Positions 1 through 32,980 of a stretch of DNA of 32,980 bases are shown piece by piece. The stretch lies in the NCBI GenBank assembly GCA_022071945.1, contig JAJVIN010000067.1, forward strand, positions 1-32,980, read 5' to 3'. The translations under genes were made by a program, and so were the position numbers. Source of the stretch: Thermoanaerobaculia bacterium (GTDB lineage: Bacteria > Acidobacteriota > Thermoanaerobaculia > UBA5066). The notes under the pieces are model-generated. The model made no database searches. It was not told the DNA's origin and worked only from the letters and a program-made list of their open reading frames with translations. The stretch's first letter is position 1. Each line of letters starts with the position of its first letter.

Positions 1-176
1 GCAGGAGGTCCTGTGTGCAGGAGGTCCTGTGTGCAGGAGGTCCTGTGTGCAGGAGGTCCTGTGTGCAGGAGGTCCTGTGTGCAGGAGGTCCTGTGTGCAG
101 GAGGTCCTGTGTGCAGGAGGTCCTGTGTGCAGGAGGTCCTGTGCTCAGGAGGTCCTGTGCTCAGGAGGTCCTGTCC
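1..176. repeat. 16-bp tandem repeat array, 11 units
   Basis: Eleven head-to-tail 16-bp units fill the start of the window, and the array may extend beyond it. Units 1 to 8 are identical, GCAGGAGGTCCTGTGT. Units 9 to 11 (129-176) differ only in the first or last two bases. Each unit holds a near-palindrome, CAGGA-GG-TCCTG, and an AGGAGG that matches the Shine-Dalgarno consensus. There are no spacers, so this is not a CRISPR array. Because 16 is not a multiple of 3, all three forward frames stay open and encode the same 16-residue Cys-rich periodic peptide. A degenerate twelfth unit (GCTGGAGGTTT) leads into the short reading frame at 191. A shorter array with the same core lies at 4789-4860. 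Confidence 0.97.
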
Positions 177-190
177 GCTGGAGGTTTGCC

Positions 191-304
191 GTGGAAGAGG
201 TCTCTCCGCCTCTCGCCCGCCCCCGGCACGAGCCCGAACGTCTCGTCGGCCTTGCTCTGGCCATCCGGGACCTGTCGAGCATGCAGGCACATCTCCTCTG
301 CTGA
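191..304 (+). pseudogene. Short reading frame sharing its start with the ankyrin gene (possible gene-start remnant)
   Basis: A GTG-started frame of 37 codons sits directly behind the 16-bp repeat array, with GGAGG ending six bases before the GTG. Its first residues, VEEVSPPLARP, closely match the start of the ankyrin protein at 4863 (VEETSPRLARP). The bases around the start (GCCGTGGAAGAG) are identical, and the repeat plus the spacing to the start are also shared. After about 12 codons the similarity ends and the frame stops at 302. I read it as the 5' end of a paralogous gene or of a dispersed repeat that carries a gene start. It could be a genuine tiny peptide, but nothing supports that. 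Confidence 0.4.
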
Positions 305-477
305 CGGCGTGAGGTATCATAAAAGAACAATCGGATGATTGGGGCGCAGGAGAGAGGAACCGCCTTCCTTGGGCGCTGGCACCCGGCGAGGGGTCCGACG
401 GCTCGCCATTCTCTGCTCCAGGCCGGCTCGACCCGGACGCGAAAACGGCTCCCTCTCAGCACTCTGAAGGAGGAAGC
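305..477. other. Non-coding leader of the 1379-aa exported protein gene
   Basis: No gene is visible here. There is a small stem (CAATC, loop GGAT, GATTG) near 330-343 and an AT-rich patch (TATCATAAAAG) near 314 that could be part of a promoter, but no convincing -35 box accompanies it. The segment ends in a strong ribosome binding site, GAAGGAGG, six bases ahead of the ATG at 478. Confidence 0.5.
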
Positions 478-3400
478 ATGAAGACCCAGTTCGTCATGGC
501 ACTTCTGATCGCGGGCGCGCTGATTCCGCAGTCCGGCGTGGGGGTGGAGCCGGTACCACCGGCCTCTGTACTTTCGCTGGTTCCCGGTTCGTCCCCGGCA
601 CCGGACCTTGCGGGACCGTGGGTCGCCGGGCCGGCGTATCCGACCGGAATCGTCCGGTACGGGTTCGCTTCGGTGGGGAATGATCTCTACGTCATCTCGG
701 GTGTCGCGAGCGGCTCGAGGGTGGTCAACGTGCGGCGGTACGACTCTGTCACCAACGCGTGGACGGACTTGGCCCCGATTCCGGTCGCGAGCGAGGCCCC
801 GGCCGCCGCCCACTTCGCGGGCAAGATCTATGTGGCTCCAGAGTCGAGCGGCAACGGGTTCCATATCTATGACATAGCCACCAACACATGGTCGAGCGGG
901 GCGGCAGCGCCCAGGAACTTCTATGGCGCGGCCGCCGGGGCCTGGAACGGGAAGGTGTATTTCACAGGTGGCGGCACCACCGGAGGAGTCACCACTCTCG
1001 ACATCTACGACATCGCGAGCAATACCTGGAGTACGGGCACGCCCGCACCGGCTGCGTTCTACATGGCGGGATTCACGCAGGTGGGACAGTACCTCTATAT
1101 CGCCGGCGGCTTTACGCCCGCCTCCCCAACCACCAACAACAACCAGACGTGGCGGTACGACATGGTGGCCGGAACCTGGAGCACCGGGCCCGCGTTTTCG
1201 TCGGCCCGGGGCGACTTCCCCCTTGCGGCGGCGGGCGGAACGCTGTACGCCATGGGGGGCGACACGAACGGCGGCGGCTACTTCTCCGCGACGACGACGC
1301 TCGTCGAGGAGTTGCCACTGTCCGCGTGGCCTGGCGGGAGCTGGGCGGCGTCAGGTCCGGCGCTGAACTCGGGCCGGCAGGCGAACTCCGCGGGGTTCTT
1401 CTCGACGGGCCGGGTGGGCGGCGAGATCTGGACGACGGGCGGTCTCGACAACTCGTTCACCTGGATGGCTTTCCACGAGTACACGGCCCAGTGCGCGACG
1501 ACATCGATCAACACCGTGCCGTCGTGGAATGGTAGCGGTCTTGTGAGTCCCTTCGGCGTCCCGGACACGGCGACCTACGGGCAGGTGATCTCGGCTCCAG
1601 CAGGGGCCACCTCTCTCACGGGATTCACCGTCTACATGAGGGTGCCGGCGACGGTCGCCTTCCGTGGGGAAGTCTATGCCTGGGATGCCGTGAACATCAG
1701 AGCGACAGGACCCAACCTCTTCGAGAGCACCACTCAAAGAACGAAGCAGGGAGCGGTATTCGAGCCGGTGACATTCACCATTCCAGGAGGCGTGACAGTT
1801 ACACCGGGAAGCCAGTACGTGATCTTTGCGTCGACTTCCAGGGACCAGGCATTAGGGAGCGGCACGGGTCCCTGGGGGTTCGTCAACGGCGGCAGCAACC
1901 AATTCGTGTTTCTGAACAACGGCGGCAATCCGGCGCAGTGGACAACCGTCCCTTGGACGACGAATTGGGGCGGCGACCTGGCCTTCACGGCGACGTTCTG
2001 TGGGGGCAGCAACCAGGCTCCCACCATCACTCCGATTGCCTCGCTCACGGTTCCCAGGGGAGCCACGACCAACGCTCAAATCGCCACGGTGTTCGATCCG
2101 GATACCACGCCTCCCGCACTGAGCGTCAGTGCCACGGGCGCTCCCTCGGGCATCATCGTGGCCAACTTCGTTCTCACGGCGACCGCTCCCGCCGGGACCT
2201 ACAACGTCACGGCCGACATCATCGCCGCCTGTGACGCCGCGGCGACGGGACCCGTGAACCTGCAGGTGACCGACGGGATCGCCGCGCCGGCCACGGGCTC
2301 ATTCACTCTCAACACGACCGCGACCGCGGCCGGCGCGACCTTGACCGGCGGCGCAACGCTCTGCGCGGGCGAGAGCACGACGCTCTCGGTGGCCTTGACG
2401 GGTACCGGCCCGTGGAGCCTGACGTGGTCCGACGGATTCATCCAGAGCGGGATCGCGGCGACGCCGGCAACCCGCGTGGTCTCCCCGGCTGTGACGACGA
2501 CATACACGATAACGGCGGTGTCGGGTGCGAACGGCTGTGCGGGGACGGCCTCGGGATCGGCTCTCGTGACGGTCAACCCCCGACCGACAGCAACGGTGAC
2601 GGGCGGCGGAACGGTCTGCGCCGGAACGGTCTCGACGATAAACGTGGCCCTGACGGGCACGGCACCGTGGACGATCACGTGGAACGACGGGACGATCCAG
2701 ATCGCGGCCGCGAACCCAGCCACACGCCAGGTGAGCCCGACGTTCAATCAGACGTTCACCGTCGTGGCTCTGTCCGATGCCAAGTGCGCGGGCGGGACGT
2801 CGGCGGGGTCGGCGTCCTTCGTGGTGAAGCCGCTCCCCTCCTCCGTGATCACGGCGGCCAACGGCGTCTGCTTCTCCTCGACCGGCAACACGGCCTCGGT
2901 GCCGGATGGTGGACCGGGAACGACGTACGCCTGGGCGATCACGGGCGGGACGATCACCTCGGCGGCGAACACGGCGGGCATCACGTTCACCGCGGGCGCG
3001 TCGGGCAACGTGGTGCTGACGGTAACCGTGACGAAGGACTCGTGCCCGAACGTGGGGACAAAGACCATCCCGATCCAGACGCTGCCTTCGGCGCCGGTGC
3101 CGGCAATCCCGGCAAACGGGTCGACGTACAGCGGAGCGTTCGTCTCGTGGACGCACGCGGGCGGGACCTGGTACGACGTCTATCTCGACACGGTGAACCC
3201 GCCGGAGAAGCTGATCTTCTCTGGAGAGACGAGTAACTTCGAGGCCTTCATTCCGTCGTGGGTGTCCGGCGTGACGTACTACTGGAAAGTGGTGGCGCGC
3301 AATGGATGCGGCACGGCGTCTTCGCCGGTTCAATCGTTCATCGCGGGCAGCTGCCCGTGGACGGGCGCCGCACCCACCCTGACGAGTCCGCCGAACGGAG

Positions 3401-4617
3401 CGGCCGGCGTGGGAGCGACGGCGACTCTGCAGTGGAACGACTTGGCCGGCGCGGCTCACTATGACGTGTACATCGGGACGAGCAGCGGGAGCCTGACGAG
3501 ATACGACGTGGCGCACGCGCCGGAGAACTCGGTTGCCGTGCCGGTTTCGCCGGGAGTCACGTATTACTGGAAGGTGATCGCCGTGCCGGTGTGCGGCTCT
3601 GCCTCGGCGACGGTGTCGGGGACGAACAGCTTCACGACGGCGGGGTCACCGTTCGGTGCGACCGCCTTTGCCCCGGCCTTCTTCAACCGGTGGGATTCGG
3701 GGACGGTGACCTTGTCGGGGAGTGGATTCACGGCAGGGATGCAACTGTTCACGGATTTCCACGGAGCGAGTGCCGGAACACTTGTTCCCGCGGTCTTCAC
3801 GAACTCGTTCTCGAACCCGGCCCAGCTGCAGGCGACGCTGATCGGGAACCCGCAGGCACCCGCCGGGCGGTACGACGTGGGAGTGACGCTCTCTGGAGTC
3901 GAGGAGGGACGCTTGACGCAGGCGATGGCGCTGCGGGCATTCACGGACGTCACGGAGGCCGACTACTACTTCCTGTCGTCGGCGCGGATGGCGGACGCCG
4001 GGATCATGGAGCCCGACTCCTCCGGTTCGACCCCTGGGCCGCAGTTCTCACCCTCGACGAACGTGACACGGGCGTTGATGGCGGAGTACCTGGCGAAGTC
4101 GTATCAGTGGTGGCGGTACCGGAGCGTGGCCCTGCCGGCCGCGACGTGCATACCGAGTGGAGCCGGGTCGACGGACTTCCCTGACGTCCCGTGCAGCCAT
4201 CCGAACTGGCTGGCGATTCACTGGATCAAGGTGTGGGGCGTGACGCAGGGAACGCCGTGCACACAGGGCCTCTGCTACAACCCGGATGGGAACGTGAACC
4301 GCGCGGAGATGGTGACCTTCATCGAGCGGCTGAGGCAGACGGGCGTCTTGAACACGCTGCTGTCGACGGTGGGCGAGAAGGATCCCGGGTGCGCGGTCGA
4401 CTACCCGGGCTGCAAGGGTTGGGCGGACGCTGGCGGCGTGATGGACGTGGCCGCCTGGCCGCGTCGCGAAGCGAACCTGGCGTTTGCCGACAGAATCACG
4501 GCTGGGTGCTCTGGAACACCTGGTAACAACCTGATGTTCTGTCCATTCGACACGGTGACGCGGGCGCAGATCGGCGAATTCCTGGCGAGGACGCTGGGCC
4601 TGGTGCCGATGCCGTGA
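478..4617 (+). CDS. Large exported Kelch / Ig-like / FnIII-like protein with C-terminal SLH-like modules
   Basis: This 1379-residue protein starts with a signal peptide (MKTQFVMALLIAGALIPQSG). Residues about 45-310 form Kelch-type beta-propeller repeats (VYFTGGG, LYIAGGF and YAMGGD with recurring NTWSTG). From about 510 come Ig/cadherin-like stretches, then three related Cys-containing SprB/PKD-like repeats near 620, 705 and 790 (GGATLCAGEST, GGGTVCAGTVS). Two FnIII-like modules follow near 870 and 964, each with YDVYxxT and VTYYWKV. From about 1155 to the end lie three degenerate S-layer-homology-like modules (FTDVTEADYYF, FPDVPCSHPNWLAIHWI, VTRAQIGEFLARTLG). The layout suggests a secreted or surface-anchored adhesion or carbohydrate-binding protein, and no catalytic site is recognised. 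A strong GGAGG precedes the ATG. It appears monocistronic and ends in a clear hairpin. Substrate and partner are unknown. Confidence 0.9.
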   Translation: MKTQFVMALLIAGALIPQSGVGVEPVPPASVLSLVPGSSPAPDLAGPWVAGPAYPTGIVRYGFASVGNDLYVISGVASGSRVVNVRRYDSVTNAWTDLAPIPVASEAPAAAHFAGKIYVAPESSGNGFHIYDIATNTWSSGAAAPRNFYGAAAGAWNGKVYFTGGGTTGGVTTLDIYDIASNTWSTGTPAPAAFYMAGFTQVGQYLYIAGGFTPASPTTNNNQTWRYDMVAGTWSTGPAFSSARGDFPLAAAGGTLYAMGGDTNGGGYFSATTTLVEELPLSAWPGGSWAASGPALNSGRQANSAGFFSTGRVGGEIWTTGGLDNSFTWMAFHEYTAQCATTSINTVPSWNGSGLVSPFGVPDTATYGQVISAPAGATSLTGFTVYMRVPATVAFRGEVYAWDAVNIRATGPNLFESTTQRTKQGAVFEPVTFTIPGGVTVTPGSQYVIFASTSRDQALGSGTGPWGFVNGGSNQFVFLNNGGNPAQWTTVPWTTNWGGDLAFTATFCGGSNQAPTITPIASLTVPRGATTNAQIATVFDPDTTPPALSVSATGAPSGIIVANFVLTATAPAGTYNVTADIIAACDAAATGPVNLQVTDGIAAPATGSFTLNTTATAAGATLTGGATLCAGESTTLSVALTGTGPWSLTWSDGFIQSGIAATPATRVVSPAVTTTYTITAVSGANGCAGTASGSALVTVNPRPTATVTGGGTVCAGTVSTINVALTGTAPWTITWNDGTIQIAAANPATRQVSPTFNQTFTVVALSDAKCAGGTSAGSASFVVKPLPSSVITAANGVCFSSTGNTASVPDGGPGTTYAWAITGGTITSAANTAGITFTAGASGNVVLTVTVTKDSCPNVGTKTIPIQTLPSAPVPAIPANGSTYSGAFVSWTHAGGTWYDVYLDTVNPPEKLIFSGETSNFEAFIPSWVSGVTYYWKVVARNGCGTASSPVQSFIAGSCPWTGAAPTLTSPPNGAAGVGATATLQWNDLAGAAHYDVYIGTSSGSLTRYDVAHAPENSVAVPVSPGVTYYWKVIAVPVCGSASATVSGTNSFTTAGSPFGATAFAPAFFNRWDSGTVTLSGSGFTAGMQLFTDFHGASAGTLVPAVFTNSFSNPAQLQATLIGNPQAPAGRYDVGVTLSGVEEGRLTQAMALRAFTDVTEADYYFLSSARMADAGIMEPDSSGSTPGPQFSPSTNVTRALMAEYLAKSYQWWRYRSVALPAATCIPSGAGSTDFPDVPCSHPNWLAIHWIKVWGVTQGTPCTQGLCYNPDGNVNRAEMVTFIERLRQTGVLNTLLSTVGEKDPGCAVDYPGCKGWADAGGVMDVAAWPRREANLAFADRITAGCSGTPGNNLMFCPFDTVTRAQIGEFLARTLGLVPMP

Positions 4618-4626
4618 CCTGACCTC

Positions 4627-4659
4627 GCCTGAGGGCGCGGAATCCCCGCGCCCTCAGGC
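4627..4659 (+). terminator. GC-rich hairpin terminator of the Kelch/SLH gene
   Basis: A perfect 14-bp stem begins ten bases after the stop codon. The arms are GCCTGAGGGCGCGG (4627-4640) and CCGCGCCCTCAGGC (4646-4659), with loop AATCC. Only a weak T-containing tract follows, so termination strength is inferred from the stem alone. Confidence 0.75.
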
Positions 4660-4700
4660 TGTTCCTGTCCCGGGCGAGACAACGAGAGACCTCGGGCTTC

Positions 4701-4720
4701 CTCGGAGTACGATCTCCGAG
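4701..4720. other. Small inverted repeat in the ankyrin-gene leader
   Basis: CTCGGAG and CTCCGAG form 7-bp complementary arms around the 6-base loop TACGAT. It lies between the terminator of the preceding gene and the second repeat array. It could be an operator or an mRNA stem; nothing else indicates its role. Confidence 0.35.
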
Positions 4721-4788
4721 TCGATCCGCACAGAGGTGCCGGCGGGTCCTGAGGTCGAGGACCCGCGACGCGAACGGGATACCCCTGT

Positions 4789-4860
4789 CCGGAGGAGGTC
4801 CTGTCCCCAGGAGGTCCTGTGAGCAGGAGGTCCTGTTTTCAGGAGGTTCCAGGAGGTTCG
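4789..4860. repeat. Second, smaller array of the 16-bp AGGAGGTCCTGT repeat
   Basis: Three units with a 16-bp period (4789-4804, 4805-4820, 4821-4836) share the core AGGAGGTCCTGT and vary in their first four bases. Two shortened copies (AGGAGGTTCC and AGGAGGTTCG) follow. The last AGGAGG (4851-4856) is correctly placed to be the ribosome binding site of the GTG start at 4863. The variable bases and shortened end copies make it look older than the array at 1-176. Confidence 0.95.
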
Positions 4861-4862
4861 CC

Positions 4863-6140
4863 GTGGAAGAGACATCTCCCCGTCTCGCCCGCCCGGGAAT
4901 TCGAGCTTGGCTCGCGTGCTCTGTCGTCGTGGCGGTCGTGCTCGCGCTCGTGGCCGATGGCGGACCGAGTCCCCATCACTTCCATCCTGCCCCACGGCTT
5001 CCCGTGCTTTTTCTGTGCCTCGCGGTGTTTGCCTTCGTGGGATACGAAATGGCCAGCGTCAAGCGTCTCGGCCGCTGGGTGATCGAGGCCGGGATGGCGC
5101 TACTTCTTCTCGCGCTGACGGCCGCCGGAGCCGGCTTCTTGCTCTTTGCGGTGTCGAGCGCCTTCTTCGGAAGAGCGTCAGGCGAGGCTGCCCTGGGAAC
5201 GTTCTTGCTCGTGGCCGGGCTGAGTCTTCTGAGCGCGCCCTTCTTGACGGCGGCCCTTCTCTTCGTCTTTCTCAGATACCGGGGGGATCCTCACCCCGTC
5301 TGGAACAGCGTCGCCCTCGTCCCGGAGGCGCTGGCGGTGCTCGCCGTGGTCGTCCTCGTGGGAGGGATCGTAAGCACGCTGGGACGGAGCGTCGAACGGC
5401 GCGAGACGTTGCTTGCCTGGGCGGCGCGCGAGGGCAGGCCGGGTCTCGCCCGCTTCCTTCTGAACCGGGGGGCGAATGCGAACGCCGCGACCCGGGACGG
5501 AGAGACACCCGTCCTGGCGGCAGTTGTCGGCTGCTATCCACCACCCAGGGAGGCCGGGAGGAAGCTCCGGGTCGTCGAGATCCTCCTCGCCGCGGGAGCC
5601 AACCCCGACGGAACCGGCAACAACACGCCCCTCATCTCATCCATCGGACAGATCGGGGGCCCGGAACTGGTCAAGGCCCTCCTCGAGCACGGGGCCGATC
5701 CGAACAAGGGCGCGTGGGGAACGACACCGCTGAGAAGAGCCGTGGAGTCTCGGGACCTCGCGAGTATCTCGCGGTTGCTGAAGGCGGGAGCGCGAGCGAA
5801 CGAGCCGGACCAGAAGGGAATCACGCCCCTGATGCTGGCGGCGAGCCGGCCCTACTACGGGACCTCGACGACCGAGGTCCTCGAGCCTCTTCTCGAAGCC
5901 GGCGCCAGCGTGGATGCGCGAGACCAGGAGGGAAGGACGGTCCTTCACTGGGCGGCGATGAGCCGTGACCGGGCGGTCCTGGAACTGCTGGTTTCTTCCG
6001 GAGCGGATCGGGAAGCCCGCGACCGGCACGGACGCCTCCCGGTCGACCTCCTCGGAACAAAGTTCCGGAGGCTCGGCGACGAGTACATCCCCTTCTCGGA
6101 GCCGGCAAGTCAGGATCTGAGTCAGCTCCTGGCGCCCTGA
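4863..6140 (+). CDS. Membrane-anchored ankyrin-repeat protein
   Basis: A 425-residue protein starts at a GTG with AGGAGG six bases upstream, supplied by the last repeat unit. About five hydrophobic segments fill the N-terminal half (residues about 15-35, 47-66, 75-100, 105-137 and 145-170). Residues about 179-425 are ankyrin repeats, with telltale phrases such as TLLAWAAREGRPGLARFLLNRGA, PELVKALLEHGADPN, GITPLMLAA and GRTVLHWAAMSRD. Ankyrin stacks bind other proteins; here they would project from the membrane, probably into the cytoplasm, but orientation and partner are not visible. The start region is shared with the short frame at 191. It stands alone, converging on the arsG end of the ars operon. 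Confidence 0.88.
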   Translation: MEETSPRLARPGIRAWLACSVVVAVVLALVADGGPSPHHFHPAPRLPVLFLCLAVFAFVGYEMASVKRLGRWVIEAGMALLLLALTAAGAGFLLFAVSSAFFGRASGEAALGTFLLVAGLSLLSAPFLTAALLFVFLRYRGDPHPVWNSVALVPEALAVLAVVVLVGGIVSTLGRSVERRETLLAWAAREGRPGLARFLLNRGANANAATRDGETPVLAAVVGCYPPPREAGRKLRVVEILLAAGANPDGTGNNTPLISSIGQIGGPELVKALLEHGADPNKGAWGTTPLRRAVESRDLASISRLLKAGARANEPDQKGITPLMLAASRPYYGTSTTEVLEPLLEAGASVDARDQEGRTVLHWAAMSRDRAVLELLVSSGADREARDRHGRLPVDLLGTKFRRLGDEYIPFSEPASQDLSQLLAP

Positions 6141-6234
6141 GTCTCCGTGAGGCCAGGGCAGGAACCAGGAGAAGCGGAAGCTCCCTTTCCCGACTCTCGC
6201 GAGGAGGAACGCAGAAGGAGACGGGTCCGGCGAA

Positions 6235-6924
6235 TCAGGCCAGGAACACGAACCTGACCGAGAGGTAGATGCCGACTGCCAGAAAGACGGCGCCCGTCGC
6301 TCGCCGGACCCAGATCTCGACAGCCCCCACGCGCTTGAAGACGGTCGAGAGAGCCTTTGTTCCCGACGCCCCGACGATGGCCAGGATCGCCACGGGAAGG
6401 GCCGTCCCGATCCCAAAGATCACGGGGAGCAGAAGTCGCGAGCCATGCTCGAGCGAGAGCGGAATGAGGCTCCCGAAGAAGAGAGCGGCCGAGACGGGGC
6501 AGAACGACAGGGCGAAGAGGGCTCCGAGCAGGGCAGCCCCGACCGGTCCGCCTCCCGCGGCCTTCTGACGCAGCTCCTCGCTGCCCGCCGACGTCGAGAT
6601 CCCGACCCGGATGAGATCGAGCAGGTACATCCCTGCCAGAACCAAGAGCGGGCCGAGGAGCTTGTTCATGTATCGCTGCAGGAACTGCGAGACGCCAGGG
6701 ATGGAGAGCAGCCCGGTCACGACGACGGCCGCCACTCCCATGTACGCGAACGCGCGCCCGAACGAATAGGCCCCGGCCGAGAGGATGACGTGCCACGGCC
6801 GCTCGATCCGGCGCGAGATGAAGGAAACGGCGGCGATGTTCGTCGCGAGGGGACAGGGACTGATCGACGTCAGGATGCCGAGCCAGACGGCCGTGGCGGC
6901 CGCGCCCGCCAGCTCCAGGTTCAC
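6235..6924 (-). CDS. arsG: ArsG-family arsenical efflux permease
   Basis: This 229-residue membrane protein of the CcdA/DsbD-like transporter fold has about six hydrophobic segments and two symmetry-related cysteine motifs, SISPCP (Cys24) and LSFCPVS (Cys142). This pattern, next to an ArsF homologue in an arsenic cluster, fits the ArsG family, known for export of trivalent aromatic arsenicals. The GTG start overlaps the stop of arsF (GTGA), so the two are translationally coupled. It is the last gene of the leftward ars operon, ending 94 bp from the converging ankyrin gene. A generic cytochrome-c-biogenesis-like permease would be the alternative, and the context argues against it. Confidence 0.82.
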   Translation of the reverse strand: MNLELAGAAATAVWLGILTSISPCPLATNIAAVSFISRRIERPWHVILSAGAYSFGRAFAYMGVAAVVVTGLLSIPGVSQFLQRYMNKLLGPLLVLAGMYLLDLIRVGISTSAGSEELRQKAAGGGPVGAALLGALFALSFCPVSAALFFGSLIPLSLEHGSRLLLPVIFGIGTALPVAILAIVGASGTKALSTVFKRVGAVEIWVRRATGAVFLAVGIYLSVRFVFLA

Positions 6925-7415
6925 GCCGGCTCCAGGAATGCCCGGATTTCATCTCGCACGTAGCGGGTGAACGCATCCTGGTCTTTCAGCAGCGGCCAGA
7001 CCTGCTCGAGGTTCTTCCACCTCACCTCCCGGCCCGCCTTGACCTCGGACACGACGACGGACTTCGTGTGGAGACCGTAGTCCTTCGCATAGTGCGCGTT
7101 CTGGGGCTCGTCGATGTTGACGGTGCGCCACACGAGCCGTTTCTCCGCCAGCGGAACGGCGAAATCGCTGGTGACGGTGAGACTGGTCAGATCCTCGATG
7201 CGAAGGCAAGACGGGCAGCGCGCCGTCGTGTGAAAGTAGGTGACGACGATCGTGGAGGCGCCGGCCGTTGGGGCGGCGGCCTTCGCGGGCCGGGCGGAAT
7301 CCGCGGCCGCGACGGCGCGGGCGTGGCGGGTTTCCTTGACGGCAAGCGTGATCGCAGTGACGGCCACGAACGCCAGCAGTGCGGCCGTGGCGAGGGACCT
7401 GCGTTGAATCCTCAT
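6921..7415 (-). CDS. arsF: ArsF-like thioredoxin-fold protein
   Basis: This 164-residue protein has an N-terminal hydrophobic segment (residues about 9-26, a signal or anchor) and then a thioredoxin-like domain with the redox pair CPSC (Cys67, Cys70), preceded by IVVTYFHTTAR. The family is annotated from arsEFG-type operons as a subunit of a nitrophenyl-arsenical reducing system; the exact chemistry of this member is inferred from relatives. The ATG overlaps the permease stop (ATGA), and its own stop overlaps the arsG start. The true start is the ATG at 7415; the frame continues upstream only as a shadow of the permease gene. Confidence 0.78.
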   Translation of the reverse strand: MRIQRRSLATAALLAFVAVTAITLAVKETRHARAVAAADSARPAKAAAPTAGASTIVVTYFHTTARCPSCLRIEDLTSLTVTSDFAVPLAEKRLVWRTVNIDEPQNAHYAKDYGLHTKSVVVSEVKAGREVRWKNLEQVWPLLKDQDAFTRYVRDEIRAFLEPA

Positions 7416-8599
7416 GAGGCGATCGCTCCGAAAACGAGGCCCGTCACCGTTGCCATCACGATGACGAGACTCACGTAGGTGACGGTCTTCTTGAAACCCA
7501 GGTACGAGTTGATGACGATCATGCTGGGAAGGGACAGCGCCGGTCCCGCGAGAAGCAGGGCAAGGGCGGGCCCCTTGCCCATCCCCGAGCCGATCAGCCC
7601 CTGCAGGATGGGGATCTCGGTCAGTGTCGCGAAGTACATGAAGGCGCCCACCACGGACGACAGCAGGTTCGCCGTGACGGAGTTCCCGCCGACCGCGCCC
7701 GCAATCCAGGCGTCCGGAAGGAGTCCCGAGTCCTGGCCGGGGCGCCCCATCAGCCATCCGGAAACGAGAACCCCACCCAGCAGGAGAGGCAGGATCTGCT
7801 TGGCGAACTCCCACGTCCCGAGCACCCAGTTCTTCAACTCCTCGCGGTCGTACCAGCCTCGCATCATCCAGAAGAGGAGAAGGAGAGCGGCGCCTGCCAG
7901 ATACCAGTGAATCTCCCAGATCGTCGCGAAGAAGCCCACATTCTTGTTCGGCGTCCCCCAGTTGGCGAACACGAGAAAGGCGACCATCGAGCCAAGGAAG
8001 GACGCATCCTGCCAGCCCTCGCGGCTTTCGGCCCGCGCGGCCGCTCCCGCCGCGGCGAATGGATCGGGTCCGTTACGCACTCGCTCCTCGTCTTCCTCGC
8101 GGAAGAGGGCCGCCATGATCAAACCGATGACGACCGCGAAGACGATGGCTCCCGCCGCGCGCGCGACGCCAATCTCCAGACCCAGGACCCGGGCCGTCAG
8201 GATCATGGCGAGCACGTTGATCGCGGGGCCGGAGTAGAGAAAGGCCGACGCTGGCCCGAGTCCCGCCCCTCTCTTGTAGATGCTCCCGAAGAGCGGGAGG
8301 ACCGTGCAGGAACAGACCGCCAGGATGGCGCCGGAAAAAGATGCCACGCCGTACGCGACGGGACGCCTTGCAGAGGCGCCCAGGTACTTCATCACCGCTC
8401 CCTGGCTGACGAACTGCCCGATCGCGCCGGCGATGAAGAAGGCCGGGACGAGGCAGAGCAGCACGTGCTCCCGGGCGTAGTCCCGCAGGAGCGCGAATCC
8501 CTCGGGGATGGCCCTCTGGACCCGGCTGCTCTCCAGCGGCATGAAGTAGGCCCCCAGGAAGACCCCGAGGATGAGGAGGAGCTTCGTCCTCTCTTTCAT
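7412..8599 (-). CDS. arsP: ArsP-type permease (organoarsenical efflux)
   Basis: A 395-residue polytopic membrane protein of the permease family once called DUF318. It carries the characteristic motif CSCTVLPLFGSIYKRG (Cys96 and Cys98) and a matching second half (LSSVVGAFMYFATLTEIPI). ArsP members export trivalent organoarsenicals; other family members lie near thiol-redox proteins with no assigned substrate. The loop at about 170-200 is charged and variable. GGAGG lies seven bases before the ATG at 8599. It is the second gene of the leftward ars operon, 52 bp after the CxxC protein and overlapping arsF by ATGA. Confidence 0.82.
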   Translation of the reverse strand: MKERTKLLLILGVFLGAYFMPLESSRVQRAIPEGFALLRDYAREHVLLCLVPAFFIAGAIGQFVSQGAVMKYLGASARRPVAYGVASFSGAILAVCSCTVLPLFGSIYKRGAGLGPASAFLYSGPAINVLAMILTARVLGLEIGVARAAGAIVFAVVIGLIMAALFREEDEERVRNGPDPFAAAGAAARAESREGWQDASFLGSMVAFLVFANWGTPNKNVGFFATIWEIHWYLAGAALLLLFWMMRGWYDREELKNWVLGTWEFAKQILPLLLGGVLVSGWLMGRPGQDSGLLPDAWIAGAVGGNSVTANLLSSVVGAFMYFATLTEIPILQGLIGSGMGKGPALALLLAGPALSLPSMIVINSYLGFKKTVTYVSLVIVMATVTGLVFGAIAS

Positions 8600-8651
8600 C
8601 GAATCCCTCCGGGCGAAAGGGAGGCGCTCCCTCTCAGCCCTTGACGCACCG

Positions 8652-8906
8652 TCAGGCCGCGGCCAGGATGGCCCGGATCTCTTCCGCCTTCGGAATGCGT
8701 CCGGAAAAGACGACCTTCCCTTCGATTGCGACCCCGGGCGTCGCGAGGAGCCCGAGCTCGATCATTCGCTCCATCGCCTCCACCTTCACCACCGAGAACG
8801 GGAGCTGCTCGCTCTCCACGACGTGAGAGACGACACGGAAGGTCTCCTTGCAGCGCGTGCATCCGGGACCGAGGACCTCGATCGTTCGCTTCTGGATTTC
8901 CGTCAT
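8652..8906 (-). CDS. Small thioredoxin-like CxxC protein (ArsE-like position)
   Basis: This 84-residue redox-active disulfide protein (thioredoxin/glutaredoxin-like, TM0996/MTH895 type) has its active pair CTRC (Cys16, Cys19) right after the first strand (IEVLGPG) and a cis-proline region ATPGVAIEGK. I start it at the ATG at 8906, because GGGAG sits five bases upstream and family members begin close to the first strand; ATGs at 8921 and 8918 are also in frame. It is the first gene of the operon with arsP, arsF and arsG, and is placed like ArsE of arsEFG clusters. It likely passes electrons to ArsF or the permease system; this is inferred. Confidence 0.8.
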   Translation of the reverse strand: MTEIQKRTIEVLGPGCTRCKETFRVVSHVVESEQLPFSVVKVEAMERMIELGLLATPGVAIEGKVVFSGRIPKAEEIRAILAAA

Positions 8907-8919
8907 GGTTGCTCCCATC

Positions 8920-8939
8920 ATTTCGTTACTAGGCGAAAT
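8920..8939. promoter_or_regulatory. Putative ArsR operator 1 (TTTCG-N8-CGAAA)
   Basis: ATTTCG and CGAAAT form 6-bp inverted arms with an 8-bp spacer between the two divergent ars units. The right arm touches the -10 box of the leftward promoter and the expected transcription start falls inside the spacer, a suitable place for ArsR repression. The same geometry, followed by the same TATAGA, recurs at 9803-9826 ahead of acr3. Confidence 0.75.
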
Positions 8940-8965
8940 ATAGATTGAAAGGGGCTGCCGGTCAA
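8937..8965 (-). promoter_or_regulatory. Sigma-70-like promoter of the leftward ars operon
   Basis: On the minus strand TTGACC (8965-8960) and TATATT (8942-8937) are separated by exactly 17 bases, close to the sigma-70 consensus. The -10 box overlaps the right arm of the ArsR-type inverted repeat, which links the operon to arsenic-responsive repression. Confidence 0.75.
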
Positions 8966-9014
8966 CGACACGGGTTCTCCATGGAGGTCCAGCCTCCGGT
9001 AAGCTCCGCCCGCC

Positions 9015-9419
9015 ATGGCCACGCCCCTTGCCTCACTGACGAGAATCCTCAAGGCCGCATCACACCCGGGCCGGCTCCGAATCCTCGCGATGCTGGCCGG
9101 AGGGGAACTCTGCGTCTGCCAGCTCACGGCAGTCTTGAAGTTCGCTCCCTCCACGGTCTCTGCCCATCTGGCGGAACTGAAGAGAGCGGGGCTGATCCTC
9201 GAGGAGAAGAGGTCCAAGTTCGTCTTCTATGCTCTTGCGGGCGACCCAGACGCCCGGATGTGGCAGACCCTGTTGACGGGCAAGCTCGAGACGGATCCGG
9301 TGGTGAGGGCCGACGGAGATCTCGTGAGGCGGATCAGGCTCGTTCCCGCCGAGGAGTTCGCGGCCTCGGGATCGGATCTATCGCTGCTCCCGGTCCACTC
9401 GGGCAATTCGCAGGGGTGA
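9015..9419 (+). CDS. arsR: ArsR-family arsenic-responsive repressor
   Basis: This 134-residue protein has an ArsR/SmtB winged-helix domain in residues about 1-90. The metal-site phrase GGELCVCQL carries Cys33 and Cys35, as in classical ArsR; the third cysteine of the E. coli-type site is replaced, so the third ligand is unclear. The recognition helix follows (FAPSTVSAHLAELKRAGLI). ArsR proteins hold their operators shut until trivalent arsenic binds. The gene diverges from the leftward ars operon, and an inverted repeat at 8920-8939 is the likely operator. A TAA in frame at 9000 forces the ATG at 9015. There is no Shine-Dalgarno near it; the only GGAGG (8983-8987) lies in a small stem with CCTCC (8993-8997). 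Confidence 0.92.
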   Translation: MATPLASLTRILKAASHPGRLRILAMLAGGELCVCQLTAVLKFAPSTVSAHLAELKRAGLILEEKRSKFVFYALAGDPDARMWQTLLTGKLETDPVVRADGDLVRRIRLVPAEEFAASGSDLSLLPVHSGNSQG

Positions 9420-9520
9420 CGGGACTAGCTGGGGGGCGCCGGTCCCGGATGGGCCGGCCTGCACTCCTCGGCGCACGCCAGAGGCCAGGCCACGCCGCGT
9501 TGCGCGCGCCATCAGCCCAG

Positions 9521-9745
9521 ATGCATCATCGGATGATGAAGAACCCGGGAACCGCGGCCGTCCTGAGCTTTTTCATCCCCGGAGTCGGTCAGATCTACAA
9601 CGGGACATTCTGGCGAGGGCTTTTCTGGTTGGTTGTTACGCCGGGCTTCTGGCTCGGGACGGGCGGAATGCTGGGGTGGGTCTGCCATTTCATCGCTGCG
9701 TACACGGCCTATCGGTACGCGGAGAAGCAGTCGTCACCTCGCTGA
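9521..9745 (+). CDS. TM2-domain-like small membrane protein
   Basis: This 74-residue protein has the phrase KNPGTAAVLSFFIPGVGQIY followed by NGTFWRG, typical of TM2-type small membrane proteins, and two hydrophobic segments. Start choice is uncertain: ATG codons at 9521, 9533 and 9536 are all in frame, none has a good ribosome binding site, and many relatives begin near the KNPG. Its function is unknown. It lies between arsR and acr3 on the same strand, but the acr3 operator downstream suggests it is not part of the regulated unit, so it may have no arsenic role. Confidence 0.72.
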   Translation: MHHRMMKNPGTAAVLSFFIPGVGQIYNGTFWRGLFWLVVTPGFWLGTGGMLGWVCHFIAAYTAYRYAEKQSSPR

Positions 9746-9802
9746 ACGAGCACGGGCTTCCGTTTCGCTTCTCCTTGATTTCCTGCGAGGCGTCCCCTAA
9801 CG

Positions 9803-9826
9803 TTTCGCCCGAACGCGAAATATAGA
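9803..9826. promoter_or_regulatory. Putative ArsR operator 2 with TATAGA
   Basis: TTTCG (9803-9807) and CGAAA (9816-9820) are inverted arms with an 8-bp spacer, the same arrangement as at 8921-8938. The inner bases extend the arms to TTTCGC/GCGAAA. Both sites are followed by TATAGA and then (A/T)TG. It lies 45 bp ahead of acr3 and likely puts acr3-arsC under ArsR. A -35 box is not obvious. Confidence 0.75.
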
Positions 9827-9870
9827 ATGGTGGGGGCGGACTTGGTCGGCCCCTCCGAGAGTGGCGAATC

Positions 9871-10965
9871 ATGAGCAGCCTGGAACCCAAACGTCTGAAC
9901 CTCTTCGAGCGATACCTCACCCTCTGGGTCTTCCTGTGCATGGTCGCGGGGGTGACGGTCGGGAAGCTCCTTCCCGGAGTCACCGATTCGATTCGCAAGC
10001 TCGAGTTCGGCGAGGGGAGCCAGATCAACGTGGCCATCGCCGTCCTGATCTGGCTGATGGTCTACCCGATGATGCTCAAGATCGACTTCACGAGCATCCT
10101 GGGGGTCCGGAAGAAGCCGAAGGGCCTCCTGGTGACCCTGTTCGTGAACTGGCTCGTCAAGCCGTTCTCCATGGCGTTTCTCGCGTGGCTCTTTTTCAAG
10201 CAGTTCTTCTCGGGCTTGATCCCCGCTGGCCTTGCCGATCAGTACATCGCCGGTGCCATCATCCTGGCGGCCGCCCCCTGCACGGCCATGGTCTTCGTCT
10301 GGTCGTACCTGACGGATGGCGACCCTGCTTACACGCTGGTTCAGGTTTCCGTCAACGACCTGATCATGCTCGTCGCCTTCGCTCCGATCGTGACGTTCCT
10401 CGTGAGTGGGGCGAGCAATCTGACCGTGCCGTTCAAGGTCCTCGTCTACAGCGTCATCACCTTCATCGTCATCCCGCTTCTCCTCGGGAGCCTGAGCCGG
10501 ACGTTCCTGATTCGAGCCAAGGGTCTCGAGTGGTTCGAAGCGCGGTTCTTGACCTTCTTCCACCCGATCACGGTCCTGGCGCTGCTCGCGACATTGGTCC
10601 TCATCTTCGCCTTTCAGGCGGACAACCTGCTCGACAACTGGCTTCACGTCGTGCTGATCGCCATCCCGCTGACGATCCAGGTCTATTTCAATTCCGGCCT
10701 CACGTACGGCTTGATGAAGCTCCTGAAGGTGCCTCACTCCATTGCGTCTCCCGGGGCCCTCATCGGGGCGAGCAACTTCTTCGAGCTGGCAGTCGCTACC
10801 GCCATCGCGCTCTACGGGCCGGGTTCTGGCGCGGCCCTGGCCACGGTGGTCGGCGTTCTCGTGGAGGTTCCCGTGATGCTCTCGGTGTGTCGCTTCTGCA
10901 TCTCGACGAGACCGTGGTACGAGCGGCCTCCGATGCTGGAAGGAACCGGCACCCTCGCGAGCTGA
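9871..10965 (+). CDS. acr3: ACR3-family arsenite efflux transporter
   Basis: A 364-residue integral membrane protein with about ten hydrophobic segments, of usual length for the ACR3 (Arsenical Resistance-3) family of the BART superfamily. The essential cysteine is present in the family motif AAPCTAMVFVWSYL (Cys137), followed by the conserved TDGDPAYTLVQVSVNDL and, later, GASNFFELAVATAIAL. It exports As(III) from the cytoplasm using the proton gradient. An ArsR-type inverted repeat lies upstream and arsC starts 29 bp downstream, so reduction and export are co-expressed. Confidence 0.95.
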   Translation: MSSLEPKRLNLFERYLTLWVFLCMVAGVTVGKLLPGVTDSIRKLEFGEGSQINVAIAVLIWLMVYPMMLKIDFTSILGVRKKPKGLLVTLFVNWLVKPFSMAFLAWLFFKQFFSGLIPAGLADQYIAGAIILAAAPCTAMVFVWSYLTDGDPAYTLVQVSVNDLIMLVAFAPIVTFLVSGASNLTVPFKVLVYSVITFIVIPLLLGSLSRTFLIRAKGLEWFEARFLTFFHPITVLALLATLVLIFAFQADNLLDNWLHVVLIAIPLTIQVYFNSGLTYGLMKLLKVPHSIASPGALIGASNFFELAVATAIALYGPGSGAALATVVGVLVEVPVMLSVCRFCISTRPWYERPPMLEGTGTLAS

Positions 10966-10994
10966 TACGTGCCCGAATGCCTCAAGGAGACTGC

Positions 10995-11426
10995 ATGACC
11001 AAGCCCCTCGTCCTGATTCTCTGCACGGGAAACTCCTGTCGCTCGCAGATGGGCGAAGGCTGGATCCGCCACGACCTCGGCGACCGTGTTGACGTTCACT
11101 CCGCGGGGACCCGACCGTCGTTCGTGCATCCACGAGCGATCCAGGTGATGGGCGAGGCCGGAGTGGACCTCTCGTCCCACACGAGCAAGTCCATCAACGA
11201 TCTGAAGGGCCTGGCGTTCGATCTCGTCGTGACGGTGTGCGATTCGGCGCGAGAGTCTTGTCCGGTCCTGCCAGGTGCGAAGAAGACAATGCATCACGCC
11301 TTCGAGGATCCGGCGCACGCTGGCGAGAGCGAGGACGCGCTGCCCGTCTTCCGCCGGGTTCGCGACGAGATCCGGGCCGTTCTCGTTCCGCTCGTGAGAA
11401 CCGAGCTGGGCCTGAACGAGGGCTGA
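10995..11426 (+). CDS. arsC: Thioredoxin-coupled arsenate reductase
   Basis: This 143-residue low-molecular-weight-phosphatase-fold arsenate reductase has the P-loop CTGNSCRS with nucleophile Cys10 and Arg16. The two relay cysteines sit in TVCDSARESCP at Cys82 and Cys89, the same positions as in the S. aureus plasmid enzyme. It reduces arsenate to arsenite, shuttling the disulfide outward for thioredoxin to reduce. All catalytic residues are present. AGGAGA precedes the ATG. It is second in the acr3-arsC unit, so its product is exported by Acr3. It ends 14 bp from the converging gene. Confidence 0.95.
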   Translation: MTKPLVLILCTGNSCRSQMGEGWIRHDLGDRVDVHSAGTRPSFVHPRAIQVMGEAGVDLSSHTSKSINDLKGLAFDLVVTVCDSARESCPVLPGAKKTMHHAFEDPAHAGESEDALPVFRRVRDEIRAVLVPLVRTELGLNEG

Positions 11427-11440
11427 GAGCCCCTCGTCCG

Positions 11441-13483
11441 CTACTCGCTCGGCTCCGTGTTCGCCGCGGCCGCCGCCGCGATCGAGACGAGGTCCTTCGA
11501 CGTCACGACCTGCATCTCCTTCGCGGCCCAGGCCACCATCTCCTCGTAGGCCTCCCAGATCGCCTCCTGCTCGGAGCGGCTGCGGAGGCTCGACGGGTCC
11601 TTGGCGGAAAGGTCGAACGGAGGCTTCTTCGGAACGCGGGAGGTCCCGGTTCCGGTGTAGTAGATCGAGGTCCAGCCCTCGGCGCCCTTGCGGGCGAAGT
11701 TGTTCTCGTGGATCAGCGAGGTCACGAACGCCGGCCGGGCCTCCTTCCACGATGCGAGCCGCTCCTGGAGGTAGCCGAGCGGACGGTACTCCTCGGCCCA
11801 CCGGCTCCCGAGCATGTTCCACCAGAAGAGGTCCTCCGAGGCGTCCCCTTCCTTCCAGCGCGTCACGCTGAAGTCGCTGGGCCGGACGAGCAGTCCTTCC
11901 CGGTACTCGAAGGGCTGCTCGGGATCCGTTCCCGTCTCGTGATAGAGCACGCAGGCAGCCGCCCCCATCTCGCGGTAGTTCCGGAAGGCTGCGTCCTTTG
12001 TCGCTGTCTCGTCGACCGGGGCGACTACGGTTACCGGCGAGGCGCTGAAGGTCTCCTTCGCGAGCAGGTAGCCGCCCTTCTCGCTCCGGACGAGTCCTCC
12101 GGTCCGCAGATCGAGGCCGTAAGTCTCGTAGTCGCGCAGCACGGAGGCGAGCCCGTTGCCCGAAAGGCCCTTCAGGGGAGAGTCGAACCCTTCGTAGAGG
12201 GCGTGCGGCGGACGGACGTGGTAGCTGATCGTCATGCCCGTCTCCTTCAGCCGCTGCAGAACCTCGGGGTGAGTTCGGGCATAGAAGCTGACCATCGGGC
12301 CAGTCAGGTAGAAGTCCCCCTTCACGCCGTGTTTCGTGAAGATGTCCATCAGCCGGTTCAAGGTCGCCGCGCTCTCGTCGAGGTGAGTGAAGTCGTGAAC
12401 GTTGATCACAAACGAGATCTTCGGCCTCGGGTCGAGACCGGAGCGGGGGTCGACGCCGGGGTTGGCCTTCTCCCAGTTCACGAAGCTGTCGGCCATCTCC
12501 CCGAACGTGGCCCAGCGGACCTTGCCCGCCTTCACCAGCGGGTCGACAGTCTTGGCGAGCCATGACTCGATGACCGAGAAGGGAACGTCTCCTGGCTTGC
12601 CCCGGAACTCCCCCGGGTGGACGGTCATGTGGAAGACGTTCACGCGGTCGCTCCGGGCGGCCTTGACGGAGCGTTCGAGTTCCCGCGCGAGGAACTCGAA
12701 GTAGGCGGCATCCCCGCCCGCCGTCTCGGATCGCCGCATCGAGGCGAAGTCGGTTCGTGAGTAGAGCCCCTCGGGCAGGAAGATCACATTGCCCGACGGA
12801 TCGTGACGCGCGAAGGACGAGACATCCGTGCCGTCGGTTCCACCGGCCGGGCGCCACGGGCTCAGTCCGAGAAGCTCCGGCGGCGTCGTCTGTGTGTTGG
12901 GGTTCTTCCAGTCGCTGTTGATGGAGAGACCGGCGCAGTTCGCCGCGGCGAGGACGCGGGGGTAGAGGTTCCCTCCACTCCAGTACCGCACGTTCTTCGC
13001 CCCAGCCCGCTCGAGGAACCCGATCTCCTCTTTCATGACCGCGCACCAGATGGAGTCGGGAAGCTGCTCGCCCGAGCGGCCCATGTGCGCGTCCTCGTGG
13101 AAGTGGAGGCCGATCTCGTGTCCCTTCGCGGAGAGGTCAGAGAAGAGGGTGTCTCCCCGGCGAGCCAGGATCGAGGAGAACGGGGTCTGGACCTGGACCG
13201 TCATCCGGCCGCCGTGCTTCTCGACCAGGGACGTGACCGTCCGGATGTCCTCGAGATGGCGGCCGAAGAACTGTGGATTCTCGTAGGTGTAGTTCGAGCG
13301 CGGCGAGGCGAGTGAGCCCGGAACGAGCGAGCTGACCGTCGCGCCGAAGGGCTCCACGTGCATCCCGATCGAGAAGAGGACGACCGGTGCATCGGGCGGT
13401 GCCGGACCGTCCGCCGCCGCGACGCGGGCGGCCGGAAATGCGAGGGATGAAACGGCCAGAACGATCGCTGCGAATCGTGACAT
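11441..13483 (-). CDS. Exported protein with two polysaccharide-deacetylase-like (NodB-fold) modules
   Basis: This 680-residue protein has a signal peptide (first about 23 residues, ending ARVAAADG). The first module (about 33-320) has a beta-strand VVLFSIGMHVEP, then KGHEIGLHFHEDAH near 121 and NVFHMTVHPGEF near 280. The second module starts near 354 with ISFVINVHDFTHLDE and carries MTISYHVRPPHALYEG near 415. The His-rich strand ends recall the metal site of NodB-type deacetylases, but the canonical TFDDG is absent in both, so hydrolase activity is not assured. GGGAGGGG precedes the ATG. It is monocistronic, divergent from the exporter operon and convergent with arsC. Its substrate is unknown; cell-envelope polysaccharide is a guess from fold and export. 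Confidence 0.75.
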   Translation of the reverse strand: MSRFAAIVLAVSSLAFPAARVAAADGPAPPDAPVVLFSIGMHVEPFGATVSSLVPGSLASPRSNYTYENPQFFGRHLEDIRTVTSLVEKHGGRMTVQVQTPFSSILARRGDTLFSDLSAKGHEIGLHFHEDAHMGRSGEQLPDSIWCAVMKEEIGFLERAGAKNVRYWSGGNLYPRVLAAANCAGLSINSDWKNPNTQTTPPELLGLSPWRPAGGTDGTDVSSFARHDPSGNVIFLPEGLYSRTDFASMRRSETAGGDAAYFEFLARELERSVKAARSDRVNVFHMTVHPGEFRGKPGDVPFSVIESWLAKTVDPLVKAGKVRWATFGEMADSFVNWEKANPGVDPRSGLDPRPKISFVINVHDFTHLDESAATLNRLMDIFTKHGVKGDFYLTGPMVSFYARTHPEVLQRLKETGMTISYHVRPPHALYEGFDSPLKGLSGNGLASVLRDYETYGLDLRTGGLVRSEKGGYLLAKETFSASPVTVVAPVDETATKDAAFRNYREMGAAACVLYHETGTDPEQPFEYREGLLVRPSDFSVTRWKEGDASEDLFWWNMLGSRWAEEYRPLGYLQERLASWKEARPAFVTSLIHENNFARKGAEGWTSIYYTGTGTSRVPKKPPFDLSAKDPSSLRSRSEQEAIWEAYEEMVAWAAKEMQVVTSKDLVSIAAAAAANTEPSE

Positions 13484-13676
13484 CTGCCCCTCCCGGCGCC
13501 GCGTGTGCTGCTTTCAGCCGGTTCGTGGCGCTCTGTAGCCGGACAGATGGACGCAGCGCGCGGGAACTCGGTTTACACGGGGAGCCGTTTCCCCCTCGTC
13601 CCGCGCTCCTACTCCTCGTGCCCTCTCCTGCGCATCGCGGGAGCGGGTGCCCGCGGGGCGGGGGAGGGCCGCCTCC

Positions 13677-13704
13677 TTGACAATCTCGCGAATTGACCTA
13701 GATT
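13677..13704 (+). promoter_or_regulatory. Promoter of the TetR-exporter operon
   Basis: TTGACA (13677-13682), a perfect -35 box, and TAGATT (13699-13704) are separated by 16 bases. The predicted start of transcription falls at about 13711, at the edge of the palindrome at 13713-13734, so a bound repressor would block the promoter. Confidence 0.65.
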
Positions 13705-13712
13705 AACTCTTA

Positions 13713-13734
13713 GGTTTAACCGTTCGGTTAAACC
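13713..13734. promoter_or_regulatory. TetR-type operator palindrome
   Basis: Two perfect 10-bp arms, GGTTTAACCG and CGGTTAAACC, flank the central TT. The half-site AACCG/CGGTT is common for TetR repressors. It lies just downstream of the -10 box and ten bases before the tetR ATG, which indicates autoregulation of the whole operon. Confidence 0.88.
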
Positions 13735-13744
13735 GGGGGGTTGA

Positions 13745-14392
13745 ATGAAGCCAGAGGTTCCGAAGAGTCAGGCGGTACGTGCCGGGATCCTCGAGGCTGC
13801 CGCGGGGCTCTTCGCGGAGCATGGGTACGCCGGAGCCTCGATGGACGAGATCTCGCGGCGCGCGGGCGTGAACAAGGCGATGCTCTACTACTACATCGGC
13901 GACAAGGCCGAACTGTTCGCGTCGGTTCTCGAGGAGTACATGGGTGCGCTCCGCGACCACCTCGAAGAGGTGATCGCCCAGACCCCGGATCCCGAGGAGC
14001 GGATCCGCCGGATGCAGTCCGCCATCCTTGCCGTGTTCAGCCAGAAGCCCTGGCTGCCCGGGATGGTGATTCGCGAGATCGTCTCGGGTGGACGCCACCT
14101 CCCGCCGAGAGGCCTTGCGAAGCTCGCGGAGGTCATCGGCATAACCTTTCGCGTCATCGAGGACGGCAAGGCAAAGGGAGCCTTTCGCGACGTCAACCCG
14201 ATGCTCATGCACGTCGTTCTCGTCGGAACGAGCGCCCTTTTCGTGAACGCGCTCAGGCTCAGGGAGCGCCTCGAGGCGACGGGCACGCTGCCGGCGCCCA
14301 TCGAGCTGGAACCAGGCGCTGTCGCCGCCGAACTGTCGGACATCATCCTTCACGGGGTTGCCAAGCCGAAGAAATCCGGAGGAAAGAAATGA
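13745..14392 (+). CDS. TetR-family repressor of the exporter operon
   Basis: This 215-residue protein has an N-terminal TetR helix-turn-helix (residues about 12-60: ILEAAAGLFAEHGYAGASMDEISRRAGVNKAMLYYYIGDKAELF) and a helical ligand-binding domain behind it. In position it equals CecR (YbiH), which leads the ybhGFSR operon in E. coli. It likely binds the palindrome ten bases upstream of its own start and is released by a substrate of the pump, which cannot be named. Its TGA overlaps the ATG of the adaptor gene (ATGA). Confidence 0.9.
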   Translation: MKPEVPKSQAVRAGILEAAAGLFAEHGYAGASMDEISRRAGVNKAMLYYYIGDKAELFASVLEEYMGALRDHLEEVIAQTPDPEERIRRMQSAILAVFSQKPWLPGMVIREIVSGGRHLPPRGLAKLAEVIGITFRVIEDGKAKGAFRDVNPMLMHVVLVGTSALFVNALRLRERLEATGTLPAPIELEPGAVAAELSDIILHGVAKPKKSGGKK

Positions 14393-15369
14393 CCTTCCGT
14401 CGTAGCCTCAGACCAGCCCTCCTGATCGCCCCGATCCTTCTTCTGGCGTCGTGCCAGAAGAAGAGCCCGAACGGGTTGATTCACGCCTCCGGCCACATCG
14501 AGGCCACGGAAGTGCGACTGGCCGCAAAGGTCGGGGGAAAGCTGTCGGAACTCCCCTTCCAGGAAGGAGACCGCGTGAAGGCGGGAGACGTGGTCGCGCG
14601 GATCGACACGAGCGATGCCGAGATCGACCTTCGAAGGGCCGAAGCCGAGGTTGCCTCGGCGGACGCGCGCCTCCGACTGCTCTTGGCGGGAACCCGCGTC
14701 GAGGACATCCAGAAGATGGAGGCCGAGGTCGGCCGCGTCGAGGCGGAACTCGCGAACGCCGAACGTGACAAGGTCAGGTTCGAGGGACTCTCGGAGCGAG
14801 GAACGGCCACCGTGAAGGCGCGCGACGACGCCCGAACGAAGGTCACGGTGCTCTCCCGGCAACTAGCGGGAATGAAGGCCGAGTTGCAGAAACTCAGGAT
14901 CGGGCCGCGCACCCAGGAGATCGACAACGCTCGGGCGCAGAAGCAGGTCGCGGAGGCGATGGTTGCGTCCATCAAGCAAAAGATCTCGGATGCCACGGTC
15001 ACCTCCCCGCGAGAGGGAACCGTCACCCAGAGGACGACGGAACCGGGAGAGATCCTCCCCGCGGGCAGTGTGGTCTCCGTCCTCACCGACATCTCTCGCC
15101 CCTGGCTCAATGCCTACGTGGACGAACCGGTGCTGTCGCGCATCAAACTCGGCGACACGGTTCGCGTTCGCGTGGATGGAAGCGAGAAGGACTTCACCGG
15201 GAAGATCACCTATGTCTCGGAAGTCGCGGAGTTCACGCCGAAGAACGTGCAGACACCCGAGGAGCGAGCGAAGCTCGTCTTTCGCGTCAAGATCGGGCTG
15301 GACAATAGTGGCCTCGTCTTCAAGCCGGGGATGCCCGCGGACGCCTATTTCCAGCCGTCTCAGAAGTGA
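14389..15369 (+). CDS. Lipoprotein HlyD/YbhG-type periplasmic adaptor
   Basis: This 326-residue membrane-fusion protein begins with a lipoprotein signal (LLLASCQKK, lipobox Cys about residue 21), so it is probably anchored by lipid. The first biotinyl-lipoyl half (GHIEATEVRLAAKVGGKL, VKAGDVVARIDTSD) is followed by a long helical hairpin (about 85-195, rich in AEAEVASADARLRLL and VGRVEAELANAERDK). The second lipoyl half (TVTSPREGTVTQRT) and a beta-barrel come next. It links the inner-membrane ABC complex to the TolC-like channel. GGAGGAAAG precedes the ATG, which overlaps the tetR stop. The frame is open further upstream, but only as a shadow of tetR. Confidence 0.9.
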   Translation: MTFRRSLRPALLIAPILLLASCQKKSPNGLIHASGHIEATEVRLAAKVGGKLSELPFQEGDRVKAGDVVARIDTSDAEIDLRRAEAEVASADARLRLLLAGTRVEDIQKMEAEVGRVEAELANAERDKVRFEGLSERGTATVKARDDARTKVTVLSRQLAGMKAELQKLRIGPRTQEIDNARAQKQVAEAMVASIKQKISDATVTSPREGTVTQRTTEPGEILPAGSVVSVLTDISRPWLNAYVDEPVLSRIKLGDTVRVRVDGSEKDFTGKITYVSEVAEFTPKNVQTPEERAKLVFRVKIGLDNSGLVFKPGMPADAYFQPSQK

Positions 15370-15377
15370 GGGCCGCG

Positions 15378-16331
15378 ATGGAATCCGGCGTCGTTCTCTC
15401 GGCACGGTCTCTCTTCATCCGCTATGGGCCCGAGGAAGCCGTGCGGGGCATCAACCTGGAGGTGAACCGCGGCGAAGTCCTCGGTCTGATCGGACCGGAC
15501 GGGGCGGGAAAGACCTCGACGCTCCGGACCCTCGCCGCCCTCCAGAAGCCATCCTCCGGTGACATCCTGGTGTTCGGCGAGAACGCCTGGAAGAACCGCC
15601 GCGTGCTTCACGGACGGCTCGGCTACCTCGCGCAGAGGTTCGCCCTCTACGAGGACTTGACGATCGACGAGAACGTCCAGTTCTTTTCTCAGCTTCTGGG
15701 CGTCAAGAAATGGAAGCCGCGGCGAGACTTCTTGCTCGAGCGGGTCGGTCTCGCGCCGTTCAGGGACCGTCAGGCCGGACGGCTGTCGGGAGGGATGAAG
15801 CAGAAGCTCGCGCTCGCAACCAGCCTGATGCACGCGCCCGAGATCCTCCTCCTCGACGAACCGACCACCGGTGTCGATCCGGTGACACGCCGCGAGTTCT
15901 GGGGCCTGCTTTCGGGCTTCGTTGCCGAGGGGCTGACGCTCGTCATCGCGACACCCTATCTCGACGAGGCCGAGAGGTGTTCCCGGGTGATCCTGATGCA
16001 CCAGGGCCGGATCCTGGCGGACGCGCCGCCGAAGGCGATCACGAAACAGGTTCCGGGCGTCATTCTGGAAGTGGCGGCCGAGCCCAGAGCCCGGGCGGCC
16101 GAAGTGCTTCGTACCGCCCTGCCCGATGTCGGCATCCAGTCCTTTGGTACCCGGTTCCACCTGCAGTTCCCCGAAAGGCCGTCGCAGAGTCTCGTCGACC
16201 GGATCCGGCGCTCGCTTTCGGAGGCCGATGTGCGGATCGAGAGCCTCCGCGAGATTCCTCCCGGCCTGGAAGACGCCTTCCTTCATCTCACCGGAGTAGA
16301 TGCCGCCGCTCCCGTTCAGGAGGCCGCATGA
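15378..16331 (+). CDS. ABC exporter ATPase, YbhF N-terminal-half type (H-loop His missing)
   Basis: This 317-residue ATP-binding protein has Walker A GPDGAGKTS (about 38-46), signature LSGGMKQ (about 137) and Walker B ILLLDEPTTGVD (about 155-166). The H-loop reads ATPYLDEAERC, so the usual histidine is Pro193. This substitution often marks the degenerate half of a paired ATPase; the partner at 17641 keeps its histidine. I start it at the ATG at 15378, five bases after GAGGG; a GTG at 15366 overlapping the adaptor stop is also in frame. It probably forms a heterodimer with the second ATPase and energises the two permeases. Confidence 0.9.
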   Translation: MESGVVLSARSLFIRYGPEEAVRGINLEVNRGEVLGLIGPDGAGKTSTLRTLAALQKPSSGDILVFGENAWKNRRVLHGRLGYLAQRFALYEDLTIDENVQFFSQLLGVKKWKPRRDFLLERVGLAPFRDRQAGRLSGGMKQKLALATSLMHAPEILLLDEPTTGVDPVTRREFWGLLSGFVAEGLTLVIATPYLDEAERCSRVILMHQGRILADAPPKAITKQVPGVILEVAAEPRARAAEVLRTALPDVGIQSFGTRFHLQFPERPSQSLVDRIRRSLSEADVRIESLREIPPGLEDAFLHLTGVDAAAPVQEAA

Positions 16332-17644
16332 AGACCGCCAGATGCCTCATCTTCCTTCTCCTCGCGCCGCCTCTGGCCGCCGGTGAGACGATTCATCTCA
16401 CGGCCGAGGAGGCCGCTCGCCGGATCCTCGAAGTCTCGGCCGTGGCGACTGCCGCGACGGAACGGACGGCCGCTGCGGCCTCGGCCGTCAAGGCCGCGGA
16501 GGCTGCCGTCCTTCCCTCGATCAGTGCCGCGGCGACCGTCGCGGAACGCAGTTCGGTTCCCGAGTACCGGATGCCGTCGCCCCTTCCTGGCTATGAAACG
16601 CCGGTTCTCGTCCCGAACATCACCGAGACCTACTCCGCGCAGCTGCGGGCGCTTCAGGTCATCTATTCGGGGGGAGCCATCACGGCTCAGAGGCGGGCAG
16701 CGGAGAACGACAGGGCCGCGGTGACTGCCGAGCGTGACACCACCGCGGCGGATCTGAAGTTCCTGGCGCGATCTGCCTACTGGGAAGCCGTTCGGACGCA
16801 GGCGACCCTGGCCGCGGCCCACGCCCAGGAGAAGCGAGCCCTCCAGCTCGTCGACGACACGAAGGCGACCTTCGAGGCCGGCTTGTCGGTGCGGGCCGAC
16901 GTCCTGGCGGCGGAAGAGCGTGCCGCCCGGGCGAAAGTCCAGGTCATCCGGGCCACGGTTGCGGCCGAGAACGCCCTGAGCGATCTCCGTTCTCTTCTCG
17001 CCATCGAGCGCGCGAGCGACATCCGGTTCGCGGCCCTCCTGAACTCTCCTCTTCCGGCGGCTCCCGCCTCGGTGGAAGTCTTGGAGAAGGAAGCCCTCGA
17101 GCGTCGTCCCGAGGTGAAGGTACTGGAAGCGAAACGAGCGGTTCTTGCGGAGCGCGAACAGCTGGCCCGCGCACCCGGAAAGCCGAGTGTGAACGCGCAA
17201 GCCCAGTACGAGTACGCGCGCCCGAACAACCGCTACTTCCCGCAGGCCGAGGAGTGGAAGGGGGCGTGGGCGATCTCGCTCGGCGCGGCCCTCACGATCT
17301 TTGACGGTGGCAAGTGGCGGGCCGACGTCGCGACGGCGCAGGCCTCCCAGCGCGCCCTTGAGAATGACCTCCTGGAGCTGAAGCGGCGGATCCAGGTCGA
17401 CGTGGAAACGGTCGCGAACAACCTCGCCGCGTCGCTGGCAGCCGTCGTGGCGACCGATGCGGCGCACGCAGCCGCCGTCGAGAGCGAGAAGGCCGCCATC
17501 GAGCGGCGCGAGGCCGGCCTCGCCTCTCTCATCGAAGTGCTCGACGCACAGGGCCAGCTCGCCAACGCCGAGCAGGAGCAGATCCAGGCGAGGGCCGCGG
17601 CGTGGCTGACCGCGGCGCGCCTGGACCGGGCCGCCGGACGATGA
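16328..17644 (+). CDS. TolC-family outer-membrane efflux protein
   Basis: This 438-residue protein has a signal peptide (MKTARCLIFLLLAPPLAAGE) and the two-fold repeated coiled-coil and beta-strand pattern of outer membrane factors. Long Ala/Glu-rich helices span about 40-80, 130-230 and 330-420; the repeat ends show LQVIYSGGAITAQRR and ALTIFDGGKWRAD, typical of the strand-turn regions. It would form the trimeric exit channel for the exporter. Its ATG overlaps the first ATPase stop and its TGA overlaps the second ATPase start, so it is embedded between the two ATPase genes. The length is usual for the family. Confidence 0.9.
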   Translation: MKTARCLIFLLLAPPLAAGETIHLTAEEAARRILEVSAVATAATERTAAAASAVKAAEAAVLPSISAAATVAERSSVPEYRMPSPLPGYETPVLVPNITETYSAQLRALQVIYSGGAITAQRRAAENDRAAVTAERDTTAADLKFLARSAYWEAVRTQATLAAAHAQEKRALQLVDDTKATFEAGLSVRADVLAAEERAARAKVQVIRATVAAENALSDLRSLLAIERASDIRFAALLNSPLPAAPASVEVLEKEALERRPEVKVLEAKRAVLAEREQLARAPGKPSVNAQAQYEYARPNNRYFPQAEEWKGAWAISLGAALTIFDGGKWRADVATAQASQRALENDLLELKRRIQVDVETVANNLAASLAAVVATDAAHAAAVESEKAAIERREAGLASLIEVLDAQGQLANAEQEQIQARAAAWLTAARLDRAAGR

Positions 17645-18588
17645 ACGCCTCCTCGCCTGTCGTCACGGCCCGCGACCTGACCTGCGCCTTCGGGGCTTTC
17701 AAGGCGGTCGACCGCGTCAGCTTCGACGTCCAGCCAGGGGAGATCCTCGGGTTCCTCGGGTCCAACGGCGCGGGAAAGACGACCACCATCCGGATGCTCT
17801 GTGGGCTCCTGGCTCCGACCGCCGGAAAGGCCACGGTCCTCGGCTACGACATCGCCACCCAGGGGCTGGAGATCAAGAAGCGGATCGGGTACATGTCGCA
17901 GCGGTTCTCTCTCTACACCGACCTGACGGTCGACGAGAACATCAGCTTCTGGGGGGGAGCCTACGGGCTCTTCGGAGAGGCGATCGAGGACCGACGAAAG
18001 TGGGCGATCGGGATCTCGGGCCTCGCCGAGCGGAGATCCACGGTCGTACGCGACCTGCCGGGCGGGTTCCGCCAGCGTCTCGCCCTCTCGTGCGCGCTTC
18101 TCCACCAGCCACAGGTGATCTTTCTCGACGAGCCGACCGGCGGTGTCGATCCCGCGGCTCGGCGGCAGTTCTGGGACCTGATCGACGATCTCGTCGCCGA
18201 GAACCGAACCGTCTTTGTCACCACGCACTACATGGACGAAGCGGAACGCTGCCACCGGATCGCGCTGATGCACGCCGGCCGGTTGCTGGCGCTGGACACG
18301 CTCTCCAATCTGCAGAAGGTCTTTCCGAAGGACACGGTCCTCGAGATCCGGTGTCCGGAGGCGCCAAAGGCGCTCGCCCTCGTACAGGGAGTGGAAGGCG
18401 TCACGGAGGCGGCCCTCTTCGGAGACCGGCTCCACGCCGTCCTCACCGCCCCCGCGCTTCGAACGGCGGTGAAAAGCCGCCTCGAGGCTGAAGGGTTCGA
18501 CCCGGTCACCCTCGAGATCATCCCGCCCTCCCTCGAGGACATCTTCATCCACATCATCGCCGCCGACGAAGCCGGGAGGGCGAAATGA
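17641..18588 (+). CDS. ABC exporter ATPase, YbhF C-terminal-half type
   Basis: This 315-residue ATP-binding protein has Walker A GSNGAGKTT (40-48), Q-loop region YMSQRFSLYTDLTVDEN, Walker B VIFLDEPTGGVD (about 159-170) and an intact H-loop THYMDEAERC (His196). The signature motif deviates: LPGGFRQ (139-145) in place of LSGGQ. Together with the first ATPase, one with a canonical signature but no H-loop His and one with the reverse, the pair looks asymmetric. In E. coli YbhF both domains are in one chain; here they are separate genes with the TolC gene between them. Start and stop overlap both neighbours by ATGA. Confidence 0.9.
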   Translation: MNASSPVVTARDLTCAFGAFKAVDRVSFDVQPGEILGFLGSNGAGKTTTIRMLCGLLAPTAGKATVLGYDIATQGLEIKKRIGYMSQRFSLYTDLTVDENISFWGGAYGLFGEAIEDRRKWAIGISGLAERRSTVVRDLPGGFRQRLALSCALLHQPQVIFLDEPTGGVDPAARRQFWDLIDDLVAENRTVFVTTHYMDEAERCHRIALMHAGRLLALDTLSNLQKVFPKDTVLEIRCPEAPKALALVQGVEGVTEAALFGDRLHAVLTAPALRTAVKSRLEAEGFDPVTLEIIPPSLEDIFIHIIAADEAGRAK

Positions 18589-19688
18589 TCCGGCGCACTC
18601 TCGCGATCGCCATCAAGGAGATGATGCATCTGAGGCGTGACAAGCGGACGACCGTGACGCTCCTCGGGATGCCGGTTCTCCTGCTCCTCATCTTCGGCTT
18701 CGCCCTGAGCTTCGACGTGGAGCACATCCGCCTCGCCGTGGTAGACCAGGATGGGTCGCGCGCCAGCCGGCAACTCCGAGAGGCGTTCCTGGAATCGGGG
18801 TACTTCGACCTGATCGGGAGCGGCTCCGACCCGCGCGTCCTCGACCGGCTCTTCGACTCGGGCCTGGCCCAGGCAGCCGTCGTGATCCCGGCGGGATACG
18901 GCAGGGACCTGGCAGCGAAGCGCCGCGTCGACGTTCAGTTCGTCCTCGACGGCTCCGACTCGCAGATGGCGACGTCCGTCCTCACCTACGCCCAGCAGAT
19001 CAACTTGGCCGTGTCCCCGATCGTCCGGGTGAAGGGGGGCAAGGGGCCCATCCTTCCGGCTCCGACCGTCTGGTACAACCCCGACCTCGCGACGTCGCGC
19101 TTCCTCGTGCCGGGGCTGATCGCCTTCATCCTGGCGATCACCTCGGTAATTGCGACGGCCCTCTCGGTGGTTCGAGAGAAGGAGCGCGGAACGATCGAAT
19201 CCCTCCGTGCGACACCGCTCTTTGCGACGGAACTCCTGATCGGGAAGGCGGGCCCGTATCTCGTCGTGGCCTTTGTCGCGGCAGCCGGGGCACTGTCTCT
19301 GGCGTGGGCGATCTTCGACGTCCCCGTCAGGGGATCCCTCTTCTGGCTGGCCGTCATCACGGTCCTCTTCCTCGGCTGCGGGCTCGGCTGGGGCATCTTC
19401 ATCTCGACCATCGCCGACACGCAGCAGGTGGCCTTCCAGGTCGGTCTCCTGTCGTCGATGCTGCCGACGCTCCTCCTGTCGGGATTCATGTTTCCGATCT
19501 CGTCGATGCCGGCGCCGCTGCAGGTCATCACCCACATCGTTCCGGCGCGCTACTACCTCGTTGCTCTCCGGGAGATCGTCCTGAAGGGGGCGGGCATCGA
19601 GGTCTGGTGGCAGGAAGCCGTCAGCCTCGTCGTCTACGGCCTGGCGGTCCTCGGGCTCGGCACCGCGCGAATGGTCCGGAGTCTCTGA
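18585..19688 (+). CDS. ABC-2-type exporter permease (YbhS/YbhR-like), first
   Basis: This 367-residue ABC-2 permease has an N-terminal hydrophobic segment (TVTLLGMPVLLLLIFGFALSF), a large external domain (about 45-170, with VDQDGSRASRQLREAF and VLDGSD), then five hydrophobic segments. The conserved phrase RERGTIESL appears in the variant VREKERGTIESLRATP, along with LPTLLLSGFMFPISSMP. It forms half of the membrane channel, with the next gene as partner. Its ATG overlaps the ATPase stop. Confidence 0.9.
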   Translation: MIRRTLAIAIKEMMHLRRDKRTTVTLLGMPVLLLLIFGFALSFDVEHIRLAVVDQDGSRASRQLREAFLESGYFDLIGSGSDPRVLDRLFDSGLAQAAVVIPAGYGRDLAAKRRVDVQFVLDGSDSQMATSVLTYAQQINLAVSPIVRVKGGKGPILPAPTVWYNPDLATSRFLVPGLIAFILAITSVIATALSVVREKERGTIESLRATPLFATELLIGKAGPYLVVAFVAAAGALSLAWAIFDVPVRGSLFWLAVITVLFLGCGLGWGIFISTIADTQQVAFQVGLLSSMLPTLLLSGFMFPISSMPAPLQVITHIVPARYYLVALREIVLKGAGIEVWWQEAVSLVVYGLAVLGLGTARMVRSL

Positions 19689-19689
19689 G

Positions 19690-20784
19690 ATGAGAGCGCT
19701 CCTGAACATCCTGCGAAAGGAACTGATCCAGCTCCGGAGGGATCCGAAGATCGTCCCGATCCTCTTCGTCGCGCCGGTGATGCAGTTGATGATTCTCGGC
19801 TACGCGGCGACGACGGACATCAAGCTGGTGGAACTCGCGGTGTGTGATCTCGACCAGACGGCCGAGAGCCGGATGCTCGTGGAGTCCTTCACCTCGTCGA
19901 AGTACTTCCGTGTCGCGGGGAGAGTCAGTTCCCAGGACCAGATCGACAGCCTCATCGAATCCGGCAAGGCGCGGATCGCCCTGACGATCCCGAAGGGATT
20001 TGCGGCCGAGCGCGAGTCTGGACGGCCGGGGAACCTCCAACTGGTGACGGACGGCTCGGACGCGACGACGGGCCGGGCGGGCCTCGGCTACGCGACGCAG
20101 GTGGTGGCAGGTTTCTCCCGGGATGCGGGCGCGCGTCCCTTGGTCGAGCTGCGGCCCGTGGTCCTCTACAACCCCGATCTCGTCAGCCGGAACTTCATGG
20201 TGCCGGCGACGCTGGCGATGATCCTGATGGTCATGACGATGATGCTGACGGCGATGGCGCTCGTTCGAGAGCGCGAGATCGGGACGATGGAGCAGCTTCT
20301 CGTCACGCCGATCGCGGCCGGTCACCTCATCGTCGGAAAGATCTTCGCGTACTCGCTCGTGGGAGCGGTGGAGTTCTTCACGGCGCTGCCCGTCGTCCTC
20401 TTCTGGTTCAAGGTCCCGCTCCGGGGCCGGCTTCTCGAACTCGTTCTCCTGACCCTGCCGTTCTTGCTGTGCACCCTGAGCTTGGGACTCCTCGTCTCGA
20501 CGCTCGCGCATACACAGCAACAGGCAATGATGTTGACGGCGTTCTTCTTCATGATGCCGCAGATCTACCTGTCGGGCTTCGCCTTTCCGATCCAGAACAT
20601 GCCCGAGTTCTTCCAGTACGTCACCTACCTCATACCACTGAGGTACTACGTGGTGATCCTGAGGGGCGTGTTCCTCAAGGGGGTGGGCATCTCGGTCCTC
20701 TGGCCAGAGGCGCTGGCTCTCGTCGCCCTCGGCCTCGGAATCCTGGTGGTGGCAAGAGCGAGGTTCCAGAAGACGCTGGCATGA
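19690..20784 (+). CDS. ABC-2-type exporter permease (YbhS/YbhR-like), second
   Basis: This 364-residue paralogue of the preceding permease has the same layout: N-terminal anchor (IVPILFVAPVMQLMILGYAA), external domain with VCDLDQTAESRMLVESF and LVTDGSDATTG, then five hydrophobic segments with REREIGTMEQLLVTP and PQIYLSGFAFPIQNMP. The two permeases most likely pair, as YbhS and YbhR do. It starts one base after the preceding stop. It closes the operon; no clear terminator hairpin follows. What the pump exports is not visible from sequence. Confidence 0.9.
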   Translation: MRALLNILRKELIQLRRDPKIVPILFVAPVMQLMILGYAATTDIKLVELAVCDLDQTAESRMLVESFTSSKYFRVAGRVSSQDQIDSLIESGKARIALTIPKGFAAERESGRPGNLQLVTDGSDATTGRAGLGYATQVVAGFSRDAGARPLVELRPVVLYNPDLVSRNFMVPATLAMILMVMTMMLTAMALVREREIGTMEQLLVTPIAAGHLIVGKIFAYSLVGAVEFFTALPVVLFWFKVPLRGRLLELVLLTLPFLLCTLSLGLLVSTLAHTQQQAMMLTAFFFMMPQIYLSGFAFPIQNMPEFFQYVTYLIPLRYYVVILRGVFLKGVGISVLWPEALALVALGLGILVVARARFQKTLA

Positions 20785-20957
20785 GGGCGGAATCGGAGAA
20801 CGACGGGTGAGCGCGGAGGGAAAGAGGACGTTCTTCCCGTCGAGAGGCGGGATCGTCGAGGTAGAAGGCTTATTCCCGGCGCAAGGCTGGACACGCGAAG
20901 GGCCTCCTCGGCTCATCTGAGCTAGAATTAGACAAAACCCGAGACGGGGGTGTTCGT
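20785..20957. other. Intergenic spacer after the exporter operon
   Basis: No gene is supported. TAGAAT at 20923-20928 could be a -10 box for the peptidase-like gene, but no matching -35 is seen. A nine-codon frame overlapping the permease stop (20781-20810) has nothing to support it. Confidence 0.5.
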
Positions 20958-21473
20958 ATGGCAGATACTGCTCCGAGATTTCCGAACGAAGTCTTGATGA
21001 TCAGCCTACTCCGTCAATACCTGCCGAAAGCGTTCCCGGTCCTCATGAACCGTGGCAACGACCAGTACCGCTGGGGAGTCAGTCGTCCTCTCAAGTTGGG
21101 GACACCGGGACGGGGCGGGCACTGCGGCGGGATGGAAGACGGCAGACTCATCAAGGCGAAGGCGGCAGACGTCTACCTGGATGCCGCCAGGCCCTACGAA
21201 AAGAAGCTGGGAGACGCTCTGTTCCGTTGGTTGCTGCTGTACCGCGCGTCTCTTGGCATCGATTTCATCGTCTGGAACAACGAGAAGTCGACGTCGGCGG
21301 GGACAATCAGGAACTACCACGCAACGGAGAACACGCGCTCAGCAAGACACGAGGACCACCTTCACATCGAGTTCAAACCCCAGACGGGCGATCGAGATCA
21401 CTCCGACGTTCTGAAGGTCGTGATCGGTGAGGTCAAGCTGGCTCTCGGAGAGCCACTCCCGCCGTACGAGTGA
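20958..21473 (+). CDS. Putative LAS-type (M15-like) zinc metallopeptidase-fold protein
   Basis: This 171-residue protein has no signal peptide. Two motifs recall LAS-family peptidases (M15/M74): a GHCGG...AADVYLD stretch (His55 and Asp71 as possible ligands) and the terminal HEDHLHIEF (His131, His134, His136), separated by LGIDFIVWNNE, which resembles the strand before the last motif in such proteins. If correct, it would cut peptidoglycan cross-links or D-amino-acid-containing peptides. Residue roles are my inference from pattern. A G-rich tract precedes the ATG. A second copy, broken, lies at 25011-25502 with no net insertions or deletions relative to this one. Confidence 0.5.
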   Translation: MADTAPRFPNEVLMISLLRQYLPKAFPVLMNRGNDQYRWGVSRPLKLGTPGRGGHCGGMEDGRLIKAKAADVYLDAARPYEKKLGDALFRWLLLYRASLGIDFIVWNNEKSTSAGTIRNYHATENTRSARHEDHLHIEFKPQTGDRDHSDVLKVVIGEVKLALGEPLPPYE

Positions 21474-21519
21474 CCAACGGCCTCACCGGCCCGAACTCGG
21501 GGCGCAACACCGAGATGTC
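20982..21519 (+). repeat. Direct repeat, copy 1 (peptidase-like gene and 3' flank)
   Basis: From about 20982 to 21519 the sequence is clearly homologous to 25011-25548, in the same orientation with a constant offset of 4,029 bases. The similarity continues about 45 bases past the stop codon and begins eight codons inside this copy. The two arms bracket the BNR fragments, the IS630 element and the methyltransferase. Confidence 0.9.
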
Positions 21520-21755
21520 CGTGGCGGAGGCCAGAGGTGAGTCACCCTCCGCCGAATGCAGCGGGAGTAAGATCGATAAGACAACATCTCACCGACGAAG
21601 ACGCTTTCCACGGGCCACAGCCTGCCATGGTTGAGGCTCCAGTCCGGAAACGGCAGCCCGGCCGGCCGGCGGCCAGCTTGCCCGGACCGCCCGCCCGCGG
21701 GGGCCATTGAGAGATCGAGGGACCCCGCGCCTCCCATTCGGGCACGGAGGGGACC
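21520..21755. other. Intergenic region before the BNR-type fragment
   Basis: No gene, RNA or clear promoter is seen. It ends with a good ribosome binding site, GGAGGGG, five bases before the ATG at 21756. Confidence 0.5.
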
Positions 21756-22307
21756 ATGCAACGGTTTCCCGGCGGTTGCTCCTTGCTCGCGACGGCCATC
21801 ATCTCGACTGTTCTTGCCAGTGAAGCCCTCGGCTCCGATCCAGGACTCCTGCTTTCGCGCAGTGGCAGCTCTGGCTCGGCTGCGCCCGGCGTTCTGCTGG
21901 GAAGACTTCCCCTTCAGTTTACGGCGCCGTACTGGAGCGCCTTCCCTCTGTTCGGGGGCGAAATGACCTCGATCGTAGGCGACCCCGCGGACCAGGCCGT
22001 TGCCTGGGTGGGAAGCCGTGACGCCGGTGTCTTTCGAACCACGGACAACGGGAGAACATGGCGTCCTTCGCGCCAGGGGCTCACCTTCTCACCCATCCGA
22101 AAGCTCCTGGCGCTGCCGACGCGCCCCGTCACCCTCTATGCCGGAACCGATTTCGACGGCGTCTGGAAGTCCGTGGATGGTGGCGTCTCCTGGGCGAGGG
22201 CGGGCACCACGCTGCCAGGCTCGATGGTTGTCTTCAACCTCTCCGTTTCGAGTACGTGTAGAGGCGGAAGGTTCCGCCAGTGGATACGGGGAGCTAGTGG
22301 CCTGTAA
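21756..22307 (+). pseudogene. BNR/sortilin-type secreted protein, N-terminal fragment
   Basis: The frame starts well (GGAGGGG then ATG) with a signal peptide (MQRFPGGCSLLATAIISTVLASEALG) and two BNR-like beta-propeller turns: DAGVFRTTDNGRTWRPSRQG and YAGTDFDGVWKSVDGGVSWA. After FNLSV (about residue 165) the propeller pattern dissolves; the frame runs into the IS630 left end and stops at 22305. Removing the IS does not restore the propeller, so the gene was probably already broken. Full-length relatives run several hundred residues with many such turns. Another BNR fragment lies on the opposite strand just beyond the IS. Confidence 0.8.
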
Positions 22308-23400
22308 TGGTTGAAATGGTATCAGTCATGCTTAAATCCGACGCATGGGCCATATTGACCTGCTCCCGGAGGAAAGAGCCGAGCTGGAACGCCGTGTCCG
22401 GTCCCGCTCTCTTCGCGCCGATGATTCGCGGCGTGCCCGGTTGATCCTCATGCTTGCCGACGGTGAGTCCTATCTCAGCATTCGTACTGCGTTGAAGTGC
22501 AACGCAAACTACGTGAGCCGCTGGAAGGCCCGCTTCGAGGAAAATCGGCTCGCCGGCCTGTTCTCCCGACACGGCGGCGGCGCGCACCTGGTCCTGACAC
22601 CCGCCCTGGAGGCCCGGATTCTCGAGAAGACGCGGCAGGCTCCCGGGGATGGATCGACCCACTGGACGACGAGAAAGCTGGCGCGGGAAATGCGCTTGAG
22701 CCACACGATCATCGCCAAGGCCTGGAACAGGGCGGGCCTGAAGCCGCATCGTTTCGAGCGGTATATGGCTTCCGATGACCCTGACTTCGAGCGCAAGGCC
22801 GCCGACGTGATCGGTCTGTATGTGCACCCACCCCAGCACGCTGCCGTCTTCTGCGTCGACGAGAAGACCGCGATCCAGGCTTTGGACCGGCTTGATCCCG
22901 TCCTCCCCCTTTCGCCGGGCCGGATGGAACGTCATGGATTCGAGTACTTCCGCCACGGAACCCTCTCGCTTTACGCGGCGCTCGATACCGAGACGGGGAA
23001 GGTTCTCGGAAAGACCGTCGAGCGGCACACCAGCGAGGAGTTCGTCGCGTTTCTCGCGGACCTTGTTGCGAGTCAGCCTGCCGGGCGCGAGATCCACATC
23101 GTTGCCGACAATCTCTCCGCACATAAGAGCCAGCGTGTCCGGCAGTTCCTCGAGGGCTTCCCGAACCTTCATCTTCACTTCACACCGACATATTCGTCCT
23201 GGCTGAACCAGGTAGAACTCTGGTTCTCCAAGATCGAGCGTGACGTTATTGCACGCGGTGTCTTTCGGTCTGTGAAGGACCTCTCGAAGAAGCTGCTGCG
23301 GTACATCAGGCACTACAACAAGTCTGCAAAGCCCATCCGCTGGAAGTACACCGACGTCTCAAATCGAATCACCACTACCACTTCAACCATTACAGGCCAC
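22297..23400 (+). mobile_element. Intact IS630-family insertion sequence
   Basis: A 1,104-bp element bounded by inverted repeats of about 25 bp with one mismatch (left 22297-22321, right 23376-23400), both starting GTGGCCTGTAATGGTTGAA from the outside. It is flanked by TA on each side (22295-22296 and 23401-23402), and the restored target reads CTAG, the known preference of IS630. One full-length transposase gene fills it. Clean ends and an uninterrupted reading frame suggest a recent, potentially active insertion. Confidence 0.95.
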
Positions 23401-23403
23401 TAG
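22345..23403 (+). CDS. IS630-family transposase (DDE)
   Basis: This 352-residue transposase has an N-terminal helix-turn-helix region (about 20-75, SIRTALKCNANYVSRWKARF), a second winged-helix part, and a DDE_3 catalytic domain: Asp172 (FCVDEKT), Asp255 (IVADNLSAH) and Glu291 (SSWLNQVELWF). All three acidic residues are present. The last 12 residues or so (ITTTTSTITGH) are encoded by the right inverted repeat. The stop TAG at 23401-23403 lies outside the element: TA comes from the target duplication and G from the target CTAG. The minus-strand frame covering the same stretch is a shadow. Confidence 0.95.
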   Translation: MGHIDLLPEERAELERRVRSRSLRADDSRRARLILMLADGESYLSIRTALKCNANYVSRWKARFEENRLAGLFSRHGGGAHLVLTPALEARILEKTRQAPGDGSTHWTTRKLAREMRLSHTIIAKAWNRAGLKPHRFERYMASDDPDFERKAADVIGLYVHPPQHAAVFCVDEKTAIQALDRLDPVLPLSPGRMERHGFEYFRHGTLSLYAALDTETGKVLGKTVERHTSEEFVAFLADLVASQPAGREIHIVADNLSAHKSQRVRQFLEGFPNLHLHFTPTYSSWLNQVELWFSKIERDVIARGVFRSVKDLSKKLLRYIRHYNKSAKPIRWKYTDVSNRITTTTSTITGH

Positions 23404-23440
23404 TTCGTGGACCAGCCAGCCTGGGCTGTTCCAGCATCTG

Positions 23441-23855
23441 TCATCCCTTCGCGGCTCCGCCCGAAAGTGACGCCGCCATCCGAGGGCCGTCAAACATCCA
23501 GACCTGCGCCGAAGACGATGTCGGGATTGTCTTTGTCGACGCCGATGGTGTTGCAGAAGTCTCCCTGCATGCCCGGGATGTCGATGAACTTCGCGGCGGG
23601 CGACGTCGTGTCCGTGGAGGTCTTGGTGTCGAGCAGGAGGGGGACCGAGATCTCGCCTCCGTCGTCGGAACGCGCGCCATCGAGCTGGCTGGTGTGGTTG
23701 TTTGCCAGGGCGTAGACGCGGTTTTCATTGCTCGGGGCGACGGCCACCGAGACCCTGGAGCGTGTTTCCGCGTTTCCGGGTAGCCCCTTGGTCTTCTGCG
23801 TCCAGGTGACCCCACCATCGGTCGACTTGAAAATCAGGCCCGCAAGGCCGGGGAC
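23441..23855 (-). pseudogene. BNR/sortilin-type protein, internal fragment
   Basis: Read on the minus strand from about 23850, one frame gives GLIFKSTDGGVTWTQKTKGL, then VAVAPSNENRVYALANN and DNPDIVFGAGLDV, before a TGA at 23490-23492. The same frame continues with SDGGVTFGR, so the stop is a lesion inside a propeller turn. No start codon or signal peptide belongs to it; on its upstream side the similarity ends at about 23855 against an unrelated reading frame. It converges with the fragment at 21756-22307. The two may be pieces of one inverted gene or of two paralogues. Confidence 0.75.
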
Positions 23856-23947
23856 CGGTCCGACTCGCCGGCGAGCAGTCGTCTTGCCCTGTATGCGACC
23901 ACCGGGTTCTCGTGAGAGCCGAGCAAGTCCACGAGGGGCATGTTCAT
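23834..23947 (-). pseudogene. Truncated reading frame beginning MNMPLVDLLGSHENPVVAYR
   Basis: A 37-codon frame starts at an ATG 54 bases after the methyltransferase stop. Its first 27 residues look like a real protein start (continuing ARRLLAGES), with a HEAT- or squalene-cyclase-like flavour (SHENPVVAYRARRLL). It then runs into BNR-coding sequence in another frame and stops. I interpret it as the 5' stub of a gene once co-transcribed with the methyltransferase and cut by a rearrangement at about 23855-23870. The family is not certain. Confidence 0.5.
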
Positions 23948-24001
23948 GCCAGCGAGCCTTATGCCCCGGCGGTATCGAAGCGCGGCGGAGCCTCGGTCAC
24001 C

Positions 24002-24790
24002 TCACCCTCGCTCACCGGGGACCGGACGCATTCCGAGGAACACCTCGTGCCCGGTGTCGCTGGACGAGTTGTGTTCGAACGGGACCGCGAGCGGCTCGAA
24101 TCCGGCGGCAGCGATCGACTCCAGCCAGACGGTCCTGGGGAACAATCCCATCAAGTGGCGATCATGAATGACCTCGACGGCACCGCCCTCACTCCGGAGC
24201 ATGTATGCCATGTCCGTCACGTAGGTTTCGTGGCTCGACTCGGGGATCCACCGCCACTCCAGGAACCGCAAGCCTCGCGAACCCACGTCGCTGCCGCCGG
24301 TCTCGGTGCCCGGCTCGAACGTTTCCGCGACGAAGTCCGGCTGGAACAGCGCGACCCCGCCCGGCGCGGTGTGCTCGAACGCCGTGGCCATGGTGGACTG
24401 GAGGTCGGCGCGCGACGCCATGTAGCAAACCGCGTCATGAACGAGGACGCAGTCGAAGACGCGCCCGAGCCTGATCGACCGCATGTCACCCTGGACATGC
24501 TCGCACCCGGGATTGAGGCGGCGGCTCACCTCGAGCATCGCGGGCGCGATGTCAACGAGCGTGCACGCCAGCGTGGCCGACAGGTGCGCGGCGTTGTGGC
24601 CCCCGCCGCTCCCAAGATCGAGGAGCGTCCGAGGCGGCCGCCGGCAGTGGGTAACGAAGAGGCGCTGGTAGAAGGCGGCCTCCTCGACGTAGTCGCCCGC
24701 TGGGGTCAGCAGCGGGTACCAGTCCGCGAGGTCGCGGTAGAGCCGAGGCTGGGCTTCGGGTGAATTCTCAGGGCCGAACAGCAGGTTCAT
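24002..24790 (-). CDS. SAM-dependent class I methyltransferase
   Basis: This 262-residue protein has a Rossmann-type methyltransferase core: motif I LLDLGSGGGHNA (about 56-67), an acidic strand end LVDIAP, motif near 94 GDMRSIRLGRVFDCVLVHDA, and post-motif region TAPGGVALFQPDFV. A long C-terminal half (ETYVTDMAYMLR, VEVIHDRHLMGLFP) is typical of small-molecule methyltransferases related to UbiE/Methyltransf_25. The acceptor is unknown. The start is uncertain: ATG at 24790 or GTG at 24796, neither with a good ribosome binding site. A truncated frame follows 54 bases downstream. It is the only intact non-IS gene between the two direct repeats. Confidence 0.82.
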   Translation of the reverse strand: MNLLFGPENSPEAQPRLYRDLADWYPLLTPAGDYVEEAAFYQRLFVTHCRRPPRTLLDLGSGGGHNAAHLSATLACTLVDIAPAMLEVSRRLNPGCEHVQGDMRSIRLGRVFDCVLVHDAVCYMASRADLQSTMATAFEHTAPGGVALFQPDFVAETFEPGTETGGSDVGSRGLRFLEWRWIPESSHETYVTDMAYMLRSEGGAVEVIHDRHLMGLFPRTVWLESIAAAGFEPLAVPFEHNSSSDTGHEVFLGMRPVPGERG

Positions 24791-24796
24791 GAGCAC

Positions 24797-25010
24797 GGCG
24801 ATGGGCCTGTCGGGGCGGCCGGGTTCTCTCTCGCCCCGAGGTGCGGACGGTCACTCTCCCGCTGATGACAGCAGCGATGGAACTGGCGGTCGAGGACGAG
24901 ACCAAGGACACCGTACGTCGAGGGCGGCAACCGCATGACATCCTCCGTGCTCTGAAAAGCGATGATACGGCGTTCGACGCCCGACTTGGCAGTTGCCGAG
25001 GTCGAAATGT
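24797..25010. other. Intergenic region between methyltransferase and pseudogene copy
   Basis: No supported gene. A 61-codon plus-strand frame (24841-25026) is open but runs into the duplicated region out of phase with the peptidase frame and has no ribosome binding site or recognisable motif. Confidence 0.45.
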
Positions 25011-25502
25011 CCGACCGAAGTCTTGATGATCAGCCTGCGCCGTGAGTACCTTCCGAAAGCGTTTCCGGTGCGCATGAACCGTGGCAACGACCGGCACCGC
25101 TAGGGGGTCAGCCGTCCCCTCAAGTTGGGGACACCGTGGCGCGGAGGGAACTGTGGCGGGATGGAGGACGGCAAACTCATCAAGGCGAAGGCCACTGGCG
25201 TCTACCTGGATGCGGCCCGGCCCTACGAGAAGAAGCTGGGCGATGCTCTGTTCCGCTGGTTCCTCTTGTACCGAATGTCTCTGGGCATCGATTTCATCGT
25301 CTGGAACAACGAGAAGTCGACGCCGACCGGGACAATCAGGAAGTACCACGCGACCAAGAACACGCGGTCAGGCAGGCACGAAGACCACCTTCACATCGAG
25401 TTCAGGTCCCAGACCGGCGATCGAGATCACTCCGACGTTCTGAAGATCGTCATTGGCGAGGTCGGGGTGGCTCTCGGAGAGCCACTCCCGCCGAACCTGT
25501 GA
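25011..25502 (+). pseudogene. Decayed second copy of the LAS-type peptidase-like gene
   Basis: Collinear with the gene at 20958 from its residue 9 to the end. The original start region is absent. The codon for Trp39 is now TAG (25101-25103), and the proposed zinc ligand His55 is Asn (GGNCGG instead of GGHCGG). The C-terminal HEDHLHIEF is kept. A TTG-started remainder (25125-25502) could be translated, but it would lack the N-terminus and one ligand. No frameshift separates the copies, so most change has been by substitution. Confidence 0.85.
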
Positions 25503-25548
25503 CCATCAGCCTCAGCGGCCTGGACTCGGGGCGCAGCACCGAGACAGA
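25011..25548 (+). repeat. Direct repeat, copy 2
   Basis: Partner of 20982-21519, same orientation, offset 4,029 bases. Similarity extends past the stop through GACTCGGGGCGCAGCACCGAGA and fades near 25548. The 5' border coincides with loss of the original start codon. Confidence 0.9.
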
Positions 25549-25775
25549 CCGAATCCGCGACGGCTCGACCCGCGAGCCAGAGCGTTTTGGTGTCCACGGC
25601 GCGGAAGCCACCGCCGTGAGGGGGAGTCAAGCCGCCACCAGGAATACACGCTGGCCGAGCCGAGGGGCATGGTGGCGGTCGATCCGGGAGATCCGGCCCG
25701 GATTCGACAGAAAACCCGCCCCCAAGGTAACCCGAACGCCCGATTCGGATGTCAAATAAGGGTTGGAGGTCCCCG
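25549..25775. other. Leader of the 952-aa exported protein gene
   Basis: No gene. A 7-bp inverted repeat (CACGGCG at 25595-25601, CGCCGTG at 25612-25618) may form a stem. TTGGAGG ends six bases before the ATG at 25776 and fixes that start. No convincing promoter boxes. Confidence 0.45.
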
Positions 25776-28634
25776 ATGTCTGCACCTCTGGGCCCGCTCT
25801 GGCGGGCCGCGGTCGTTTCCCTCCTGTTCCTTGCTGTCCATGCCGGTGCCAGAACGGTGGATGGCGTCAGCGCTCTTCCTGGTGAACCCGGTCGAGACGT
25901 GCTTAAGTTCTCGGAAGGGGGGCACACCGACTATGGCGACTGGACGGCGTTCGTCGCCGCTTCCCCCCAGTCCTGGACCCCGGGCGCCGCGTTCTCGCTG
26001 AGGGCCACTCTCTTGCTGGGCCCCGACCACATCGCGGCCATGCAGAGAGCCGGGATCAAGGTGGACGCACTCCTTTTGCTCCTGACGGCCGAGAGGTCCT
26101 TCGACTCCACTGGCTGGCTTCGGCTGCCCAGCGACGAGCGAATGTCGACCCTCTTGACGCCAACCAGCCTCGCGATCGAGGGTGGAGTTCAGGGGGCCGT
26201 CACCCCGAGGTTCGGCTACCCGTTCGGAACACCGCTGGATGAACTCGTCACAGTGCCTCTCGCTTCGCTCCAGTCCGTGCAAGACGGCAAGAGAGCCCAG
26301 TTCGAGATCCAGACGCGCCTGCCCGCGACGCTTCCTCCCGGTCTCTACAGGCTGAGACTCGACTGGGGGGTGAAGGCGGGAGCCCGGCGAACGAACCTCA
26401 ACGGCGGGACCTTTGCCGTCCGCCCCTTCTCCGATCAGGCGGGAACCCGGAGTTACCACTACTCCCCGGTGTTCCCTGCCAGCGGACCCGATTCCTCCGG
26501 GAAGGAGATCGACGCCGAGTCGATCCAGCCACGGATTCCGTGGGTTCTCCTCGCCGCTTACAACTCTAATGGATACCGCGGGGTCGTTGCGGAGGAAGAC
26601 CGGCATCGATTCGCCCTATCGGACCGCAACATCATTCCCGACGAAGTCATCCTCCCCTTGTACGACGAACGCGGGAACAAGATCGCGTACTCTCTCGAAC
26701 CCCGGTTCCCCGCCGATTCCATAGACCCGCTTTCGAACATTCAGTGGGACTACTCGACCGGCGAAATGACTCTCGACATCACGGGACCGGATGGGACCTC
26801 CGTGCGAGCCGGAACGAGGCCGTTCGTCGCGAAATCCGCCAACGGCGCCACCACCAAGCACGCTTCGTTCACTGCCTGGAAGCCCGCCGGGTACGGCAAG
26901 TACGTCGTGACGGCTCGCGGCTGGATCGCCGACACCAGCGGCCGCCGGTACGAGGGAGGCGGCACCTACTCGTTCTGGATCGCGAAACGGATGACGATGG
27001 CAACGGCGACGTTCCAGGGAATGCCGTACCCGGTCGGGAGCCGCTACGGGCGCGACATCGGGTTCGCTCCCGCGGTGCCGGCCAAGGTCGAGGTGACGGC
27101 CTCCCTCTTCGTCAACTCCGATCCGCTGAACGTGAAGTCGGTTTCTTACTCCGGCATCGCCACGGCCGGAGGCCTCTTCGGGGCCGCCCAGGGGATGAAG
27201 GCCCTTTCTCTCGACGCCCCGGGCGAGTACCACGCCCGGATCCTGGCCACGTACACGGATCCCGAGGGACACCTCTGGGTTTGCGCAATGAGGCACGCGG
27301 GCGTCGTCTACTCCGATGACTCGCCGGTGGAAGCCCACGGAAAGAAGATCCTTGTGAAGGGGAAGTTCGTCGAGCGGGGGGAGACGGGGTTCGAGGGTTA
27401 CATCGAGGCGAACGGAACGAAACATCTCGCCCACATCACGTTCCCGTATGTCCCGGGTGACGTGCTCCTCATCGCGTCGGAGGGCCAGGGTTCAAACAAG
27501 ATCGAGCCGGTGCTCACGTATTCGGTGAAGGGGACGGAGGAGGCCTGGGACCCCAGGCTCGCGGGTGTCGGCATCTCGAATCTCTCGATCAAGACCTCCA
27601 ACGGGCTCTCACCGCACCTGTTTCCGGAATACATAACGGACGTCGAGTACTACTACGGGGCGGCGCCGAGGCCCGGCTTCATGTCGCGTTTCCTCGTTGG
27701 CGAGAGCACAGTCCGCGCCCCCTACTGGCCAACCAGTCCGAATGCGTTCGGGGGACAGATCGGGGCATCCGCCAACGGTGACCTGCCCGGGGACATCTAC
27801 CGGCTTCTGGGTGGGGTCGTGCTGCGGCGATCGGGGAAAGAGCCGATGTACGCGGGGTACATTGCCAGCGCCTTCCTGCTGCCCAGAGGAACGAACAACA
27901 ACCGAGTCGTGGCACCTGGATCCGAGGACCTGACCGGGGCCACGGGAGAGAAAGCGCGCTTCTTCCTCGTGGGCTTACGCCCCGGCATGACGTACGAACA
28001 GGGCGCGCTCTTCGCCCCCGCGGTTCAGGTGGATCCCATCCTGCCAGCCGGGGTCCGTTTCGTGCTCACGTTCCCGGATGGCCGAACGCGGACCGCCGAG
28101 GGTACCGCCGACAAGTTCGGGTACTTCGCCGGAGCGGAGAAGTGGCCGCTGGACACTCCTGGCGTCTACCGCTACACGCTCGAGGCGAGTTGGGGATCCC
28201 ACAGAGGGGTCATGCCGGGACTGCCCGCGACCGGAGGTGTCTTCTACGTACTCGCCAAGGAACGCCCTTCGGGGGCCCCGGGTCTCGTCCTCGACCTCGC
28301 CGGCCAGTCCACGTTCCAACCTTCAGCCGGAGTCGTGATCAGTGGGACGAGCACGGCGAAGGAGGTTCACTTCAGTCTGATCACGCCGGGAGCCGTCATC
28401 GCCATCGGCAGCCTGCCCGTCGAGAACGGCCGCTTTCGTTATTCGCTCGATCCCGCAGCGATCCACGCATCGGTGCCCATCTACGACATCGTCAACGCGG
28501 CCACGGGCAAGCCTGAGATCGGCCGCCTCCTCCATCTCACCTTTTTCTCGGAGGAGCGACCCCCCGGCGGCACGGTGTTTCACGACATGGCCCGGGTGAT
28601 CATCAGGGGAAACACGGTCATCGCGACGCGCTGA
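25776..28634 (+). CDS. Large exported protein of unknown function (952 aa)
   Basis: I do not recognise this protein. It begins with a signal peptide (MSAPLGPLWRAAVVSLLFLAVHAGA) and has no later membrane anchor or sorting signal. The body looks beta-rich, with repeated edge-strand phrases such as PPGLYRLRLDWGV, GKYVVTARGWI, PGEYHARILATYTD and PGVYRYTLEASWG; these resemble Ig/FnIII-like or carbohydrate-binding sandwich domains, perhaps four or five in series. Cysteine is very rare (one WVCAM), unusual for an exported protein of this size that would need stabilising. The ATG at 25776 is preferred over one nine codons upstream because GGAGG is ideally spaced. It is monocistronic. A transport, adhesion or polysaccharide role is possible but unproven. 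Confidence 0.75.
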   Translation: MSAPLGPLWRAAVVSLLFLAVHAGARTVDGVSALPGEPGRDVLKFSEGGHTDYGDWTAFVAASPQSWTPGAAFSLRATLLLGPDHIAAMQRAGIKVDALLLLLTAERSFDSTGWLRLPSDERMSTLLTPTSLAIEGGVQGAVTPRFGYPFGTPLDELVTVPLASLQSVQDGKRAQFEIQTRLPATLPPGLYRLRLDWGVKAGARRTNLNGGTFAVRPFSDQAGTRSYHYSPVFPASGPDSSGKEIDAESIQPRIPWVLLAAYNSNGYRGVVAEEDRHRFALSDRNIIPDEVILPLYDERGNKIAYSLEPRFPADSIDPLSNIQWDYSTGEMTLDITGPDGTSVRAGTRPFVAKSANGATTKHASFTAWKPAGYGKYVVTARGWIADTSGRRYEGGGTYSFWIAKRMTMATATFQGMPYPVGSRYGRDIGFAPAVPAKVEVTASLFVNSDPLNVKSVSYSGIATAGGLFGAAQGMKALSLDAPGEYHARILATYTDPEGHLWVCAMRHAGVVYSDDSPVEAHGKKILVKGKFVERGETGFEGYIEANGTKHLAHITFPYVPGDVLLIASEGQGSNKIEPVLTYSVKGTEEAWDPRLAGVGISNLSIKTSNGLSPHLFPEYITDVEYYYGAAPRPGFMSRFLVGESTVRAPYWPTSPNAFGGQIGASANGDLPGDIYRLLGGVVLRRSGKEPMYAGYIASAFLLPRGTNNNRVVAPGSEDLTGATGEKARFFLVGLRPGMTYEQGALFAPAVQVDPILPAGVRFVLTFPDGRTRTAEGTADKFGYFAGAEKWPLDTPGVYRYTLEASWGSHRGVMPGLPATGGVFYVLAKERPSGAPGLVLDLAGQSTFQPSAGVVISGTSTAKEVHFSLITPGAVIAIGSLPVENGRFRYSLDPAAIHASVPIYDIVNAATGKPEIGRLLHLTFFSEERPPGGTVFHDMARVIIRGNTVIATR

Positions 28635-28963
28635 ACAGGGTCAGTACTCGATCTGCGGCACAAGCGGCGGCGAACTGCCGCCGGAACATCCCGGAGGACT
28701 TCTCGCCAGCGAAGGGCCCGCTCCGCACGGCCTGCGGCGCGACTCTCCCAGGCGAGTGCTGCCGCCAGACCAACTCGTTTGGCCCCCATCTCGCCCCCCT
28801 GTAATCCGACCGGACCAGAGAAAAAGCAGATGCACGTGAGCACCGGGGTGGAGCTCGGCACCCGCGATACTTGTCTGGCGCGATTCGCGGACGAGACGGC
28901 CCCGGGGTTCGCCCGTGGAAGGCGTCGTTCCTTCCGCCCCCAGGTCCCGCGGCGAAGCCGTCC
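28635..28963. other. Intergenic region with one GC-rich stem
   Basis: No gene is visible in about 330 bases. A 7-bp stem with a 5-base loop (CGGCGGC at 28665-28671, GCCGCCG at 28677-28683) starts 31 bases after the preceding stop and may act as a terminator, although no T-tract follows. Confidence 0.5.
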
Positions 28964-29437
28964 ATGACGATTGCTCCCGGCACCCGCCTTGGCCCCTACG
29001 AGATCACGGCCCCGCTCGGCGAAGGCGGAATGGGAGTGGTCTGAATCTCCCCCGACGGAAAACTCGTGGCCTTTCTCGATATGAAGACCTGGGAGATCTT
29101 TGTACGGCCGATCGACGGCGCCGGCATGATCCAGGTGACCAACGCCAAGGGATGGTCACCGTCGTGGAGCGCCGACGGCCGCCGGCTCTTCTGGGGCTGG
29201 GGTCATCAGCTCGCCTACGCCGAACTCGACGCGGCCGGAGGGCTGATCGTCACAGCGCGGAATACAGTCACCTCGCTTCCGTTCGAAGCGACGCCCTGCG
29301 ATCTTGTTCCCGGCGGCGAGACTTTCGTCTGTCTCGCCCCGGACCGTACGGGCTCCGAGGTGCTGGTGGTGGCCCACTGGACCCATGAGGTCCGTCGCCT
29401 TCTTCGCCGTGTAGCGTCGACGGAGGCCGCGCGATGA
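28964..29437 (+). pseudogene. Remnant of a Ser/Thr protein kinase with C-terminal WD40/TolB-type propeller
   Basis: The first 26 codons encode the classic N-terminus of bacterial Hanks-type kinases: TRLGPYEITAPLGEGGMGVV, the glycine-rich ATP loop. A TGA (29042-29044) then interrupts, and the same frame continues at once with ISPDGKLVAFLDMKTWEIF, KGWSPSWSADGRRLFWGWG and PGGETFVCLA, the WD40/TolB-like propeller end of the same kind of protein. The catalytic kinase domain (Lys, HRD, DFG) and most of the propeller are missing, so an internal deletion of several hundred codons joined the two ends in frame. This architecture is very common in Acidobacteriota, hence the taxonomic hint. Confidence 0.85.
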
Positions 29438-29510
29438 GCCTCGGGTTGCAGCGAGGGAACGCGCCCAGACGAGATAGCCGGATTTCCGGATCGAATCGAA
29501 GGGCGGGTAG

Positions 29511-29945
29511 GAAACCTCCCTCGGCATCATCATCAACTCCGACCTACCGCGGCGCGAGTACACGGGTTTGTACTCGTCACTCGCCTGGCGTCTGGGCAGC
29601 TTGAATATCAACGCGTGCTGGACTTGGTCCCACACGATCGGAGATCTTGTGGGGGACGCCGGCGCAGCCAGCGGTCGCCTGGCCGAGTTTCAGAACTGCC
29701 CCGAGTACATAGACAGGAAGTGGAACAGTCCCGTGGGGGATCTGCCGCAAGACCAGCGTGACCGCGTCCGGCTCCTCGCTACATACGACTGGAAGTTCGG
29801 TCCTGTCGGGGTCACTCCAGGCCTGGTGCAGGCCTGGGACACCGGAACGGCCTACAGCGCCGTGGGGAGTATTGCCACTCAGCCCTATGTCACGAACCCG
29901 GGTTACACAACCCCACCTTCGCGGGTCTCTTGGTTTTACGCGCGT
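29511..29945 (+). pseudogene. TonB-dependent receptor (Oar-like) fragment
   Basis: From 29511 (just after an in-frame TAG) one frame encodes part of an outer-membrane beta-barrel: REYTGLYSSLAWRLGSLNIN, WTWSHTIGD, LPQDQRDRVRLLATYDWKFG, GTAYSAVGSIATQPYVTNPG and YTTPPSRVSWFY. These phrases match the C-terminal barrel region of Oar-like TonB-dependent receptors. The plug, the N-terminal domain and the final strand with a C-terminal aromatic are missing. The frame runs on into the next gene without a stop, which makes a misleading long reading frame. Confidence 0.75.
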
Positions 29946-30005
29946 ATTTCCTGCAGTGACGCGCTGGGTCTTGCATCGCGAGAAGGCCGCGCCGATGATG
30001 GACCG

Positions 30006-30617
30006 GTGACGAGTGAGCCGCTCCGGACGTCGGTTGCACCGGTCGTTCCCCTCGACCGGCACGTGGAGGGCCACCTTCGGTTCATCCGCGAGACGATGGA
30101 AAAGGCATCCGCCTTCACCGCGATTTCGGGGACGGGCCAGGTGGCGGCGGGGCTCACGGCCCTCCTCGCCGCGTACGTGGCCTCGCGCCAGGCCTCGCCC
30201 GTGGGGTGGCTCCTCGTCTGGCTTGTCGAGGGTCTGGTGGCCGGCAGCATCTCCGGCGCCGCGCTCCTCTCCAAGGCTTCCCGGACGAACACCTCCCTGC
30301 GCAGCGGCCCGGGCCGCCGGTTTCTCTTCAACTTCCTGCCTCCGATGTTCGCCGGAGCCGCTCTGACAGCGGTCTTCGCTCGGGCTGGCCTTTACGATCT
30401 TCTGCCCGGGAGCTGGCTGCTGCTGTTCGGGACGGGTGTCGTGACGGCCGGAGCATTCTCGGTCCGAATCGTTCCGGCGATGGGTCTCTGCTTCATGGCT
30501 CTCGGCGCCGTCGCGCTCTGGCTGCCCCTGGCAACGGCGAACGTCTTTCTGGCCGCCGGGTTCGGAGGGCTTCTCATCGGCTTCGGCGTGAGGATCGCCC
30601 AGAGGTACGGGGGCTGA
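30006..30617 (+). CDS. Small polytopic membrane protein paired with a winged-helix regulator
   Basis: This 203-residue protein has a cytoplasmic-looking N-terminus containing DRHVEGHLRFIRETMEKASAFTAISG, then about six hydrophobic segments (from residue 45 to the end). The phrase LRFIRETME...FTA followed by GxG marks a family of uncharacterised membrane proteins encoded next to a small winged-helix regulator in Acidobacteriota and other phyla. Start GTG at 30006 is chosen because it lies before the conserved block; the ribosome binding site is weak, and an ATG at 30096 is too late for the family pattern. Function is unknown. It ends two bases before the regulator start. Confidence 0.65.
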   Translation: MTSEPLRTSVAPVVPLDRHVEGHLRFIRETMEKASAFTAISGTGQVAAGLTALLAAYVASRQASPVGWLLVWLVEGLVAGSISGAALLSKASRTNTSLRSGPGRRFLFNFLPPMFAGAALTAVFARAGLYDLLPGSWLLLFGTGVVTAGAFSVRIVPAMGLCFMALGAVALWLPLATANVFLAAGFGGLLIGFGVRIAQRYGG

Positions 30618-30619
30618 GG

Positions 30620-30997
30620 GTGGCGACGAAGCGGCAGCCAGCGGCAGGCAGGCCGGCGAGCGAGCCCCGAAAGCCGGTCGACGTCCGGAAGGTCGCGGAG
30701 ACTCCCCAGAGGCTCGACCGTCTGATCCACGATCGGGCGCGTCTCGGGATCGTCAGCGCCCTGGCGGCGCAGTCCCCGCTCTCGTTCAGCGAGCTGAAGT
30801 CCTTCCTGGAGATGACGGATGGCAACCTGAGCGTGCACGCCCGCAAGCTCGAGGAGGCCGGCTACATCGCCTGCGAGAAGGGCTTCGAGGGACGTGTCCC
30901 GCGGACGGAGTTCTCCCTGACCGGAGAAGGGCGGAGGGCGCTCCAGACCTACCTGGACCACATGGAGTCGCTCATCAAGGCGATGAAGAAGGGGTGA
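30620..30997 (+). CDS. Winged-helix (MarR/PadR-like, HTH_34 type) transcription regulator
   Basis: This 125-residue DNA-binding protein has a basic N-terminal tail and a winged helix in residues about 37-110: LDRLIHDRARLGIVSALAAQ, then LSFSELKSFLEMTDGNLSVH as the helix-turn-helix, and FEGRVPRTEFSLTGEGRRAL as the wing. The C-terminal helix (YLDHMESLIKAMKK) likely dimerises. It follows the membrane-protein gene by two bases, so the pair is an operon. The palindrome at 31029-31045, directly after this gene, is its most likely binding site and overlaps the promoter of the radical SAM gene. The ligand is unknown. Confidence 0.82.
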   Translation: MATKRQPAAGRPASEPRKPVDVRKVAETPQRLDRLIHDRARLGIVSALAAQSPLSFSELKSFLEMTDGNLSVHARKLEEAGYIACEKGFEGRVPRTEFSLTGEGRRALQTYLDHMESLIKAMKKG

Positions 30998-31025
30998 GGC
31001 CCTCCTCCCTCTCACCTGACCGGGC

Positions 31026-31053
31026 TTGACTTTGCAGCGCAAAGTACTTTAGG
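31026..31053 (+). promoter_or_regulatory. Promoter of the radical SAM gene
   Basis: TTGACT (31026-31031) and TTTAGG (31048-31053) lie 16 bases apart. Transcription would start near 31060, only about two bases before the GTG at 31062, so the message may be leaderless or translation may begin later, at the ATG at 31089. Confidence 0.6.
31029..31045. promoter_or_regulatory. Palindromic operator ACTTTGC-AGC-GCAAAGT
   Basis: Perfect 7-bp arms with a 3-base spacer, lying on the -35 box and spacer of the radical SAM promoter. ACTTTG/CAAAGT half-sites are often seen near this type of winged-helix regulator. The regulator gene ends 31 bases upstream. Confidence 0.75.
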
Positions 31054-31061
31054 CTTCATCC

Positions 31062-32567
31062 GTGAGCGCCCTGCGGCTGCCGGTCGAGATGCGGATCCCG
31101 CCCCCGTTGCCCGTGGCTCGGCCCTCCTCGCGACCGAGACCCCGGACGGCCCTCCTCGTCAATCCCTTCTACCCGAAGGACCCCCACGCGAGCTTTGGCA
31201 GGCACGTCCTGACACCGACCCTCGCACTGACCTCGCTCGCGGCCGTCACACCCGAATCGTGGGATGTCGCCCTGTGGGACGAGAACTTGCTCCAGGGTCC
31301 GTGTCCCTCCGATCCCCTGCCGGAGGTCGTCGGGATCACGGTTCACCTCACGTTCGCCCGACGGGCCTACCAGCTGGCGGACTGGTATCGTCTGCTCGGC
31401 TCCAAGGTGATTCTCGGAGGGCTCCATGTCCTGGCCTGTCCTGACGAGGCAGCCCTCCATGCCGACGCGATTTCGCTGGGGAACGGCGTGACGACCTGGC
31501 CGCAGATCCTCGCCGATGTCGCTGAGGGACGTCTGCGACCCCGCTATCGCGGGGACTTCAGGACCCCGTTTGGCAACGAACCGTCTCCCAGGCGAGCCGT
31601 CTTGCCGCGCTCGTCTTTCCTGACGACGACGAGCATCATCGCCACTCGCGGGTGCCACAACCGTTGCACGTTCTGTTACCTCGCCACAAAGGGACTCGTG
31701 CAGCCCTACCAGACAAGGCCCGTCGAGGATGTCGTCGAGGAGATCCGTCAGGACGGCCAGCCCTATGCCGTGTTCCTGGACAACAACCTCGGAGCCGACC
31801 GTGGCTACCTTCACTCCCTCTGCCGCGCCCTGGAGCCGCTCGGGAGGATCTGGAGCGCCGCGGTGACGATCGATGTCACGGACGATCCCTCACTCATTCG
31901 CCAGATGGCGGAATCCGGCTGCACGGGTGTCTTCGTGGGATTCGAGACGCTCTCCAACGAGAACCTCGCGGACTCGCGGAAACGCTCACCGGCTGCGGAG
32001 GACTACGCGCGCCGTGTTGCCCTTTTCCATGAGCACGGGATCCAGGTCAACGGCAGCTTCGTCTTCGGGTTCGACCACGACGACGCCTCGGTCTTCGAGA
32101 GGACGGTCCGCTGGATCGAGGCGAACCGGCTTGAATGCGCGACGTTTCACATCCTCACGCCCTATCCGGGAACGCCGCTCTTCTCTCAGCTCGATAAAGA
32201 GGGCCGGATCCTCACTCGTGACTGGGATCTCTACGACACGGGGCACGCGGTCTTCGAGCCGAGGAGGATGACGGTGAAGGAGCTGGAAGATGGGTACGCG
32301 TGGGCGTACGAGACGCTCTTCTCGCTGAAGTCCATCTGGGAACGGCGTCCGCGTTCCTTCTCGGCGGCGGCCGGGTATTTCGGGATGTCGCTTCTGTACA
32401 AGAAGTCCAACCCGCTCTGGCGCATCCTGATCCGGAACCGGCTCACGGCGCTCGCCTGGCGTCCGCTCGTCGAGGCCTCGCGCCGGAGGCACTTGCGGCT
32501 CCGGAAGGTCAGCGCCAGATCGGCTGGAACCTGTCCCTCGCCCTCGCTCGTCACCCCGGGTGTTTGA
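31062..32567 (+). CDS. B12-binding-domain radical SAM protein
   Basis: This 501-residue enzyme has an N-terminal Rossmann-like cobalamin-binding-type domain (about 30-170: TALLVNPFYP, VVGITVHLTFARRAY, VILGGLHVLACPDEA) and a radical SAM domain with the iron-sulfur motif CHNRCTFC (Cys198, Cys202, Cys205) preceded by IIATRG. The domain order and the phrases FVGFETLSNENL and FHILTPYPGTPLF are typical of BchE-like class B radical SAM enzymes. The cobalamin His motif (DxHxxG) is not evident, so B12 use is uncertain. The start is GTG 31062 or ATG 31089; either leaves the conserved RTALLVNPF intact. It is followed after 15 bases by an UppS-type gene, suggesting a step in isoprenoid-lipid modification, such as hopanoid, carotenoid or polyprenyl lipid. 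The substrate is unproven. Confidence 0.85.
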   Translation: MSALRLPVEMRIPPPLPVARPSSRPRPRTALLVNPFYPKDPHASFGRHVLTPTLALTSLAAVTPESWDVALWDENLLQGPCPSDPLPEVVGITVHLTFARRAYQLADWYRLLGSKVILGGLHVLACPDEAALHADAISLGNGVTTWPQILADVAEGRLRPRYRGDFRTPFGNEPSPRRAVLPRSSFLTTTSIIATRGCHNRCTFCYLATKGLVQPYQTRPVEDVVEEIRQDGQPYAVFLDNNLGADRGYLHSLCRALEPLGRIWSAAVTIDVTDDPSLIRQMAESGCTGVFVGFETLSNENLADSRKRSPAAEDYARRVALFHEHGIQVNGSFVFGFDHDDASVFERTVRWIEANRLECATFHILTPYPGTPLFSQLDKEGRILTRDWDLYDTGHAVFEPRRMTVKELEDGYAWAYETLFSLKSIWERRPRSFSAAAGYFGMSLLYKKSNPLWRILIRNRLTALAWRPLVEASRRRHLRLRKVSARSAGTCPSPSLVTPGV

Positions 32568-32582
32568 CCGAAGGAGATGAAG

Positions 32583-32885
32583 ATGCACGTTGCGATCATC
32601 ATGGACGGGAACGGCCGCTGGGCGACCCGGCGTGGCCTCCCGCGAACGGAAGGACACCGGGCCGGAGCGGAGGCCGTGCGCCGAACCGTGGAGGCGGCAC
32701 CGGCGCTCGGTATCGACACCCTCACGCTCTACGCCTTCTCGTCGGACAACTGGAAACGGCCCTCCCTGGAGGTCCGGACCCTGATGGAGCTGTTCCGGCT
32801 CTATCTTCAGAAGGAATCGGAGCGCTGCGCTCGCGAGGGGGTGAGGCTCTCGGTCATCCTAGAAACGGCAGTTGGAGGGTCCTGA
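32583..32885 (+). pseudogene. uppS: Truncated cis-isoprenyl diphosphate synthase (UppS type)
   Basis: The first 92 residues are a clean UppS start: [20 protein letters not shown], with the catalytic aspartate at residue 8 in DGNGRW, the GHRAG helix, and [12 protein letters not shown]. After RLSVI, where the family normally continues with GxRxxLP, the frame changes to unrelated LETAVGGS and stops at 32885. The enzyme normally has about 230-250 residues, so over half is missing, including the RxR substrate motif. AAGGAG six bases upstream fixes the ATG at 32583. The cut falls at a CTAG (32859-32862). It was likely the second gene of the radical SAM operon; a separate housekeeping copy must exist elsewhere if this is inactive. 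Confidence 0.88.
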
Positions 32886-32980
32886 AGGGATGGGTCTGTG
32901 CCGGATTGGGCGTAGGTCAGACGTAACAGGGAAGCAGATGGAGTCTTCTCGATGCAGGTGAGCCCGCAATCAGTCTGATC
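32859..32980. other. Foreign sequence joined to truncated uppS (possible end of a mobile element)
   Basis: From about 32859 the sequence no longer encodes UppS in any frame. It begins with CTAGAAACGGCAGTTGG and shows no recognisable gene before the window ends. A sharp switch inside a conserved gene suggests the left end of an insertion sequence, but its family and other end are not visible. Confidence 0.45.

Follow-up and report, generated by a model that had tools for sequence, protein, structure and literature searches.

Tandem self-complementary Shine-Dalgarno units in front of gene starts as candidate translational leaders in two genera of the Thermoanaerobaculia

Two reading frames in a 32,980-nt stretch of Thermoanaerobaculia DNA (contig JAJVIN010000067.1 of assembly GCA_022071945.1, analysed over its whole length and hereafter called the window) start directly behind arrays of tandem repeats that carry a Shine-Dalgarno (SD) sequence, which raises the question of what several copies of a ribosome-binding site in front of a single start codon might do. 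A preliminary description of this stretch had counted eleven units before a GTG at position 191 and a smaller array with the same core before a GTG at position 4863, and it proposed that the repeat, the ribosome-binding site and the beginning of the protein travel together as one unit. Indeed, both arrays are real. Tandem Repeats Finder (TRF) reports 11.6 copies of GCAGGAGGTCCTGTGT with 97% matches at positions 1-185, 4.0 copies of the array 1 core at positions 4784-4847 and two copies of CAGGAGGTTC at positions 4840-4859. The sequence AGGAGGTCCTGT occurs 14 times as an exact copy in the window, eleven times in array 1 and three times in array 2, a number that was reached in no shuffle, while chance would give 3.1 matches even with two mismatches. 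The figure of eleven units has to be read as a minimum, since the window starts at a contig edge inside array 1, so that eleven full units are seen and the true copy number is at least eleven. Another contig of the same genome (C53) begins with the array 1 repeat on the opposite strand and is very probably located upstream of the window, the assembly having been broken at the array. Divergently from array 1, positions 308-3085 of this contig (L057) encode a protein of about 925 amino acids that seems to have a signal peptide and matches no Pfam family. The features of both loci are compiled in Table 1.

Table 1 Coordinates of the two array loci and of the features next to them in the window.
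Feature	Position	Strand	Remarks
Array 1	1..175	+	Eleven full 16-bp units with the core CAGGAGGTCCTGT; cut by the contig edge
Degenerate final unit of array 1	176..190	+	GGAGG at 180-184 is the putative SD; predicted opening cost 4.9 kcal/mol vs about 8.7 within the array
Open frame, 37 aa, GTG start	191..304	+	Homology of its first 12 codons with the start at 4863; may be a remnant
Kelch / PKD-like / SLH protein gene	478..4617	+	Between the two leader copies
Leader 2	4672..4790	+	Homologous to the C53 sequence upstream of array 1; GGGATACCCCTGTCCG adjoins the array
Array 2	4791..4859	+	Three full units with invariant core and differing spacers, then two shortened units
Putative SD of array 2	GGAGG 4852-4856	+	Predicted opening cost 3.6 kcal/mol
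425-aa gene, GTG start	4863..6140	+	Hydrophobic N-terminal part, then ankyrin repeats

The repeat unit of the window, CAGGAGGTCCTGTNNN, contains AGGAGGT, and its core is self-complementary (CAGGA-GG-TCCTG). At both loci the last GGAGG lies six bases from the GTG, as described before, with the spacer TTTGCC before position 191 (GGAGG at 180-184) and TTCGCC before position 4863 (GGAGG at 4852-4856). Array 1 is homogeneous apart from its final units. In array 2 the core is identical in the three full units, and the spacers read CCC, GAG and TTT, so that the three remaining positions differ in every pair; if variable positions were placed at random among the 16, all three would fall into the spacer once in 560 cases. 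A constant core with variable spacers speaks against a neutral repeat. We also considered a coding repeat and rejected it, as all frames are open but 16 is not a multiple of three and there is no sign of protein use. No Rfam family matched above its gathering score in the window or in positions 1-12000 of C53, and an ordinary sigma-70 promoter was not found in the window leader, which might possibly be transcribed with another sigma factor.

The homology between the two loci is not restricted to the array and the protein start. The first codons are homologous as reported, with nine of eleven residues identical (VEEVSPPLARP and VEETSPRLARP), and downstream the homology stops after about 12 codons, beyond which the alignment score of 23 compares with a shuffle null mean of 23.9. 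Upstream of the arrays, a further part of about 110 nt with about 80% identity, which the preliminary description had missed, is duplicated as well: window positions 4672-4847 match the reverse complement of C53 with 80% identity over 177 nt, the first units included, and both leaders contain the conserved block GGGATACCC.TGTCCG beside the first unit. As read from these alignments, a leader, an array and the first codons are present twice, flanking the Kelch/PKD-like/SLH gene. For the 425-aa ankyrin gene no orthologue was found in the family, with or without an array, and the matches were of ankyrin level only. Elsewhere in the window we noted an ArsP-type permease on the reverse strand (7412-8599) and an efflux-like cluster (13741-20784) that comprises an HlyD membrane-fusion protein, an outer-membrane efflux protein and two ABC-2 permeases.

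We then asked how far this unit is spread. The window's genus is represented by one genome, in which the two loci lie about 4.7 kb apart and no third array locus was found, and within this genome the two arrays look like a local duplication. The preliminary description had named a local duplication with nothing similar elsewhere as an outcome that would speak against its proposal, and the first half of this is what the search of this genome for the unit returned. Five other exact 12-mers of the core in this genome, considered as the isolated sites of a regulon, are apparently coding and were rejected, as was a doubled core on contig C12, which appears to be the end of hisD. The doubled window unit is absent from all others of 148 relatives, and a search of 396 genomes of the phylum matched two genera and no third, namely that of the window and g18, which belongs to the same class. 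Across 84,980 species genomes, and in viral contigs as well, the doubled core was found mostly in coding repeats, such as collagen-like viral genes and a NusG-like gene. Streptomyces genomes carry short palindromic arrays at or after stop codons or between genes, unlinked to gene starts; two of them (L090, L091) have nearly the window core (GAGGTCCTGAACCAG, TCAGGAGGTCCTGATGC) and start where the adjacent gene has its stop codon. Further genomes of the class (G038, G020 and G033; L128, L143) are rich in other tandem repeats with GGAGG-rich units of 7-9 bp (AGGAGGCC, GGAAGGC, GTGAGGACG), which are apparently intergenic.

The genus g18 was first met through a broader pattern for palindromic SD arrays, and its arrays were then counted with a pattern of doubled GGAGGTCCTCC with spacers of 5-8 nt that is blind to gene starts. 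This census returned 30 array loci in ten of the 21 genomes, with two to six tandem copies of GGAGGTCCTCC. All 30 arrays face a gene start. In 25 of them, 6-9 nt separate the last GGAGG from an ATG, four carry a variant last unit at a distance of 5-6 nt from the start, and at the remaining locus the start of the cassette is deleted. The unit of g18 (GGAGGTCCTCCACAACA) and that of the window have CAGGAGGTCCT in common, in different palindrome registers. The spacing of the g18 units varies between 16 and 19 bp, and the arms are kept while the loops vary in sequence and length; the arms hardly vary and display no compensatory covariation, a constancy which is partly due to selection, as the pattern requires arms without mismatches and two or more units. 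Degenerate units were counted by hand. Copy numbers are mostly two, followed by four and six, and they differ between species, with orthologues carrying four and two units in two pairs (G085:C133 and G136:C342; G112:C81 and G099:C22). Among the arrays with at least three units, eight are even and two are odd (one-sided P = 0.055; counted by hand, including the variant units of L217, L222 and L225 and counting one orthologue pair once).

What accompanies the arrays in g18 is more than a ribosome-binding site. A TTGAC[AG] element stands 43-48 nt before the first unit at 20 of the 30 loci, compared with four of 1781 control windows, and it is followed after 16-18 nt by TAGCTA- or GATAAG-like hexamers. 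Since this promoter-like element lies at a set distance upstream, the g18 array is probably the 5' leader of an mRNA. Across nine loci of one promoter type the identity does not exceed background (0.25-0.31) until the -35 element is reached and rises to 0.84 and 0.72 over the next 36 nt from there, the first six bases having served as the anchor of this profile. On the protein side, 23 of 27 g18 proteins share one signal-peptide-like N-terminus, MRKDSWFRGxLLSVLFFALL, and the mature parts fall into 16 clusters; at one locus (G085:C114) the promoter and the array are as in the cassette and the N-terminus is a different one. A protein search that was blind to the leader recovered 12 cassettes with arrays of 2-4 units, and also two signal-peptide genes and one decayed copy without an array. 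Judging from these alignments, g18 has a dispersed cassette that is made up of promoter, tandem SD leader and protein start. The idea that repeat, ribosome-binding site and protein start travel together has no more than two loci about 4.7 kb apart behind it in the window's own genome, but it gains weight from the 30 g18 loci with the same architecture and a related unit. The related suggestion of a mobile repeat that captures downstream genes fits the g18 cassette, which is dispersed and has a sharp left edge at its -35 element, although neither a mobilising enzyme nor a terminal structure turned up.

The cassette proteins of g18 (L133, L155-L157, L161, L214-L233) are mostly small (110-225 aa) and exported, several contain much Cys, Gly and Ala together with hydrophobic helices and have a bacteriocin-like look, and the two that were scanned gave no Pfam match. 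Two loci appear altered: the start codon and the first codons are lost beside an intact array at L216 (G085:C102), and L178 (G112:C14) is a frameshifted copy that has lost its array, as if decaying.

Since each unit is self-complementary, we predicted how the arrays would fold as RNA. The window array is predicted to fold far better than its shuffles (z = -6.7), and neighbouring units can pair as UCCUG-NNNN-CAGGA hairpins, with the variable spacer as the loop. In g18 the predicted hairpin between neighbouring units, GGAGGUCCUCC-ACAACA-GGAGGUCCUCC, has ten pairs and a U-U mismatch and closes both SDs. With even unit numbers, a consensus g18 leader is predicted to need about 10 kcal/mol for the opening of its last SD, and with odd ones about 1 kcal/mol; natural even leaders are predicted at 8-13 kcal/mol and the only odd natural leader tested at 1.3 kcal/mol. 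When a single unit is taken away from or added to natural even g18 leaders in silico, their last SD becomes easier to open by 4-11 kcal/mol. The last SDs of the window lie outside the paired array and are moderately open in the prediction (3.6-4.9 kcal/mol), so that a lock as such is not predicted for the window. At two g18 loci (L217, L225; G085:C105, G085:C56), the variant GAGAGGAGGATCTC comes after three regular units and immediately precedes a TTG start. This variant can still pair with the preceding unit through two G-U pairs and a T-A pair that replaces the usual T-T mismatch, and the variant unit of G055:C43 likewise keeps its pairing through G-U. Such G-U-compatible variants fit pairing in RNA better than a palindrome in DNA.

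The reading that we favour is that the arrays of the window and of g18 are mRNA leaders of tandem self-complementary SD units that act on translation, to which we assign a probability of roughly 0.45, i.e. a little short of an even chance. Each unit would combine an SD (AGGAGGT) with a half that is able to pair with the SD of the neighbouring unit, so that adjacent units would form hairpins, and the SD that is actually used would be that of the last unit. By prediction, this SD is closed in g18 leaders with even unit numbers and open in those with odd ones, and output would be set by a change in copy number or by a factor that binds to the hairpin or melts it. By being copied between genes together with a promoter and usually the first codons, the leader would place a set of genes under one control. 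The window would represent a variant in which the used SD lies beside the paired array instead of within it, and we infer that its arrays work like those of g18. A more specific version, in which dispersed cassettes of a promoter, a self-complementary SD array and usually a signal-peptide start have spread among unrelated secreted-protein genes and the parity of the repeat number is an on/off switch of translation, an odd unit being left open, appears unlikely to us. Against the translational reading, the excess of even numbers could arise from arrays that grow two units at a time, and the two signal-peptide genes of g18 without an array also count against it, as do the partly selected constancy of the g18 arms and the moderately open last SDs of the window.

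The alternative that has to be taken most seriously is a neutral palindromic minisatellite, in which slippage would have enlarged a self-complementary SD region of one ancestral leader before a local duplication, so that the position at the start codon would be inherited and the copy number would have no function. For the window alone this is a serious rival: its genome has two loci only, with homologous flanks, array 1 is nearly homogeneous, as after a recent expansion, and the similar palindromic arrays of Streptomyces at or after stop codons are unlinked to starts. However, the substitutions of array 2 are confined to its spacers while the core is invariant, and all 30 arrays of g18 face starts within a cassette of promoter, leader and signal peptide; taken over both genera, we consider a neutral origin doubtful, albeit with a real chance of being correct. 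Clearly less probable is that the palindromic units are DNA sites of a transcription regulator that represses or activates the promoter of the cassette. Perfect dyads at nearly fixed spacing, and in g18 a common promoter with conserved spacer sequence just upstream, would suit such operators, but a unit spacing of 16-19 bp in g18 changes the helical phase, the distance to the start codon is what is held fixed, isolated intergenic copies were not seen in the window's own genome, and the G-U-compatible variants point to RNA. The preliminary description had considered that many AGGAGG copies could bind many 30S subunits, and a corresponding model, in which 30S subunits would gather locally at the repeated SDs and so enhance initiation at the last one, is improbable to a still higher degree: every unit does contain a good SD, and the last one is ideally spaced, but the units pair mutually, so that most SDs are predicted to be closed, and the unit has kept its second half, which is of no use to an SD as such (an SD alone would not require the TCCTG half of the window unit). 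Finally, repression of the CsrA type, with the repeated CAGGAGG as CsrA/RsmA sites overlapping the SD, would be in line with the GGA-centred motif of CsrA and its repetition in CsrB-like RNAs, but we rejected it as largely refuted, because PF02599 is absent from eight genomes (that of the window, five of g18 and two of family members) in a search whose controls, E. coli, B. subtilis and T. maritima, were positive.

Among known systems, leaders with SD-sequestering hairpins such as RNA thermometers close the SD by pairing just upstream of the start. The g18 leaders may resemble them, as their last SD is predicted to be closed at natural copy numbers (8-13 kcal/mol), the window leaders reaching 3.6-4.9 kcal/mol only, and they would differ from RNA thermometers in that each unit pairs with a further copy of itself and the repeat number is predicted to decide on closure. 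In our search of the open-access literature we found nothing on tandem or multiple SD arrays of this form. The statement of the preliminary description that no element of this form has been described nevertheless needs to be narrowed, since start-proximal direct repeats are on record: TAACTGA repeats stand close to start codons in marine Beggiatoaceae, some Cyanobacteria and Bacteroidetes, at many loci and with a scattered distribution (MacGregor 2015, PMC4679880). The arrays of the window and of g18 are likewise tandem direct repeats immediately upstream of start codons, but they differ in most details. Neither unit is TAACTGA, a sequence unlike an SD that seems to take its place and for which no folding is predicted (PMC4679880), whereas the window and g18 units contain an SD and are self-complementary, their arrays are predicted to fold strongly, and the g18 array comes with a promoter and a signal peptide, no shared promoter or protein start having been reported for TAACTGA. 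A second precedent is provided by uspA1 and uspA2 of Moraxella, where tandem repeats between promoter and start codon vary in number with the strain and affect expression experimentally (as cited in PMC4679880). These units are of 1-4 nt, lack an SD and concern one gene each, unlike the SD-carrying units described here; the g18 leaders are similar in that the repeat number differs between close relatives, and an effect on expression is what the folding models would suggest. We therefore file the arrays of the window and of g18 as a variant of start-proximal tandem repeats outside any named family.

If the parity reading were true, the array would be a very compact switch, in which the gain or loss of one unit of 16-17 bp would flip translation, and unrelated secreted proteins would have been put under one control by means of a copied cassette of promoter, leader and signal peptide. 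The about 30 natural leaders of g18, with two to six units, provide material for direct tests. Taken together, the arrays suggest a little-known way in which these bacteria may time the production of proteins.
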